Origin: an uncultured Roseobacter sp.
Lineage (GTDB): Bacteria; Pseudomonadota; Alphaproteobacteria; Rhodobacterales; Rhodobacteraceae
Assembly: GCF_947496515.1 (NCBI RefSeq)
Contig: NZ_CANMDB010000002.1
Span: forward strand, 124,001 to 188,000
DNA: 64,000 nucleotides
Direction of reading: 5' to 3'
Each line of letters opens with the position of its first letter. The first letter of the stretch is position 1. The position numbers were made by a program, and so were the translations under genes. Shown piece by piece: positions 1-64,000 of the stretch. The notes under the pieces are model-generated. The model was not told the DNA's origin and did not search any database. It worked only from the letters and a program-made list of their open reading frames with translations.

Positions 1-446
1 CGCCAGAGGTGAACGGGGCCTGTGTGCTGACGCCGCATGCGGGTGAGTTTGCGCGGCTTTTTCCGGACATCGCCGCGCGTCTCGAGGCCCCGCCGGAGAG
101 TGGGCCTGCCTATTCCAAGGTGGATGCCGCGCGGGCTGCGGCGGTGCGGGCGGGTGCCGTGGTGCTGCTGAAGGGGCGCGCGACCGTGATCGCTGATCCC
201 GGCGGTGCGTGCATCCTGCAGTCGGGCGATGACGCGACCGCCTGGCTGGCAACCGCCGGTGCGGGTGACGTGCTCGCCGGGCTGATCTGCGGCTTGCTCG
301 CGCGGGGGATGACGCCCTTTGCCGCAGCCGCAACCGGGGCCTGGCTGCACAGTGCAGCGGCGCGGGTCGTCGGACCGGGTCTGATCGCAGAGGATCTGCC
401 CGACGCCATGGGGGCGGTCTTTCGCGAGCTGGCTTCGGGCGCGTGA
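1..446 (+). CDS. nnrD: NAD(P)H-hydrate dehydratase domain, C-terminal part (5' end outside window)
   Basis: The frame is open from the left edge and ends with TGA at 444-446, so this is the C-terminal ~147 residues of a longer protein. It carries the ribokinase-like signatures of the YjeF C-terminal family: TPHAGEF near the start, a KG..TVI strand, and GAGDVLAG, the conserved nucleotide/substrate motif. The family repairs damaged NADHX/NADPHX using ADP or ATP. In many alphaproteobacteria this domain is fused to the epimerase half (Nnr); that cannot be judged here because the N-terminus is missing. The GTG at 9 lies inside the gene and is not its start. Confidence 0.9.
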   Translation, partial: PEVNGACVLTPHAGEFARLFPDIAARLEAPPESGPAYSKVDAARAAAVRAGAVVLLKGRATVIADPGGACILQSGDDATAWLATAGAGDVLAGLICGLLARGMTPFAAAATGAWLHSAAARVVGPGLIAEDLPDAMGAVFRELASGA

Positions 447-867
447 CAGTCGCACGGACCCAGGCGGACCGCTATTGAGCCCGAGGGCTGGCGCATCCTT
501 GCGGCCCTGCCCGGGGGGCGCGGGCCAGGTTGCTTTGCGGTGGCTCGGGCGCTGAGGGCGGGCGGGCGCAATGAGCGGTGGCGTCGGGACGTTTCAGGCA
601 CAGGACCGGCCCGATGGTCTCGCACGGTCACTGCGCATGAGGTCCGGACATCGCCCCGGTCGTCGCGTCGGTAAGCAGAGCGTGTGCCGCCGACCCACCC
701 CCATCGAGGGCGTGCTTTCGCAAGGCTGATGGCGGCAAAACTGCCCGCTCCGACACTACGGCTGTGATAACGGACCTTACCGCGCCGCTATGCCACCCGG
801 CCAATCGGCCGGGCAGCCACCGATCCTCCTCGATGGAGGTGAGGGGGCTTCCTCTCTTTCCCCTCCG
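447..867. other. Intergenic region between convergent genes
   Basis: About 420 bases separate nnrD (plus) from the RTX gene (minus). Open frames here lack family signatures and look like chance reading of GC-rich DNA. The right part (796-853) holds a copy of the dispersed double-hairpin repeat listed separately. Near 690-715 a short stretch on the minus strand resembles the second hairpin (CTCGATGGGGGTG) and may be a decayed half copy. No terminator with a T-tract was seen. Confidence 0.6.
796..853 (+). repeat. Dispersed double-hairpin repeat, copy 1
   Basis: First hairpin CCCGGCC-aatc-GGCCGGG (7-bp stem), then a short linker beginning CAGC, then CCTCC-tcgat-GGAGG, then TGAGGGGGCTT. The same arrangement occurs at 3455-3509 (same strand) and 56371-56429 (opposite strand). 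This copy lies 14 bp beyond the stop codon of the RTX gene, between convergent genes. It behaves like a REP-type or 3'-end element. Confidence 0.75.
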
Positions 868-3069
868 TCAGGCGACAAAGCTGTCCACGAAAAGGATATT
901 GCTCTCCACGATCAGATCATTGGCGTCAACACCTCGCAGGGCGGCCACCTCATCGCCATCCACGCGCAGCATCACCTGACTTGCCTGCTGTTGCAGCACG
1001 AGGTTTGCCCCGGGTGCGAACCCCACCAGAAAGAGCGTGTCTTCGTCCGCATCGAAATCGCGCAGTTGATCCATGCTCGTCTCGCCGTTCTTCAGCAGGA
1101 AGCTGTCCGCCCCCGCTCCGCCCCAGATCATGTCAAAGCCGTCGCCGCCCGAAAGCGTGTCGTCGCCCTTGCCGCCGCGCAATTCGTCAAAGCCAGCGCT
1201 GCCGTAGATCACGTCGTCGCCCCAGTCTCCCAGCAGCCGGTCGTCGCCAAGCTCCCCTTTCAGCAGATCGGCACCGGCATCGCCCCGCATGAAGTCATCG
1301 CCGCGCCCGCCCGAGAGGTTGTCATCGCCGTGACCACCTTCCAGCGTGTCGTCGTCGCGCCCCCCGTCGAGGTCATCGTCGCCCGTGCCTCCCGACAGAG
1401 TGTCGTTGCCGCGCCCGCCACTGACGGTGTCATCACCGCTGCCACCCTCGACCGTGTCATTGTCGCGCCCGCCGGTGACCGTGTCATCGCCCGCGCCTGC
1501 AATGGTCAGCCCGCCCGCGCGGCCCGTGTCGATATCATCATCACCCCCGCGCGAGAAAAGCGCCTCCCACCGGGTCTCGGCGTTGGCGGCGACGCTTTTG
1601 CCGACCTCCAGCCCGTTGAGGTTGCCGTCCTGAATATGGATGCCGCCGTAGAGCCGTGAGATACCCGCCTCTTCCGCGGCTTCCGTCAGGGTGTTCCAGC
1701 GCAGCACCACGGGCGCACCGCCGCCGAAGTCCTCGAACGCCAGTTCGCGGGCCTCGTATTCGCCAAGCAGGTCAATGCCCGGTGCGTTATCGAGATCGTA
1801 GTTGCTGAGCGAGGTCCCGTCGTAATAGACATCCGAGCCCACAAAGCTGGCAATGGTCTTCGCCGCCGCCATGGAGAATGTGGAATGGCCCGAGACGTAT
1901 TCCGGAAAGGGCGGCGTGACAAAGGTGACATTCTGGTAGGGCTGCCAGGTCTCGCCCGCGATCTCCCGCCGGCCCTTGTTGACACCGCCCCAGGCCTCGA
2001 TGGTCGCGCCGAAGTAGAGATCACGGATGGCCGATTGCGGCCGCACGTAATCATAGGTGTATTTCGCCTCCCAGGTGGCGATACCTGCGTCAAAGACGGC
2101 AGCGTTGAGGGCAAAGAACATCTTGGCATCCTCGTCGATGCCGTGACCTTCACGCAGGGCGATGTCCTGCGCGATCTGGTTCCAGTGACCGGGGGGCGAT
2201 TCCGTGCGCGGCCCGTCGGCCCACAGTTCGGCGATGACCTTTTGTTCGGTCGTCAGCCGGGCCGAGATCTCGATCACTTCGGTAATCTGATCGCGGTAGG
2301 CCTGATCGCCGGTGGTCAGCTTGCCGGTCCCATCGACGTAGGCGCTGAAATCGCCCAGCTTGGGCGGCGCATCGGGGCGGAACATATCATTCTCCGCCAG
2401 CGCAAAACTCGTCACGCTGCCCCAATGGGGGGTCAGCGCGATCTGGTCCACGTAGCTGGCGGGGTTGGTCTCATCAACGATGGGCAGGCCGTCCGCGTCG
2501 GTCACGACCCCCGTGGGCACGCGCAGCGGCTGCCAGTGGTTGGGGTTGAAGTCATCCCCGCCCGGGGCGCGCCCGGTGCCCGGATCGGCGGAGTTGACGG
2601 GGGAATAGCCACTGGTGTCGGCGAGGCCGTTTTCCGCGTTGGAGCCATCGTCCTCTCGCGCCTTGAAGACGTTCTGAGCCGCAAGCGTACCCAGTCCCGC
2701 AGCCGTCGCCGGGCTGGTGCTGGCGTCCGCGGGATCGTACCCCAGCTCGTCCATAAAGGCGTCAAAGGCAGCTTGTTGCGCCGGAAAGAGTTTGGTGAGC
2801 GCGGCATAGGCAGCAAAGCTGACCGCTTCGGCCTTGTTGGCTTGGGAGCCTGCGAGGTTTGTGGTAATTTCCGAATACTGCCCGTAGGCATCCTCATCCA
2901 GCGCGGCCCAGGCGTCATAGATCGCGGTTGATGCCAGATAAAGCTGGTAGGTGGTCTCGGTGGGTTTGGCGCTGCCGGTGCGAATGGCCTCCAGCATGAG
3001 CTCGTTCCATTGCGCGACGAGTGACTGATTGGGAACGGCGGCACCTACTCCGGTAAGAGCATAATTCAT
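868..3069 (-). CDS. Vanadium-dependent haloperoxidase/PAP2-like protein with C-terminal RTX repeats
   Basis: The 733-residue protein has an N-terminal helical domain (about 1-500) with all three vanadate-pocket motifs of the haloperoxidase/PAP2 superfamily: K336-x6-RP (KYTYDYVRP), the SGH of PEYVSGHSTFS at 393-395, and SRLYGGIH at 471-478. Residues ~508-655 are tandem calcium-binding RTX nonapeptides (GGxGxDxLx type), followed by a C-terminal beta-rich tail. There is no N-terminal signal peptide, so secretion by a type I system through the C-terminus is the likely route; no T1SS genes are in the window. Predicted activity is peroxide-dependent halide oxidation, or acid phosphatase; sequence alone does not separate these. 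The ATG at 3069 has GGAG about 10 bases upstream. The gene stands alone. Confidence 0.88.
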   Translation of the reverse strand: MNYALTGVGAAVPNQSLVAQWNELMLEAIRTGSAKPTETTYQLYLASTAIYDAWAALDEDAYGQYSEITTNLAGSQANKAEAVSFAAYAALTKLFPAQQAAFDAFMDELGYDPADASTSPATAAGLGTLAAQNVFKAREDDGSNAENGLADTSGYSPVNSADPGTGRAPGGDDFNPNHWQPLRVPTGVVTDADGLPIVDETNPASYVDQIALTPHWGSVTSFALAENDMFRPDAPPKLGDFSAYVDGTGKLTTGDQAYRDQITEVIEISARLTTEQKVIAELWADGPRTESPPGHWNQIAQDIALREGHGIDEDAKMFFALNAAVFDAGIATWEAKYTYDYVRPQSAIRDLYFGATIEAWGGVNKGRREIAGETWQPYQNVTFVTPPFPEYVSGHSTFSMAAAKTIASFVGSDVYYDGTSLSNYDLDNAPGIDLLGEYEARELAFEDFGGGAPVVLRWNTLTEAAEEAGISRLYGGIHIQDGNLNGLEVGKSVAANAETRWEALFSRGGDDDIDTGRAGGLTIAGAGDDTVTGGRDNDTVEGGSGDDTVSGGRGNDTLSGGTGDDDLDGGRDDDTLEGGHGDDNLSGGRGDDFMRGDAGADLLKGELGDDRLLGDWGDDVIYGSAGFDELRGGKGDDTLSGGDGFDMIWGGAGADSFLLKNGETSMDQLRDFDADEDTLFLVGFAPGANLVLQQQASQVMLRVDGDEVAALRGVDANDLIVESNILFVDSFVA

Positions 3070-3849
3070 ACCTGAAAACTCCGAATAAAAGGACGTAAAA
3101 AAAATGGGATATTAAAGCGTGCAAAGGGTCGCACAATTGCGTGACTTCACCAAGGATTATATCCGCTTTCAGCTTATAGTTGCATATACAACAGGGGGTT
3201 ACGCGGTTCCCGGGTGGTTCTTCGTGGCAAAAGAGAAGCGTCGGCGCCGTGTCTCAATCAGGGCGCGAGCGGGGAGCGATGTCGTCACTACCAAAAGCAC
3301 TCTTGAAGCGGTGGTGTTGAGGACATTTCAACAAAGACCCGTGGACCCTCGTGTGTCTTGAGCGCGTATGCCCCAGCCGGGCGGTGGTGGCTGGTTCGGA
3401 CCGCCGGTTGCATGAGCAAGGATTGGACGTTGTCCGTCGACCCGTGCTGGTCGCCCCGGCCGACAGGCCGGGCAGCGCCCGAGCCTCCTCGATGGAGGCG
3501 AGGGCGCTTGCCTGCTTCGGCGACACCGGCAGGCGAGCGTCCCGGTGCCTTCACCCTTCGTTCAGGCTGCCAGGCTTGAGGATCAGGGCTCAACAAGCTC
3601 CCACCTGTTTTCGTCCGGTTTTCATGGATACCAAATGCAGGACCGCGACACGCGTGGCTCCGCTCCAGTTTTCCGAAACGATGCGCACAGCGGGACATGG
3701 GTCGACCCGCCAATGCGGCGTTTTCATTTCAGCCCTGCGGCTCGGGTCACCTGCTCGAAGGACACCGACGGTCGATGCAACGCAGGCCCCTGATCGTTGT
3801 CAGGACCGCTACCGCTGGTACGCCGTTACCGGGTCCTAGCTCTCGACCG
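3070..3849. other. Long gene-free region
   Basis: About 780 bases between the RTX gene start and the 3' end of the zrg-like operon. The first ~130 bases are comparatively AT-rich (to about 3200) and probably hold the promoter of the minus-strand RTX gene. The rest is GC-rich with small open frames on both strands, none with a recognisable domain or convincing ribosome binding site. A copy of the double-hairpin repeat sits at 3455-3509. Confidence 0.55.
3455..3509 (+). repeat. Dispersed double-hairpin repeat, copy 2
   Basis: CCCGGCC-gaca-GGCCGGG, linker beginning CAGC, then CCTCC-tcgat-GGAGG and CGAGGGCGCTT. Both stems match copy 1 exactly while the first loop differs (gaca against aatc), as expected if the stem rather than the primary sequence is maintained. 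It lies in a gene-free region downstream of the zrg-like operon. Confidence 0.75.
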
Positions 3850-4356
3850 TCACCACTCGTAGATCTCGATGTGGGAGGCCGTCAGTGCATAGCCGATATC
3901 GGCCAGCTCGGTCGATTGTATCTGGTGGTGCATCTGACCTTCGACCCAGACGGCGTCCCATAGATCGTTGCCGGGCCAGGGGGTCGCGGTATCAACGATC
4001 ACCAGCTGGTTCGCGGGCGGGGGCGGCACGTGGATGCAGGCACCCACGTAGGGCACCAGAATGAAGCGGGTCACCCCGGCCGAGCTGACATCAAGCGGGA
4101 TGGTGTACCCCGGCATCCGGATATGCGCCCCGTCTAGCGCGTCGTTCAGCTTGGTCGCATTGGCATCAAAGACCGGCCGCCAGGTGTCGTTGACCATGTC
4201 GATGGCGCCTTCACCGATGATCTCGGAATAGGGCACGCCGGGGGGGATCAGGTCGTCCCAGGTGATCTCGCGCGGGGTGGCGGCGCGGGCCAGATGCGGG
4301 CTCAGGGCCAGCAGGGCAGGAGCGGTGGTGATCAGTTGACGGCGGGACAGCGGCAT
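3850..4356 (-). CDS. DUF3299 family exported protein
   Basis: A 168-residue protein with an N-terminal export signal; SRRQLI followed by a hydrophobic stretch and an ARAATP cleavage region suggests Tat or Sec export to the periplasm. The mature part contains ITWDDLIPPGVPY and PYVGACIHVPPPPANQLV, which are typical of DUF3299. Such proteins are often found with an FtsX-like ABC transporter and a His-rich ZrgA (DUF2796) protein, and this is the case here: it is the last gene of a four-gene minus-strand operon, 43 bp after the permease. The single conserved cysteine next to a histidine (ACIH) could bind metal. The role in zinc handling is inferred from context. Confidence 0.82.
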   Translation of the reverse strand: MPLSRRQLITTAPALLALSPHLARAATPREITWDDLIPPGVPYSEIIGEGAIDMVNDTWRPVFDANATKLNDALDGAHIRMPGYTIPLDVSSAGVTRFILVPYVGACIHVPPPPANQLVIVDTATPWPGNDLWDAVWVEGQMHHQIQSTELADIGYALTASHIEIYEW

Positions 4357-4399
4357 GGGTCTGATGATCCTTGGGTCGGGCGTTGAGGCGGGCCTGAGG

Positions 4400-5650
4400 T
4401 CACGTTTTTACCATCATACCATCTGCGAGCGACAGCCGGTAGGCGTGGAATGCGGGCAGCATGCTCACGATTGCGCCAGCGGCCACCACGGCCAGAAGCG
4501 TCAGCGCCTCACGCGCGCCGGGGGCGGTGAGGGGCAGAAAGAGGCCATAGCGGGCATCGATCGTGGGCTGCAGCACGACCAGCCCGGCATAGAGCAGCCC
4601 CAGCCCCAGCCCAGCCCCGAGCGCTGCCATCAACGCACCCTCCAGCACCAGAAGCCCCAGGATCACCCGGGGCCGTGCGCCCATGGCGCGAAAGATGGCC
4701 ATCTCGCGGCGGCGTTGGTGGAGGCCGGAAAAGATCGTGGCCATCATCCCGATCAGCGCGGTCAGGATCACCATGGCCGACACGCCGATCAGCGCTGTTT
4801 CGGCCACACCGACGATCTGCCACAGCTCCTGCAGGGCGACGCCGGGCAGGATCGCTTGCAGCGGCTCGGCGCGGTAGTCGTTGACGGCGCGCTGCAGCGC
4901 AAAGATCTGCAAGGGGCTCTTGGTGCCCACAAGCGCAGCGGTGATGGCCTGCGGTTGCAGATCCATCTGGCGGATCGTCTCGATTGGCGTCGCGGCCCCC
5001 GGCACCCGGGCTCCGCCCTGCCAGTCAACGTGGATCGCCTCAATGGCCTCCAGGCTCACGATGACGGTTCGGTCCACCGGGGTGCCCGTCTTCGCCAGGA
5101 TGCCTGCCACGCGAAATGGCTGGTCCTTGTGCTCGGTAAAGGAGGCCAGCCCGTGGGCCACCACCAGCGGCGCACCCACCTCATAGCCCAGCGTGCGCGC
5201 CACATCCGCACCGATCACCGCGTCAAAGAGATCGTCCATCGGCTGCCCCTGCGCCACCACCAGCGCCCGGTCGCCGCGGTAGCGGTAGCGCTCAAAAAAC
5301 GCGGAGGTCGTGCCCATGACACGGAACTGCCGGTGGCTGTCGCCCAGCGAGATGGGCACGATCCAGTCGACCTCGGGCCGCGCGGCGATGTCGCTGTAAC
5401 TTTCCCAGGTCAGGTTGGCGGTGGCATTGCCGATGCGAAACACCGAATAGAGCAACAGCTGCACCGAGCCCGCGCGCGCGCCAATGATGAGGTCCGTGCC
5501 GGAGATCGTGTCGGCAAAACTTGCCTTGGCACCGGTGCGGATCTTTTCCACCCCGAGAAAGAGCGCGACGGACAGCGCGATGGCCAGCACGGTCATGCCC
5601 ACGGTCACCGCGCGCGCCATCAGTGAGCCGAAGGCGAGCCGCAGGATCAC
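4400..5650 (-). CDS. FtsX/MacB-type ABC transporter permease of zinc-linked operon
   Basis: A 416-residue inner-membrane protein with the MacB/LolC layout: one transmembrane segment near residues 15-35, a large periplasmic domain (about 40-270), and three C-terminal segments ending in HAYRLSLADGM. It overlaps the upstream ATPase gene by 4 bp (ATGA), so translation is probably coupled. FtsX-like permeases usually drive mechanical work on periplasmic or lipid partners rather than classical substrate import. The His-rich ZrgA-like gene and the DUF3299 gene in the same operon point to a zinc-related job. The equivalent of ZrgB is possible; I have not assigned a symbol. Confidence 0.85.
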   Translation of the reverse strand: MILRLAFGSLMARAVTVGMTVLAIALSVALFLGVEKIRTGAKASFADTISGTDLIIGARAGSVQLLLYSVFRIGNATANLTWESYSDIAARPEVDWIVPISLGDSHRQFRVMGTTSAFFERYRYRGDRALVVAQGQPMDDLFDAVIGADVARTLGYEVGAPLVVAHGLASFTEHKDQPFRVAGILAKTGTPVDRTVIVSLEAIEAIHVDWQGGARVPGAATPIETIRQMDLQPQAITAALVGTKSPLQIFALQRAVNDYRAEPLQAILPGVALQELWQIVGVAETALIGVSAMVILTALIGMMATIFSGLHQRRREMAIFRAMGARPRVILGLLVLEGALMAALGAGLGLGLLYAGLVVLQPTIDARYGLFLPLTAPGAREALTLLAVVAAGAIVSMLPAFHAYRLSLADGMMVKT

Positions 5651-6348
5651 GCGGCCTGCCGCCCGGTGGTGGCGATGTCGGCCATCTCCAGTGTCTGGTC
5701 AAAGCGGTCGGCCAGCCGGGCGTCGTGGCTGACCATGATCAGCGTGGCATCGCGCGCGGCGCATTGGGCAAAGAGCAGGTCGAGAAAGGCGCCCTGATTG
5801 GCGGCATCCAGCGCCGAAGTGGGCTCATCCGCAAGGATCAGCGGCGGCTGACCGATCAGTGCTCGGGCGACCGCGACGCGCTGCTGCTGACCCACGCTGA
5901 GTGTGCCTGCGCCTTGCCTGAGCAGGTTTTCGGGCAGGCCGAGGGCGCTGCACAGTCGGCGCGCTTCGCCCTGCGGGTGGGCAACCCGGTCGCGGCGCGC
6001 GGGCGCAAAGCGCAGCGGCAGCAGGATGTTGTCCATCACGCTGGCGAAGGGCAGGAGGTTGAACTGCTGGAAGATCACCCCGATGCTCTCCGCCCGGAAG
6101 CGGTCGCGCGCGGCAGCCCCGAGCGACGCCATATCGGTGTCGAGGATCCGGACGGTGCCGCTTTGGGGCAGAACCGTGCCGCCGAGCAGCGACAGAAGGG
6201 TCGATTTGCCCGACCCGCTTTCACCGCGCAGCAGGAGCGTCTGCCCCGGGGTCACCCCCAGCAGAGGGATCTGCAGGTCGAAACCGGACCTGCCGGGCCA
6301 GCGGTAGCGGACGGCGTCCAGCTGCAGGATCGGCCGGGCTTGCGTCAA
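5647..6348 (-). CDS. ABC transporter ATP-binding protein of zinc-linked operon
   Basis: A 233-residue LolD/MacB-type ATPase. Walker A is GESGSGKST at ~42-50, the Q-loop is in IFQQFNLLPF, the signature is LSVGQQQR (a variant of LSGGQQQR with V for the first G), Walker B is LILADEPTSALD and the switch histidine is in VSHD. It overlaps the preceding ZrgA-like gene and the following permease gene by 4 bp each. It should energise the FtsX-like permease at 4400-5650. The signature substitution is mild and does not suggest inactivity. Confidence 0.9.
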   Translation of the reverse strand: MTQARPILQLDAVRYRWPGRSGFDLQIPLLGVTPGQTLLLRGESGSGKSTLLSLLGGTVLPQSGTVRILDTDMASLGAAARDRFRAESIGVIFQQFNLLPFASVMDNILLPLRFAPARRDRVAHPQGEARRLCSALGLPENLLRQGAGTLSVGQQQRVAVARALIGQPPLILADEPTSALDAANQGAFLDLLFAQCAARDATLIMVSHDARLADRFDQTLEMADIATTGRQAA

Positions 6349-6959
6349 GAACCGAGGAGCCCGCCCAGGTCGAGCACCGGCGCGTCGCGCTCTACCTCAA
6401 AGGCCTGCGCGCCGCCTTGCGACACGACCTGAACCTCCAGTTCGCGGGCGTTCGGAAACGTGTCGAAATAGGCGAAACCGATCCGGGTGATGGCCGATGG
6501 ATTGGCGCAATCCAGTTGGTATTCAGCATGAAATTCCGTGTGCTGCGCCTCTTTTGCCTCGTCGTGGCCCGCGTGGTCATGTTCGTGATCATGCTTATGT
6601 TCGTGGTCATGATCATGGTCATGGTCTGCGTGCGCATCACCATCGCCTTCCAACGCGACGGATCGGTCCACCACGCTGCATTGAGCGGCGTCGGGTATCT
6701 CAAAGAGCCGCAGCGGTTCTGCCAGCAGCGCCAGCGCACGGTCAATCGCGGCGCGGTCATCCGCCGTCTCCGCCGTATGCTCAAAGCCTGCGATGTCTGC
6801 ACCCGGTGCGGTGAGTTCGATGGCGATGGTCGTTGCCTCCACGGCAATGTTGAGCTGGCCGACCCCATGCTCATGGGCGTCCAGCTGGCGTTCGGTCTCC
6901 GCCACCGCGGTGCCCGCAGTGAGCAGGAAGGGGACAAGCAGGGAGTAACGTGCGGTCAT
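6345..6959 (-). CDS. zrgA: ZrgA-like (DUF2796) periplasmic histidine-rich zinc-binding protein
   Basis: A 204-residue protein with a Sec signal peptide (about 1-20, AGTAVAET) and an early DAHEHGVGQLNIAVE motif typical of DUF2796. A dense His/Asp/Glu linker at ~108-140 (repeated HDHDHEHKH) is an obvious site for zinc or another divalent metal. ZrgA of Vibrio cholerae is zinc-regulated and works with an ABC system. Here it is the first gene of a coupled operon with ATPase, permease and DUF3299 genes. The ATG at 6959 has AAAGGAG 8 bases upstream on the minus strand. The promoter contains a Zur-box-like palindrome at 7002-7014. Confidence 0.87.
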   Translation of the reverse strand: MTARYSLLVPFLLTAGTAVAETERQLDAHEHGVGQLNIAVEATTIAIELTAPGADIAGFEHTAETADDRAAIDRALALLAEPLRLFEIPDAAQCSVVDRSVALEGDGDAHADHDHDHDHEHKHDHEHDHAGHDEAKEAQHTEFHAEYQLDCANPSAITRIGFAYFDTFPNARELEVQVVSQGGAQAFEVERDAPVLDLGGLLGS

Positions 6960-7001
6960 GGGACGGGCTCCTTTGAAGGGGGTGGGCTGGGATATAGGGT
7001 C

Positions 7002-7014
7002 GTTACCTTATAAC
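7002..7014 (-). promoter_or_regulatory. Candidate Zur box upstream of zrgA-like operon
   Basis: GTTACCTTATAAC is an inverted repeat GTTA-N5-TAAC, the core of proteobacterial Zur operators (GTTATANTATAAC). It lies 43 bp upstream of the zrgA ATG, and a -10-like TATATC follows it towards the gene, so bound Zur would block transcription when zinc is plentiful. The fit of site, position and His-rich first gene is good; binding itself is inferred. Confidence 0.6.
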
Positions 7015-8096
7015 ACTACCATGCCGCATGAATATCGGCTGTGCAATGGATCGGCGGCAAAACTCTGACGTGAGGTGCTTGCCTCGCCCGGGATAGTCCT
7101 TTCTTCCCGCGGTCCGGGGCCTCAAAAGCGGCTCCGCCGCAGATTTCGTGTAGAACGCTCAGGGGCCGCTTTAGAAACGATAGCCCGGGGTCTTCGGGAC
7201 AGGTCGGAGTGGCAGCAGCGATACGCACCGTTCCGGGCAAGCGGCGGCTCGCGACCGGGGCTGCGCGCACGTCCATCATCTTGTCGCGGTTGGTCTACAG
7301 TGGGTGGCACGTTTCAAACCGCGTCAACACTCCGCTGATGGAGGTGGCCGTGGCGCGCGCCGGGCTGGTTGCGGGACGTGTGGCGGCGCAGATTTCGGGG
7401 GCGCGTTCTGCCAGCCTTGCGCTCGGCGGGGTGGGTGCGGGCTACCTGCCGACGGGAGAGGCTATTCCCATCGACTAGGATCGCCATGATCGGCGCGATG
7501 TCCGGCCAGTATGATGCGCTGTTCAGGGCCTGGATCAGTGGCCTTCGATGAACAGTTAAACGCCGCGTCGTGAGCGGGCACAGGCTGAACATCTCCTCGC
7601 GGTTTGCCGGATCAACCGGAGCTTGGGAGATCTTATTTTCAATACCTTAGAAGTGCAGTGAATCGCGAACGATACGCCCCTCATCGGCGAGGGCAGGTTG
7701 CCGTTCACGGCATGAACGCGAGCGGAGCGTCGCTGGTGAGTGGCGGGTCTATCGTCCTTGTGGCTTTGATTACCGCGCATCCTAGCTGGCGATTGCCGAT
7801 ACGCCTCAGCTTGTGGGAGTTATCCATTCGAATCCGCCAGACGTCCCCAAAGGACGCGGCATGAGTTCCGCGCGTGTTGTCGGTACTTCGCGCCGCAGAA
7901 ACGAGGGCGGGAAGGGGCTGCCATGAGCCGAATGCGTAGCCCAACCGGCGGTCAGCGCCTTGGGCCTTCTGCAGGCGTCGGCACATACCGGAGAAGCGGC
8001 GTCTCCAGCGAAAACTTCGACAACACGTCGCCGATTGACCGGCACCAACCGGTTACAGGCGGGACCGTCGATCCGAGCCGTGGCTCGACCGCGGCC
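7015..8096. other. 1.1-kb gene-free region
   Basis: No open frame here has a recognisable domain, a consistent ribosome binding site, or the codon bias of neighbouring genes. One plus-strand stretch (about 7310-7480) encodes an Ala/Gly-rich peptide ending GYLPTGEAIPID that could be the 3' relic of a decayed gene, but I cannot name it. No rRNA, tRNA or tandem repeat was found. The region begins with the zrg promoter and ends at the 3' end of parE. Confidence 0.5.
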
Positions 8097-10055
8097 TCAG
8101 ACGTCCAGTTCCTCCACGAATTTTGCGTTCTCCTGTATGTACTGAAAACGCAGCTCGGGTTTCTTGCCCATCAGCCGCTCCACCAGATCGCCGGTTTCGC
8201 CGGGGGTGTCTTCGTCGATGGAGACGCGGATGAGCTTGCGGGTCTTCGGATCCATCGTGGTTTCCTTGAGGTCCTTCGCGTCCATCTCGCCCAGCCCTTT
8301 GAACCGGCTCACGTCGATCTTGCCCTTGCCGCCAAGGCCCTTCTCCAGCCAGATGTCCCGCTCTGCCTCATCGAGGCAGTAGACCCGCCGCGCCCCCTGG
8401 GTCAGCCGAAAGAGCGGCGGACAGGCCAGGTAAAGGTGTCCGGCGTCGATCAAGGGCCGCATCTGGGTGTAGAAAAACGTCATCAGCAGGGCGGCGATAT
8501 GTGCGCCGTCCACATCCGCATCGGTCATGATGATGATCTTGTCATAGCGCAGATCGTCGAGGGCAAACCGCGTGCCCATCCCGACGCCGAGCGCCTCGCA
8601 CAGATCGTTGATCTCTGCGTTGGAGCCGAGCTTGCTGGAGGCCGCCCCCAGCACGTTGAGTATCTTGCCCTTGAGGGGCAGGAGAGCCTGGGTTTCGCGG
8701 TTGCGCGCGCCTTTGCCCGAGCCGCCAGCGCTGTCGCCCTCCACAATGAAAAGCTCCGTGCCTGCGCGGTCCTTTGAGGTGCAGTCGGTCAGCTTGCCGG
8801 GCAGGCGCAGTTTCTTGGTGGCCGATTTGCGCGCTGTCTCCTTTTCCTGACGGCGGCGCAGCCGTTCTTCGGCCCGCAGCACCAGAAAGTCGAGGATCGC
8901 GCCTGCGGATTTGGTGTCGCTGGCCAGCCAGTTGTCAAAGTGATCGCGCACCGCGCCTTCGGTCATCTTTTGCGCCGCTTCGGTTGACAGCCGGTCCTTG
9001 GTCTGACCCACAAAGGCAGGCTCAGCAATGAAACAGCTCACCAGCGCGCAGCCGCCCGAGGTCAGATCCTCGCGGGTGATCTGTCCGGCCTTGCGGTTGT
9101 TGGCAAGCTCGCCGTAGGCCTTGATGCCTTTCAGGATCGCGGCCCAGAACCCTGCCACATGGGTGCCGCCCTCGGGCGTGGGCACGGTGTTGCAATAGGA
9201 CTGGATGAACCCATCGCGCGATGGCGTCCAGTTGATGGCCCATTCGACCTTGCCCGCCGCCCCGAATTTCTCACGGAAATCGACGGTTCCCGCAAAGGGA
9301 CGGTCGGCATAGGTGGTGGCGCTGCCCAGCGTCTCGGCCAGATAGTCCGAGAGGCCGCCGGGAAAATGAAACGTGGCCTCTGTCGGGGTTTCGCCGTCTT
9401 CAATGGCGGATTTCCAGCGGATCTCCACCCCGGAAAAGAGATAGGCCTTGGACCGGATGGATGAGAACAGCCGGGCCGGTTTGAACCGGTGACTGCCGAA
9501 AATCTCGGCGTCGGCGTGAAAGGTCACGGTGGTTCCGCGCCGGTTGGGCGCGCTGCCGATCTTTTCCACCGGGCCCAGCGGCAGCCCGCGGGAGAACCGC
9601 TGTTCAAAAAGCTGCCGGTCGCGCGCCACCTGCACCACCATGCTGTCGGAGAGCGCGTTGACGACCGAGGCGCCGACACCGTGCAGCCCGCCCGAGGTTT
9701 CATAGGCTTTGCCGGAGAATTTTCCGCCCGCGTGCAACGTGCACAAGATGACTTCCAGCGCGGATTTATCCGGGAACTTCGGGTGCGGATCGATGGGAAT
9801 GCCGCGCCCGTTGTCGCGGATGGTGATGGCGTAATCGGCGTGCAACTCGACCTCGATCCGGCTGGCGTGGCCCGCCACGGCCTCGTCCATGGAGTTGTCC
9901 AGCACCTCGGCAACCAGATGGTGCAACGCGCGCTCGTCCGTGCCGCCGATGTACATGCCCGGCCGTTTGCGCACGGGCTCCAGCCCCTCCAGCACTTCGA
10001 TGGAGGACGCGTCGTAGGCAGGCGTTGCAGCCGCGCCGAGCAGATCGTCTGACAT
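8097..10055 (-). CDS. parE: DNA topoisomerase IV subunit B
   Basis: A 652-residue type IIA topoisomerase ATPase subunit. The GHKL domain shows EVLDNSMDEAVAGH, DNGRGIPID and GGLHGVGASVVNALS. The transducer domain follows, then TOPRIM with EGDSAGGSGKGA and the metal-binding DADVDGAHI, and FKGLGEMDAKDL near the C-terminus. Length and the compact C-terminus (no long GyrB insert) favour ParE over GyrB. With ParC, which is not in the window, it decatenates daughter chromosomes. The start is preceded by AAAGAGG about 6-12 bases upstream on the minus strand. It is apparently monocistronic. Confidence 0.95.
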   Translation of the reverse strand: MSDDLLGAAATPAYDASSIEVLEGLEPVRKRPGMYIGGTDERALHHLVAEVLDNSMDEAVAGHASRIEVELHADYAITIRDNGRGIPIDPHPKFPDKSALEVILCTLHAGGKFSGKAYETSGGLHGVGASVVNALSDSMVVQVARDRQLFEQRFSRGLPLGPVEKIGSAPNRRGTTVTFHADAEIFGSHRFKPARLFSSIRSKAYLFSGVEIRWKSAIEDGETPTEATFHFPGGLSDYLAETLGSATTYADRPFAGTVDFREKFGAAGKVEWAINWTPSRDGFIQSYCNTVPTPEGGTHVAGFWAAILKGIKAYGELANNRKAGQITREDLTSGGCALVSCFIAEPAFVGQTKDRLSTEAAQKMTEGAVRDHFDNWLASDTKSAGAILDFLVLRAEERLRRRQEKETARKSATKKLRLPGKLTDCTSKDRAGTELFIVEGDSAGGSGKGARNRETQALLPLKGKILNVLGAASSKLGSNAEINDLCEALGVGMGTRFALDDLRYDKIIIMTDADVDGAHIAALLMTFFYTQMRPLIDAGHLYLACPPLFRLTQGARRVYCLDEAERDIWLEKGLGGKGKIDVSRFKGLGEMDAKDLKETTMDPKTRKLIRVSIDEDTPGETGDLVERLMGKKPELRFQYIQENAKFVEELDV

Positions 10056-10257
10056 GGGGCTCGAACCTCTTTTTTCGTCTTTGCGCGTACTATGGCAGAG
10101 CGGTGCGGGCGGGGAAAGGGAGCCTGCCCGCTGCGGTCATCCTGATGCGATTCTGTCCTGCGGTGGCGTGTTGGGCGACGGGCGAGCGGTCAGGCGGCAG
10201 CTAATTTTCTACTAATGGGTGAATTTAGACATCAAATCAAAGATTTATGTTGGCAGG

Positions 10258-10273
10258 TGGTCGGACCCGTGCA
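10258..10273 (+). promoter_or_regulatory. Candidate sigma-54 (-24/-12) promoter
   Basis: TGGTCGGACCCGTGCA has GG and GC separated by exactly 10 bases, with matches to the TGG and TGCA ends of the RpoN consensus, but mismatches at the CAC positions. It lies about 117 bp upstream of the preferred start of the PEP-CTERM-like gene. Exosortase-sorted proteins in several proteobacteria are under PrsK/PrsR-RpoN control, which makes the site plausible rather than proven. Confidence 0.35.
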
Positions 10274-10389
10274 AAGGTTTTTGACGGAATAATATTTCAA
10301 GCCCCAGGGAAGGGGAGGTTCGAGCGTTTTCCGATCCGGTTTACCGGAGGCTCGTAACCAGTGTGGTTAAACGTATGAGGGATAGAGAG

Positions 10390-11136
10390 ATGCGTTTTGA
10401 TATGATGAAGGCGGGGGCGGTCGCTGTGACGCTCACCGTCGGGTCGCTGTTCGGTGCGGAAGCACAGGCAGCCACCCAATACGAAGGCTTGTATGACGCG
10501 ACCAGCGTCACCACCGGCAGCAATGATCACTCGGTCTGGTTGCCCAATCTTTTCAACGGTGCCAGCGCTTACTGGCAGTTCGCTCCTGATGCCGGCAGCC
10601 TGGCTGTTGCATCGGGCAACAGCACCGCTGATCTGACCGGGACCATCCAGAACAACTCGGTGTCCAACTACCAGATGAACGTCGATGTCAGCTACGCGCT
10701 GCGGAACCCGAATGTACCGGGTGACAAGGTCAAGACCGGCGGTGGCAACTATGACGGGACGTGGTCCTTCTTTGACATCGTGTCCGCCACGCTGACAGGG
10801 ATCGGCGATCTGGCCGGGCTGACACTGACGCTGAGCGCGTTCCCCGACCCGCTGAAAGAGGACATCCCCTTCCAGCTGGGCGAAGGCGCGAATGACAAGA
10901 ACGCCGGTCTGGGCGCTTCGGGGTGGTTCAGCTGGACGGCAGCGGTGGACTCCAGCTACACGGGGCCGAGCGCTTTCGCCTCCGCTCAAGGCAAGCACGG
11001 CGATATCAACGTGAACCTCGCGTTGGACGATGATGGCAACAATCCGAGCCCCGTTCCGGTACCGGGCGCGGGTCTGCTGATGCTGGCAGGGCTTGGTGGT
11101 CTCGGCGCGATGCGGATGCGCAAGCGCAAGAACTGA
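10390..11136 (+). CDS. Exported protein with VP-type PEP-CTERM sorting signal
   Basis: About 248 residues. A signal peptide (MRFDMMKAGAVAVTLTVG..., cleavage near AEAQAA) is followed by a ~200-residue beta-rich, Asn/Thr-rich domain of unknown function. The C-terminus has the tripartite exosortase signal: VPVPGAG, a hydrophobic segment (LLMLAGLGGLGAM) and a basic tail (RMRKRKN). Such proteins are exported, cut and anchored or released by an exosortase, often in matrix or exopolysaccharide contexts; no exosortase gene is in the window. I prefer the ATG at 10390 (AGGGA upstream) over GTG 10363 or ATG 10375. The upstream 333 bp (10056-10389) contains an AT-rich patch, the sigma-54 candidate and a small leader hairpin (CCGG-ttta-CCGG near 10334-10345). 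Confidence 0.8.
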   Translation: MRFDMMKAGAVAVTLTVGSLFGAEAQAATQYEGLYDATSVTTGSNDHSVWLPNLFNGASAYWQFAPDAGSLAVASGNSTADLTGTIQNNSVSNYQMNVDVSYALRNPNVPGDKVKTGGGNYDGTWSFFDIVSATLTGIGDLAGLTLTLSAFPDPLKEDIPFQLGEGANDKNAGLGASGWFSWTAAVDSSYTGPSAFASAQGKHGDINVNLALDDDGNNPSPVPVPGAGLLMLAGLGGLGAMRMRKRKN

Positions 11137-11172
11137 TAGCAGATATGCTGCACTGCCTGCGCGGTGCGATGG

Positions 11173-11200
11173 CCCGCCCCTGTCAGGGGGCGGGTTTTTT
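11173..11200 (+). terminator. Rho-independent terminator after PEP-CTERM gene
   Basis: CCCGCCCC-tgtca-GGGGGCGGG followed immediately by six T residues, 37 bp after the stop codon. It is a textbook intrinsic terminator, and one of the clearest in the window. Confidence 0.88.
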
Positions 11201-11226
11201 CGTTACGCAGGTGCAATGAAGGGGGC

Positions 11227-12531
11227 TTATTCGCCCTTCAGCAGCGTCTCAAAGCGCAGACCCTTTGCCGTCCGGGGGGCAAATCCAGTCCAATAGGTGT
11301 GATCCTCGCTCGGCAGGCCATCTTCGTCGAGCGCGATGATGCCCGCGTCGGCATCCGGCGTCAGCTCAAAATAAGCCTGTTTGTCCAGATCTGCCTTGAG
11401 ATGCAGATCGAAGAAAGCGGTCGCAAAATGCTGTGCGATGTTATTCATGCGCGTGGTATCCCAAACCGCATCTGCGTAATGCTCAAAGGGTACGAAATCG
11501 AGCTCTGCAACGGGCGCCCAGGCTTCTGCCGGTGCGGGGATCGGGGCCGCGGCATTGTGATTGGCATGCTCGAAGGTCAGCAAATGACGGTCGGTGCCGG
11601 TGGCCTCATCAAAAATTGCGCGGATCGCGGCATAACCTGACACGTCGTCGGATCCACCCGCCATGAGCAATGTTGGCACCCGCAGCCCGGCGAGGCCGTT
11701 GGCATCCCAGAAATCGGCATTTCGACCCCAGGGACCGATGGCGATGATCGCTTTGAGCCGCGGATCCATCAGCGCCTCATGTGTCTCGGACCCGGCCAGG
11801 TGCCGGGTCAGCAGACCCGCTGGCGCGCCCCAGGTGAATTCGGTGGCGGCCTGGGTCACCCCCGCCCCTCCGAAAATCAGAGCACCGTAACCGCCCATGG
11901 AATAGCCGATCAGCCCGACGGTGTCGCTGTCGATGATCGACCCCAGCTCCCCCGGCAGCGCTGCCATCTGATCCAGTACAAAGCTCTGGTCAACGGGGCG
12001 GTGGTAGAGCGTCGCGCCAAAGGCGTCCTGGTCGGCGTAGGTGCTGTCCGTGTGATCAATGGAGACGGTCACAAACCCTTTCGAGGCGAGGTTTTCGCCC
12101 AGATGCGACATCAGAAAGCGGTTGCCGGGATAGCCATGGCTGATCACGATCAGCGGGTATTGCGCGCCCGTGGCAGGGGCTGCGTCCCGCGCGGCGCGTC
12201 CGCTCAGGCTCACTTCCGTCCGGCCATCCCGGAGCAGACTGGTGTATGTACCGCCCGGCACTGTGCCCGCTGCGGCCGGATACCAGATCTCGACCGTGAG
12301 CGGCCGGTCGTACACCGGTTCCAGTCCGTCGACCGTGTTGACGATGTCGATTTGATCAGGGTTGGTCAGGGTCAGCGTGCGAACACCGACAGGCGACGTG
12401 CCGTAGGGTGCCAATTCCGGCGCATCGGGTCGGATGAGGTCGATTGGATTGGCAAGCGCAGCGGTTGCCAGAACGGGGGCCGCGATCACGGCTGCCACTG
12501 CCGCGAGCGGTCTTCTTTTCTTCATCTTCAA
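11227..12531 (-). CDS. Secreted alpha/beta-hydrolase (dienelactone hydrolase/PAF acetylhydrolase-like)
   Basis: A 434-residue protein with a Sec signal peptide (KKRRPLAAVAAV..., cleavage near ALAN). The hydrolase fold is shown by VISHGYPGNRF (oxyanion region), the nucleophile elbow GYSMGG at about residue 215, and a late HANHNAAA that probably holds the catalytic His. The substrate is unknown; esters of secreted or environmental compounds are likely. AAGGAG lies 6 bases before the ATG on the minus strand. The gene is convergent with the PEP-CTERM gene and divergent from the MATE gene (214-bp gap). Confidence 0.83.
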   Translation of the reverse strand: MKMKKRRPLAAVAAVIAAPVLATAALANPIDLIRPDAPELAPYGTSPVGVRTLTLTNPDQIDIVNTVDGLEPVYDRPLTVEIWYPAAAGTVPGGTYTSLLRDGRTEVSLSGRAARDAAPATGAQYPLIVISHGYPGNRFLMSHLGENLASKGFVTVSIDHTDSTYADQDAFGATLYHRPVDQSFVLDQMAALPGELGSIIDSDTVGLIGYSMGGYGALIFGGAGVTQAATEFTWGAPAGLLTRHLAGSETHEALMDPRLKAIIAIGPWGRNADFWDANGLAGLRVPTLLMAGGSDDVSGYAAIRAIFDEATGTDRHLLTFEHANHNAAAPIPAPAEAWAPVAELDFVPFEHYADAVWDTTRMNNIAQHFATAFFDLHLKADLDKQAYFELTPDADAGIIALDEDGLPSEDHTYWTGFAPRTAKGLRFETLLKGE

Positions 12532-12745
12532 CTCCTTGCGGGCCTCGTCCCGCCCGCGCCGATAGATTGCGCAGGTTGTGCCCGCGGATCAACCATTTAT
12601 CGGCAGTTTCCTGCCTTCTGGGCTCGATTTCTGGATTTGGTCTTGATCGCCGGAGACGGGGCGGACGCCTGCATCTTTGCGTTTTTTCCTCTGCCGAGTA
12701 TCGCTGACCCTTCCCTGCGCGCTTGGGTCGGCGTAAGGCAGGGTC

Positions 12746-14119
12746 ATGCGCAAGATCATGACATATCGCCAGCACATGCGGGCCGTGCTCACGCTCGGCC
12801 TGCCGCTGGTTGGTGGTCACCTCGCCCAGGTGGCCATCGGGATCACCGATACGGTCATGGTTGGATGGTACGGGATCGAGGCGCTGGCCGCTGTGACCCT
12901 GGGATCGACGTTCTTTTTCGTTCTTTTCATCTTTGGCTCAGGCTTTGCGTGGGCGGTGATGCCGCTGGTGGCGTCCTTTTACGCCGAAGGCGATGAAACC
13001 GGGATACGCCGGGCCACGCGCATGGGGCTTTGGCTCAGCCTCGGCTTCGCAATATTGGCGATGCCCGTGATGATCTGGTCCGAAGCAATCCTGCGGTTGC
13101 TGGGCCAGTCGGAGACGCTGGCCGTTGCCGCGGGCAGCTATCTCAGGGTCGCTGGCCTCGGCATTCTCCCGGCGCTGCTGGTGATGGTGATGAAGTCTTA
13201 TCTGGCCGCGCTGGAGCGCACGCAGGTGGTGTTCTGGATCACCGTGATGAGCGCCATCGTCAATGGGCTTGCGAACTATGCGCTGATTTTCGGGAACTGG
13301 GGCGCCCCGGAATTGGGGATCATCGGTGCGGCGCTTGCCTCTGTGGCGACCCACGGGGTCGCACTGGTGGGCATTGTGATCTACGCCCGTCTGGCGCTGC
13401 CGCATCACGCGCTGTTCCAGCGGCTCTGGCGGCTTGACCGGCAGATGCTCGCGCGGGTTTTCAAGCTTGGTTGGCCCATCAGTTTCACCGTCCTGAGCGA
13501 GGTCGGGCTCTTTGCCGCCTCGGCGCTGATGATGGGGTGGCTGGGCACGGTCCCGCTGGCGGCACATGGCATTGCGCTGCAACTGGCGTCGATCACCTTC
13601 ATGGTGCACATGGGACTGAGCAATGCCGCGACAATTCGGGCGGGCAACGCCTATGGCCGCCGCGATCCGGCGCATATGGAAAAGGGCGCGCGCGTCGTCA
13701 CCCTGATGTCGCTTGCGATGGCCGTGGCCACGATTGCGGTTTTCGTGACGGTACCGGAGCCACTGATTTCCGTCTTTATGCAGTCAGACGAGCCGCAGCG
13801 GCCCCAAATCCTGGCCATTGGTACCGGGTTGCTGGCGATGGCGGCGCTGTTTCAACTGGTCGATGGCGCGCAGGTGATTGCCCTGGGCCTGCTGCGGGGC
13901 GTGCAGGATACGCGGGTGCCCATGGTCCTGGCCGCAGTGAGCTACTGGGTGGTGGGGATCCCGTGCTCTTACTATTTCGGGTTCCGCCTCGAGATGGGCG
14001 GCATCGGTGTCTGGCTGGGTCTCGTCGTGGGTCTGGGGCTGGCGAGTGTCCTTTTGTCGGCTCGGTTCTGGGGAGCGACCTTGCGCAAGCTCAAACGGGA
14101 AGTCTCCGTTGTCGCATGA
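12746..14119 (+). CDS. MATE family efflux transporter (NorM-like)
   Basis: A 457-residue inner-membrane protein with the expected twelve hydrophobic segments in two six-helix halves. The start contains LGLPLVGGHLAQVAIGITDTVM, the hallmark of MATE transporters, and the second half begins near LGWPISFTVLSEVGLF. Members export cationic drugs or metabolites using Na+ or H+ gradients; the substrate cannot be read from sequence. MATE proteins are usually 440-460 residues, so it is full length. The ATG at 12758 is an alternative start four codons in. Confidence 0.92.
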   Translation: MRKIMTYRQHMRAVLTLGLPLVGGHLAQVAIGITDTVMVGWYGIEALAAVTLGSTFFFVLFIFGSGFAWAVMPLVASFYAEGDETGIRRATRMGLWLSLGFAILAMPVMIWSEAILRLLGQSETLAVAAGSYLRVAGLGILPALLVMVMKSYLAALERTQVVFWITVMSAIVNGLANYALIFGNWGAPELGIIGAALASVATHGVALVGIVIYARLALPHHALFQRLWRLDRQMLARVFKLGWPISFTVLSEVGLFAASALMMGWLGTVPLAAHGIALQLASITFMVHMGLSNAATIRAGNAYGRRDPAHMEKGARVVTLMSLAMAVATIAVFVTVPEPLISVFMQSDEPQRPQILAIGTGLLAMAALFQLVDGAQVIALGLLRGVQDTRVPMVLAAVSYWVVGIPCSYYFGFRLEMGGIGVWLGLVVGLGLASVLLSARFWGATLRKLKREVSVVA

Positions 14120-14170
14120 GCAAAAAGCCTCAAGTATTACATGAGAAATAGGCCATAAAGAATTGATAAA

Positions 14171-14965
14171 TCATATATAAGAGGCGGCGTAGTTCGGGCG
14201 CCACTCCTGCAGTGACTGCAGCATGTGGGCGATCAGATGACGCAAGGGCTCGGCCTTTTCGGGGTCATAGAGCCAGGGGTCCGCTTCTTCGGTCAGATAG
14301 GTTGAAAGCCGCAGGACAAGCTGTAGCGCCTGCACATGGCGTTTGGGTTGCCCGTGCCGCTGAACGGTCCAGCTGGCGTCGTCGCCGCGCTCGCTGATCG
14401 TCGTCCGGTAGTCTTTGGCCTGCATCAGCAGACCAGCCACCTTGGCGCTGAGCTGCTGATTGCATCCGGCGCCCAGAAAGGTACGCAGCGTGATATCGGG
14501 CGGCTCGGTGGAGGTTTGCGACAACACCTCACTGCGGCTGGCCTTGCAATCGACGATCAGCGCAAAACCGTGCATCGCGCGCAGCCGTGCCACCTGTGCC
14601 GCAATGGCGGCGTGGTAGGGCGCGTGAAAGGCCGAGGTCCATCTGCTGATCTCGCGCGGCTCCGGCCAGACGCGCCAGATGGGCTGATCATTGAACGTAT
14701 GGGCCGGAACGATTGCCCGCAGGTTTTGCTTGGCCAGATCGCGGGGGTCGGCATTCGCGTTGCACAGATAGCGGTGAAAATTGGCGCGCACGATTGTGGC
14801 GTCCTCCACCAGCCCGCTGACCAGCCTGTCCACATGCCAATCCGTATCCATCATGGCCTGCCCCGCCTCCGTCATGCGCCCCAGGATGGCATTGGGGATG
14901 TCCGTGCTTGCATGTGGCACTGCAAGGATAAGTGGGCTGCTACCCGAGATAACCGTCACTGGCAT
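14171..14965 (-). CDS. N-formylglutamate amidohydrolase family protein, divergent
   Basis: 264 residues. It resembles the FGase family: VPHASTDIP near the N-terminus, then DTDWHVDRLV, then a late (I)VDCKASRSEV segment. Members hydrolyse N-formyl-glutamate or -aspartate (HutG), usually in histidine degradation. Two segments differ from the usual family pattern: the region that is normally D-x-NR-P reads NANADPR, and the usual DCHS reads DCKAS, so a likely metal or catalytic His is a Lys. Activity may therefore differ. No hut genes are nearby. An AT-rich gap separates it from the convergent MATE gene. Confidence 0.68.
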   Translation of the reverse strand: MPVTVISGSSPLILAVPHASTDIPNAILGRMTEAGQAMMDTDWHVDRLVSGLVEDATIVRANFHRYLCNANADPRDLAKQNLRAIVPAHTFNDQPIWRVWPEPREISRWTSAFHAPYHAAIAAQVARLRAMHGFALIVDCKASRSEVLSQTSTEPPDITLRTFLGAGCNQQLSAKVAGLLMQAKDYRTTISERGDDASWTVQRHGQPKRHVQALQLVLRLSTYLTEEADPWLYDPEKAEPLRHLIAHMLQSLQEWRPNYAASYI

Positions 14966-15278
14966 CGAAGCGTCCTCGAAAATGGGAATGCGGCGTGGCT
15001 GTCTCGCCGCTGACCTTTTGCCGAACTATCACAAGGCAGGAAACAAAGGTAAAGCGCGCCGAACGCTGGGTTGGTTGCAGGGTCCGGAAGCAAAGCCTTT
15101 TGACCGGGTATTGAAGCGGCGATGGCGATTCCCCGACGACGCTGCGGTGCTGGCTGGGGTGATCCGGACAGAGAGACCTGGCCGGACTGGTTGCGCTCTC
15201 CGGCGATGTCGTTGGACGTGTCACGGCAGCAAAAAACGCGACATGGCCGGTGAGTGAGCCGGTCGGAACAGCGCGCCG
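14966..15278. other. Intergenic region without identified features
   Basis: About 310 bases between two minus-strand genes. It should hold the promoter of the FGase-like gene at its left end. I see no terminator, repeat copy or RNA. Short similarity between 15160-15230 and 7340-7400 (CTGGTTGCG...GGACGTGT) was noted but is too weak to call a repeat. Confidence 0.45.
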
Positions 15279-16313
15279 CTAGCTTGAAGCGTCACCAGGG
15301 TTTTCGGCGAGGCGGCGCGCGTCGCGCGCCAGCAGCACGATGATTTCACGCAACCGGCTTTGGTACTTGGGGTTGGAGGCGGTGCCCTCAAGCCCCCGCC
15401 GCAGAACGCCCTGCAGGATCGCCAGCAGCCGAAAGTACGAAAACACCACATAGAAGGTCCAGTTGTCCGGCGGCGCGATACCCCGACGGGCGCAGTATTC
15501 GTCAACATACGCGTTCTCTTCCGGCAGACCGAGCGCGCTGCGGTTGACACCGCCCAGCCCGCGGAACTGGCCCGCGTGCGGCAGCCGCCAGTGCATGCAT
15601 TGATAGGCCAGATCCGCCAGGGGGTGGCCCAGCGTGCTCAGTTCCCAATCGAGCAGCGCCACGATCTCCTCGCTGTCGGGGGCAAAGATCATGTTGTCGA
15701 TGCGGTAGTCGCCGTGAACGATGCTGCTGGTCCCATCATCCGGGACCATCGCCTCATCCAGCCACTCCATGAGCCAGTCCGCATCCGCCAGCGGCTCTGT
15801 CGCGCTTTGTCGGTATTGCCCCGACCACCGCGCCAGCTGCCGCGCAAAGTAGTTGCCGGGCTTGCCATAGTCGCCGAGACCGATGTTCGCCGGCGCGACC
15901 TCATGCAAGGCGGCAAGTGTCTCGTTCATCGACGCGTAAACCCGCGTGCGTGCAGCCGCGTCCAGCTCCGGCAGGGCGGGGTCCCAGAAAATGCGGCCCT
16001 CGACCATTTGCATGACCATGAACTGCGGGCCCATGGGGCTTTCTTCGCCCGACAGGTGATAGACCCGCGGCACCGGCACATCCGTCGCGGAGAGCGCGGA
16101 CATCACCCGGTATTCGCGGTCCACCGCATGGGCTGATTTCAACAGCGTGCCGGGTGGTTTGGCGCGCAGCACATAGTCGCGGTCGCCGCTTGTCAAACGG
16201 TAGGTGGGGTTGGACTGGCCATCCCCGAATTTCTCCATCGCGTCGAGCGTCGTGAAACCAGGCAGATGCTGCCTGAGATAGGTGGCCAGCTCGTCTGGAT
16301 CGTAGCGGTGCAT
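15279..16313 (-). CDS. APH/ACAD10-like kinase (phosphotransferase family)
   Basis: 344 residues from ATG 16313 (MHRYDPDELATYL). Aminoglycoside-phosphotransferase fold: GQSNPTY near residue 32 as the glycine-rich loop, YVLRAKPPG with the ATP-binding lysine, catalytic HGDYRIDN at 200-207 and metal-binding DWE at 222-224. It belongs to the group related to the N-terminal kinase of ACAD10/11 and to LvaA, which phosphorylates 4-hydroxyacyl-CoA. It is transcribed divergently from an acyl-CoA dehydrogenase gene 103 bp away, the same two activities that are fused in eukaryotes. The frame stays open to 16658, but that extension lies over the neighbouring gene and has no family similarity. Confidence 0.85.
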   Translation of the reverse strand: MHRYDPDELATYLRQHLPGFTTLDAMEKFGDGQSNPTYRLTSGDRDYVLRAKPPGTLLKSAHAVDREYRVMSALSATDVPVPRVYHLSGEESPMGPQFMVMQMVEGRIFWDPALPELDAAARTRVYASMNETLAALHEVAPANIGLGDYGKPGNYFARQLARWSGQYRQSATEPLADADWLMEWLDEAMVPDDGTSSIVHGDYRIDNMIFAPDSEEIVALLDWELSTLGHPLADLAYQCMHWRLPHAGQFRGLGGVNRSALGLPEENAYVDEYCARRGIAPPDNWTFYVVFSYFRLLAILQGVLRRGLEGTASNPKYQSRLREIIVLLARDARRLAENPGDASS

Positions 16314-16416
16314 GCGCTGGTCCTCCCCCGGTTGCCCATGGACATTCCCACCGGATCTAAGCAACTCTGCCGGCGCGGGGAAACCCCCCGATTGCTGAGG
16401 TGGGAGGCGCTGGCGC

Positions 16417-17652
16417 ATGCAAATGGATTTGGGGCTGAGGCCGGAGACTGCTGCACTGCTGGACCGGGTGCGCGAGATGATCCGAACCGAGATCATGCCG
16501 CTGGAGGCCGAATACCATGCCGAGATCGGCAAGGGCGACCGCTGGCAATACACTGACCGGCAGGCAGAGATCCTCGAAGGGCTGAAGGCGCGGGCCAAGG
16601 CGGCGGGCCTTTGGAACTTCTGGCTGACTGATTCGGCGCGCGGGTTGGGTCTCAGCACCGTTGAATATGCCTATTTCGCCGAAGAGATGGGCCGCACGCC
16701 GCTGGGGGCAGAAGTCTTCAATTGCTCTGCGCCTGACACCGGCAACATGGAAGTGTTCGAGCGCTACGGCACCCCCGCAATGAAGGACCGCTGGTTGACC
16801 CCCTTGCTCGACGGGCAGATCCGCTCTGCCTACCTGATGACGGAGCCGGAGGTGGCCTCCTCCGATGCCACCAATATCGCGCTGTCCTGCACGCGGGATG
16901 GTGACCACTACGTACTCAATGGCGAGAAATACTGGGCCAGCGGGGCAGGGGATCCGCGCTGTGCCGTCTATATCGTCATGGTGCGGACGGGGCAGGAGGA
17001 TGATCCGAAGCACAGGCGCCATTCCATGGTCGTCGTGGATGCCGCGACCCCCGGCATCGACATCCTGCGACCAATGCAGGTCTTCGGCCACGATGATGCA
17101 CCGCACGGGCATATGCACATTCGTTTTACCAACGTGCGGGTTCCGGCGGAGGATATGCTGCTGGGCGAGGGGCGCGGTTTTGAAATCGCGCAAGGACGGC
17201 TGGGGCCGGGGCGGATCCATCACTGCATGCGGTCGGTCGGGCAGGCGGAAGCAGCGCTGGAACTGCTGTGCAACCGGGCGCTGCACCGCGATGCCTTTGG
17301 GAAGCCGCTCGTACAGCTGGGCGCCAACTATGACATTATCGCCGAGGCGCGGATCGAGATCGAGCAGGCGCGGCTGTTGTGCCTCAAGGCGGCGTGGATG
17401 ATGGACCAGGGCGACGCCCGCGCCGCAGCGCCCTGGATCAGCCAGATCAAGGTGGTGGCCCCGCGGATGGCGCTCAAGGTGATTGACGAGGCGATGCAGA
17501 TGCACGGCGGCAGCGGCATCAGCCAGGACACGCCGCTCGCCATGGCCTGGACCTGGCAGCGCGCCCTGCGGTTTGCCGACGGGCCCGACGCGGTGCACCG
17601 CCGTCAGGTGGCCCGGGCAGAGTTGCGCAAACACACGCAAGAGCCGGTCTGA
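16417..17652 (+). CDS. Acyl-CoA dehydrogenase, ACAD10/11-like
   Basis: 411 residues. The three ACAD domains are present: helical N-terminus, middle beta domain with the FAD/acyl-binding [15 protein letters not shown] and YWASGAGDP, and the C-terminal helical domain with [16 protein letters not shown] and [13 protein letters not shown]. The last motif is typical of the ACAD10/11 branch rather than straight-chain ACADs. With the divergent kinase next door it could convert phosphorylated 4-hydroxyacyl-CoA to the enoyl-CoA, as in levulinate catabolism (LvaA/LvaC) and mammalian ACAD10/11. GGGAGG lies about 9 bases before the ATG. Electron acceptor genes are not adjacent. Confidence 0.9.
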
Positions 17653-17879
17653 CGCGCCGGGCGCTTTCGGAACAAAGCGCGCACATCGGGCGTTAACTAT
17701 TCATGGTCTGCTGGTTCTATCCGCAGGCCTTGACGCAGATAATAAGTACGTCGGGGAGTTAACCGGTGCACTGCGTCACCGGCGGAGGTGTCCTGAGGGG
17801 CGCCTCCTGCCGGATCATCCGGCGCAGCCGCGGCACCTTTTTCATTGAGGGAACCGGCGATCTTGCGCAGACTGCGCCC

Positions 17880-18860
17880 ATGCGTGCACCCGTGATAGAC
17901 AACCTGCAGTATTTCAACGCCTCTCCGCGGATCTTTGAGCAGATGCGCGCGGGTGGTGTGAATGCGGTGCATGTCACCATCGCCTATCATGAGAACTTTG
18001 CCGAAGTTGTGCAGAACCTCGTGCAGTGGAACCGCTGGTTCGAAGCCCATCCAGATCTGATCTTTCGCGGATTGACGGCACAGGATGTGATCCGCGCACA
18101 GGAAACGGGCCGCACGGCCATCTTCTTTGGGTTCCAGAATCCCAGCCCGATCGCCGATGACATCGGTCTGGTGGAGATCTGCCATCAACTGGGCATTCGG
18201 TTCATGCAGCTGAGCTACAATAACCAGTCGCTGCTCGCCACGGGGTGTTACGAGGACGAGGACCCCGGCCTGACCCGCATGGGCAAGCAGGTGGTGGCGG
18301 AGATGAACCGTGTGGGTCTTGTGATCGACATGTCCCATTCCGCAGAGCGCTCCACGCTGGAGGCGATTGCGCTGTCCACCCGGCCCATCGCGATCACACA
18401 CGCCAATCCGCAGTGGTGGCACGACGCGCTGCGTAACAAATCCGACGCGGTGCTGCGGGCGCTGACCGAGGCGGGCGGGATGCTGGGCTTTTCGCTCTAT
18501 CCGCATCACCTCAAAGGCGGCAGCGACTGCACATTGGAGAGTTTCTGCGAGATGGTGGCGGAGGCCGCCCGGCGCTACGGGGCCGCGCATCTCGGGCTCG
18601 GCTCGGATCTTTGTCAGGACCAGCCCGACAGCGTGGTTGAATGGATGCGCATCGGGCGCTGGTCGCGCCAGATGGACTATGGCGAGGGCTCGGCCACCGC
18701 GCCCGGCTTTCCGCCCATGCCCGCATGGTTCCGCGACAACCGGGACTTCGGCAATCTGCGAAGCGGTCTGCGCGCGGCGGGGCTGACGGCGGCGGAAGTT
18801 GATGGCATCATGGGGGGCAACTGGCACCGCTTTTACCAAGAGAGCTTTGGCCCCGCATGA
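17880..18860 (+). CDS. M19 (membrane dipeptidase-like) protein with incomplete metal site
   Basis: 326 residues from ATG 17880 (MRAPVIDNLQY), chosen because family similarity begins there; the frame opens further upstream at 17766 and the ribosome site is weak. The TIM-barrel of renal dipeptidases is evident: MSH153, TH174 and GSD243 match zinc/substrate positions. However, the N-terminal HxD pair is absent (IDNLQ) and the bridging Glu is replaced by Gln86 (FFGFQNP). A subgroup found near glycine-betaine catabolic genes in Pseudomonas has, as I recall it, the same pattern, so it may be a distinct activity rather than a dead enzyme. It overlaps the next gene by 4 bp. Confidence 0.82.
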   Translation: MRAPVIDNLQYFNASPRIFEQMRAGGVNAVHVTIAYHENFAEVVQNLVQWNRWFEAHPDLIFRGLTAQDVIRAQETGRTAIFFGFQNPSPIADDIGLVEICHQLGIRFMQLSYNNQSLLATGCYEDEDPGLTRMGKQVVAEMNRVGLVIDMSHSAERSTLEAIALSTRPIAITHANPQWWHDALRNKSDAVLRALTEAGGMLGFSLYPHHLKGGSDCTLESFCEMVAEAARRYGAAHLGLGSDLCQDQPDSVVEWMRIGRWSRQMDYGEGSATAPGFPPMPAWFRDNRDFGNLRSGLRAAGLTAAEVDGIMGGNWHRFYQESFGPA

Positions 18861-20509
18861 AAGACCTGGTCACGCCCCCACAGATGCCTCTGAGACCGAC
18901 CGGGACAGTGATGCGGCTCGCGCGCATGGGGGCGATGTTTCCGACGCGGCTGTCGTTTCTGCGCACTCTGCTGCGCCGTCTGGCCCGCGAACGGGTCGAG
19001 GTGGTGCGACCGGTCTGGAGCATCTGCGCGCAAGGCTATGGTCACGCCGTCTACACGCTCAGCCTTGGCGGGCACCGCTATTCGCTGGTGGCGGTCGCCA
19101 CCGCGCTGCCGGAGGCGGCGCGCACCGACCGGGTGATCGCCGAGGCTTGGGACACGGCCTATGTGCTCTACGACGGCGTGCCCGACGCCGGTGAGATCGC
19201 GCGCATCTGTGCGACGGCGCCGCGGCAGGAGGCCGCCCGTTTCACCGAGCGTGATCTGGTGCTGAGCCGGGCCAATAAATCCGTGCGGTTGTTCGACCAT
19301 GTGGTCGGATCTCTGCGTGCGGGCCGCCAGCCTGACCCGGCAGAGGTGCAGAAGACCGGATATCTGATGCGCACCACCGCCGTCTACGGGAACGGCAAGT
19401 TCGGGATCGCGGACCGTGCGGCCATTGCCGCGCGACCGGGGCTGTCGGGTCCCTTCATGGCCGAGATGCTGACCGTCTGGCTGATCCGTCACTTCACCCA
19501 TGATCTGGCGGAGCATATGGGGGGTGGCACGCTCGATCCTGCAATCAAGCGTCATCTGGGCATCGGCAACGCGACGGGCCTCGGAATGGCGCCGTTTCTG
19601 GTGACGCATCCGGTGCTGCTGAACAACTGGATGGCCGCACGCGAAACGGCGCTGGCCCGGGTCCGCGCCGTGCCGGCGCTGGAGGCGGAGCAGGTCGCGC
19701 AGCTGACGGCACTGGCCACGCGCGCCGCCGGGCATCTGGCCGAATGGCAGGTGCCCGACACTGCACATCAGGCGCGAATTGACCAGCTGAGATCAGCCTG
19801 GGCGGGGGTCGCTTCCCGGATCACACCGGAGATGTGCGCGGCTCCGCGCCCGCTGGACCGGCTTTTTCGCGCAGCCGCAACCGGCGGCCCGGATCTGGAA
19901 GAGCTGACCGTCGCGCTGCTGCTGGAGCCGTTCGGCGCGCTGGTCGACGATCTGGCGGAGGGGATGGCCGATCCCTTTGACCCGCCACCGGAACAGACCA
20001 CCCACACGGATAAATTACGCGCGCGGCTGGAGACGGCGTTCGCCTGGGCGCTCGGACGGGACTATGACACGCCTGAGCACTGTCGCCGCTTCTGGTATGT
20101 GAGTGCCGCCAAACAGGAACCCCGGCTGGGTGACCGCTTTGCCGAGCCGGGGGCGGCGCTGGAAAGCCCGCTCGACGTGGCGCGGCGGGTGGCGGCCTTG
20201 CATGCGGCGCTACCGGACAAAAGGACGCCGGTGCTGGAATTCCTCGACGCCCACCCGGAACATCTCTTTGCAGTGGAGCGGGTGGAAATGGCGGCGGCCT
20301 ATCCTTACGCGGAGATTCGCGACAACCTGATCGCGGCGGACTGCCTGCCCATTGATCTGCTGCGCTGCAAGCTGTCTTTCTTTGGCGCGGCGAAGTTCGA
20401 CCCGAAATCGGATCTCTGGACGCGGATCACCCTCTTTCAGGGCGCCCCTCTGGCGGAGGAAGTGGCAACGCGCCGCGATCACGGATGGTTGCCGGTCCTC
20501 CAGGCATGA
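18857..20509 (+). CDS. Conserved hypothetical protein in M19/DUF3726 operon
   Basis: 550 residues, no domain that I recognise. It has no signal peptide or transmembrane segment and is rich in Ala, Arg and Leu. The middle contains RTTAVYGNGKFGIADR and WLIRHFTHDLAEHMGGG, which look like conserved-protein signatures, and the C-terminus ends RCKLSFFGAAKFDPKSDLW...LPVLQA. Its start (ATGA) overlaps the M19 gene and its stop (ATGA) overlaps the DUF3726-like gene, so the three are very probably co-translated and functionally tied. A soluble enzyme or a partner of the M19 protein is possible; I cannot assign a function. Confidence 0.8.
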   Translation: MKDLVTPPQMPLRPTGTVMRLARMGAMFPTRLSFLRTLLRRLARERVEVVRPVWSICAQGYGHAVYTLSLGGHRYSLVAVATALPEAARTDRVIAEAWDTAYVLYDGVPDAGEIARICATAPRQEAARFTERDLVLSRANKSVRLFDHVVGSLRAGRQPDPAEVQKTGYLMRTTAVYGNGKFGIADRAAIAARPGLSGPFMAEMLTVWLIRHFTHDLAEHMGGGTLDPAIKRHLGIGNATGLGMAPFLVTHPVLLNNWMAARETALARVRAVPALEAEQVAQLTALATRAAGHLAEWQVPDTAHQARIDQLRSAWAGVASRITPEMCAAPRPLDRLFRAAATGGPDLEELTVALLLEPFGALVDDLAEGMADPFDPPPEQTTHTDKLRARLETAFAWALGRDYDTPEHCRRFWYVSAAKQEPRLGDRFAEPGAALESPLDVARRVAALHAALPDKRTPVLEFLDAHPEHLFAVERVEMAAAYPYAEIRDNLIAADCLPIDLLRCKLSFFGAAKFDPKSDLWTRITLFQGAPLAEEVATRRDHGWLPVLQA

Positions 20510-20991
20510 GCTGGTCGCGCGCCGAAGTGCAGGCGCTGGCCACCCGCGCGGCGCGCGGTGCCGGTGCGCCCGCCGCACAGGCGGTGCATTTCGGTCGGGC
20601 GGCAGCGCTGCATCTGGCGCGCGGCCGTCCCGCGTCGGAGGTATCGCAGGCGCTGGCGGCCTTGCCGGAGGGGCCCGTTCTGCGCCTGCCGCTGGCGCTG
20701 CAACGGCTGAGGCGCGCCGGTGGCGGGGATGAGATCGACACCGGCGGCCTGCCCGATCTGGCGCGCAGTTACGTGGAGACGCTGGGAATGCCGCTGACGA
20801 TCCGGGAGGTCTCGCCGGATGCGCTGATCGTCAGCCCGACCAAGACCGCGCCCCTGCCGGATCCGGGCCGCATCACCGGTTGCGAGGCGCTCATCGCAGA
20901 GATGACGGAGCTGGCCGCCCACACTCTCGTCCCCGAGAGCGATGTCTCGCGGCAGGCGGGTGCAGGCGCTGGCGTAACCGACACCGATTGA
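20506..20991 (+). CDS. DUF3726-like protein
   Basis: 161 residues from ATG 20506, which overlaps the preceding stop codon. The N-terminus MSWSRAEVQALATRAARGAG matches the usual opening of DUF3726 proteins (SxxEVEALAxKAARGAG). The rest is Ala-rich with no transmembrane segment. This is the last gene of the three-gene operon; only 9 bp separate its stop from the stop of the convergent truA. Function unknown. Confidence 0.72.
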   Translation: MSWSRAEVQALATRAARGAGAPAAQAVHFGRAAALHLARGRPASEVSQALAALPEGPVLRLPLALQRLRRAGGGDEIDTGGLPDLARSYVETLGMPLTIREVSPDALIVSPTKTAPLPDPGRITGCEALIAEMTELAAHTLVPESDVSRQAGAGAGVTDTD

Positions 20992-21000
20992 GCGATCCGC

Positions 21001-21780
21001 TTACACATCCGGGGACGCGAAGGGATCCTCGGGGTATTGAACCCCTGCGAGGTACAAGCCCTGCGGTGGGCAGACCGGTCCGCACGCGGCTCTGTCCCGC
21101 GCCACCAGCGCCTCGCCCACCTGCCCGGGCGTCCGCGACCCGGTGCCCACCCGTTCCAGCGTGCCCACGAAGCTGCGGACCTGATTGTGCAGGAACGACC
21201 GGGCGCGCACGTCGAAGTGCACTTCGGGTCCGTGCGGGGTGTCCACCCGCGTCACCTCCAGCCGGTCCAGCGTCTTGACCGGGCTGTCGGCCTGACAGAT
21301 CGTGGAGCGGAAGGTGGTGAAATCGTGCCGCCCGACCAGCTGTGCGGCACCTGCCTGCATTGCGGCGACGTCCAGATCCTGTTTGACCTGCCAAACCAGC
21401 CCCGCCTGATGGGTGGCGGGCGCGCGGCGCATCAGAATGCGAAAAAGATACCGCCGCTGCAGCGCCAAGAACCGCGCGTGCCAGTCATCCGCGACCCGCG
21501 CGCAGGCGACAATGGCGACGGGAGCGGGCTTCAGGTGATAGTTCAGCGCCTCGGACAGCCGAAAGGCGGACCAGTCGCGCGCGAGATCGCAGTGCGCCAC
21601 CTGCGCCAGAGCATGCACACCCGCATCGGTGCGCCCGGCGGCGGCGATGGTATGCTCGCCCGGCTCCAGCCGTGCCAGTGCGGCCTCTACCGCACCTTGG
21701 ACCGTGGGCTGTTCGCGCTGTCTCTGCCACCCGGCAAAGGGTGCTCCGTGGTATTCGATCTGCAAGGCGTAACGCGGCAT
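21001..21780 (-). CDS. truA: tRNA pseudouridine(38-40) synthase
   Basis: 259 residues from ATG 21780 ([21 protein letters not shown]). The catalytic motif [14 protein letters not shown] contains the nucleophilic Asp at about residue 52; the conserved [14 protein letters not shown] segment is near the C-terminal third. The enzyme modifies U38-U40 in the anticodon stem of many tRNAs. The frame extends 12 codons further upstream, but the conserved start is as given. Length agrees with TruA (~250-270). Confidence 0.95.
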
Positions 21781-21894
21781 GGGCGGTCCCCTAGCGCGCA
21801 GGGGGCGAGCCGTCAAATGGCTTTGCCACCTCTGGCGCGCGCGCGGAGGAGCGCGTATGTAGCGCTCAAGGAAAACGCCGGGGGCTGCCAGATT

Positions 21895-23307
21895 TTGGGG
21901 ATCACGTCATTCGCCGATACGGTGCTGCGCCAGATCGAGACCGTGCAGGACACGGTGCAGGAAGCGCTTTTCGAGCCGGTGACCCGCATCGGTGTCACGG
22001 GGCTGGCGCGTGCGGGCAAGACCGTTTTCATTACTTCGCTGGTGGCCAACCTGCTGGATCGTGGCCGGATGCCGCATCTGCTGGCTGCCGCCGACGGGCG
22101 TATCGAAGCCGCTTTCCTGCAACCGCAACCCGATGACACGGTGCCGCGTTTCGCCTTTGAAAGCCATCTGGCGCAGCTGACGGCGGCGCGCCCGAGCTGG
22201 CCTGACAGCACGCGCGCTGTCTCGCAACTGCGGCTGTCGCTCCGGGTGCGCCGGGCGGGGTTGTTGGCCGGTGTGCAGGGACCGCGCACGGTCCACGTGG
22301 ACATTGTCGATTACCCCGGCGAGTGGTTGCTGGATCTGGCGTTGCTGGACAAAAGCTATGACGCGTGGTCGGCGGAGGTGCTGGCGCGACTGGAAAACCG
22401 CGAGGAGGCGGCGGCCTTCCGGTCGGTGCTGGCCGAAACCGATCCGGCGGCCCAATTAGAGGAGCCGCGCGCCCAGGCGCTGGCGCAGGCGTTCACGGGC
22501 TATCTGACGGCAGCGCGGGCGGCGGGGTATTACGACTGCACGCCCGGACGCTTTCTGCTGCCGGGGGATCTGGCAGGCTCGCCGGTGCTGACATTTGCCC
22601 CCTTGCCTGCCGCGAGCGCACCGCGCAAATCGCTGCGCCGCGAGATGGCGCGGCGGTTCGAGGCCTACAAGAGCGAGGTCGTCCGGCCCTTCTTCCGGGA
22701 TCATTTCGCCCGGCTCGACCGGCAGGTGGTGCTCGTTGATGCGCTTGGTGCGATCCACAACGGTCCGCGCGCGGTGGAGGATATGCGCGGTGCGATGGCT
22801 GATATCCTCGGTGCCTTCCGGCCAGGGCAGAACGCCTTTCTGACGGAGCTTTTCCGGGGCAAGCGGGTGGAAAAGATCCTCTTTGCCGCGACCAAGGCGG
22901 ACCATCTGCACCACAGCCAGCACGCACGGCTGACCGCGATCATGGAGGCGCTGCTGCGCGGTGCGGCAGACCGCGCCCGATTTGCTGGTGCGCAGACGGC
23001 AGCGATGTCCATCGCAGCGCTGCGGGCGACGACCGAAGCGCAGATCACCCATGACGGTCAGCCGCTCGACGTGGTGCGCGGCACGCTGCTGGAGACGGGC
23101 AAGCAAGCGGCGCTCTATCCCGGTGCGCTGCCCGAGGACCCGCGCCAGTTGCTCAGCCCCGCGCGCGACGGGGCCGAGGAATGGCTGGGTCAGGACTACC
23201 GTGTGATGAATTTCGCACCTTCCGCGCTAAGTTTGCGCGTGGGTGACGGACCGCCTCACATCCGACTTGATAAGGCCGCCCAATTCCTTTTAGGGGATAG
23301 GCTATGA
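21895..23307 (+). CDS. ycjX: YcjX-like (DUF463) P-loop protein
   Basis: About 470 residues. Walker A is GLARAGKT at ~38-45, with conserved [18 protein letters not shown] right after it; [14 protein letters not shown] is the switch-like DxPGE motif, and later [11 protein letters not shown] resembles the guanine-specificity TKAD motif. These are diagnostic for the YcjX family, a stress-linked nucleotide-binding protein. The start is uncertain: I chose TTG 21895 because similarity begins at [10 protein letters not shown]; an ATG at 21817 would add 26 residues of non-conserved sequence. It overlaps the next gene by 4 bp and belongs with the YcjF gene downstream. Confidence 0.88.
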
Positions 23308-23753
23308 GTACGATCACCATCACCCCGGCGCGCACGCTCGATGCAGGTGCCGTGGGTCACATCCTGTCCGTCGCGAACGACACGATGCCCTGGCTGCCGC
23401 GCATGCATTCCGCAGCTGAGGAAATCATGTACGCCGGTGACATGATCGAAGCGGGCTGGATCCGCGTGGCCAAGCGGGATGGCAAGGTCGTGGGTTTCAT
23501 CGCCCGCTGGGAGGAAGAGGTACACGCGCTTTACGTCCTGCCGGAGTTGCAGGACACCGGGATCGGCACCGCTTTGCTGGACGATGCCAAGGCGCAGAGC
23601 GACAAGCTCTGCCTCTGGAGCTATCAGGCCAATATGGGGGCAACGCGGTTCTACGGGCTGCGCGGCTTCAAGGAGGCCCGGCGCACCGATGGCAGCGAAA
23701 ACGACGTGGGCCTGCCCGACATCCGCTTTGAATGGACGCGGGACAGCGCCTGA
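23304..23753 (+). CDS. GNAT family N-acetyltransferase
   Basis: 149 residues. The GNAT fold is visible: VVGFIARWEEEVHALYVLPELQDTGIGTALLDDA contains the motif A equivalent (Q/RxxGxG/A), and NMGATRFYGLRGF is the typical motif B end. It uses acetyl-CoA; the acceptor is unknown. The ATG at 23304 overlaps the ycjX stop and its own TGA overlaps the next gene's ATG, so it is embedded in the YcjX-YcjF operon. Insertion of an acetyltransferase between these two genes may indicate an associated modification or a chance arrangement. Confidence 0.88.
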   Translation: MSTITITPARTLDAGAVGHILSVANDTMPWLPRMHSAAEEIMYAGDMIEAGWIRVAKRDGKVVGFIARWEEEVHALYVLPELQDTGIGTALLDDAKAQSDKLCLWSYQANMGATRFYGLRGFKEARRTDGSENDVGLPDIRFEWTRDSA

Positions 23754-24757
23754 TGGCGCGGGGACCCGTTCTTATCGACATGACCGACGCGGCGGAGCCG
23801 CAGCCCAGCGTGGCCGAGGCACCCCCTGTCCCAGAGACGGATGTGCCACGCCCCACCGGTCAGGCAATGCAGGCAGCGGCGGGTCTTGCCATGCGCAGAC
23901 CCTCACGACTGATGCGGTGGTTCTGGTCTCTTGCGGTGGCACTCATCGGCGCGGTGATCTCCATCAAGGCGTGGGGGTTTGTCACGGCACTTGTGGCGCA
24001 GAACCTGATTGTCGGCTGGGCGGTCAGCGGCTTGCTGGCGGCGTTCCTCGCCGTTCTCACGGCTGTCATCTTGCGCGAAACCGCTGCTCTGGGACGGCTG
24101 TCGCGGCTCGACGGGCTTCGACGCGCCGCGGAAGAGACGCTAACGGAGGATGACCTCACCGGTGCGCGGGCGGTCACGGACCGGCTCGTGGCACTCTACA
24201 AGGGACGAGAGGATACCCGCTGGGGCCGCGACCGGCTGGCCGCGTTGCGCGGTGACCAGTTGGATGCCGCGGGGCTTCTGGCGCTGGCAGATAGCGCGCT
24301 GCTGGAACCGCTGGACGCCGCTGCCCGTCACGAGGTCGAGGCGGCCGCGCGTCAGGTTGCGACGGTCACTGCGCTGGTGCCCCTGGCGCTCGCGGATGTG
24401 GTGGCGGCGCTGGCGGCCAACCTGCGGATGATCCGGCGCATTGCCGAAGTTTACGGTGGCCGGTCGGGCTTTCTGGGTGGCTGGCGGCTGACCCGGGCGG
24501 TGATGACCCATCTGGTGGCGACCGGTGCTGTCGCGGTCGGCGACGACCTGCTGGAGCCTTTTCTGGGAGGCTCGATCGTCGGCAAACTGTCGCGCCGCTT
24601 TGGCGAAGGGTTGGTCAACGGCGCGCTGACGGCCCGCGTTGGCGTCGCTGCGATGGAAGTGTGCCGCCCGCTGCCGTTCCCGGCTGGCAAAAGACCCAAA
24701 GTGCGCGATATAATCAGGACCAGCCTGACCGGTGTTTTCGGATCGGCCAAGACCTGA
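23753..24757 (+). CDS. ycjF: YcjF-like (TIGR01620/DUF697) inner-membrane protein
   Basis: 334 residues from ATG 23753, which overlaps the GNAT stop. The N-terminal ~50 residues are acidic and cytoplasmic, then two transmembrane segments occur at ~62-82 and ~88-110 (SLAVALIGAVISIKAWGF; GLLAAFLAVLTAVI). The soluble C-terminal part with VPLALADVVAALAANLRMIRRIAEVYGG is the DUF697-type signature. YcjF and YcjX are partners across proteobacteria. The 45-bp gap to the next gene suggests that the operon may continue. Confidence 0.88.
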   Translation: MARGPVLIDMTDAAEPQPSVAEAPPVPETDVPRPTGQAMQAAAGLAMRRPSRLMRWFWSLAVALIGAVISIKAWGFVTALVAQNLIVGWAVSGLLAAFLAVLTAVILRETAALGRLSRLDGLRRAAEETLTEDDLTGARAVTDRLVALYKGREDTRWGRDRLAALRGDQLDAAGLLALADSALLEPLDAAARHEVEAAARQVATVTALVPLALADVVAALAANLRMIRRIAEVYGGRSGFLGGWRLTRAVMTHLVATGAVAVGDDLLEPFLGGSIVGKLSRRFGEGLVNGALTARVGVAAMEVCRPLPFPAGKRPKVRDIIRTSLTGVFGSAKT

Positions 24758-24802
24758 CGGGCGCCGCCCTGTCAGGGCATATTTCTGACAGGAGCACGCG
24801 CG

Positions 24803-26419
24803 ATGGAGAGTTTTGCCGCTGATCTGGCGACGATGGTACGCCGCCCGCTGGAGCCCGAGCATGTGGCCGCCATGCGCAGGAAAGGCGTGATCAGCACCAA
24901 GAAGGCGGGCGAGATGGTGCAGGAACCGGGCGCGGCCTTTGATGAATTCCACTACGTGATGGACGGCGAGGTCGAAGCCGTCGATCCCAACACCATGGCG
25001 CGGATGGGCAATGCCACGCTGGGGCCGGGGCAGTTCTTTGGCGATCTGCCGTTCCTGTCGGGTGGTGTGTCGCTGGCTGGTGCCCGGGCAGTGGTGGACA
25101 GCACCCTGCTGTGCGTGCCGCGGTCCGACATGCTGCGGATGATGTCGGACATGCCGGAGATGAGCGATATCGTCGTGACCGTTCTGGCCGCGCGGCGGCG
25201 CCGGGCGGTGGAGGAATCCGACAGCGGGCTGACGCTGATCGGCGCCGAGAGCAGCCGCGACATTCGCCATGTTGCCAGCTTTGCGGCCCGCAACCGCATC
25301 CCCTACCGCGAGATCGAGCTGAGTTCCGAAGAGGCCAGATCGTTGGCGCAGCAATGTGGTCTTGCCGATGCCGAGCCGGGCGTGATCTTTGGCCGCGACC
25401 GCAAGATTGAGCCCGCCACCCCTCGCGGTGTCGCGGGGGCATTGGGGCTCCATCTCGAAACGGATGCCGACACCAGTTTCGATGTGCTCATCGTGGGGGG
25501 CGGCCCCGCTGGTGTGGCCGCGGGTGTCTATGCGGGGGCCGAAGGGCTCAGCGCGCTGGTGTTGGAGGATATGGCCGTGGGCGGGCAGGCCGGGACCTCC
25601 AGCCGGATCGAGAACTACATGGGCTTTCCCACGGGCATTTCGGGCGGTGATCTGGTGGGCCGCGGTGAAGTGCAGGCGATGAAATTCGGCACCCGCTTTT
25701 CGGTGCCGCGGCGCGCGACCGCCCTGCGGCAGTGCGACGACAAGTGGTTTCACGCGACCTTCGACGATGGTCGGGAGGTCGCGGCCAAGGCGCTGATCGT
25801 CGCCACCGGTGTGCAATACCGCCGCCTGCCCTTGCCCGGGCTGGAAGCGCTGGAAGGCGCGGGCGTCTACTATGCAGCGACCGAGGTGGAGGCACGCTAC
25901 TGCCGCGATGCGGAGGTGGCGGTGATCGGGGGCGGTAACTCCGCGGGTCAGGCGGCGATGTATCTGGCGCGCACCACCCGACATGTGCATGTGCTGGTGC
26001 GGGGTCCCTCGCTGGCCTCTTCCATGTCGGACTATTTGCTGCAGCGCCTGCAGACCCATCCGCGCATCACCATCCACACCCGCACGGAGATCGCCGAACT
26101 CCACGGCGAGGAGGCGCTGGAGCGGGTGACGATCTGTGACAAGATGTCAGGACAGAACTGGGATCTGCCCACGGCGGCACTTTTCGTGATGGTGGGCGCC
26201 GCACCCAACACCGAATGGCTGCCGGGGCTGATCAAGCTCGACCCCAAGGGGTTCGTGCTCACCGGCGATGCGGCGGGGGGGCGCTCTCAGTTTGAAACAT
26301 CTTGCCCGGGTGTTTTTGCCGTCGGCGACGTGCGCGCGGGGTCGGTGAAACGGGTGGCGTCTGCCGTGGGCGAAGGTTCCGTGGTGATGTCGGCGGTCTG
26401 GGCGCATGTGAATGACTGA
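24803..26419 (+). CDS. Fusion: cNMP-binding-like + thioredoxin-like + thioredoxin-reductase-like flavoprotein without CxxC
   Basis: 538 residues with three parts: a cyclic-nucleotide-binding-like beta-barrel (~15-130), a short thioredoxin/glutaredoxin-like segment (~142-205, SRDIRHVASFAARNRIPYRE), and a thioredoxin-reductase fold (~225-538) with FAD motif GGGPAG at 232, NADPH motif GGGNSA at 376 and the terminal GDV...VASAVGEG. The CxxC that normally sits before the NADPH motif is absent: the region reads GVYYAATEVEARYC. The cNMP phosphate cassette (FGDLPFLSGGVSLAGARAV) lacks the usual Arg. So it is probably a regulated NAD(P)H flavoprotein with another acceptor, not a classical TrxR. GGAG lies 8 bases before ATG 24803. 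Confidence 0.9.
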   Translation: MESFAADLATMVRRPLEPEHVAAMRRKGVISTKKAGEMVQEPGAAFDEFHYVMDGEVEAVDPNTMARMGNATLGPGQFFGDLPFLSGGVSLAGARAVVDSTLLCVPRSDMLRMMSDMPEMSDIVVTVLAARRRRAVEESDSGLTLIGAESSRDIRHVASFAARNRIPYREIELSSEEARSLAQQCGLADAEPGVIFGRDRKIEPATPRGVAGALGLHLETDADTSFDVLIVGGGPAGVAAGVYAGAEGLSALVLEDMAVGGQAGTSSRIENYMGFPTGISGGDLVGRGEVQAMKFGTRFSVPRRATALRQCDDKWFHATFDDGREVAAKALIVATGVQYRRLPLPGLEALEGAGVYYAATEVEARYCRDAEVAVIGGGNSAGQAAMYLARTTRHVHVLVRGPSLASSMSDYLLQRLQTHPRITIHTRTEIAELHGEEALERVTICDKMSGQNWDLPTAALFVMVGAAPNTEWLPGLIKLDPKGFVLTGDAAGGRSQFETSCPGVFAVGDVRAGSVKRVASAVGEGSVVMSAVWAHVND

Positions 26420-26738
26420 TCACTGTGCGAGGCGTGATTGGGGCGGAGCCGTCCATCCTGGGATCCCGCAAAAGATAGGCCTGCCGCGCGCAAAGGGCGC
26501 TTTGCCACTCCGCTGCGGGTCTTGAGGCGGGCTGTCTGAATGGTTCCAAGAAAGGCCGCCCGCGGGACTTGTTTGGCCGGGCCGCGCTGACTATAAGCCC
26601 GGTCATGCGTTTGATCCTCCGCATTCGAATTACTTCCCCGGCGCTCTGAGTTGATGAGACGCCGGGCCAAGGTGTTTGAGCCGCTCGCACCGACCGCTTT
26701 CCCCGCTATCCCACCGCTATCCGAAGGACGCCTGTCAT
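26420..26738 (+). other. ileS upstream region
   Basis: About 320 bases between the flavoprotein gene and ileS. It has no credible gene. It should contain the ileS promoter; no clear sigma-70 hexamers or leader structure stand out, and a T-box is not expected in this group. The ribosome binding site GAAGGA at 26722-26727 supports the ileS ATG at 26739. Confidence 0.5.
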
Positions 26739-29700
26739 ATGTGCGCCGATACGACCGACACCGCCCCGAAACACGACTATAAGTCGACGCTGAACCTGCC
26801 GCGCACCGATTTTCCGATGCGCGCGGGTCTGCCCAGGCGCGAGCCTGAGTGGCTCAAACGCTGGGACGAGATTGGTGTCTACGACAGGCTGCGCGAGAAG
26901 GCCGTCGATCAGCGGCGCGACGGTGGCAAGGGCGCGCGCGCGCCCTTCACGCTGCACGACGGTCCCCCCTACGCGAATGGCCATCTGCATATCGGGCACG
27001 CGCTCAACAAGACCATCAAGGACATGATCGTGCGCTCGCATCAGATGATGGGATATGACGCGCGCTACGTACCGGGGTGGGACTGCCACGGGTTGCCCAT
27101 CGAGTGGAAGATCGAAGAGCAATACCGCAAGAAGGGCCGCAACAAGGACGATGTGCCGATAAACGAGTTCCGGGCCGAGTGTCGCCAGTTCGCCGAGCAT
27201 TGGGTGCACATCCAGCGCGAGGAGTTCAAGCGGCTGGGCATTACCGGCAACTGGGCGGATCCGTACCTCACCATGGACTTCCACGCCGAACGGGTGATCG
27301 CCGAGGAATTCATGAAGTTCCTGATGAACGGCACGCTCTACCAGGGCTCCAAACCTGTCATGTGGTCGCCGGTGGAGCAGACAGCGCTGGCCGAGGCGGA
27401 AGTGGAGTACCACGACAAGGAAAGCTTCACGATCTGGGTGAAGTTTGCCGTCGTCGCTGCAGGCGACGACGGCAACCCCGGCCCCCGAGCCGGGGTCTCC
27501 GGCAGTGGAGAGATCCCGGGTCAAGCCCGGGATGACGCGGGAGTGGGAGTGCAGGAGACCCCGGGTCAGGCCCGGGGGGGCGACACAGGCGACCTGAAGG
27601 GTGCCTATGTCGTCATCTGGACCACCACGCCCTGGACCATGCCCTCCAACAAGGCTGTCGTTTACGGGCGCGACATCTCCTACGGGCTCTATGAGATCAC
27701 CGGTCGGCCTGAGGAAAGCTGGGTCAAGATCGGCGAGCGTTACTTGCTCGCCGATAGTATGGCTGCAGACGTACTGATGCGCGCCCGGCTCGACGACAGC
27801 ATGTACCGTCGGCTCCGCGACGTGAGCACCGAGGAGTTCCAAGGGCTGCGGCTCAGCCACCCTCTGAATGCACAAGAGGGTGCGGAGGGCGAATGGGACG
27901 ACCTGCGCGATTTCCGGGCGGCAGACTTCGTGACGGACACCGAAGGCACCGGCTTTGTGCACTGCGCGCCGTCGCACGGGATGGAGGAGTACGAGCTCTA
28001 CCGCGATCTGGGCATGCTGCAGCAGGTCATCACCTACAATGTCACCGACGAGGGCATGTTCCGCGCCGATCTGCCGTTCTTCGGCGGCAAGTTCATCCTC
28101 AACCGCAAGGGCAAGGAGGGCGATGCCAACACCGCTGTGATCAACAAGCTGGCGGAGGTCGGCGGCTTGCTCGCACGTGGCAAGATCAAGCACAGCTACC
28201 CGCATTCCTGGCGCTCCAAGGCGCCGGTGATCTACCGCAACACGCCGCAGTGGTTCGCAGCCATCGACAAGCCCGTCGGCGACGGTCTGGACATGCACGG
28301 CACCACGATCCGGGAACGCGCGCTGACCGAGATCGACAATGTGAACTGGACGCCCAGGACGGGGCGCAACCGCCTGCATTCCATGATGCAGGCCCGGCCC
28401 GACTGGGTGCTGTCGCGCCAACGGGCCTGGGGCGTGCCGCTGACCTGTTTCACCAAGAAAGGCGCATTGCCGACGGATCCTGATTTCCTTTTGCGAAACG
28501 AAGCGGTCAACCAACGGATCGTGGAGGCGTTCGAGGCCGAGGGCGCGGACGTCTGGTATGCAGACGGCGCAAAGGAGCGGTTTCTCGGCGGGATCGTGGA
28601 TCCGGACGCCTATGAGCAGGTGATGGACATCCTCGACGTGTGGTTTGACAGCGGGTCCACCCATGCCTTCACCCTGCGTGACCGGGCGGATGGGACAGAG
28701 GACGGCATCGCGGACGTCTATATGGAGGGCACGGACCAGCACCGCGGCTGGTTCCATTCCTCGCTACTGCAATCGGTGGGCACCACCGGGCGCGCGCCTT
28801 ATCGCAATGTGGTGACCCATGGCTTCACGCTCGATGCCAAGGGCATGAAGATGTCGAAATCCATCGGCAATACCATCGTGCCGGAGGAGGTCGTCAAGCA
28901 ATACGGGGCCGATATCCTGCGGCTGTGGGTGGCGCAAACGGACTACACCGCGGATCAGCGCATCGGGCCGGAGATCCTGAAAGGCGTGGCCGACAGCTAC
29001 CGCCGCCTGCGCAACACGATGCGCTACATGCTGGGATCGCTCAGCGATTTCACGGAAGCCGACCGTGTGGCGCCCGAGGAGATGCCGGAACTGGAACGTT
29101 GGGTGCTGCACCGTCTCGCGGAGCTCGATCAGGTCGTGCGCGAAGGCTACGCCGCATTCGATTTCCAGCGGGTGTTCTCGGCTGTCTTCACCTTTGCGAC
29201 GGTGGATCTCTCGGCGTTCTACTTTGATATCCGCAAAGACGCGCTCTACTGTGATGGCGATACGGTAGAACGGCGGTCCGCGCGCACGGTGCTGGATCTG
29301 CTGTTTCACCGGCTGACCACGTGGCTGGCACCGGCGCTGGTCTTTACCATGGAAGAGGTCTGGCTGGAGCGGTTCCCGGGTGAGGGCAGCTCTGTCCATC
29401 TTCAGGATTTCCCTGAGACGCCAGACACTTGGCTGGATGCTGAACTGGCCGAGAAATGGGCGGCGGTACGGGCCGCCCGCCGTGTCGTGACGGCAGCACT
29501 GGAAGTCGAACGAACCGCCAAGGTGATCGGTGCCTCGCTGGAAGCGGCGCCGGTGGTGTATGTGGCGGATGAGACGTTGCGCGCGCATCTGCAGGCGCTG
29601 CCAGCTGCGGATATCTGCATCACCTCGCAGATCACGGTGAGCGGAGAGGCCGCCCCCGACGGTGCCTTTACCCTGCCTGAAGTCCCAGGTGTGGCGGTCG

Positions 29701-29813
29701 TTTTCGCCAAAGCAACAGGTGAAAAATGTGCCCGTTGCTGGAAGGTGCTGCCGGATGTGGGGACGCACAGCGTGCCTGGCGTCTGCGAGCGCTGTGACGC
29801 AGCGGTTGGTTGA
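26739..29813 (+). CDS. ileS: Isoleucyl-tRNA synthetase with palindrome-derived insertion
   Basis: 1024 residues from ATG 26739 (MCADTTDTAPKHDYK), preceded by GAAGGA; the open frame extends 21 codons upstream without conservation. Class I synthetase: HLHIGH near residue 85, the editing domain entry WTTTPWTMPSNKAV near 290-303, KMSKS at about residue 704, and a C-terminal zinc finger CARCWKV...CERCDAAV. Between FTIWVKFAVV and LKGAYVVIW lies an additional ~40-45-residue Gly/Asp-rich stretch encoded by GC palindromes (27476-27577), which keeps the frame. Such a loop before the editing domain is not part of the family core. Overlaps the following DUF3253 gene. Confidence 0.96.
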   Translation: MCADTTDTAPKHDYKSTLNLPRTDFPMRAGLPRREPEWLKRWDEIGVYDRLREKAVDQRRDGGKGARAPFTLHDGPPYANGHLHIGHALNKTIKDMIVRSHQMMGYDARYVPGWDCHGLPIEWKIEEQYRKKGRNKDDVPINEFRAECRQFAEHWVHIQREEFKRLGITGNWADPYLTMDFHAERVIAEEFMKFLMNGTLYQGSKPVMWSPVEQTALAEAEVEYHDKESFTIWVKFAVVAAGDDGNPGPRAGVSGSGEIPGQARDDAGVGVQETPGQARGGDTGDLKGAYVVIWTTTPWTMPSNKAVVYGRDISYGLYEITGRPEESWVKIGERYLLADSMAADVLMRARLDDSMYRRLRDVSTEEFQGLRLSHPLNAQEGAEGEWDDLRDFRAADFVTDTEGTGFVHCAPSHGMEEYELYRDLGMLQQVITYNVTDEGMFRADLPFFGGKFILNRKGKEGDANTAVINKLAEVGGLLARGKIKHSYPHSWRSKAPVIYRNTPQWFAAIDKPVGDGLDMHGTTIRERALTEIDNVNWTPRTGRNRLHSMMQARPDWVLSRQRAWGVPLTCFTKKGALPTDPDFLLRNEAVNQRIVEAFEAEGADVWYADGAKERFLGGIVDPDAYEQVMDILDVWFDSGSTHAFTLRDRADGTEDGIADVYMEGTDQHRGWFHSSLLQSVGTTGRAPYRNVVTHGFTLDAKGMKMSKSIGNTIVPEEVVKQYGADILRLWVAQTDYTADQRIGPEILKGVADSYRRLRNTMRYMLGSLSDFTEADRVAPEEMPELERWVLHRLAELDQVVREGYAAFDFQRVFSAVFTFATVDLSAFYFDIRKDALYCDGDTVERRSARTVLDLLFHRLTTWLAPALVFTMEEVWLERFPGEGSSVHLQDFPETPDTWLDAELAEKWAAVRAARRVVTAALEVERTAKVIGASLEAAPVVYVADETLRAHLQALPAADICITSQITVSGEAAPDGAFTLPEVPGVAVVFAKATGEKCARCWKVLPDVGTHSVPGVCERCDAAVG
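27476..27577 (+). repeat. Palindromic element cluster inserted in frame in ileS
   Basis: Three consecutive inverted repeats: CCCCGGCCCCCGAGCCGGGG (27476-27495), ATCCCGGGTCAAGCCCGGGAT (arms at 27513-27533, one base more than a symmetric 20-mer) and CCCCGGGTCAGGCCCGGGG (about 27559-27577). The middle unit with flanking GA and GAC is the intergenic GATCCCGGGTCAAGCCCGGG-type palindrome familiar from alphaproteobacterial genomes. All three are translated, giving peptides such as EIPGQARDD and ETPGQARGG, the two being near repeats of one another. Confidence 0.85.
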
Positions 29814-30060
29814 TCGGGACAGGATCGCCGGTGAAATCCGCGCCCAAGCCCGCGCGCGCGGGCTTGGCGCCTCGCTCTGCCCGTCGGAGGTGGCTCGCGC
29901 GCTTGCGCCCAGCGGCTGGCGGGACCTGATGGAAGCGGTGCGCGGGGTGGCCGATGATCTGGCGGATCAAGGCGAGATCACGGTGACACAGCGCGGGAAA
30001 CGGGTGCGCGCTGGAACGGCGCGGGGCCCGATCCGCCTGGGTCTGCGGGCGCGGGAATAG
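29794..30060 (+). CDS. DUF3253 family protein
   Basis: 88 residues, starting at GTG 29794 (MTQRLVDRDRIAGEI) inside the 3' end of ileS; TTG 29806 is an alternative. The pattern LCPSEVARAL, WRDLMEAVRGVADDLADQGEI and ITVTQRGKRV...GPIRL is the DUF3253 signature, a small winged-helix-like fold. No membrane or signal segment. Overlap with ileS suggests co-transcription. A nucleic-acid-binding function is inferred from the fold only. Confidence 0.78.
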   Translation: MTQRLVDRDRIAGEIRAQARARGLGASLCPSEVARALAPSGWRDLMEAVRGVADDLADQGEITVTQRGKRVRAGTARGPIRLGLRARE

Positions 30061-30106
30061 CAGCTTTCGGGTTGCAGTTGCGGCATCCCAGAGACAAGGC
30101 TGGTGT

Positions 30107-30562
30107 ATGCACCGTCTTGGCGTTGATACACAGTTTGGCCGGCTGACCCTCACGCAGGAGGAGGAGGCCATCACGGCTCTCACCTGGTCCGGTCGTGACA
30201 CTGGTACCGCCACCGATCTGTTGAGAGAGGCGGCACGGCAGCTGATTGAATACGATACTGGCACGCGCCAGGCGTTCGATCTGCCGCTGAGGGTGCGGGG
30301 GTCTCAGTTTCAACAGGATGTCTGCGCGGCGATGCAGAGAATTCCCTTCGGGGATACAGTGACTTACGGCGATATTGCAAAAGCGTTAGGGGCCATGCCG
30401 CAGGCGGTCGGGCAAGCCTGTGGTGGCAATCCGATCCCTGTCATTATCCCCTGCCACCGCGTGATGGGGGCCAAGGGGCTCACTGGGTTCTCTGGCGCGG
30501 GCGGGGTGGAGACGAAGGTCGCACTTCTGCGGCACGAGGGGGCTGCCGGGCTGCTGATCTGA
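30107..30562 (+). CDS. ogt: Methylated-DNA-protein-cysteine methyltransferase
   Basis: 151 residues. The active site PCHRVMGAKG (PCHRV, acceptor Cys ~124) and GFSGAGGVETK are present, as is VTYGDIAKALG (recognition helix, Arg-finger region). The protein repairs O6-methylguanine by irreversible transfer to Cys. The short N-terminal domain lacks the Ada regulatory part, so Ogt-like. ATG 30107 is preceded by GACAAGG. Convergent with pcs. Confidence 0.93.
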   Translation: MHRLGVDTQFGRLTLTQEEEAITALTWSGRDTGTATDLLREAARQLIEYDTGTRQAFDLPLRVRGSQFQQDVCAAMQRIPFGDTVTYGDIAKALGAMPQAVGQACGGNPIPVIIPCHRVMGAKGLTGFSGAGGVETKVALLRHEGAAGLLI

Positions 30563-30658
30563 GCGGGCTCAAAGCGTCGTGCGAACATTCTGAAGCGCAG
30601 TCAGGCTGCCTGACATCAAAGATTTCAAGGTGTTATGCGCAGTGTTTCGGGCAGCTCG

Positions 30659-31384
30659 TCAGACGCTATGATCGCCGTTGCGCAGGGGCAGGATTTGCTG
30701 AGCAACCCCGGCGAAGACCAGATAGACTGACGTGACCACCAGCCCCCAATGCGCCCAGCTGTCGGGGTAGAAATCAACCCAGGCCGCCCAGCCCGCAAAG
30801 AAGGTCCAGGCCAGTGCCATGGGCAGCGTGATCACCCGCCAGCGTTCCGTGCGCACGGGATGCACGAACTTCAGCGGCAGGAACATCGCAACCGCCAGCG
30901 CCGTGACCAGTGCGAGGCTGACCCAGAAATTCGGCTGTAGCGCAAAGATCACCAATACCAGCATGTTCCAGCAGCCGGGAAAGCCGGAGAAGGAATTATC
31001 CTTTGTTTTCATGCGGGTATCGGCGAAATAGAGCGCCGAGGCGAAGGTGATGACGATGATCGCAAACCAGCCGGTCCAGCCGTCCATCAGCCCGGACTTG
31101 AAGAGCGCAAAAGCCGGAATGAAGACGTAGGTCAGATAGTCGATGATGAGGTCGAGCAAGACGCCGTCGAACTCGGGCGCGTTCTCCTTGACATCATAGT
31201 GCCGGGCGAGCGGGCCGTCGATGCCATCCACGAAGAAGGCCACAACGAGCCACAGGAACATGAGGTCCCATTTCTCATCGACCGCCGCCAGCATCGACAA
31301 CATTGCAAAGACCGCGCCGGTCGCGGTGAACAGATGCACGCCGAGCGCGCGTAACCTCAATCCCATCCGGTGTTGATGCCGCAT
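30659..31384 (-). CDS. pcs: Phosphatidylcholine synthase
   Basis: 241 residues with about eight transmembrane segments. The CDP-alcohol phosphotransferase motif is present: DGIDGPLAR...EFDGVLLDLIIDY (D-G-x2-D-G-x2-A-R...G-x3-D-x3-D). The length and the YLTYVFIPAFAL and FPGCWNM segments fit bacterial Pcs, which condenses choline with CDP-diacylglycerol to make phosphatidylcholine in the inner membrane, a common route in alphaproteobacteria. ATG 31384 is used; ATG 31366 is possible; neither has a good Shine-Dalgarno. Upstream lies an 11-bp repeat element (31509-31606). Confidence 0.9.
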   Translation of the reverse strand: MRHQHRMGLRLRALGVHLFTATGAVFAMLSMLAAVDEKWDLMFLWLVVAFFVDGIDGPLARHYDVKENAPEFDGVLLDLIIDYLTYVFIPAFALFKSGLMDGWTGWFAIIVITFASALYFADTRMKTKDNSFSGFPGCWNMLVLVIFALQPNFWVSLALVTALAVAMFLPLKFVHPVRTERWRVITLPMALAWTFFAGWAAWVDFYPDSWAHWGLVVTSVYLVFAGVAQQILPLRNGDHSV

Positions 31385-31983
31385 GATCGGGTGACATGCA
31401 AAAGGAAAAACGATCCGTGCGGATCTGCTGTGGAAGGATGAAGGACGCGTACGCGCAACGGCCGAGCGAGGCGAGAGGCGTGCCGGGAACGAGGGCGCGT
31501 CGCGCCTTTGTTTTGCGGAGGGATGGCGCGTCGGTATCCTGTCGGTATCACGTCGGTATTGTGTCGGTGCGCGCGGCGGTATCCGGCCTGTGCCTTGGGT
31601 TTGTTAAGCCTGCGGAAAGAGAGTTTGCGCAGAGGGTTAAGCGCGCGTCCGGACCTTGCGCGGTGTCGGTCGGATGTCTGTTCAACCGCGCCGCACGGAT
31701 GTCTGACGAGCCCCTGCAGGTGTTTCGGCTGCAAAGACGGCGATATGGAATACCGCGGCCGGTCGGCATACGCGCTGTTCCGACGGTTTCGACAGGCCAG
31801 ATTGGCGCGCCCTTCCGGCCCGATGGTCCGGGACGCCGGTGATGCCGAGGCACTACGAGAGCCCCCGTACTGCCTTCAGGACGTGGTTTCGCGGTGCAGG
31901 AGAACGCGTCAGCGCAGGCGCGACTTGTGGGCCTGGGCGAAGGGCCTTGCAAGGCCCTTGGCGCCTAGCGGCGACCGAGGGGC
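31385..31983. other. 600-bp intergenic region containing an 11-bp repeat element
   Basis: The region separates pcs from xerC, both on the minus strand. It holds the direct-repeat element at 31509-31606. The remaining sequence has small open frames on both strands without family signatures. A duplicated AAGGCCCTTGCAAGGCCCTTGG segment occurs near 31939-31962, close to the xerC 3' end. No terminator with a clear T-tract. Confidence 0.5.
31509..31606 (-). repeat. 11-bp tandem direct-repeat element, copy A
   Basis: On the plus strand: TGTTTTGCGG, an 11-bp gap, then four 11-bp units beginning GTCGGT (31530, 31541, 31552, 31563), then GGGTTTGTTA at 31597-31606. The units are GTCGGTATCCT, GTCGGTATCAC, GTCGGTATTGT and GTCGGTGCGCG. 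The same layout appears at 60128-60237. Both elements lie upstream of minus-strand genes (145 bp before the pcs start here). The 11-bp period puts each unit on roughly the same face of the helix, as for a cooperative protein-binding array. Confidence 0.82.
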
Positions 31984-32904
31984 TCAGGCCCTGGGGTGGG
32001 CGCGGGCGTAGACCTCCATCAGCCGGGTGGTATCGACGGCTGTGTAGGCTTGGGTGGTGGAGAGCGACGCGTGGCCCAGCAGCTCCTGGATGGAGCGCAG
32101 GTCGCCGCCTGCGTTCAGCAGGTGGGTGGCGAAGCTGTGGCGCAGCGCGTGGGGCGTTGCGGTGGCGGGCAGGCCCAGTTGCATGCGCGCCCGTGCCATG
32201 ACCTTCTGGATCACCGACGGGCCGAGCGGGCCGCCGCGCGCCCCGCGAAAGAGCGCCTCTTCGGGGGGCAGGATGCCTGGATAGAGGTCGAGGTAATCCG
32301 AGACCGTGCGCCGGGCGGCGGGCAGCACGGGCACCAGCCGTTCCTTGCGGCCCTTGCCCAGAATGCGCAGCGTCTCGGGCAGGGGGGCATCGCTGCGGCG
32401 CAGGCCGAGCGCTTCGGAGATGCGCAGACCGCACCCCCAGAGCAGGGTCAGCACCGCCACATCACGCGCAGCAATCCACGGGGTTTCGCTTTGCAGCTCG
32501 ACCGTGTCGATGAGGTTGCGCGCGGCCTCCTCGACCACGGGCCGCGGCAGACGTTTCTGAAAACGCGGTGTGCGGACGGTCAGCACCGCCGTGGGCTCGA
32601 ACCCCTCGCGGTGCGCCAGCCAGCGGTAGAAGGTCTTGACCGCCGAGAGCTTGCGCGCCATGGACCGCGCCCCGACGCCGCCGCCGCGCAGCTGTGCCAT
32701 CCAGGCGCGCATGTCGCTGATGGTGATCCGCTCCAGCGCCCCCAGCCCCTGCGGCGCGCCCTTGTGGGCGGAGATGAAGGCGAGAAACTCCACCACATCG
32801 CCGCGGTAGGCGGTGAGCGTCGCCTCCGCTGCGTTTTTGAGCGCGCGCTCGTGCTCCAGCCAGCTGTGCAGCGCGTCCGACGCCGCCGGGCTGATCAGGC
32901 TCAC
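31984..32904 (-). CDS. xerC: Tyrosine recombinase XerC
   Basis: 306 residues, start GTG 32904 overlapping the DUF484 stop (GTGA). N-terminal SAM-like core-binding domain (~10-95) and C-terminal catalytic domain with the R..HxxR..H..Y set: LRISEALGL, PHALRHSFATHLLNAGG, LLGHASLSTTQAYTAVD. With XerD it resolves chromosome dimers at dif. Adjacent DUF484 upstream is the classical neighbour of xerC, which favours XerC over XerD or an integron/phage integrase. No dif-like site was seen close by. Confidence 0.93.
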   Translation of the reverse strand: MSLISPAASDALHSWLEHERALKNAAEATLTAYRGDVVEFLAFISAHKGAPQGLGALERITISDMRAWMAQLRGGGVGARSMARKLSAVKTFYRWLAHREGFEPTAVLTVRTPRFQKRLPRPVVEEAARNLIDTVELQSETPWIAARDVAVLTLLWGCGLRISEALGLRRSDAPLPETLRILGKGRKERLVPVLPAARRTVSDYLDLYPGILPPEEALFRGARGGPLGPSVIQKVMARARMQLGLPATATPHALRHSFATHLLNAGGDLRSIQELLGHASLSTTQAYTAVDTTRLMEVYARAHPRA

Positions 32905-33557
32905 GGGATCCAGCGGCGCAGCATCCGTTCGACGACGCCCGCGAAAAACGCGAGAAGATCCGTGCCCTGCTGCGGGTTGAACATCTGCGGGTCGGTGGAG
33001 GCCATGACCAGGAGCGCCGGGGCGCTGCCCGTGCCCAGATCCAGCCGCAGGCAGCCCTCGGACCGGACGGCGGCTGCGTGATCCCCGTGCACCAGCGCGG
33101 AGCCTGCCGGGATCTGGCGCAGCGTGACGGGTTTGTCCTGCTTGACGTAGTGCTGCACAAAGCCGGGATCGACCGGGACAAGCGTCGCATGCCCGCCTTC
33201 GATGAGCAGCCGGATCGCATCGACGCGCAGGATGTCGGCGGCGGCATCAAGCGCGCTTTGGAAGCCGGTAAGGTCGGTTGCTTCCATCAGGAGCAGGATC
33301 GCGCGCTGGATCTGCTGGGTGCCGGCGAGATTGTCATAGGCGGCGGCGATCACCGAAGCGTGGGTGTCTTCCAGCTGGCCCAGCCGGTTCTCCATGCGCG
33401 CCATCGCGACGCCGCGCAGGTCAATGATGTTGTCGCCCATCGCACCGGCGTTAGCGGCGATCAGGGCGTGCATCACGTCCGGATCATCGAGGATGACATC
33501 GGGACGTGACAGGATGGCCGCCCGCAGGGCGTCGTCGATCTTTGGGGTGCTGCTCAT
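32901..33557 (-). CDS. DUF484 family protein
   Basis: 218 residues from ATG 33557 (MSSTPKIDDALR); the frame continues upstream without conservation. The N-terminal half has PDVILDDPDVMHALIAAN and VAMARMENRLGQLEDTH, with a short coiled coil; the C-terminal half is a GAF-like domain (SALVHGDHAAAVRSEGCLRLDLG). DUF484 genes precede xerC in many proteobacteria. The 4-bp overlap with xerC supports co-translation. The molecular role is not established. Confidence 0.88.
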   Translation of the reverse strand: MSSTPKIDDALRAAILSRPDVILDDPDVMHALIAANAGAMGDNIIDLRGVAMARMENRLGQLEDTHASVIAAAYDNLAGTQQIQRAILLLMEATDLTGFQSALDAAADILRVDAIRLLIEGGHATLVPVDPGFVQHYVKQDKPVTLRQIPAGSALVHGDHAAAVRSEGCLRLDLGTGSAPALLVMASTDPQMFNPQQGTDLLAFFAGVVERMLRRWIP

Positions 33558-33697
33558 GCTTACCTGCTCTTTGTTTTCGGGCAAGGTAGCACGGCAGGGC
33601 GCGTAAATCTGCCTTGATGACGATGGTGTCGCGTCACGGTGGCAAGGTGTTGCCATTGGGTTGCAGCGGGGGCAGCGCCTGCCAGGCCAGGCGCTAA

Positions 33698-33823
33698 GGG
33701 CATTGCCCGACCTGGAGGGCGTTTGGTAACATACCCGGTACGCGCATCAGCACCAATCGGACGGACCTTGGTGCCGCGTGCGACCGTTTGAATTAACTTC
33801 CTGCCGGAGGTCGGGCGATGCCC
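33698..33823. repeat. Inverted repeat, 16-bp arms 94 bp apart
   Basis: GGGCATTGCCCGACCT at 33698-33713 pairs with AGGTCGGGCGATGCCC at 33808-33823, with one mismatch. It lies in the 340-bp gap between the DUF484 start (33557) and the transaldolase 3' end (33898). The gap has no gene; the element may be a relic of a small mobile or regulatory structure. Confidence 0.55.
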
Positions 33824-33897
33824 GGTCTACCAACCGGATGGATCGGTAGGGCAGTATGTGCCCGGTGATCCACCCGCTTAGTCCAATTCCTGTGATC

Positions 33898-34551
33898 TCA
33901 GAGGATGTTCTGACCGGTTTTGGCCCAGTCGGACATGAACTGCTCCAGCCCCTTGTCGGTCAGAGGGTGGGTGGCGAGTTTCTTGATCACCTCAGGCGGG
34001 GCGGTGATGACATCCGCGCCGATCAGCGCTGCATCCTGCACGTGGTTGACCGACCGGATGGAGGCGGCGAGGATCTCTGTCTGGAAATCGAAATTGTCGT
34101 AGATGGTGCGGATGTCCTGAATGAGCTCCATCCCGTCCAGATGAATGTCATCGAGCCGCCCGATGAAGGGGCTGATGAAGCTGGCGCCCGCCTTGGCGGC
34201 CAGCAGCGCCTGATTGGCGGAAAAGCAAAGCGTCACATTCACCATCTTGCCCTCGCCCGACAGCACCTTGCAGGCCTTGAGCCCGTCCCACGTAAGGGGC
34301 AGTTTGACGGTGATGTTGGGGGCGATTTCCGCCAGTTTGCGGCCCTCGGCGATCATCGCCTCGGCCTCAAGCGCCACAACCTCGGCGCTGACGGGGCCGT
34401 CGACGATGCCGCAGATCTCTTTGGTGACCTCAAGGATGTTGCGGCCTGACTTCAGGATCAGCGAGGGGTTGGTCGTGACCCCGTCCACCATGCCGAGGTC
34501 GTTGAGGTCGCTGATGGCTTGTGTGTCTGCTGTATCGACAAAGAATTTCAT
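33898..34551 (-). CDS. tal: Transaldolase (MipB/TalC-type)
   Basis: 217 residues from ATG 34551 ([16 protein letters not shown]). Short transaldolase/fructose-6-phosphate aldolase family: [23 protein letters not shown] with the Schiff-base Lys (~87), and SPFIGRLDD. Length (~217) matches the small family, typical for Rhodobacteraceae, where it serves the pentose phosphate route; a true F6P aldolase cannot be excluded. GGAAAGGAC precedes the start. Divergent from priA (118 bp). Confidence 0.92.
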
Positions 34552-34669
34552 CGCGTGGTCCTTTCCGGAGATGGCTGTGAGCGCTAACAACTGTCAGTCT
34601 TGCGCTTGGCTTTAGCGCATGTTCTGCCATGCTTAAACCCTCAAGCATGATATTTCGGGGACCAGCCTG

Positions 34670-36874
34670 GTGAGCGAACCGCAGTTTTTCGATGAAGGAT
34701 GCCTGATTGCGGTGCTGACAACGCAGGCGATGGGGCGCGGGTCGGGGGCGCTGGATTACCGCGCGCCGGAGGGGGGCTGTGCGCTCGGTGCCTTTGTGGA
34801 GGTGCCGCTGGGGCCGCGCAAGCTGGTGGGGGTGGTCTGGGGACCGGGGCAGGGGGATTACGATCTGGCCAAGGTGCGGCCGGTCTACCGGGTGCTGGAC
34901 GCAGCACCCATGCGCGAGGAGCTGCGCAGTTTTCTCGCCCGTGCGGCGGCCTACACGCTCACGCCGCTGCCCGCGATGCTGCGGCTGGCCACGCGCGCGC
35001 CGGGGCTGGGGGATCCGCCCGGCATGCGCAAGATCTACCGGCGGGGGGCGGGTGAGCCCGACAAGATGACCGCCGCAAGGGCCAAGGTGCTGGCGGCACT
35101 GAGCGACTACGGTGATCTGGCGTTCACGCTCAAGGAACTGGCGGAGATGTCGGGGGTTGGCACGTCTGTCGTCAAGGGGCTGGTGGCACAAGGCGCCGTG
35201 CGCGAGGAGGAAAGCCCGCGCGATCTGCCTTATCCGCGGCTTGATCCCGATCTGCCGGGCAAGGCGCTGACCCAGGATCAGGCGGCGGGCGCGGGGCAAC
35301 TGGCGGAGGCCGTAGGCTCGGAGGCCTACGGCACGACATTGCTGCGCGGGGTCACCGGATCGGGCAAGACGGAGGTCTATCTGGAGGCGGTGGCAGCGGC
35401 GCTGCGGTCGGGCCGACAGGCGCTGGTGCTGCTGCCGGAGATCGCGCTGACGGTGGAGTTTCTGACCCGGGTGGAGGCGCGGTTCGGCGCGCGGCCCGCG
35501 GAGTGGCACTCCGGTGCGACGATGACCGAGCGGCGGCGTATCTGGCGCATGGTAGGTGCGGGCGACGTACAGCTGGTGATCGGTGCGCGCTCGGCGCTGT
35601 TTTTGCCGTTTCAGAACCTCGGGCTGATCGTCGTCGATGAGGAGCACGACACCTCCTACAAGCAGGAGGAGGGGGTGCTCTACAACGCGCGCGACATGGC
35701 GGTGCTGCGGGCGTCGATCTGCGGCGCGCAGGTGGTGCTCGCCTCGGCCACGCCGAGCCTGGAGAGCTGGGCCAATGCGCAAGCCGGACGCTACGCGCGG
35801 CTGGAGCTCACGGCGCGGTTCGGACCTGCGGTGATGCCCCAGATGCGGGCCATCGACATGCGCGCCGAAAGCCTGCCGTCCGATCGCTGGATCTCGGGCG
35901 TGCTGCAGCAGGAGGTGACCAAAAGGCTGGAACTGGGCGAGCAATCGCTGCTCTTCATCAACCGGCGCGGCTATGCGCCCATCACGCTCTGTCGGGCCTG
36001 TGGTCATCAGGTGGGCTGCGATCACTGCGACGCGCGGCTGGTGGAGCACCGGTTTCTCAAGCGCCTCGTCTGCCACCAGTGCGGCGAGAGCAAACCCATG
36101 CCGGAGCTGTGCCCCTCCTGCGGGGTCGAGGGGCGGATGGCGGCGGTGGGTCCGGGGGTCGAGCGGCTGGGCGAGGAGGCCACCGCGCTCTTTCCGGAGG
36201 CACGGATCGCCACGCTGAGCTCGGATCTCTATGGCTCGGCACGGGCGCTCAAGGCGCAGATCGAGGAGATCGCCGAGGGGGCGGCGGATGTGATCATCGG
36301 CACACAGCTGGTGGCCAAGGGGCACAACTTTCCCAATCTGACACTGGTCGGTGTGATCGACGCGGATCTCGGGCTGCAAGGATCGGATCTGCGGGCCGCC
36401 GAGCGGACGTTTCAGCTGATGCGTCAGGTGGCTGGGCGCGCGGGCCGGGTCGAGCGCCCGGGCGTGGCGTTGATGCAGACCTACCAGCCCGAGCATCCGG
36501 TGATCCGGGCCATTCTGGCGGGGGATGAGGAAAGGTTCTGGACGGCGGAGGCGCGCGAGCGCGAGGCGGCGGGCGTGCCGCCCTACGGCAGGATGGCGGG
36601 CATTATCCTCAGCGGCGGGGACGTGGGGCAGGTCTTTGATGCTGGCAACCTTCTGGCGCGGCACGACGGGGCCCTGCGGGCCGTGGGCGCGCAGGTTTTC
36701 GGGCCTGCACCTGCGCCTATCGCGCGGGTGCGCGGGCGGCACCGGGTCCGTCTGCTGGTGAAGGCAGAGAAATCAGTGCCGCTGCAATCTGCACTGGCCG
36801 CCTGGGTGGCGCCGCTGCCGCTGAAGGGAGACCTGCGGCTGGCCATCGATATTGATCCGCAGAGCTTTTACTGA
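34670..36874 (+). CDS. priA: Primosomal replication restart helicase PriA
   Basis: 734 residues, GTG start at 34670. The N-terminal DNA-binding domain (~1-200) leads to a helicase core with Walker A GVTGSGKTEVY, DEEH box VVDEEHDTSYKQ and the SATPSLESW motif. Between the two RecA lobes sit the zinc-binding cysteines (CRACGHQVGCDHC, CHQCG, CPSCG), diagnostic of PriA. It recognises stalled forks and reloads DnaB. Length is normal (~730). Likely monocistronic. Confidence 0.95.
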   Translation: MSEPQFFDEGCLIAVLTTQAMGRGSGALDYRAPEGGCALGAFVEVPLGPRKLVGVVWGPGQGDYDLAKVRPVYRVLDAAPMREELRSFLARAAAYTLTPLPAMLRLATRAPGLGDPPGMRKIYRRGAGEPDKMTAARAKVLAALSDYGDLAFTLKELAEMSGVGTSVVKGLVAQGAVREEESPRDLPYPRLDPDLPGKALTQDQAAGAGQLAEAVGSEAYGTTLLRGVTGSGKTEVYLEAVAAALRSGRQALVLLPEIALTVEFLTRVEARFGARPAEWHSGATMTERRRIWRMVGAGDVQLVIGARSALFLPFQNLGLIVVDEEHDTSYKQEEGVLYNARDMAVLRASICGAQVVLASATPSLESWANAQAGRYARLELTARFGPAVMPQMRAIDMRAESLPSDRWISGVLQQEVTKRLELGEQSLLFINRRGYAPITLCRACGHQVGCDHCDARLVEHRFLKRLVCHQCGESKPMPELCPSCGVEGRMAAVGPGVERLGEEATALFPEARIATLSSDLYGSARALKAQIEEIAEGAADVIIGTQLVAKGHNFPNLTLVGVIDADLGLQGSDLRAAERTFQLMRQVAGRAGRVERPGVALMQTYQPEHPVIRAILAGDEERFWTAEAREREAAGVPPYGRMAGIILSGGDVGQVFDAGNLLARHDGALRAVGAQVFGPAPAPIARVRGRHRVRLLVKAEKSVPLQSALAAWVAPLPLKGDLRLAIDIDPQSFY

Positions 36875-37238
36875 GGCGGCCTCCAGGGGTCGGGAAGCAA
36901 GGTCCGGCAGTTGATCGTGAGGCTATGTCGCGTGGATCAAAGGCCGACTGGATCTCCACCGCGGAGCTATGCACCGAAAGGCCGGTTCACGGCGCAGGTG
37001 CTTTGGACGCGCGCCGCTGGCCTGGTGGCACCACGCGAGGCGGGACCTGCCGGCCTTTGGAAACCCCGGATGTTGGGGCGCCGGAATATGCGACATCCCG
37101 GGCCGGGCCTGCGCAGTTCCATCCATCTTAATTCGTGATTATTGATATGATAAACATTCGTTTTACTAATATATGGAGTGTCCTTATCTCAGGGTCATCG
37201 CGGATCTTCCGCAGCATCACCCAGAGAAAGGAATGACA
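36875..37238 (+). other. Intergenic region with AT-rich promoter patch
   Basis: About 360 bases after priA. The left 250 bases are GC-rich with no gene. The patch at 37130-37175 is markedly AT-rich and carries the promoter annotated separately. No terminator for priA was recognised. Confidence 0.5.
37142..37170 (+). promoter_or_regulatory. Candidate sigma-70 promoter for the small membrane protein
   Basis: TTGATA (37142-37147), 17-bp spacer, ACTAAT (37165-37170): five and four of six consensus matches, in an AT-rich patch. It would give a leader of about 60 bases before ATG 37239. It is the only promoter-like pair in the priA-MFS gap. Confidence 0.45.
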
Positions 37239-37439
37239 ATGTCTGTTTCCCAAAAAATGACCGCTGCTCAGCTTTGGGCTCTCGAACCTGCGGTCTCGCC
37301 CTTCTCTGCCCGCGGCGCGCTGCTCGTCGGCGCGGTGGTGGCCGGGATCTTGGTCAGCCTGGCATACGGCACGACGCCGGTGACGCAAGGCGAAGACTGG
37401 CACGGCAATGTCGCCGTCTCCACCAGCCTCGCGCGGTAA
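37239..37439 (+). CDS. Small membrane protein of unknown function
   Basis: 66 residues from ATG 37239; ATG 37233 is two codons upstream. GAAAGGA lies 7-8 bases before the chosen start, a good ribosome site. One transmembrane segment (about 25-45, ARGALLVGAVVAGILVSLAYG) with a polar N-terminus and a short C-terminal tail (GEDWHGNVAVSTSLAR). Strong translational signals and a promoter-like upstream argue for a real gene. No family recognised. Confidence 0.6.
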   Translation: MSVSQKMTAAQLWALEPAVSPFSARGALLVGAVVAGILVSLAYGTTPVTQGEDWHGNVAVSTSLAR

Positions 37440-37446
37440 AACCCGG

Positions 37447-37471
37447 GACGAGGCGGTAAAATCGCCTCGTC
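37447..37471 (+). other. Perfect hairpin after the small membrane protein gene
   Basis: GACGAGGCG-gtaaaat-CGCCTCGTC: a 9-bp perfect stem, beginning 7 bp after the stop codon, with further CGGG/CCCG pairing outside. There is no T-tract on the plus strand, so it is not a canonical terminator; it may stop or attenuate transcription, or stabilise the 3' end, before the MFS gene at 37502. Confidence 0.6.
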
Positions 37472-37501
37472 AAACCCGCGCCAAGGTCCTATGCAACGGG
37501 A

Positions 37502-38734
37502 ATGGCGCGTTTCATCACACTAGCTGAGGGCGAACAATTGCCGCTCTGGCGCAGGCCGGTGGCGCTGCTTTTCGTCATGGCGCTGGCGATGCCGCTGGCC
37601 TTCCATACCTGGTCGGCACTGCTGAACAACTTTGTCATTGAGGCGGCCAGCTTTGACGGCCGGGACATCGGGCTTTTGCACACGGTGCGCGAGATCCCGG
37701 GGTTTCTGGCCGTGGGTGTCATCGCCATCATCCTGATCGTGCGCGAGCAGGTGCTGGCGCTGGTGTCGCTGATCCTGCTGGGGGTCGCCACGGCGCTGAC
37801 GGCCAAGTTCCCGTCCATGGCGGGGATCCTAACGCTCACGATGCTCAGCTCCATCGGGTTTCACTATTACGAGACGGTCAACCAGTCGCTGCAGCTGCAA
37901 TGGCTGAAGAAGGACGAAGCGCCGCAGATGCTGGGCTGGTTGCTGGCCGCGGGCTCCGGCGCGACGCTGGTCGCCTATCTGGCGATCATGATGTTGTGGG
38001 AGCCGTTGGGCCTGAGTTTCGACATCGTCTATCTGGTGGGCGGTGGCGCGACGGTGCTGATCGCGGCGGCGGCGATGGTGCTCTACCCGCAGTTCGAGGC
38101 GCCCGACCCGCAGATCAAGCGGATGGTACTGCGCCGCCGCTACTGGCTGTATTACGCGCTGCAGTTCATGTCGGGCGCGCGGCGGCAGATTTTCGTGGTC
38201 TTTGCCGGTTTCATGATGGTGGAGAAATTCGGCTATCAGGTGCATGAGATCACGTGGCTTTACACGATCAATCTGGTGATCAACATCGCGGTGGCGCCGC
38301 TCTTGGGCCGGGCCGTGGGGCATTTTGGCGAGCGCAAGGCGCTGGCCTTCGAATACGTGGGTCTGATCGGGGTGTTCCTGTGCTACAGCGGCGTCTACCT
38401 GCTGGGCTGGGGGGTGCTGATCGCCGCGGTGCTCTACGTGATTGATCACATCTTTTTCGGGCTGGCGCTGGCCTTGAAGACCTATTTCCAGAAGATCGCG
38501 GACCCCGGTGATATCGCGCCCACTGCGGCGGTGGCCTTTACGATCAACCATATCGCGGCGGTGTTTCTGCCGTTCCCGCTGGGGCTGTTGTGGCTGGTCT
38601 CGCCCGCGGCGGTCTTTGTGCTGGCGGCGGCCATGGCGGCGGTGTCGCTGATCCTCGCGATGATGATCCCGCGGCATCCCCAGAAGGGGCGCGAGACGAT
38701 CTTTGCCGGGCCTGTGGCCGCCGCGGCGGAATAA
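37502..38734 (+). CDS. MFS transporter
   Basis: 410 residues with about twelve hydrophobic segments in two halves separated by a loop near 190-210 (FEAPDPQIKRMVLRRRYWL). Features such as ALLNNFVIEAASFDGRDIGLLHTVREIPG at the start and GRAVGHFGERKAL in the second half (the MFS loop signature) support an MFS permease. No substrate can be assigned; no regulator or enzyme lies next to it. It is separated from prmA by 64 bp. Confidence 0.88.
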   Translation: MARFITLAEGEQLPLWRRPVALLFVMALAMPLAFHTWSALLNNFVIEAASFDGRDIGLLHTVREIPGFLAVGVIAIILIVREQVLALVSLILLGVATALTAKFPSMAGILTLTMLSSIGFHYYETVNQSLQLQWLKKDEAPQMLGWLLAAGSGATLVAYLAIMMLWEPLGLSFDIVYLVGGGATVLIAAAAMVLYPQFEAPDPQIKRMVLRRRYWLYYALQFMSGARRQIFVVFAGFMMVEKFGYQVHEITWLYTINLVINIAVAPLLGRAVGHFGERKALAFEYVGLIGVFLCYSGVYLLGWGVLIAAVLYVIDHIFFGLALALKTYFQKIADPGDIAPTAAVAFTINHIAAVFLPFPLGLLWLVSPAAVFVLAAAMAAVSLILAMMIPRHPQKGRETIFAGPVAAAAE

Positions 38735-38798
38735 CCGGTCGCTTGACGTTTCTGTGGGGCGGGCCTAGGCGGAGCGGGATTCAGGCCGGAGATCTTTC

Positions 38799-39665
38799 AT
38801 GACGACTTTCACTGCGCTGACCACCTTGCAGGGCAAGGCCGCAGCCGAAGCCCTTGGGGACGCGATGGAGGCCTTGCAGCCCGAGCCAACGGGTGTGGGC
38901 GTTTTCGAGATGGAGGACGGATCGGGCCTGTGGGAAGTGGGCGGCTATTTCACCGCTGCCCCCGATGACACCGGGCTCGCGCTGCTGGCGGCGGCCTGGG
39001 GGGCGAAGCCTTTCGTGGTGTCCGAACTGCCGGAGACTGACTGGGTCGCGCATGTGCGGCGCGAGCTTGCGCCGGTGGCGGCGGGGCGGTTTTTCGTCTA
39101 CGGCAGCCATGATGCGGAGAAGGTGCCGGAGGGGGTGGAGCCCCTGCTGATCGAGGCGGCGATGGCCTTTGGTACCGGGCATCACGGCACCACGCTGGGT
39201 TGTTTGCGGGCCTTTGACCGGCTGCTCGACCAGGGTGTCGCGGGCGGCGCGGTGGCCGACATTGGCTGTGGAACGGCGGTGCTGGCCATGGCGGCGGCGC
39301 GGGTCTGGCCGGGCACGGTGCTGGCCAGCGATATTGACGCTGTCGCTGTCGAGGTAGCCGAGAGCAATGTGGTGGCCAACGGGCTGGCGGGCCGGGTCAC
39401 CTGCGTGGAGGCGGCGGGCTTTGATCACCCTCAACTGGCGGCGGCGGCACCGTTCGATCTGATCTTTGCCAATATCCTCAAAGGGCCGCTGATGGCGCTG
39501 GCCCCGGATATTGCCGCGCATCTGGCGCCCGGTGGCTGCGTGATCCTGTCGGGTCTGCTCAATGAGCAGGCAGATGAGGTGATCGGTGCTTATGGGCAGG
39601 CGGGGCTCGCGCTGCGGCACCGGGACGAGATCGGCGACTGGAGCACCCTGACGCTCGGCCGCTGA
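38799..39665 (+). CDS. prmA: Ribosomal protein L11 methyltransferase
   Basis: 288 residues. AdoMet motif I is VADIGCGTAVLAMAAA, acidic post-I SDIDAVAVEVAESN, motif IV FANILKGPLMALAP, and the PrmA-specific FGTGHHGTTLGCL. The family trimethylates L11 at the N-terminus and lysines. The N-terminal domain (~1-100) is the L11-binding part, shorter than in E. coli but usual for Rhodobacterales. Followed by a terminator at 39702-39740. Confidence 0.93.
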   Translation: MTTFTALTTLQGKAAAEALGDAMEALQPEPTGVGVFEMEDGSGLWEVGGYFTAAPDDTGLALLAAAWGAKPFVVSELPETDWVAHVRRELAPVAAGRFFVYGSHDAEKVPEGVEPLLIEAAMAFGTGHHGTTLGCLRAFDRLLDQGVAGGAVADIGCGTAVLAMAAARVWPGTVLASDIDAVAVEVAESNVVANGLAGRVTCVEAAGFDHPQLAAAAPFDLIFANILKGPLMALAPDIAAHLAPGGCVILSGLLNEQADEVIGAYGQAGLALRHRDEIGDWSTLTLGR

Positions 39666-39701
39666 GGCGCGACGTGTCTTGCGGACCACGGGATCCGCAT
39701 G

Positions 39702-39740
39702 AAAAAGCCGCTGCCGTCCGAATGGACAGCCGCGGCTTTT
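39702..39740. terminator. Bidirectional terminator between prmA and DUF1127 gene
   Basis: AAAAGCCGCTG...CCGCGGCTTTT with a secondary pairing GTCC/GGAC around loop GAAT. A-rich 5' arm and T-rich 3' arm make it usable in both directions: for prmA (plus) and the DUF1127 gene (minus), whose stops lie 36 and 22 bp away. Confidence 0.82.
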
Positions 39741-39762
39741 GGCATCAGGGAGCGCTTTGGTT

Positions 39763-39972
39763 TCAGCGGCGCATTTTGCCGGCTGCGACAAGCTCGATAT
39801 CGCCGCGTACCAGACCGATGTCTTCAAGCTCACGGTCGGTCAGGCTGTCCAGTGCGGAGCGGGTCGCGCGTGCGGCGTTCCAGGAGATGACGGAGGCCAT
39901 CAGCCTGGCGAAGAAGGGGGCGACAACGGGAGCGCTGTCATAGGTTGGGCGGGTTGTATCAAAAGCGGCCAT
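39763..39972 (-). CDS. DUF1127 family small protein
   Basis: 69 residues from ATG 39972 (MAAFDTTRPTYDS), with AAGGA 6-7 bases upstream; the longer frame to 40068 is not needed. The C-terminal half has RATRSALDSLTDRELEDIGLVRGDIEL, the Arg/Leu-rich DUF1127 signature. Members are short basic proteins, some involved in phosphate, phospholipid or RNA-linked regulation in alphaproteobacteria. No partner genes nearby. Confidence 0.85.
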   Translation of the reverse strand: MAAFDTTRPTYDSAPVVAPFFARLMASVISWNAARATRSALDSLTDRELEDIGLVRGDIELVAAGKMRR

Positions 39973-40289
39973 TGGTATTTCCTTGTCTAAAGCTGGGCCG
40001 ATTGGCCCGTCGGGGTATGACCGGGAGATAGGGTCTGCCCGATTTTTCAGCAAGATGTGAAAGTGCATGGTCGATATGCGTTTTTTGCATAGGTGGAGAT
40101 AGGGTTAACCAATTGTAAATGAAACGAAAAAATGACGCCGGGGAATGTCGAAAATGTACCTTGAGGGGGCGTTTTTGTCCCTTGACGCCGCGCAGGGGCG
40201 GGCGGGGTCGGTCCTATGGAAGCGCTTGGCGAATGTTCGCCTTTCGTGCTAATGCACAGAAAAAGAGTAAAACTGTCGAGGCATGGCTC
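39973..40289. other. Divergent promoter region DUF1127/ruvC
   Basis: About 320 bases. It holds the leader and promoter of the DUF1127 gene (minus) and the promoter of ruvC (plus). A GGTTAACCAATTG stretch near 40106-40118 resembles a CtrA half site (TTAACC) and a palindrome GGTTAACC, which may be a regulatory site. No further gene was found. Confidence 0.45.
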
Positions 40290-40796
40290 ATGGGACGCAT
40301 CATCGGGATTGACCCGGGGCTACGGAACCTCGGATGGGGCGTCATTGACGTCGCGGGGAGCAGGATCACGCATGTGGCGAACGGGATCTGTCAGTCCAGT
40401 GGGCCGGATCTGGCGGCGCGGCTGCTGTCGCTGTTCCAGCAGTTGCAAACGGTGGTCAGCACCCATGCGCCCGGTTCGGCGGCGATCGAGCAGACCTTTG
40501 TGAACAAGGACGGGGCTGGCACGCTGAAGCTGGGTCAGGCGCGGGGCGTGGCGATGCTGGTGCCTGCGCAGGCGGGGTTGCCGGTGGGGGAATATGCGCC
40601 CAACAAGGTCAAGAAGGCCGTGGTCGGTGTGGGACATGCGGACAAGCGGCAGGTGTTGCACATGGTGCAGTTGCAATTGCCCGGAGCGGTGATCGCGGGA
40701 CCCGATGCGGCGGACGCGCTGGCCATCGCCATTTGCCACGCGCATTATTCCGGGGCGAGCGGGCTGGGGGCTGCGATTGCGCGGGCGGGCGCATGA
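40290..40796 (+). CDS. ruvC: Crossover junction endodeoxyribonuclease RuvC
   Basis: 168 residues from ATG 40290 ([17 protein letters not shown]). RNase-H-like fold with catalytic acidic residues in GIDPG (Asp7), [20 protein letters not shown] (Glu) and [16 protein letters not shown] (Asp pair). It cuts Holliday junctions presented by RuvAB. GAGG lies about 8 bases upstream. It is separated from ruvA by 100 bp, so it may have its own message as well as a shared one. Length is normal. Confidence 0.94.
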
Positions 40797-40896
40797 TGGT
40801 GGGCGGCTGTCGGCACCGGCGGATGGCGCAGAGAGCCACCGCGGGTAGATCTGCGACGTGCGGGCGCCTGTCTGTGGCGATGAGGAGAGAGGACGC

Positions 40897-41565
40897 ATGA
40901 TCGGCAAGATCACAGGACGGATCGACTACCGCGGCCCGGATCATGTGCTGGTGGACGTGCGCGGGGTCGGCTATCTGGTCTATTGCTCGGATCGTACGCT
41001 GGCGAGCCTGCCCGGGGTGGGCGAGGCGGTGGCGCTCTTTACGGATCTGGTGGTGCGGGAGGATCTGCTGCAGCTTTTCGGGTTTACGACACTGGTCGAG
41101 AAGGAGTGGCACCGGTTGCTGACCTCTGTGCAGGGGGTGGGTGCCAAGGCGTCGCTGGCCATTCTGGGCACGCTGGGTCCCGAGGGCGTCGGTCGGGCGA
41201 TTGCGCTTGGCGACTGGAATGCGGTGAAGGCGGCCAAGGGCGTGGGGCCCAAGATCGCGCAGCGGGTGGTATTGGATCTGAAAGACAAGGCGCCGGGTGT
41301 CATGGCCATGGGCGCCATGGGGGGCACGGTCGCGCAGGTGGCGGGGGAGGCTGTGGCAGAGGTCATCGAGACCCCTGCCACAGCGGCCCCTGCGGTGCAG
41401 GGGCGGGCCTCCGCTCAGGCCGATGCGCTGTCGGCGCTGGCCAATCTGGGCTACGGGCCGGGTGACGCGGCGGGGGCAGTGGCGCAAGCCGCGGGCGAGG
41501 ATCCGCAGGCCGAGGCCCCCGCCCTGATCCGCGCTGCGCTGAAGCTGCTGGCGCCCAAGGGCTGA
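40897..41565 (+). CDS. ruvA: Holliday junction branch migration protein RuvA
   Basis: 222 residues from ATG 40897 ([13 protein letters not shown]), preceded by GAGAGAGGA. The OB domain holds [13 protein letters not shown]; two helix-hairpin-helix motifs follow ([18 protein letters not shown] and [19 protein letters not shown]). The C-terminal domain III ([12 protein letters not shown]...) contacts RuvB. The linker (~145-170) is Ala/Val/Glu-rich. 19 bp separate it from ruvB. Confidence 0.95.
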
Positions 41566-41584
41566 GGGAGGCGATGAGAGCCCC

Positions 41585-42604
41585 ATGAGTGACATCGACC
41601 CCACCGTGCGGCCAGAACCCTTACCGGAGGATGTGGACCGCGCGCTGCGGCCCCAGACACTGGCCGATTTCGTGGGCCAGGCGGAGGCACGTGCGAATTT
41701 GCGGGTGTTCATCGAGTCCGCCCGGCGGCGGGGCGAGGCGATGGATCATACGCTGTTTCACGGCCCCCCTGGCCTGGGCAAGACGACGCTGGCGCAGATC
41801 ATGGCGCGCGAGTTGGGCGTGGGGTTTCGCATGACCTCTGGCCCGGTGCTGGCCAAGGCGGGCGATCTGGCGGCGATCCTGACCAATCTGGAGGCACGCG
41901 ATGTGCTGTTTATCGACGAGATCCACCGGCTGAACCCGGTGGTGGAGGAGGTCCTCTATCCGGCGCTGGAGGATTTCGAGCTGGATCTGGTGATCGGCGA
42001 GGGGCCTGCCGCGCGCACGGTGCGGATCGAGTTGCAGCCTTTCACGCTGGTGGGGGCGACGACGCGCATGGGGTTGCTGACCACGCCCTTGCGGGATCGC
42101 TTTGGCATTCCCACGCGGTTGCAGTTCTACACCGAGGATGAGCTCTTTGTGATTGTGGAGCGGAATGCACGGCGGCTGGGCGCGCCTGCGGATGAAGGGG
42201 GCGCGCGGGAGATTGCGCGGCGGTCGCGCGGGACGCCGCGGATCGCCGGTCGGCTCTTGCGTCGGGTGGTGGATTTCGCGGTCGTGGACGGGGATGGCAC
42301 GGTCACGCGGGATCTTGCGGATATGGCGCTGACCCGGCTGGGGGTGGATCATCTGGGGCTGGACGGGGCGGACCGGCGGTATCTGTCGCTGATGGCGGAG
42401 CACTACGGTGGCGGGCCGGTGGGCATCGAGACGCTGAGTGCGGCCCTGTCGGAAAGCCGCGATACGCTTGAGGAGGTGATCGAGCCCTTCTTGTTGCAAA
42501 AGGGGCTGATCCAGCGGACGCCGCGGGGACGTCTGTTGGCGCGACATGGCTGGTCGCATCTGGGGCTGGAGGCGCCCCGGGGGCAGACGGATTTGTTTGA
42601 GTGA
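41585..42604 (+). CDS. ruvB: Holliday junction branch migration helicase RuvB
   Basis: 339 residues. AAA+ ATPase: Walker [14 protein letters not shown], Walker [13 protein letters not shown], arginine finger region in [12 protein letters not shown], and a C-terminal winged helix ending [17 protein letters not shown]. The motor of branch migration in the RuvABC complex. The start ATG 41585 is 19 bp after ruvA. Length is normal (335-345). Confidence 0.96.
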
Positions 42605-42641
42605 TGGGGCGGGAGCCTCCGGCGGGAGTTTATATGGCAAG

Positions 42642-43271
42642 ATGACAGGGGACGCATCGCAGATTGAGGCGCTGTTCACGCGGCAGGATGGGACGTTTTT
42701 GTTTGCGCGGTGGGGCAGGCCGATCGCACCCGTGGTCTTTGGTGTGACGGATGAAACGCTGGCGGTCGTCAAGGGCGCGCTGGAGGCGGTCGTGGTGTTG
42801 GCGGGCCATGAGATGGCCGAGACCGATCCGGAGCTGGGCAGCAACCTGATGGTGTTTTTCTTTGAGCAGTGGGATGAGTTGCCCCAGGTGCCCGGGCTGG
42901 ATCGGTTGATCCTTGGGTTGGCGCCTTTGGTGGAGACGTTGAAGGCGGCGGAGGCGAACCAGTACCGGGTGTTTCATTTCGATGAAACCGGTGCCATCAA
43001 GGCATGTTTCGTGTTTCTGAGTATGGATGCTCAGCTGGCGGCGGTGCCCGCCGAGACGCTGGCCTTGAGCCAGATCGTGCAATCGGTGCTTTTGTGGTCG
43101 GACGGGGCGTTTCGCGAGCGGTCTCCGCTGGCGGTGGTGGGAGAGCGGACGATCCTGCGGCCCGAGATCGCGGCACTGGTGCGGGCGGCTTATGATCCGG
43201 TGATGCCCGCGGTTGCCACGGATGCGAGCCATGCCTTGCGGCTGGCGGCACGGGTGGGGCGGATGCAGTGA
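42642..43271 (+). CDS. Conserved hypothetical protein between ruvB and YbgC
   Basis: 209 residues from ATG 42642 (MTGDASQIEALFTRQDG). Family not recognised. No signal peptide or transmembrane segment. It has an opening FTRQDGTFLFARWGRPIAPVV, an internal NLMVFFFEQWDELPQVPGLDRL and a late LRPEIAALVRAAYDPVMP. Its stop overlaps the GTG start of the NTF2-like gene (GTGA), and it lies 37 bp after ruvB, so it belongs to the ruv-tol cluster. Function unknown; a DNA-repair or envelope accessory role is only positional. Confidence 0.78.
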   Translation: MTGDASQIEALFTRQDGTFLFARWGRPIAPVVFGVTDETLAVVKGALEAVVVLAGHEMAETDPELGSNLMVFFFEQWDELPQVPGLDRLILGLAPLVETLKAAEANQYRVFHFDETGAIKACFVFLSMDAQLAAVPAETLALSQIVQSVLLWSDGAFRERSPLAVVGERTILRPEIAALVRAAYDPVMPAVATDASHALRLAARVGRMQ

Positions 43272-43618
43272 GCGACACGGACGTACAGGCTTTTGCGCGC
43301 GCCTGGCAGGCGGGCTGGAACAGTCACGATCTGGACCGGATCCTGGCCCATTATTCGGACGATGTGCTGTTTCATTCACTGAAAGCGCGCGCGGTGACCG
43401 GCTCGGGCGAGATCTGTGGCAAGGCGGCACTGCGGGCATATTGGGCACAGGCGCTGGTGGCGCAGCCCGATCTGCTCTTTACCGTGGAGGATGTGTTTGC
43501 CGGCCATGAGATGATGGTGATCACCTACCGCAACCACCACCGTGTGCTGGCGGCCGAGACGCTGTATTTCGGGCTGGACGGGTTGGTCAACCGGGCGGCG
43601 GCCTGTCATGCCGAATAG
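43268..43618 (+). CDS. NTF2/SnoaL-like protein
   Basis: 116 residues, GTG start at 43268 overlapping the previous stop. The opening FARAWQAGWNSHDLDRILAHYSDDVLF is the standard SnoaL-like start (W-N-HD...L..HY.DDV.F), followed by GKAALRAYWAQAL. Cone-shaped fold; ligand or catalysis unknown. It overlaps the YbgC gene by 11 bp. Likely co-transcribed with its neighbours. Confidence 0.82.
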   Translation: MSDTDVQAFARAWQAGWNSHDLDRILAHYSDDVLFHSLKARAVTGSGEICGKAALRAYWAQALVAQPDLLFTVEDVFAGHEMMVITYRNHHRVLAAETLYFGLDGLVNRAAACHAE

Positions 43619-44018
43619 GGCGGCGCACCGGTTCGAGGTTCGGGTCTATTATGAGGATACCGACATGGCGGGGATCGTCTATCACGCGAACTATCTGCGC
43701 TATATCGAGCGGGCGCGCAGTGACTGGGTCCGGCAGATGGGGATCGATCAGCTGGCGATGAAGGACGCGGGGCAGGTCTTTGCGGTCCGCAGGATCGAGG
43801 CCGAGTACAGGCGGCCCGCGCGGTTTGACGATCTGCTGGTGGTCGAGACATGGGTCGAGACGTTGACGCCTGCGCGCATGGTGATGGGCCAGATCGTGCG
43901 CCGGGAGGATACGGAGATCTTTGGCGCGCGTGTCACCGTGGCGGTGATCGGACCGGGCGGGAAACCGGCGCGTTTGCCAGCAGAACTTCGCGCATTGCCG
44001 GTTGCGCCGCCGCCGTAA
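43608..44018 (+). CDS. ybgC: YbgC family tol-pal-associated acyl-CoA thioesterase
   Basis: 136 residues from ATG 43608 (MPNRAAHRFEVRVYYEDTDMAG). Hot-dog fold with the catalytic motif YYEDTDMAGIVYHANYLRYIERAR (Asp ~18). First gene of the tol-pal cluster as in other proteobacteria. Hydrolyses acyl-CoA or acyl-ACP thioesters; thought to be linked to phospholipid metabolism. 101 bp precede tolQ, with room for a promoter. Confidence 0.94.
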   Translation: MPNRAAHRFEVRVYYEDTDMAGIVYHANYLRYIERARSDWVRQMGIDQLAMKDAGQVFAVRRIEAEYRRPARFDDLLVVETWVETLTPARMVMGQIVRREDTEIFGARVTVAVIGPGGKPARLPAELRALPVAPPP

Positions 44019-44119
44019 CGGCATAGTGATGGCTATTGGTCTCGTTCTTGGTTAGTGTCATGCCCAATAGAGGTCGCACAAGCGGCCCATCGAGCGGCGA
44101 ATAGACAAGAGCAGGCATC

Positions 44120-44815
44120 ATGGAAGCAGAGACGCTGGCAGTGGCGCATGAGATCGACTTCTCATTCTGGGGGTTGTTCATGCGCGCGACCCTGATCGTC
44201 AAGATCGTGATGATCATGTTGATCGCGGCCTCCTTCTGGTCGTGGTCGATCATCGTGATCAAGCTGATCACCTACCGGCGTGCGCGCGCCGAAGCCGCGG
44301 CCTTCGATCAGGCGTTCTGGTCGGGCGAGCCTCTGGACGGTCTGTACGAGACGCTGGGGCCCGCGCCGTCGGGCAGCTCGGAGAAGATCTTTGCCGCCGG
44401 GATGACGGAGTGGCGGCGCTCGCACCGGGACGATGGCGGGATGATCGCGGGGGCGACCTCGCGCATTGACCGCTCCATGGATGTGGCGATCAACAAGGAG
44501 GCGGATTACCTGCGTGGCGGGTTGACGGTGCTGGCCACGGTGGGATCGTCGACGCCGTTCATCGGGCTTTTCGGCACGGTGATCGGGATCATGAATGCCT
44601 TCATCGAGATCGCCGAGCAGCAGAATACCAACCTGGCGGTCGTCGCACCCGGGATTGCCGAGGCGCTGCTGGCCACCGGTCTGGGGTTGCTGGCGGCGAT
44701 CCCGGCGGTGATTTTCTACAACAAGCTGAGCGCCGATTGTGATAAGATCCTGTCGGGCTACGAGGCCTTTGCGGATGAGTTCGCGACCATTCTCAGCCGC
44801 CAGCTGGACGGGTAG
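44120..44815 (+). CDS. tolQ: Tol-Pal system protein TolQ
   Basis: 231 residues. MotA/TolQ/ExbB family with three transmembrane segments: about 15-40, 135-160 (TVLATVGSSTPFIGLFGTVIGI) and 170-195 (GIAEALLATGLGLLAAIPAVIFYN). Forms the proton-driven motor with TolR; energises TolA and the envelope constriction. The gap to tolR is 3 bp. Length agrees with the family (~230). Confidence 0.95.
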   Translation: MEAETLAVAHEIDFSFWGLFMRATLIVKIVMIMLIAASFWSWSIIVIKLITYRRARAEAAAFDQAFWSGEPLDGLYETLGPAPSGSSEKIFAAGMTEWRRSHRDDGGMIAGATSRIDRSMDVAINKEADYLRGGLTVLATVGSSTPFIGLFGTVIGIMNAFIEIAEQQNTNLAVVAPGIAEALLATGLGLLAAIPAVIFYNKLSADCDKILSGYEAFADEFATILSRQLDG

Positions 44816-44818
44816 ATC

Positions 44819-45295
44819 ATGGGTGCGGGTATCATTCAGAACCAGGGCGAGGGGACGCGACGCAGACGGCGCGGCCGCGGCAAGACCCAGCCCATGGCCG
44901 AGATCAACGTGACCCCTTTTGTGGACGTGATGCTGGTGCTGCTGATTATCTTCATGGTGGCTGCCCCCTTGCTGACCGTCGGGGTTCCGGTGGAGCTGCC
45001 GCGCACGGCGGCGGGTGCGCTGCCCACCGATCAGGAGGAGCCGCTGACCGTGACGCTCACGGCGGAGGGGTCCGTTCAGATCCAGACCACCGAAACGGCG
45101 CGGGAGGAGCTTGTTCCCAAGCTACGGGCGATTGCGGCGGAGCGGGCCACCGATCATATTTTCCTGAGGGCGGATGGGGCGGTGCCTTACGCGCGGGTGA
45201 TGGAGGTGATGGGCGCGCTCAATGCGGGTGGTTTTGCCAACATCGGGCTGGTGACGGACATCGGTGGGCCGACGCTGGACGGACAGGATCAGTAG
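44819..45295 (+). CDS. tolR: Tol-Pal system protein TolR
   Basis: 158 residues. The ExbD/TolR signature is clear: AEINVTPFVDVMLVLLIIFMV, with the essential Asp ~37 in a single N-terminal transmembrane helix, followed by a periplasmic domain. The N-terminus RRRRGRGKTQPM is basic and cytoplasmic. Works with TolQ. 9 bp precede the tolA start. Confidence 0.95.
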   Translation: MGAGIIQNQGEGTRRRRRGRGKTQPMAEINVTPFVDVMLVLLIIFMVAAPLLTVGVPVELPRTAAGALPTDQEEPLTVTLTAEGSVQIQTTETAREELVPKLRAIAAERATDHIFLRADGAVPYARVMEVMGALNAGGFANIGLVTDIGGPTLDGQDQ

Positions 45296-45304
45296 GCGGG
45301 CCCC

Positions 45305-46480
45305 GTGCATACCGGACACTATATCTCTGGTGCGGGGCATGTGGTCCTCATCGGGTGGATGATCTTTGGCGATGTCTTTGCGGCGGAGCCTTTGCCCATC
45401 GAGGCGGTGCCGGTGTCGGTGATCTCAAGCGCTGACTACGCGGCGCTGACCGCCGGGGACCGAACGCCCCAATCCGCGACCGAGATAGCACAGCCTGCCA
45501 CGCCCGAGGTGGCAGCGCCCCCCGAGATCATGGAGCGTGAAGACGCGGTGAGTGATCCAACCCCGCCCGCGCCCGCGGCTGCCCCCAGTGCCGATGATGC
45601 CCCCGATGTGTCGCAGATCGCGCCGTTGCCGCGCGCGGATGTCAGCGATGCCGCCCCGGTGCTGCCGGAACCGCCCGCGGATGTGGCCGTTCTGGTGCCG
45701 GAGATCGCCGAGCGGCCCGTGCCGGAGGCGGCCGAGCGGGTGGCGCCCGAGCCTGTGGCCCAGCCTGATCCGGATGCGGCGCCCGATCCGATTGAGCAGG
45801 AAGCCGTGGCCCCGGACGCGGAGGGCGAGCAGACGCAGGAGCCAGCGGAGGCGACCGCGCCGGAAGCGGCTGCCACAGAGATCGTGACCGAGGCGGAGGA
45901 GCCCAGTGCCGCGCCGCAGACCTCGCCAAGACCCCCCGCGCGGCGGCCCGAGGCCCCCGTTCAGACGGCCCAACCCGCGCCGACAGAGGACGCGCCGGTA
46001 GAGCAGCCGCCTGCCGAGGAGCCGCCGGTCGAAGAGGCGCCTTCGGAAACGGTGGAGGACGTGCCCTCCGACACCGATGATGCGGTGGCCGCTGCCTTGG
46101 CGGAGGCGCTCGGGGAGGCGCCCGCCTCCGCGGGCGCGCCGGACGCGCCGCAGGGACCGCCGCTCACGGCAGGAGAGCGCGACGCGCTGCGGGTGGCGGT
46201 GCAGGCGTGCTGGAATGTGGGCTCGCTGTCCACGGATGCGCTTGGCACGACCGTCGTGGTCAGCGTCGCCATGAGCCAGGACGGCAAGCCGCTGACGTCG
46301 TCGATCCGCATGACATCCAGTAGTGGCGGCAGCGAGCAGGCGGCGCAGCAGGCTTTTGAGGCCGCGCGCCGCGCCATTATTCGCTGCGGTGCCAGAGGCT
46401 TTGATTTACCGGTGGAAAAATACGACCAGTGGCAGGATATTGAGATGACGTTCAATCCCGAAAGGATGCGGATCAGATGA
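45305..46480 (+). CDS. tolA: TolA-like energy transducer
   Basis: 391 residues, GTG start at 45305. A short N-terminal hydrophobic anchor ([20 protein letters not shown], ~6-26) is followed by a very long Pro/Ala/Glu-rich region (~60-280) spanning the periplasm, then a C-terminal domain (~285-391) with [15 protein letters not shown] and [10 protein letters not shown], typical of TolA domain III including a Cys pair. The middle lacks the Lys/Ala helical repeats of E. coli TolA. Overlaps tolB by 4 bp. Confidence 0.9.
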
Positions 46481-47805
46481 GAGTTTTGGCGATGCTCTGC
46501 GCGTGTGTGACCGCGCTGGTCCTGGGTGCCGGACAGGTGGTGGCGCAGGGTAGCGGCCCGCTTCGGATCGAGATTACCGAAGGGGTGATCGAGCCCTTGC
46601 CCTTTGCCCTGCCGGTGTTCGAGGCGGAAACGGGCGATGCGGGCAGCCTTGCGGCGCAGCTCAGCCAGGTGGTGGCCGCGGATCTGACCGGCACGGGCCT
46701 GTTCCGGCAGATCCAGCCGGATGCCTTTATCAGCACGGTCGCCAGCTTTGCCGCACCGGTGCAGTTCGCCGACTGGAAGGCGATCAACGCGCAGGCGCTG
46801 ATCACCGGTGCTGTGGCGGTTCAGGGGACGCAGGTCAGCGTCAAGTTCCGGCTCTACGATGTCTTCTCCGGCGCGGAGCTGGGATCGGGCCTGCAGTTCA
46901 CCGGCACCACGGAGGGCTGGCGGCGCATGGCCCATAAGGTCGCTGACGCGGTCTACAGCCGGATCACCGGCGAGGGCGGCTATTTCGACAGCCGGGTGGT
47001 CTATGTCTCGGAAACCGGCGGCAAGGACGCGCGGCAAAAGCGGCTGGCGATCATGGATTACGACGGGGCCAACGTGCAGTACCTCACCGACAGCAGCGCG
47101 ATCGTGCTGGCGCCGCGGTTCTCGCCCGGCGGCGAAAGGGTGCTCTATACCAGCTACGAGACGGGGTTCCCGCAGATCTACGTGCTGGATGTGGGATCGG
47201 TGCAGCGCCGGGCGCTCGACGCGCAGGAGGGCACCATGAGCTTTGCGCCGCGGTTCGCGCCGGATGGCCAGACGATTGTCTTTTCGCTGAGCCAGGGGGG
47301 CAACACGGACCTGTGGAGCACCACGATCAACGGGGGGGCGGCGCAGCGCCTGACCTCTGCACCATCCATCGAAACCGCGCCCAGCTTTTCGCCCGACGGT
47401 CGCCAGATCGTGTTCGAGAGCGACCGCTCGGGCAGCCAGCAGCTTTACATCATGCCCGCGGGCGGCGGCGAGGCGCAGCGGATTTCCTTTGGGCCGGGGC
47501 GCTACGGCACGCCGGTGTGGTCACCGCGCGGGGATCTGATCGCTTTTACCAAGCAGAACGCGGGCCGGTTCCATATCGGGGTGATGCGCACCGACGGGGC
47601 GGAGGAGCGGTTGCTCACGGCGTCGTTTCTTGACGAGGGGCCGACCTGGGCGCCAAATGGTCGGGTGATCATGTTTACCCGCGAGACCCAAGGCGAGGGC
47701 GGGCGCGCGTCGCTCTACTCGGTCGATATCTCGGGGCGTAACCTGCGGCCCGTGCGCACGCCCGAAGGGGGATCGGATCCGTCTTGGTCGCCGCTCCTGG
47801 ACTGA
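46477..47805 (+). CDS. tolB: Tol-Pal system beta-propeller TolB
   Basis: 442 residues with a Sec signal peptide ([19 protein letters not shown]..., cleavage near VVAQG). The N-terminal domain (~30-160) precedes a six-bladed propeller with repeated [35 protein letters not shown] and PTWAPNGR blade motifs. Periplasmic partner of Pal and TolA. Ends DPSWSPLLD as in other TolB proteins. Confidence 0.95.
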
Positions 47806-47892
47806 GAGGCGCGATAGGCATTTCCAAGGGGCCGGGCCTTGTGCTAAAACCCGAGTAAAATAAGGCGATAATGACCCAATGAGGCACAGAGC

Positions 47893-48414
47893 ATGACAGT
47901 AACATCTAAAATTCTTCTTCTGGTTGCGGGCTTAGCACTTGCGGCCTGCACCAATCCCGACCGCTTTGGCGGAAACGGCGCCGGAGGTGCCAATGGCGTA
48001 GGCGGTGCCGGTGGCGCGCTGGTGCCCGGCAGCGTCAATGATCCGACCTCGCCTGCGTATTTCAACCAGACCGTGGGCGACCGGGTGCTTTTTGCCGTGG
48101 ATCAGTCTACGATTTCGCCCGAAGGGCGCGCGGTGCTCGACGGGCAGGCCAACTGGCTGAGCACCAACACTGATTTTACCGCGGTGATCGAAGGCCACGC
48201 CGATGAGCAGGGCACGCGGGAGTACAACCTGGGATTGGGCGAGAAACGGGCAAACGCGGTGCGCGAATATCTCGTGTCCCGGGGTGTGGCGGGCAACCGG
48301 CTGCGTGTTGTCAGCTACGGCAAGGAACGCCCGATCGAGATCTGCTCCACCGAAGTGTGCTATGCCAAGAACCGCCGCGCGGTCACCGTGCTGGCCAGCG
48401 GTCTGACGGGCTGA
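47893..48414 (+). CDS. pal: Peptidoglycan-associated lipoprotein Pal
   Basis: 173 residues. Lipobox LALAAC at ~18-23 after a short signal peptide; then a Gly-rich linker (NGAGGANGVGGAGGA) and the OmpA-like peptidoglycan-binding domain with FAVDQSTISPEGRAVLDGQANWL, IEGHADEQGTREYNLGLGEKRANAV. Binds diaminopimelate of the cell wall and TolB. GAGG is 9 bases before the ATG. 87 bp separate it from tolB. Confidence 0.95.
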   Translation: MTVTSKILLLVAGLALAACTNPDRFGGNGAGGANGVGGAGGALVPGSVNDPTSPAYFNQTVGDRVLFAVDQSTISPEGRAVLDGQANWLSTNTDFTAVIEGHADEQGTREYNLGLGEKRANAVREYLVSRGVAGNRLRVVSYGKERPIEICSTEVCYAKNRRAVTVLASGLTG

Positions 48415-48418
48415 TCCG

Positions 48419-49255
48419 GTGCGCAGGCTGCTCGCCGTCTGTGTCGCGCTGACGCTGGTGCCCGGTGCGGCACTGGCCCAAGAGCGCGACCAGACCCTTG
48501 CCGATATCCGGCAGGAGATGACCATTCTCTATGTGGAGATCCAGCGGCTGCGCCGGGAGCTCTCCACCACCGGGGGGGCCGGTGTTCAGGTGGGCGGGGA
48601 CACAGCACTCGACCGGCTCAGCACGATCGAGACGGAGATGCGGCGGCTGACCTCCAAGACCGAAGAACTGGAGTTCCGCATCAACCGCATTGTCGAGGAC
48701 GGGACCAACCGGCTGGGGGATCTGGAGTTCCGGCTGGTGGAGCTGGAGGGCGGCGATGTGGCGGCTCTGGGGGAGAGCACGACGCTGGGCGGCGATACAG
48801 GCGCGCCAGCAAGCCCGGTTGCCCCGGGTGCTGCAACGCCGGTGCCACCCGGTGATGCGGGCACCCAGCTGGCCGTCGGCGAAGAGGATGATTTCAAGGC
48901 CGCTCAATCCGCACTCACAGAGGGCGATTACCAACGTGCGGCCCAGCTTTTCGAGACCTTCTCGCAGACCTATCCCGGCGGGCCGCTGGCGGCGGGTGCC
49001 GATCTGGGCCGCGGCGAAGCGCTGGAGAAACTGGGCAATACGCGCGAGGCTGCCCGCGCCTATCTGAGCAGCTTCAGCCTTGATCCCACGGGACCGGTGG
49101 CAGCACAGTCGCTGTTTCGTCTGGGCCGCAGCCTTGGCGGGCTCGAGCAACGCGACGAAGCCTGCGTGACCCTGGGAGAGGTCGGTGCCCGCTTTCCCGG
49201 TGATCCCGCGAGCGGCGAGGCCCGTGCAGAGATGCAACGCCTGGGATGCCCGTGA
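48419..49255 (+). CDS. cpoB: Cell division coordinator CpoB / YbgF
   Basis: 278 residues, GTG start at 48419, 4 bp after pal. Signal peptide MRRLLAVCVALTLVPGAALA, then a trimeric coiled coil (~22-100) with heptad leucines (TLADIRQEMTILYVEIQRLRRE), a low-complexity linker and a C-terminal TPR domain (~155-275; AQSALTEGDYQRAAQLFETF). Coordinates Tol-Pal with peptidoglycan synthesis at division. 4 bp separate it from tilS. Confidence 0.92.
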   Translation: MRRLLAVCVALTLVPGAALAQERDQTLADIRQEMTILYVEIQRLRRELSTTGGAGVQVGGDTALDRLSTIETEMRRLTSKTEELEFRINRIVEDGTNRLGDLEFRLVELEGGDVAALGESTTLGGDTGAPASPVAPGAATPVPPGDAGTQLAVGEEDDFKAAQSALTEGDYQRAAQLFETFSQTYPGGPLAAGADLGRGEALEKLGNTREAARAYLSSFSLDPTGPVAAQSLFRLGRSLGGLEQRDEACVTLGEVGARFPGDPASGEARAEMQRLGCP

Positions 49256-49259
49256 TCCC

Positions 49260-50507
49260 ATGACGGTGGATCTTGGCAGTCAGATCGCAGAGCATCTGCT
49301 GCCATCGCCGCCGCCTGCCATTGGCATCGCCGTTTCCGGTGGCGGCGATTCCATGGCGCTTTTGCATCTGCTTTATGATTTCGCACGTGATCATCCGGTT
49401 CAGCTGCATGCGGTGACCGTTGATCACGGTCTGAGGCCGGACGCAGGAGCGGAGGCGGCGGCGGTTGCGGCGCGTTGTGCCGAGCTGGGCATCCCGCATC
49501 AGACCCGGCGGTGGACCGGCTGGGACCATCAGGGCAATCTGCAGAAGGCCGCGCGCGATGCGCGCTATGCGTTGATCACCGACTGGGCGCAGGACAACCG
49601 TCTGCAGACGGTGGCTCTGGGCCATACGCTGGACGATCAGGCCGAGACCTTGCTGATGCGTCTGGCCCGCGGGGCGGGGGTGGACGGGTTGACCGGCATG
49701 AGCCCGCGGCGCCTCTCGCTTGGCATCACGTGGCTGCGGCCGCTGCTGGGCGCCAGCCGCGCAGATCTGCGCGCGGATCTGACGGCCCGTGGTGTCGCCT
49801 GGATCGAGGATCCGTCGAACGAGGATCTGCGCTTTGACCGGGTGCGCATGCGCAAGGCGCTGGACCTGTTGAGCCCCTTGGGCATCGACGCGCATGCGCT
49901 TGGTCAGGTCGCGTCAAACATGGCGCGCGCGCGGGACGCCCTGAGCTGGCAGGCCTTTCTCGAAGCGCGCCGCATCGCCCGGTCGGAGGCGGGGGCCGTT
50001 TGCCTCGACTGGCGTGTGTACCGAACCCTGCCAGACGAGACGGCCCGGCGCATCCTGCTGAGTGCTCTTGGCTGGATCAGCGGGTCCGATTACGTGCCGC
50101 GGCGCAGGCCGGTGCTGGGTCTGATCGAGCTTTTGAAAGCCGGGACGGGCGGCACCGTCGATGGATGCCACGCGTGGCGCAACCACGATATGCTGTGGGT
50201 CGCGCGGGAGTACCAGGGGGTGCGCGATGTGACCTGCTCCACGACCGAGTTGTGGGACGGGCGATGGCGGGTTGAGGGTGGCCCGGAGCATGCCAATCTG
50301 CACGTGGCCGCACTTGGTACCGCTGGGCTCGCGCAACTGCCCGCGTGGCGCAAGACGGGCCGGCCCGGCGAGGTGTTGCGGGTCACGCCGGGTGTCTGGC
50401 GTGGTCCCGAACTGGTGGCCGCACCCGCCGCGGGGCTGGAGAATGGCTGGCGCGCGCAGGTCGAAGGCGGTGATGACGCTCTATTTGCCGCACTTTTATC
50501 GCATTGA
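49260..50507 (+). CDS. tilS: tRNA(Ile)-lysidine synthase
   Basis: 415 residues from ATG 49260 (MTVDLGSQIAEHLL). The PP-loop reads AVSGGGDSMALLHLL; other motifs are VTVDHGLRPDAGAEAA and the H-x-x-DDQAET (HTLDDQAETLLMRLARGAG). It converts C34 of tRNA-Ile(CAU) to lysidine so that AUA is read as Ile. The C-terminal half is poorly conserved, as is usual. Between cpoB and ftsH, a typical Rhodobacteraceae order. Confidence 0.93.
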   Translation: MTVDLGSQIAEHLLPSPPPAIGIAVSGGGDSMALLHLLYDFARDHPVQLHAVTVDHGLRPDAGAEAAAVAARCAELGIPHQTRRWTGWDHQGNLQKAARDARYALITDWAQDNRLQTVALGHTLDDQAETLLMRLARGAGVDGLTGMSPRRLSLGITWLRPLLGASRADLRADLTARGVAWIEDPSNEDLRFDRVRMRKALDLLSPLGIDAHALGQVASNMARARDALSWQAFLEARRIARSEAGAVCLDWRVYRTLPDETARRILLSALGWISGSDYVPRRRPVLGLIELLKAGTGGTVDGCHAWRNHDMLWVAREYQGVRDVTCSTTELWDGRWRVEGGPEHANLHVAALGTAGLAQLPAWRKTGRPGEVLRVTPGVWRGPELVAAPAAGLENGWRAQVEGGDDALFAALLSH

Positions 50508-50588
50508 ACAAAGCGGTCGGGTGTCTATCTTAACACCGTACTGCTAAGATGGCAGTCCGCATCATGCGCAAATCGGGGAGATATCTCG

Positions 50589-52514
50589 TTGGGTAACGCA
50601 CGCAACATCGCCTTTTGGGTCGTTCTGTTTTTACTGATCCTGGCATTGTTCAACCTGTTCAGTGGCCCCGGCAGTACGCTGCAAAGCCGCGAGATCAGCT
50701 ATTCCGAATTCGTCAACGCGGTCGAATCCGGCGACGTCAGCAATGTGACGCTGGACGGAGAAGAGGTTCGCTTTCGTCAGGGCGATGGCACGGACTATGT
50801 GGCCATCAAGCCTGAAGATGCTGAAATCACGCAGCTTTTGATCGAAAATGACATTGCCGTCCGGGCTGAGCAGCAACAACAATCGGGCTTTCAGACTTTC
50901 ATCCTGTCGCTGTTGCCCTTCCTGCTGCTGATCGGCGTCTGGATCTACTTCATGAACCGGATGCAGGGCGGCGGCAAAGGTGGTGCCATGGGCTTTGGCA
51001 AGTCCAAGGCCAAGATGCTGACCGAAAAGCATGGTCGCGTGACCTTTGACGACGTGGCAGGAATCGATGAGGCCAAGGAAGAGCTCGAAGAGATCGTCGA
51101 GTTCCTGCGAAATCCGCAAAAATTTAGCCGTCTGGGCGGAAAAATTCCCAAAGGCGCGCTGCTGGAGGGTCCTCCCGGGACCGGTAAAACTTTGCTGGCG
51201 CGCGCGATTGCCGGTGAGGCAGGCGTCCCCTTCTTCACGATCTCGGGGTCGGACTTCGTTGAAATGTTCGTCGGTGTGGGTGCGAGCCGCGTCCGTGACA
51301 TGTTCGAACAGGCCAAGAAAAACGCACCCTGTATCGTGTTCATCGACGAGATTGACGCTGTGGGTCGGCACCGGGGTGCAGGCTACGGCGGCGGCAACGA
51401 CGAGCGCGAACAGACGCTCAACCAGCTGCTGGTGGAAATGGACGGGTTCGAGGCCAACGAAGGCGTGATCATCATCGCCGCGACGAACCGCAAGGACGTG
51501 CTGGACCCCGCGCTGCTGCGCCCGGGCCGGTTCGACCGCCAGGTGACTGTGGGCAACCCCGACATCAAGGGCCGCGAGAAGATCCTTGGCGTACATGCGC
51601 GCAAGACGCCGCTGGGCCCGGATGTGGATCTGCGCATCATCGCCCGCGGGACGCCCGGTTTCTCCGGCGCGGATCTCGCCAACCTCGTGAACGAGGCGGC
51701 CCTGGGGGCTGCCCGTGTTGGCCGGCGGTTCGTGACGATGATCGACTTCGAGAACGCCAAGGACAAGATCATGATGGGGGCGGAGCGCCGCTCCATGGTC
51801 ATGACGCCTGAGCAAAAGGAAATGACCGCCTATCACGAGGCCGGACACGCGCTGGTGGGCATGATGCTGCCGAAGTGCGATCCGGTCTACAAGGCGACGA
51901 TTATCCCGCGCGGCGGTGCGCTCGGCATGGTCATGAGCCTGCCCGAGATGGACCGGCTCAACATGTTCAAGGACGAATGTCACCAGCGTCTGGCCATGAC
52001 CATGGCAGGCAAGGCGGCGGAGATCCACAAATACGGTCCCGATGCGGTCTCCAACGGCCCGGCGGGCGATATCATGCAAGCCTCGGGGCTGGCACGCGCC
52101 ATGGTGCTGCGGTGGGGCATGTCCGACAAGGTGGGCAACATCGACTATTCCGAGGCCGCCGAGGGCTATCAGGGCAACACCGCGGGCTTCTCCGTGTCGG
52201 CCAATACCAAGGAGCTGATCGAGGAAGAGGTGCAACGCTTTATCCAGGACGGCTATGACTGGGCACTCAAGATCATCACCGAGCATGAGACGGAGTTTGA
52301 GCGTCTGGCGCAGGGCTTGCTGGAGTACGAAACGCTCACCGGCGACGAGATCAAGCGTGTGATGAACGGCGAGCCGCCCGTGCCGCCCGCGGATGAGGAT
52401 AACAAACCCGATAGTGGCTCTGCTCCAAGCGTGATCGGCATCCCGAAGGCCAAGGCCAAAGGCAAAAAGGCACCGCCCAGCGACGGCGGGATGGAGCCGG
52501 AGCCCTCGACCTAG
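50589..52514 (+). CDS. ftsH: ATP-dependent zinc metalloprotease FtsH
   Basis: 641 residues, TTG start at 50589 with GGGGAG about 8 bases upstream. Two N-terminal transmembrane segments (~5-25, 98-118) flank a small periplasmic domain. AAA core: Walker [20 protein letters not shown], Walker [23 protein letters not shown]; the protease has HEAGH zinc motif near residue 417. It degrades membrane and short-lived cytosolic proteins and is essential in most bacteria. The C-terminus is Pro/Lys-rich. Followed by an intrinsic terminator. Confidence 0.96.
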
Positions 52515-52549
52515 AACGCGGCGTTATCCTGCCTTCACGAATGATCATG

Positions 52550-52574
52550 GACCCCGCCACGTGCGGGGTCTTTT
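52550..52574 (+). terminator. Rho-independent terminator after ftsH
   Basis: GACCCCGC-cacgt-GCGGGGTC followed by TTTT, 35 bp after the ftsH stop. A strong 8-bp stem. It closes the ybgC-ftsH cluster. Confidence 0.88.
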
Positions 52575-52629
52575 CATTTGGCCCAAGGTCTGGTCTCACT
52601 TCCGTCAGATGATTTGAGGAGACCGCCCC

Positions 52630-53226
52630 ATGCCTGCCTTGTTGCCGACCCGCTTTACCGGACGTGTTACCTGGCTGGGACTGGTGAGGGACAGCGGCAA
52701 GACGCTGCGCGCCGAACCGCTGGAGGCGGCCGAACTGACCTTTACCGGGATCGAGGGTGAATGTCACAGCGGGCTGACGCGCCCGGCCTGTGTGCGCACC
52801 AAGGCGCAATACGCCCTGGGCACGGAGATCCGCAATGTGCGGCAACTCTCTGTGCTCTCCGCCGAAGAACTGGCGCAGATCGCCGAGGACATGGGGCTGG
52901 AGGTTATTGATCCTGCGTGGTTGGGGGCCTCGCTGGTGGTTGAAGGCATTCCCGATTTCACACGCGTTCCGCCGTCGTCCCGGTTGCAGGCACCCAGCGG
53001 GGCGAGCCTGACCGTGGACATGGAAAACCGGCCCTGCATCTATCCCGGGCGCGAGATTGAAAAGGACCGCGCGGGCTTTGGCCCCCGCTTCAAACCGGCG
53101 GCCAGGAACCGCCGCGGTGTGACCGCCTGGGTCGAGCGGGAAGGCAGCATCGCGGTCGGTGACACACTCACCCTGCACATCCCCGATCAGCCGGTCTGGG
53201 CACATCTCGAGCAGGCGCGCGCGTAA
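52630..53226 (+). CDS. MOSC domain-containing protein
   Basis: 198 residues from ATG 52630, GAGGAG 10 bases upstream. MOSC fold: a beta-rich domain with the conserved Cys in VDMENRPCIYPGREIE (~139) and a final REGSIAVGDTLTLHIP strand. Members transfer sulphur or bind molybdopterin (as in the Moco sulfurase C-terminus) and are used in modified nucleobase or drug reduction. No partner gene nearby; a standalone MOSC protein. Confidence 0.85.
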   Translation: MPALLPTRFTGRVTWLGLVRDSGKTLRAEPLEAAELTFTGIEGECHSGLTRPACVRTKAQYALGTEIRNVRQLSVLSAEELAQIAEDMGLEVIDPAWLGASLVVEGIPDFTRVPPSSRLQAPSGASLTVDMENRPCIYPGREIEKDRAGFGPRFKPAARNRRGVTAWVEREGSIAVGDTLTLHIPDQPVWAHLEQARA

Positions 53227-53372
53227 CATTCGTTTCCGAAACGAAACGATTGGCAGCCGCGCTGCCGTTCAAAGCGAACGATCCGTCGGAATCCCCCTTC
53301 TGTGGTTAACGGCCTGCTTCTATGCAGGGGACAGCAACATCGCCGAACGCGGCGCAACGAGGGGATCTATCC

Positions 53373-55049
<1,677 letters not shown>

Positions 55050-55109
55050 CGCATTGCCCTTCGGGTGGGGGCAGGTACGGTGAGGTGGCCCCCAACACGG
55101 AGAACCCCC

Positions 55110-55418
55110 ATGCGCCTGCCCGCTGACTGCACTGACATGACGGAGCTGCGTGCTGGTATCGATGCGCTCGACCGGGAGATCATCGCGCTGCTGGCGCGGC
55201 GGGTGGGGTACATCGACCGGGCGGCGGAGATCAAGGCGCAGGCAGGCCTGCCCGCGAACATTCCCGCCCGTGTCGAAGAGGTCGTGGCGCGGGTCCGGGC
55301 GGCGGCAGGGGAGGCGGGGTTTGACCCTGCCCTGGCAGAAACGATCTGGCGCGAAATGATCGGCTGGTCGATCGCGCGGGAGGAAGAGAAACTTGGGGCG
55401 CAGGCTCCGACGGAATAA
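55110..55418 (+). CDS. Chorismate mutase (AroQ type)
   Basis: 102 residues from ATG 55110 ([21 protein letters not shown]). All-helical AroQ fold: [30 protein letters not shown] with the conserved Arg (~15), Arg/Lys (~32, 43) active-site set, and a late [11 protein letters not shown]. Produces prephenate for Phe/Tyr synthesis; in this family the enzyme may also act as isochorismate pyruvate lyase. It lies between fhs and folD in one direction (60 and 11 bp), so is likely cotranscribed although unrelated in pathway. Confidence 0.9.
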
Positions 55419-55429
55419 GGAAAGACAGC

Positions 55430-56332
55430 ATGTCCGCCACCATCATCGACGGGAAAGCCTTTGCCGCCACAGTACGCGCGCAGGTCGCCGAGCATGTGAC
55501 GCAGTTGAAAGAGGCGCATGGGATCACCCCGGGGCTGGCCGTGGTGCTGGTTGGAGAGGATCCGGCAAGTCAGGTCTACGTGCGTTCCAAGGGCAAGCAG
55601 ACCGTTGAGGTCGGGATGAAATCCGTCGAGCACCGGCTGGAGGCGGATACGTCCGAGGCGGATCTGCTGGCAGTGATTGACGGGTTGAACAAGGATCCCG
55701 AGATCCACGGTATTCTGGTGCAACTGCCGCTGCCGGGGCATCTGGATGAGGATCTGGTGATCAACTCGATTGATCCGGCCAAGGATGTGGACGGGTTTCA
55801 TATCTCCAACGTAGGGCTTTTGGGGACCGGGCAGAAGTCTATGGTGCCCTGTACGCCGCTGGGGTGTCTGATGATGCTGCGCAACCATCACGACAGCCTG
55901 TCGGGTCTGGATGCGGTGGTGATCGGGCGGTCGAACATCGTGGGCAAGCCGATGGCGCAGTTGCTGCTGGGCGACAGCTGTACGGTGACGATTGCGCATA
56001 GCCGGACCAAGGATCTGGCGGAGGTTGTGCGCCGGGCGGATATCGTTGTGGCCGCCGTGGGGCGGCCCGAGATGGTGCCGGGCGACTGGATCAAACCCGG
56101 GGCGACGGTGATTGACGTGGGCATCAACCGGCTTGATGCGCCGGAGCGGGGCGAGGGCAAGACCCGGCTGGTCGGCGATGTGGACTATGACAGCTGTGCT
56201 GCGGTGGCGGGGGCGATCACGCCGGTGCCGGGCGGCGTCGGGCCGATGACCATCGCCTGCCTGCTGGCCAATACGGTGACCGCCTGTTGCCGCGCCAATG
56301 GGGTGGCGGAGCCGGAGGGGTTGACGGCCTGA
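55430..56332 (+). CDS. folD: Methylenetetrahydrofolate dehydrogenase/cyclohydrolase
   Basis: 300 residues. [14 protein letters not shown] (catalytic Lys ~56), [27 protein letters not shown] and the NADP-binding [17 protein letters not shown] are the FolD signatures, ending [17 protein letters not shown]-type sequence. Interconverts 5,10-methylene-THF and 10-formyl-THF, completing the fhs reaction. AGGAAAG lies 6-12 bases upstream. Convergent with the thioesterase gene; a repeat lies between them. Confidence 0.96.
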
Positions 56333-56370
56333 GTTTTCTTTTATGGTCAGTGCTTTGGTGGCCGGCACGG

Positions 56371-56429
56371 GGAGAAGCCCTCTCACCCCCGTCGAGGGGG
56401 ATCGAGGGCTGCCCGGCCTTGCAGCCGGG
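56371..56429 (-). repeat. Dispersed double-hairpin repeat, copy 3
   Basis: Read on the minus strand: CCCGGCT-gcaa-GGCCGGG, linker starting CAGC, then CCCCC-tcgac-GGGGG and TGAGAGGGCTT. Relative to copies 1 and 2 the second stem changes CCTCC/GGAGG to CCCCC/GGGGG on both arms, a compensatory change that supports a conserved RNA or DNA hairpin. It sits between the convergent folD and thioesterase genes. Confidence 0.75.
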
Positions 56430-56458
56430 CGGCGCGGGCGGTGAAGGCCGGGTAGGAG

Positions 56459-56884
56459 TTACGCGCTTGGGACGGGCACCATCGTGCCCTGGAGAATGGC
56501 GATGAGGGTTTCGGTGTCGTCGGTGATCGCGTGGACCTCGCTGGTGACGACCACCAACCGCCTGCCGGGTTTGATCACGCAACCGGTGGCGCGCAGCTGA
56601 TCGCCTGTGGCGGGCGCCAGCAGGTTGATCTTGATCTCGGCGGTGACCACTTCGCTGTCGAGCGGCAGCAGGCTGAGGGCGGCATAGCCCGCCGCGCTGT
56701 CGCCGATGGAGAAGGTCAGCCCCGCGTGTCCGAAGCCTTGCTGCTGTTTTGACCCTGGCAGGATGGGGGCGGTGATCCAGACCTCGCCCTCGGCAATATG
56801 GGTGAGGCGTGCGCCGAGGGTCGTCATCATCGCCTGGGCGGCAAAGCTCGTCTCGATCCTGCGGCGGTTGCGAGGATCCATCAT
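56459..56884 (-). CDS. PaaI family hot-dog thioesterase
   Basis: 141 residues. Hot-dog fold with GFGHAGLTFSIGDSAAGYAALS (the HGG-type HAG motif and catalytic Asp region), then SEVVTAEIKINLLAPATGD. Such enzymes hydrolyse acyl- or aryl-CoA thioesters. The ATG at 56884 overlaps the pdeM stop by 4 bp, so it is coupled to the DNA-repair pair upstream, probably by chance of operon layout. Confidence 0.86.
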   Translation of the reverse strand: MMDPRNRRRIETSFAAQAMMTTLGARLTHIAEGEVWITAPILPGSKQQQGFGHAGLTFSIGDSAAGYAALSLLPLDSEVVTAEIKINLLAPATGDQLRATGCVIKPGRRLVVVTSEVHAITDDTETLIAILQGTMVPVPSA

Positions 56885-57543
56885 CGTGGCATGGGCACGC
56901 AGGTGGGCACCGGGCCGGTCAGAATGGCGATGGCCGAGGGGGCCATGAGGCCGCGCAGCGCGTCGCTGTGGCTGTGGAGCCCGCCGGTGTAAGTGCCGTA
57001 GGCGGGGAGGATCAACCTATTGATATCTAAAAGGAAAGCGGGGCGGCTGATGCGCCGCCCACGGGCCTGGACGTCTGCCTTGGGGTGGTAGTGGCCCGAC
57101 ACTTCGCCCGTGCCATCCGCGGTCGCGATGTGGCGGAAGATGAGCGGGCCGAGCACCACATCGCCGCGCTGTTCACCGCCGAAGTCCACCGGAGCGGGGT
57201 CGTGGTTTCCCGCGATCCAGATCCAGCGGCGTCCGGCCTGCAGCGCTGCGATCGCGGCGCGGTCTTCACCGGGCAGGCTTGCGGCGGCGCCCGCGTCATC
57301 GAAACTGTCGCCCAGACAGATCACCGCGCGCGCGCCCGTGCGCTCCAGATCGGCGGCGAGCCGGGTGAGCGTGTCGCGGGTCTCGTAGGGTGGCAGCGAT
57401 TGTCCGCTGCGGCGTGCGACCCGTTCGGATTTGCCCAAGTGCAGATCGGAGACGCAAAGCAGCGCCTGATCCGGCCACCAGAGCGCGCCGGAGCCGAGCG
57501 CCCGCAGGTCCGCCCCGGAGAAGGTGAAGGCATGATGGTTCAT
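56881..57543 (-). CDS. pdeM: Ligase-associated metallophosphoesterase PdeM
   Basis: 220 residues from ATG 57543 (MNHHAFTFSGADL). Calcineurin-like phosphoesterase: CVSDLHLGKSE (DxH), CLGDSFDD (GDxxD equivalent), WIAGNHDP (GNHD) and VSGHYHPK (GHxH). The PdeM group lies beside the ligase-associated Lhr-like helicase in many bacteria, as here (39 bp downstream of it). Predicted Mn-dependent phosphodiesterase or endonuclease acting in DNA repair. The usual ATP-dependent ligase and exonuclease genes of this set are not in the window. Confidence 0.9.
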   Translation of the reverse strand: MNHHAFTFSGADLRALGSGALWWPDQALLCVSDLHLGKSERVARRSGQSLPPYETRDTLTRLAADLERTGARAVICLGDSFDDAGAAASLPGEDRAAIAALQAGRRWIWIAGNHDPAPVDFGGEQRGDVVLGPLIFRHIATADGTGEVSGHYHPKADVQARGRRISRPAFLLDINRLILPAYGTYTGGLHSHSDALRGLMAPSAIAILTGPVPTCVPMPR

Positions 57544-57582
57544 GCTTTGTTCATCGCGCATCCTCGGGCGCTGCGCAAGGGG

Positions 57583-60027
57583 TCAGTAGCCCACCCGCCA
57601 CTGGGGTTTAGGGGCGGGCAGGTTGGCGATGCCCGCCGTTTCCATGAGGCGCGCGGCCTCTTCGGCCAGCAGCTTCTCCTCCGCCAGCCCTTTGACGGGG
57701 ACGCGACCCGCTTCCAGAAAGAGAGGGGCGGCCAGCGGCGTCACCCGGGACAGGACCAGATGGTCGATGCGACCGTCGATGCGGGTTGCCATCTCCTCAA
57801 TCCGGCCGAAATCCACCAGACCGCGCAACGCTTCCTCGCGGGTGATGTCCAAGAGCAAGTGCTCGGGATCATATTTATGCAGCGTATCGTAAAGAATGTC
57901 TGAACTGAACGTTGCCTGCCGTCCTGACTTGCGCGCCGAGGGCGTGTTGCGCTGGATGAGACCGGCGATGGTGGCGCTGGCGCGGAAGGTGCGCTTCATC
58001 ACGGCGTTACCCGCGAGCCATGTTTCCAACCCGTCCTGCAAGGCCTTGATATCAAAGAGTGGTGCGGGATTTTCCAAGGGGTCGAGCCCCCAGATCAGCG
58101 TGGCGTAGTCGGTCGCGACGAAGCCCATTGGATTGAGCCCCATCTCTTCCATCCGCTTGGAGAGCAGGAGGCCCAGCGTCTGCTGGCCGTTGCGCCCGGC
58201 AAAACCGTAGATGACCGTCTGCTCGCGCCCGTCATGGGGAAAGCTCTCGATGAGCAGGCGCCCGGGGCGGGGCAGTTGGCTGACCTCGCGCTGCAGCGCC
58301 AGCCACTGGGCGGTGTGATCGGGCAGGTCGGGCCAGCTGTCTTGCTGGAACATCTCCACCACCCGGGCTGACAGCTGGGTCGAAGTGGCGAATTTGGTGC
58401 CCATGAAGGTGGCCACCTTGGGCTTCTTGGCGGCATTGCGGCTGACCTCCACCGTCATCTCGCGCAGGCCCTCGTAGCGCACGATCTGGCCGCCGATGAG
58501 GAAGGTATCGCCGGGGGTCAGGGTGGCGGCGAAGCCCTCCTCGATCTCGCCCAGAGGCTTGCCGCCGCGCGCGCGCCGCAGCCGCACCTTTAGGGTATCG
58601 GTGTCCTGTATCGTCCCGATATTCATACGAATTTGCCGGGCGGCCCGGGGATCGCGCAGCTGCCACTGGCCGTCGGGGCGCTGTTGCAGACGCTGCCAAT
58701 GATCATAGGCGCGCAGGGCGTAGCCACCGGTCGCGCAGAAGTCGAGACAGGCGTCGAATTCCGCCCGGGTCAGGGCGGCGTAGGCACCGACGGTGGTGAC
58801 TTCGGCGTAGAGATCGCCCGCGTCGAAGGGGCCGGCGGCGGCGGTGATCAGCATGTGTTGGCAGAACACGTCGCGGGGGCCGCGGCCGCGCGGGTCGCCG
58901 TCGAGGGTGCCCTCGCGGACAGCATCCAGCGCGGCCACGCATTCGACCACTTCAAAGCGGTTGGCGGGCACCAGAAGCGCCTTGGACGGCGCATTGTAGC
59001 GGTGGTTGGCGCGCCCGATCCGCTGCACGAGCCGCTTGACGTTCTTGGGCGCGCCGATCTGGATGACGAGGTCCACATCGCCCCAGTCGATGCCCAGATC
59101 GAGGCTTCCGGTACAGACGATGGCGCGCAGGTCGCCGCGTACCATTGCGGCCTCCACCCGTTCACGCTGTGTGCGATCCAGCGAGCCGTGGTGGATCCCG
59201 ACGGGCAGGCTGTCTTCATTGGCAAGCCACAGATTATGAAAGAAAATCTCCGCCTGCGCGCGGGTGTTGTGAAAGATCAGCGTGGTCTTGTGCTGGCGGA
59301 TCTGGTCGAGCACGGCGGGGATCGCGTAGGCCGCACCGCCCCCCGACCACGGCGGTGCCTCGGCGGTTTGCAGCATGGAGATGTCGGGGGCGGGGCCCGG
59401 GTCCGCCTCGAGGATCTCGCAGGGATCGGGATGGCGCGCGAGCTGGTGGGCGATGGCTTGCGGGTCCTCCACCGTGGCCGAGAGGCCGACGCGCTTGAGA
59501 TCCGGGCAGAGCCGCTGGAGGCGGCCCAGGGCCAGCATCAGCTGATCGCCGCGTTTGCTCTCCGCCAGAGCGTGGATTTCATCGACCACCACGCGCTGCA
59601 GGCCCTTGAACATGCGCGGCGCGTCCTCGTAGGAGGTGAGCAGCGCGAGGCTTTCGGGCGTGGTCAACAGGATGTGCGGCGGGTCGGCGCGCTGGCGCTT
59701 TTTGCGGCTGGCGGGCGTGTCGCCGGTGCGGTCCTCGATGCGGATGGGCAGGCTCATCTCGGTCACCGGAGTGGTGAGATTGCGTTTGATATCAGCGGCT
59801 AAGGCCTTGAGAGGCGAGATGTAGAGCGTATGAAGCCCGTCGCGGGGATGCTCGGCCAGATCGACGAGGGTTGGCAGGAAACCGGCCAGCGTCTTGCCGC
59901 CCCCGGTGGGCGCGATGAGCAGGAGGGCGGGGGCTGCCGCCCGGTCGAGCATCTGTCGCTGGTGGGGGTGGATGGACCACCCGCGGGCGGCGAACCAGTC
60001 GGTGAAGCAGGCGGGCAGAACAGTCAT
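57583..60027 (-). CDS. Ligase-associated Lhr-like DEXH box helicase
   Basis: 814 residues from ATG 60027 (MTVLPACFTDWFAARGW). RecA-1: HQRQML, Walker A APTGGGKTLAGFLP, motif II VVVDEIHALAESKRGDQ, motif III GLSATVEDP. RecA-2: LIFHNTRAQAEIFF, SLDLGIDWGDVDLVIQ, QRIGRANHR. The winged-helix and Lhr-core domains follow. Length fits the ~800-residue ligase-associated form rather than the 1500-residue Lhr. It is followed by pdeM. Upstream frames to 60225 are not conserved. An 11-bp repeat element lies 100-210 bp upstream. Confidence 0.92.
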   Translation of the reverse strand: MTVLPACFTDWFAARGWSIHPHQRQMLDRAAAPALLLIAPTGGGKTLAGFLPTLVDLAEHPRDGLHTLYISPLKALAADIKRNLTTPVTEMSLPIRIEDRTGDTPASRKKRQRADPPHILLTTPESLALLTSYEDAPRMFKGLQRVVVDEIHALAESKRGDQLMLALGRLQRLCPDLKRVGLSATVEDPQAIAHQLARHPDPCEILEADPGPAPDISMLQTAEAPPWSGGGAAYAIPAVLDQIRQHKTTLIFHNTRAQAEIFFHNLWLANEDSLPVGIHHGSLDRTQRERVEAAMVRGDLRAIVCTGSLDLGIDWGDVDLVIQIGAPKNVKRLVQRIGRANHRYNAPSKALLVPANRFEVVECVAALDAVREGTLDGDPRGRGPRDVFCQHMLITAAAGPFDAGDLYAEVTTVGAYAALTRAEFDACLDFCATGGYALRAYDHWQRLQQRPDGQWQLRDPRAARQIRMNIGTIQDTDTLKVRLRRARGGKPLGEIEEGFAATLTPGDTFLIGGQIVRYEGLREMTVEVSRNAAKKPKVATFMGTKFATSTQLSARVVEMFQQDSWPDLPDHTAQWLALQREVSQLPRPGRLLIESFPHDGREQTVIYGFAGRNGQQTLGLLLSKRMEEMGLNPMGFVATDYATLIWGLDPLENPAPLFDIKALQDGLETWLAGNAVMKRTFRASATIAGLIQRNTPSARKSGRQATFSSDILYDTLHKYDPEHLLLDITREEALRGLVDFGRIEEMATRIDGRIDHLVLSRVTPLAAPLFLEAGRVPVKGLAEEKLLAEEAARLMETAGIANLPAPKPQWRVGY

Positions 60028-60127
60028 GACACGCAAGATAGAGGGGCAGGCGATGGGCGCCAGCCCCGAAACGGCGCAACGCACGGTGGGGGGAAGCGCC
60101 CGGCGGGCCGAATCAGCGGTTAACGCC

Positions 60128-60237
60128 TGTTTTGCGGGGGAAAGCCACGTCGGTATGACGTCGGTAAAACGTCGGTATTGCGTCGGTGCCATGTCTGTCC
60201 CGGGCGGGATTAACAGGGCGACCACCGGGGTTTGTTG
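60128..60237 (-). repeat. 11-bp tandem direct-repeat element, copy B
   Basis: Plus-strand order: TGTTTTGCGG (60128-60137), an 11-bp gap, four units starting GTCGGT at 60149, 60160, 60171, 60182 (GTCGGTATGAC, GTCGGTAAAAC, GTCGGTATTGC, GTCGGTGCCAT), then GGGTTTGTTG at 60228-60237. Flanks, spacing, unit number and even the shift to GTCGGTGC in unit four match copy A at 31509-31606. It lies 121 bp before the lhr-like gene start and 17 bp after the oxidoreductase stop. Confidence 0.82.
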
Positions 60238-60254
60238 ACAAAGGGTGAAGATGG

Positions 60255-61481
60255 TCAGGCGCAGCGTGCGGGTGCCGCGGCGCGGGCGGCGAGAAGGCGC
60301 CGGGTCAGGCGGTCGCTGCGCGCGAGGTAATCCGCGTGGCCTTGCAGCAGCGGCAGGGACGGGTCGGGGCGACCGGCGCGCGCAAGCTGGCTGCAGAACC
60401 AGTTGAGCACGGCACCGCGGGGCAGCTCGGCCGCCGGTGGGAAGCCCTGTTCCGGCGCAGGCGCGCGCGCGTCGGGGGCGGTGAGCAGCCGGGCGGCGAC
60501 GCCGGGTTCCGTGATGAAGGGGCGTCCCATGCCGATGAGGTCGGTTTGCCGCTGAGCCAGGGCTGCGTCCATCGCCGGGCGGGAGCGGAAGCCGCCCGTG
60601 ACCATGAGCGGGATGCCGAGCGCGGATTTGATGGCCTGGGCGTAGTCGAGAAAATACGCCTCGCGCGCGCGGGTGCTGGGCTTGCTGTGCTGGTAGGCGG
60701 TGGGCGCCTCGAAGGTGCCGCCCGAGACCTCGATCAGATCGACGCCTTCGGCCTCCAGCATCACGGCGACCTTGACGGCGTCGGGTAGCTCGAAACCGCC
60801 CTTTTGAAAATCAGCGGCGTTGAGCTTGACCGCGAGGATGAAGGGCGCTGGCACCGCGGCGCGGACGACGCGCACGACCTCCAGCGTGAGGCGCGCGCGA
60901 CCGCCGAGCGATCCGCCCCAGCGGTCGGTGCGGGTGTTGATCCGCGGCGACAGCGCGCTGCTCAGCAGGTAGCCGTGGGCAGCGTGCACCTCGACGCCAT
61001 CGAACCCTGCCGCCTTTGCGAGCTCGGCGGACCGGACGAATTGCGCGACAACTGCGGCCAGATCCGTATCGCGCGCGGTGCGCGGTGTGCCGTAGCCCGG
61101 CAGATCCAGCGGCTGATCGGAGATCGAGAGCGGCGCGGGGTTGATCGCGGCGGGCACCTGGCGTCCCGCGTGGGCAAGCTGGGTGAGCACGCGCGCACCG
61201 CCGCCCTGTGCTGCGCGTGCCAGACGGGACATGGCCGCGAGGTCGGTCGCATCGTCCAGCACCACGTTGCCCGCATGCTCCAGATGCAGCCTGTCGACGG
61301 GCGTGTTGCCGGTGATCAGGAGGCCCGCGCCGCCCGCACCCCAGCGGGTATAGAGGTCGATAAGCGCCTCGGTCGGGTTGCCGTGGGCGTTTGCAAGCGC
61401 TTCGGACATGGCGGATTTCACCAGCCGGTTGCGCAGGGTTGCCCCGCCGGGCAGCGTGAGTGGTTGGGCGATGTCGGTCAT
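60255..61481 (-). CDS. NADH:flavin oxidoreductase (old yellow enzyme family)
   Basis: 408 residues from ATG 61481 (MTDIAQPLTLPGGATLRNR). FMN-binding TIM barrel: LVKSAMSEALA, QLAHAGRQVP, FDGVEVHAAHGYLLSSALSP and RTDRWGGSLGGRARL are OYE signatures; the C-terminal (VTGGFRSRPAMDAALAQ; LIGMGRPFI) binds phosphate of FMN. No Fe-S or second NADPH domain. Reduces activated alkenes; physiological substrate unknown. It overlaps the upstream arsR by 4 bp, so the regulator controls it. Confidence 0.92.
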   Translation of the reverse strand: MTDIAQPLTLPGGATLRNRLVKSAMSEALANAHGNPTEALIDLYTRWGAGGAGLLITGNTPVDRLHLEHAGNVVLDDATDLAAMSRLARAAQGGGARVLTQLAHAGRQVPAAINPAPLSISDQPLDLPGYGTPRTARDTDLAAVVAQFVRSAELAKAAGFDGVEVHAAHGYLLSSALSPRINTRTDRWGGSLGGRARLTLEVVRVVRAAVPAPFILAVKLNAADFQKGGFELPDAVKVAVMLEAEGVDLIEVSGGTFEAPTAYQHSKPSTRAREAYFLDYAQAIKSALGIPLMVTGGFRSRPAMDAALAQRQTDLIGMGRPFITEPGVAARLLTAPDARAPAPEQGFPPAAELPRGAVLNWFCSQLARAGRPDPSLPLLQGHADYLARSDRLTRRLLAARAAAPARCA

Positions 61482-61780
61482 TGCAGATCCTCCGCCAACG
61501 CCTGCATCAGGGCGGCAATGGCGGCCTCCTCCCGCTGGTAGAAGGTCCACTGACCGTGGCGGTCGGCGCGCACGAGCCCGGCGTCCTTCAGCGTTTTCAT
61601 GTAGGTGGAGATGGTCGACTGCGAGAGCCCCGCCTTGTCCTGAATGTAGCCGACGCACACACCCGGGGCATCGGCGTGTTCGGGCAGGGCGGGGGGGAAA
61701 TTCGCGCGGTCTTTCAGCCAGATCAGGATCTGGCGGCGCTGCGGGTTGCCGATGGCGGCGAGGGCTTGGTCAATATCCAT
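61478..61780 (-). CDS. ArsR family transcriptional regulator, apparently leaderless
   Basis: 100 residues. Winged-helix fold: MDIDQALAAIGNPQRRQILIWL (helix 1-2), VGYIQDKAGLSQSTISTYMKTLKDAGLVRA (recognition helix) and RHGQWTFYQ wing. The classical metal site ELCVCDL is reduced to GVCVGYI with a single Cys, so sensing may be redox or a small molecule rather than arsenic or zinc. It is the first gene of a two-gene operon with the OYE gene. A TTGACA/-10 pair puts the transcription start at or next to the ATG, so there is no room for a Shine-Dalgarno. Confidence 0.9.
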   Translation of the reverse strand: MDIDQALAAIGNPQRRQILIWLKDRANFPPALPEHADAPGVCVGYIQDKAGLSQSTISTYMKTLKDAGLVRADRHGQWTFYQREEAAIAALMQALAEDLQ

Positions 61781-61787
61781 AAATCGA

Positions 61788-61816
61788 GATATTGCGATAT
61801 ACTGATATTATGTCAA
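61788..61816 (-). promoter_or_regulatory. arsR promoter with three ATATC repeats (likely autoregulatory operator)
   Basis: On the minus strand: perfect -35 TTGACA (61816-61811), a 17-bp spacer, -10 AATATC (61793-61788), and ATG at 61780. ATATC occurs three times at an exact 8-bp spacing (61808-61804, 61800-61796, 61792-61788), filling the spacer and -10. An ArsR dimer bound here would block polymerase. The predicted start lies at about 61780-61782. Confidence 0.68.
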
Positions 61817-61839
61817 GAGGCGTTTGTAGGAAAATGCGG

Positions 61840-62070
61840 TCAGGGAGGGCTGCAGGGGAAGGGCACGACCACCGGTTCGGCGCCGCGCCGGACGCGGATC
61901 CGGCAGTTGGGGCCTGTGTTGCTCTCCGGCTCCGTCGCGGCCCCGGCAGGCGGTGGCGTGCGGACAGCCGCCTCCATCAGCGTCGCAGGCGGAGACTGCC
62001 TGTCTGGCGGCGCGTCGGCTGCTGCGGCCACCGGCAGCGCGCCGAAGAGGAGGAGAGCGATGTGTTTCAT
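61840..62070 (-). CDS. Small exported protein of unknown function
   Basis: 76 residues with a signal peptide (MKHIALLLFGALPVAAAADA) and a Pro-rich mature part with two cysteines (GPNCRIRV, FPCSPP), which could form a disulphide in the periplasm. The upstream site GAGCAG is modest. It follows the Flp-like gene by 18 bp on the same strand. No family recognised. Confidence 0.55.
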   Translation of the reverse strand: MKHIALLLFGALPVAAAADAPPDRQSPPATLMEAAVRTPPPAGAATEPESNTGPNCRIRVRRGAEPVVVPFPCSPP

Positions 62071-62088
62071 GGGCTGCTCATGTGGGGC

Positions 62089-62283
62089 TCACTGGCCCGC
62101 AACAGGTGTCTCCGTGATTTCGCTGATGAAGGCTTCGGTCGAGTGGGTCAGGGCCGTCGCGCCGCCTTCGATGGATTGGTAGGCAGCCACGGCGAGGCCG
62201 ACAACGGCGGCGGTCAGGATGATCCAGTCGAGAGCAAGCGGGGTGGTTTTTTCGCGGGGGAGGGATTTGATCTGTCTGTTCAT
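62089..62283 (-). CDS. Small single-span membrane protein, Flp-pilin-like
   Basis: 64 residues from ATG 62283. A basic N-terminus (MNRQIKSLPREKTTP) precedes ALDWIILTAAVVGLAVAAYQSI, a hydrophobic helix resembling the small pilin-like proteins common in Rhodobacteraceae. The C-terminal part is polar. A role as a pilin is inferred from pattern alone; no tad genes are nearby. The TTG frame upstream is less likely. Confidence 0.55.
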   Translation of the reverse strand: MNRQIKSLPREKTTPLALDWIILTAAVVGLAVAAYQSIEGGATALTHSTEAFISEITETPVAGQ

Positions 62284-62490
62284 GCGCTGGGTTCCCAAAG
62301 GTTGGCGTTACAGGGTGTGCGAAGCTGTCGACCCGCGGCAGGATCGCTGTGTGACCCCATATGGGCGGAGAAATGCGGCATGATTTGGGCAAAAGGGGGG
62401 TGCCCTTCGGGAAAGTTCCCGCGGAAGTAGTGAGAATTTTAGGATGTTTTCGGGACGGTAGCAGGCCCGGCCCGGTGCACCCGCCGCGCC

Positions 62491-62781
62491 TCAGACGTTG
62501 AAGGCGTCGGCCCAGTCGGGGTGGCGGCGTCGCTGCGCGTTCACGAAGGGGCACAGGGGCACGATACGGAAGCCTTCGGCCCGGGCGTCTGCCACCAGCC
62601 GTTCCACCAGCCGCAGCCCCGCGCCGGTGCCGCGCAGCGCCTCGGGCACCGCGGTGTGATCCGCGATCACGGTCTGGGGCGAGAGGATCGAGTAGGTGAG
62701 GTCGGCCTCAAAGCCGTCCATCACCAGGACATAGCGGCCCTTGGAGCCATCGACGTCTCGGGTGATCCGGGGCTCAGACAA
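62491..62781 (-). CDS. GNAT family N-acetyltransferase (YjdJ-like)
   Basis: 96 residues. Single-domain GNAT-like fold: YVLVMDGFEADLTYSIL, ADHTAVPEALRGTGAGLRLVERL (the RGxGxG/A CoA motif) and VPLCPFVNAQRRRHPDW. These short proteins are common next to unrelated genes; the substrate is unknown. Its start overlaps the end of the CoA-transferase gene by 8 bp. Confidence 0.88.
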   Translation of the reverse strand: MSEPRITRDVDGSKGRYVLVMDGFEADLTYSILSPQTVIADHTAVPEALRGTGAGLRLVERLVADARAEGFRIVPLCPFVNAQRRRHPDWADAFNV

Positions 62782-63412
62782 TCGTGGCGTCGGTGGCGGT
62801 GCGCAGGTCGTCCTCGCTGATGCCGTCAGCGCATTCGACGATCCGCAGGCCGCCTTCCACCACGTCGAGCACGCCGAGGTTGGTGATGATCCGGTCCACC
62901 ACGCCCTTGCCGGTGAGCGGCAGGGTGCAGGCCTTGAGCAGCTTGCTGTCGCCGTGTTTGTTGGTGTGATCCATCACGACGATGACGCGGCCGACGCCTG
63001 CCACCAGATCCATGGCGCCGCCCATGCCCTTGACCAGCTTGCCGGGGATCATCCAGTTGGCCAGATCGCCGTTCTCGGCCACCTCCATGGCGCCGAGGAT
63101 CGCGGCGGCGATCTTGCCGCCGCGGATCATCCCAAAGCTGGTCGCTGAATCAAAATAGGAGGTGCGGCGCAGCTCCGTGATGGTCTGCTTGCCCGCGTTG
63201 ATGAGATCGGCGTCTTCCTCCCCTTCGAGCGGGAAGGGACCCATGCCCAGCATGCCGTTTTCGGATTGCAGGGTGATGTCCTTGTCGCCCACGTAGTTGG
63301 CGACCAGCGTGGGGATGCCGATGCCGAGGTTGACGTACATGCCGTCTTCCAGTTCTTCGGCGGCCCGCGCCGCCATGCGGTTGCGATCCCAGCCCTTGGC
63401 TTGCTGCGTCAT
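62774..63412 (-). CDS. scoB: CoA-transferase subunit B (3-oxoacid type)
   Basis: 212 residues. LEDGMYVNLGIGIPTLVANYV, the catalytic Glu in QSENGMLGMGPFP and the late DGISEDDLRTATDA are subunit B hallmarks of the 3-oxoacid (succinyl-CoA:acetoacetate) family. It should pair with a subunit A, usually encoded immediately upstream. In this window the upstream gene is instead a histidine kinase, 7 bp away; subunit A must be elsewhere. Confidence 0.92.
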   Translation of the reverse strand: MTQQAKGWDRNRMAARAAEELEDGMYVNLGIGIPTLVANYVGDKDITLQSENGMLGMGPFPLEGEEDADLINAGKQTITELRRTSYFDSATSFGMIRGGKIAAAILGAMEVAENGDLANWMIPGKLVKGMGGAMDLVAGVGRVIVVMDHTNKHGDSKLLKACTLPLTGKGVVDRIITNLGVLDVVEGGLRIVECADGISEDDLRTATDATIV

Positions 63413-63419
63413 ATGGGTC

Positions 63420-64000
63420 CTATTTGGTGAGGGACGCGCCGGCGGGCACGTCGATTGTGATGAAACTGCCAGCCGCGCCGCGGCTGAGCTGCAGCGTGCC
63501 TTCGAGCCCTTCGATCAGCCCGCCCACGATGCGCCCGCCCACGGTGGCGGGGTTGGGCCAGGCCATGGAGGTGGGGATGCCCACGCCATCGTCGGAGATG
63601 ATCACGCGCAGCCCGCCCGCGCTGAGCCGGGACATGCGCACCTCCACCAGGCCGCTGTCGATGCGGTCAAAGGCGTGCAGATAGGCATTGGTCAGAAGCT
63701 CGGAGACGACAAGACCCACGCGGGAAGCGATCTCGATCGGGACCTCCAGAGGGTCGATCTGCAGGTTGATCCGCAGCCCGGGGCGACCGTAGACATGCCC
63801 GATGGCGCAGCAGAGCCGCGACAGGAAACTGCCCATCTGGACGGTGTCGCGGGCCTGGCGCTGGTCGGCCAGTGTCATTTCCTCGTAAAGCAGTTGCAGT
63901 GTCTCGATGCGGCGGCTGAGGGCCGCGTATTCCGCCGGGACGGAGGTGGCATTGGACTGGTGCCGGATCATGCCGATGATCATTGACATATCCGTTTCGA
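63420..64000 (-). CDS. HWE/HisKA_2-type sensor histidine kinase, C-terminal part (5' end outside window)
   Basis: The frame runs to the right edge with no stop, so the start lies beyond 64000; the ATG at 63989 is probably internal because the phosphoacceptor His box that should precede RIETLQLLYEEM is missing. The ATPase domain is complete: N box VSELLTNAYLHAF, G1 ISDDGVGIP, G2 GGRIVGGLIEGLEG. This HWE/HisKA_2 group is common in alphaproteobacteria, including light- and general-stress-response kinases. It overlies nothing and is followed closely by scoB. Confidence 0.82.
   Translation of the reverse strand, partial: ETDMSMIIGMIRHQSNATSVPAEYAALSRRIETLQLLYEEMTLADQRQARDTVQMGSFLSRLCCAIGHVYGRPGLRINLQIDPLEVPIEIASRVGLVVSELLTNAYLHAFDRIDSGLVEVRMSRLSAGGLRVIISDDGVGIPTSMAWPNPATVGGRIVGGLIEGLEGTLQLSRGAAGSFITIDVPAGASLTK

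Follow-up and report, generated by a model that had tools for sequence, protein, structure and literature searches.

Two arrays of direct repeats in the window

The window, that is, the whole stretch of 64,000 nucleotides analysed here, belongs to the genome of a Roseobacter (G000; 4.93 Mb in 61 contigs) and carries two arrays of 11-bp units (Table 1). Array A adjoins a phosphatidylcholine synthase-like gene (pcs), whose best NCBIfam match falls under its curated cut-off and which has no Pfam match at 1e-5; array B adjoins the gene of an Lhr-type DEAD helicase. Both arrays are real and sit where an earlier note on this DNA had placed them, with the left TGTTTTGCGG, the 11-bp gap and the GTCGGTGC fourth unit that it described in each. 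The second unit of array B, however, reads GTCGGTAA and not GTCGGTAT. As for the matching GGGTTTGTTR ends, the sequence is indeed present in both (in array B at 60228-60237), but its distance differs, 28 bp past the fourth core in array A versus 40 bp in array B.

The pattern GTCGGTATN3GTCGGTAT, with up to three mismatches, has six matches in the window against 0.20 expected, a number reached by none of 100 shuffles, and a de novo detector of 11-bp periodicity made exactly two calls over the 64 kb, namely arrays A and B.

Table 1. Coordinates of the two arrays, of their scaffold elements and of the adjoining genes in the window.
Feature	Position	Strand	Remarks
pcs-like gene (phosphatidylcholine synthase-like)	30659..31384	-	adjoins array A; context, not shown as target
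TGTTTTGCGG, probable left-scaffold remnant of array A	31509..31518	+	by eye
Array A, four dialect-A units, 11-bp period	31530..31570	+	cores at 31530, 31541, 31552, 31563; last is GTCGGTGC
GGGTTTGTTA, probable right-scaffold remnant of array A	31597..31606	+	by eye
Lhr-type DEAD helicase gene	57583..60027	-	adjoins array B; context, not shown as target
GAATC (GANTC, presumed CcrM-type site), scaffold of array B	60110..60114	+	
GTTAAC, left scaffold of array B	60119..60124	+	
TGTTTTGCGG, left scaffold of array B	60128..60137	+	
Array B, four dialect-A units and a degenerate fifth	60149..60198	+	GTCGGT cores at 60149, 60160, 60171, 60182; fifth, GTCTGT, at 60193
Right scaffold of array B, ATTAACAGGGCG ... 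GGGTTTGTTG	60209..60237	+	

Recurrence in the genome, the genus and the family

What had been described as a pair turns out to be two of at least 45 dispersed arrays fetched and counted in G000. In this genome GTCGGTN5GTCGGT occurs 123 times and a three-unit pattern with one mismatch 101 times, while the reversed-pattern controls gave 0 for both. The unit, GTCGGTATNRC, defines what we call dialect A. Three units of GTCGGTAN4 match seven of 39 genomes (G011 84, G000 63, G010 8, G012 6, G006 5, G018 2 and G007 1), with 0 in the other 12 congeners and in all 20 genomes outside the genus of that set. Across the family the distribution is patchy, with 22 of 394 genomes and 21 of 393 genera positive. 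A separate scan gave at least 112 stretches; the 80 named records among the matches listed are Rhodobacteraceae or related alphaproteobacterial entries, and they include Roseovarius, Pseudooceanicola, Shimia, Salinihabitans and Sulfitobacter. The pattern search of the own genome and of relatives that the earlier note proposed as a check therefore finds the array in both, related genera included. That note had named two outcomes that would count against it: only two copies without conserved unit number or spacing, or no consistent gene context. The former is not what we found, copies, spacing and many positions being conserved; the latter is, as described below.

Within the unit, 25 pairs of orthologous dialect-A arrays show mismatch rates of 0.05, 0.01, 0, 0, 0 and 0 at positions 1-6, which are favoured, as is position 7 in part, by the search patterns, so that the conservation of the core is partly built in. 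Positions 7-11 of the same pairs give 0.11, 0.22, 0.49, 0.38 and 0.12, and of these positions 8 (T) and 11 (C) are free of the search patterns.

Several origins were considered and rejected along the way. An RNA element was discarded on 0 Rfam matches at E up to 1 for both arrays. A phage or plasmid origin was rejected as well: of the 45 stretches in viral records that match a loose pattern, 43 have unrelated flanks and spacers by eye, and a query of array B with its flanks, short and of low power, matched neither plasmid nor phage entries at E 0.01. The other two viral-filed stretches (L276 and L289) resemble the array family by eye; L289, from a contig filed as viral, carries a dialect-A array at 7972-7999 beside a head-tail gene cluster resembling a gene transfer agent (by eye). 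Among the matches listed in the open-access literature on Roseobacter and Rhodobacteraceae repeats and on the motif string, there was no account of the element.

A second dialect

Some congeners devoid of dialect A have another 11-bp array at the livG and lpd sites; its unit, GTRCACANNCT, defines dialect B. Three units of GTRCACN5 match seven of 29 genomes (G009 36, G016 28, G005 23, G007 21, G011 3, G001 2 and G004 1), counts in which places are often entered on both strands because GTGCAC is palindromic. The ten other congeners of that search, from which G017 was left out, and its 12 genomes outside the genus had 0 matches, as had the controls; G018 has none. In the family, 27 of 394 genomes and 27 of 393 genera match, with 3 control hits in that table. 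GTACAC is preferred in G016 and GTGCAC in G009 and G005. Placed in a common frame, GTCGGTATNRC and GTRCACANNCT share GT....A, and constraint is also seen at unit positions outside the search patterns in both, namely T, R and C in dialect A and A, C and T in dialect B.

Only one genome of the family scan, G295, carries the two dialects together (19 three-unit matches to A and 26 to B). It comes from outside the genus, and the two of its loci that were read (L133 and L560) contain no mixed array. With few positives, one overlap against about 1.5 expected is no evidence of exclusion between the dialects. Within the genus, G007, otherwise a dialect-B genome, has one dialect-A array at livG (L118/L351), which does not differ from the G006 array. 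In G011, a dialect-A genome, a single dialect-B locus was seen (L405, contig C16, 48464-48491); it has a transporter permease gene on either side, both named by eye, and may have arrived by horizontal transfer.

A scaffold common to both dialects

The earlier note took the sequence around the two arrays to be unrelated. On the contrary, the flanks of array B are a scaffold common to other arrays, of which array A retains only pieces (by eye). In full, this scaffold consists of a GANTC site, GTTAAC, the array and then TTAAC, and it is found in part of the arrays of both dialects. Of 200 A contexts, 59 have a GTTAA/TTAAC box at 12-80 bp ahead of the array, as do 32 of 82 B contexts, and TTAAC follows the array at 20-40 bp in 51 of 200 A and 16 of 82 B contexts, versus 0.005 per 20 bp; in these scaffold counts, B loci with palindromic cores are entered on both strands. 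The left box is preceded by GANTC, at no more than 14 bp, in 26 of 59 A and 8 of 32 B cases, compared with 10 of 686 boxes elsewhere, and the reversed control, CTNAG, gives 0 (A), 1 (B) and 26 (boxes elsewhere). The N of the scaffold GANTC is A in 28 cases, C in 4 and T in 2, and this variation points to a methylation site rather than to a fixed word, presumably one of the CcrM type.

Flank models built from the A arrays of G000 and G011 also recognise B arrays of G005, G016 and G009 by their flanks (best 7.9e-8), and none of the matches of these models with E below 1 falls away from an array. In other genera, 15 of 15 left-model and 24 of 26 right-model matches lie at arrays, two B loci (L570 and L564) among them, although the best A match of that set, L201, is G011 itself and has to be discounted. 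One site illustrates the case by eye: scaffold and array are present with dialect A in G000, G011 and G018 and with dialect B in G004, G005 and G016, while G010 and G012 have an A array without scaffold and 11 others no array.

Orthologous sites and helical frame

Comparison of sites was based on 45 arrays fetched from G000, 40 from G011, 20 from G016, 12 from G009, 8 from G005 and 17 from other congeners, those of G011 and G005 being only part of the arrays listed there. By protein matches on both sides and with the same orientation, 16 pairs are orthologous between G000 and G011, and six between G000 and G016, that is, between dialects. Hence 6 of the 20 fetched B sites of G016 pair with A sites of G000, none of them flipped (P 7e-8, assuming 45 array gaps random among 4000). 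Overall 17 flipped pairs were reported, most of which involve G009 or G005, whose palindromic GTGCAC makes orientation ambiguous; in two, however, both sites are of dialect A (L092 paired once with L425 and once with L114), and these count against a fixed orientation.

At shared sites the two dialects tend to keep the same helical frame. Taken modulo 11, A and B cores are on average 1.44 positions apart over nine sites, versus 2.75 expected (P 0.0016). The median offset is 0 at valS and lepB, so that agreement is exact by median at only two of the nine; it is 1 at livG and at the L084 site, 2 for lpd, chorismate mutase, radA and the L102 site, and reaches 3 at gltD. Landmarks were set separately for livG, lpd, valS and lepB and taken from the gene finder for the remaining sites; two shared groups (L095 and L062) were left out, as the landmark genes predicted for their members were not the same.

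These shared sites bear on whether the arrays could be low-complexity intergenic minisatellites arisen by chance, which would fit tandem units of varying number. We consider this extremely improbable. A scan at eight other periods found nothing in 400 kb of G016; in 400 kb of G302 each of these periods scored once, presumably on a run of N. At 11 bp the detector called one array in the former and one array plus a run of N in the latter. This detector is specific rather than sensitive: within the G302 stretch sampled, an array of three units listed at 246381 went uncalled. Scaffolds and unit constraint also argue against minisatellites, and the reversed-pattern controls of the own genome, together with the shared sites, do so for the whole set. 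Over 1.58 Mb of fetched loci (L121-L260, L306-L416 and L497-L573), most of them fetched for holding arrays or flanking array sites and hardly sampling other genera, the detector called 147 A arrays, 42 B arrays and 2 others; these two look like chance, and a third 11-bp motif was rejected.

Gain at valS and probable dialect changes

The array inside valS, a housekeeping gene, allows filled and empty states to be compared. Between two conserved motifs, this gene measures 105-108 bp in seven array-less congeners and 135 bp in the four genomes with A and the three with B, the arrays thus adding 27 to 30 bp, with cores in an identical frame in all seven array genomes. Two further genomes are without an array at 123 bp (G001) and 132 bp (G018), and the segment has diverged in G013, G004 and G016, which carry no array there either. 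Two separate clades, G003/G017 and G006/G014, agree in their empty state, which therefore looks ancestral, and the arrays appear to have been gained. Such a gain needs an insertion or copying process, and a model of protein and sites supplies none.

This is where a selfish or insertional repeat, of the REPIN/RAYT or Rickettsia palindromic element kind, has to be weighed. It would be spread by a trans-acting enzyme recognising the unit, and the dialects would be element families reusing the same permissive sites. The valS gain over the empty state of separate clades suits it, and so do dispersed and patchy occurrence, in-frame presence in coding genes, random spacing in G302, apparent decayed remnants (by eye) and the lack of any functional theme seen among the sites. 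On the other hand, the agreement of A and B in frame at shared sites is not predicted by independent insertion, no inverted or palindromic ends were noticed in the copies read, and no duplicated target site was identified; as for a MITE or other miniature transposon, neither terminal inverted repeats nor target-site duplications were noticed by eye in the aligned scaffolds or in empty versus filled valS. All things considered, we regard a selfish repeat as somewhat unlikely. Rickettsia palindromic elements also occur in frame inside protein genes, a trait they share with the arrays, but these are non-palindromic, made of constrained 11-bp units, and use the same places in two dialects. REPINs, too, are palindromic, whereas our units are head-to-tail direct repeats with a non-palindromic GTCGGTA core (in dialect B, GTGCAC is palindromic and GTACAC is not). 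What the arrays have in common with REPIN/RAYT systems is an intragenomic sequence population that persists in some lineages, as described in an excerpt of PMC8049555.

A tree of five genes (1460 columns) places the B genomes in two clades, {G009, G001} and {G005, G007, G004, G016}, the second of which also holds the array-less G013; both are found among genomes with A, remnants or nothing. At the lpd site, apparently decayed A units are seen by eye in G013, G002, G015, G008 and G014. Judged from this tree, the dialect would have changed at least twice within the genus, possibly helped by transfer between species.

Gene context and chromosomal position

With genes called by a home-made gene finder, we listed 62 arrays of six genomes, 45 of them from G000. 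Nine of these 45 lie in convergent gaps, and the remainder in tandem and divergent gaps in both orientations. Nine overlap a predicted gene. Four of them are in frame with Pfam support, in CobN, in valyl-tRNA synthetase (valS), and near the C-terminus of a CysG-like and of a DUF3623 protein; of the other five, four concern short frames or frames starting in the array, and one is array B with a helicase frame that is too long. The idea that arrays are tied to lying 120-150 bp before genes, drawn from the two in the window, does not survive this larger sample, in which every gene orientation occurs.

We also rejected promoter control of pcs and of the Lhr gene, orientations being indifferent and the pcs site not conserved. 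Between pcs and a xerC-like gene, none of 17 congeners has an array of dialect A or B, the gap measuring 37-175 bp in 10 of them and 744-776 bp in seven; G016, whose two genes are some 5 kb apart, was outside this check. In a comparison of flanks, the site of array B had no match to other fetched loci.

A broader form of regulation would be the regulon of an OmpR/PhoB-family global response regulator similar to ArcA, with one winged-helix monomer per unit and control of neighbouring metabolic genes. Excerpts of PMC3798270 describe E. coli ArcA sites as mostly three to five direct repeats with predominantly 11-bp centre-to-centre spacing, and these arrays show the same number, spacing and one helical turn per unit; the neighbours of shared sites include lpd, icd, leuD, gltD and a livG-like gene. 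Yet ArcA is a transcription regulator, and the arrays do not keep to the promoter location expected of such operators: they are also found in convergent gaps and inside coding sequence, in either orientation relative to genes, and in two dialects at shared sites. Because of this indifference to orientation and the location inside genes, ordinary promoter control is argued against, and we hold such a regulon to be unlikely.

Some chromosomal proteins, such as SlmA in nucleoid occlusion and the matS-binding protein of a macrodomain, have tens of dispersed binding sites per chromosome, and nucleoid-occlusion sites would be expected to be absent from the terminus region. The arrays are similarly dispersed in tens, but they are multi-unit direct repeats and show no exclusion from the terminus in G302. 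In that genome the spacing of 38 arrays is as random (CV 0.97), and arrays at 1.01 and 1.13 Mb bracket the terminus, estimated by GC skew from 20 samples per genome near 1.04 Mb (between samples at 0.95 and 1.13 Mb), with the origin near 2.65 Mb. By the same estimate, the origin of G016 lies near 2.6-2.85 Mb and its terminus near 0.1-0.35 Mb; its 20 arrays leave one gap of 1.44 Mb (P 0.033), which runs from the terminus along one replichore only. Even spacing and terminus exclusion were therefore rejected on the random spacing and the arrays about the terminus in G302, and a structural role is without positional support from the spacing in this genome. Of the 38 arrays in G302, 26 are oriented with replication (P 0.017), a figure that could result from the strand bias of genes alone.

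A putative reader of the arrays

We observed dispersal, a unit consensus, a scaffold shared by the dialects, orthologous occupation by A and B and a common frame; a trans-acting reader would be the simplest cause, given the constraint, the helical phasing, the apparent decay in congeners and the dialects. The proposal of the earlier note, that the arrays serve a DNA-binding protein with one helical turn per unit, gains support at the sequence level from their recurrence in the genome and in related genera. We give an even chance to the arrays being dispersed chromosomal sites for a putative sequence-specific DNA-binding protein that acts chromosome-wide and whose specificity co-evolves with its sites. 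Such a protein would contact some seven bases of each 11-bp unit, with three to five monomers stacking on one face of the helix, at tens of arrays scattered in intergenic gaps plus a few permissive coding places. One protein family would read both dialects, and its role would lie at the level of the chromosome, not of one promoter. The GANTC site would suit a coupling to replication, and suggests a tie to it.

By analogy, the closest known systems would be ArcA direct-repeat sites for the architecture and DNA uptake sequences for the switching of code. DNA uptake sequences are single short motifs present in hundreds or more per genome, versus tens of multi-unit arrays here, where only multi-unit occurrences were counted. 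In Neisseriaceae they are dispersed and form species dialects (excerpt of PMC3630211), a property that the arrays share.

A bolder reading, which has less than an even chance but which we see as possible, is that the arrays form a chromosomal address code, in which GANTC-bearing elements keep position, orientation and a near-enough helical frame while the letters read by the protein are exchanged. Judged by the tree, this exchange would have happened at least twice within one genus, even inside valS, and methylation of GANTC could make the reading replication-dependent. We know of no system of site and protein dialects of this kind. If true, the code would perhaps hinder DNA exchange between species or mark the chromosome in step with replication. 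A concerted difference in binding code over many fixed sites would be a natural experiment in the joint change of a DNA-binding protein and all of its sites, and species with A, with B, with both (one genome) or with apparently decayed arrays should allow the protein to be found by comparison and its function to be tested. Were the arrays linked to replication, they would add a new level to the chromosome biology of this widespread marine family.

Other repeats in the window

An isoleucyl-tRNA synthetase-like frame (named by eye) contains, at about 27460-27610 on the plus strand, a low-complexity insert in which PGQAR motifs recur, perhaps a further case of a repeat inserted in frame. Positions 1300-1498 hold a tandem repeat with a period of about 108 bp and, in part, of 27 bp.
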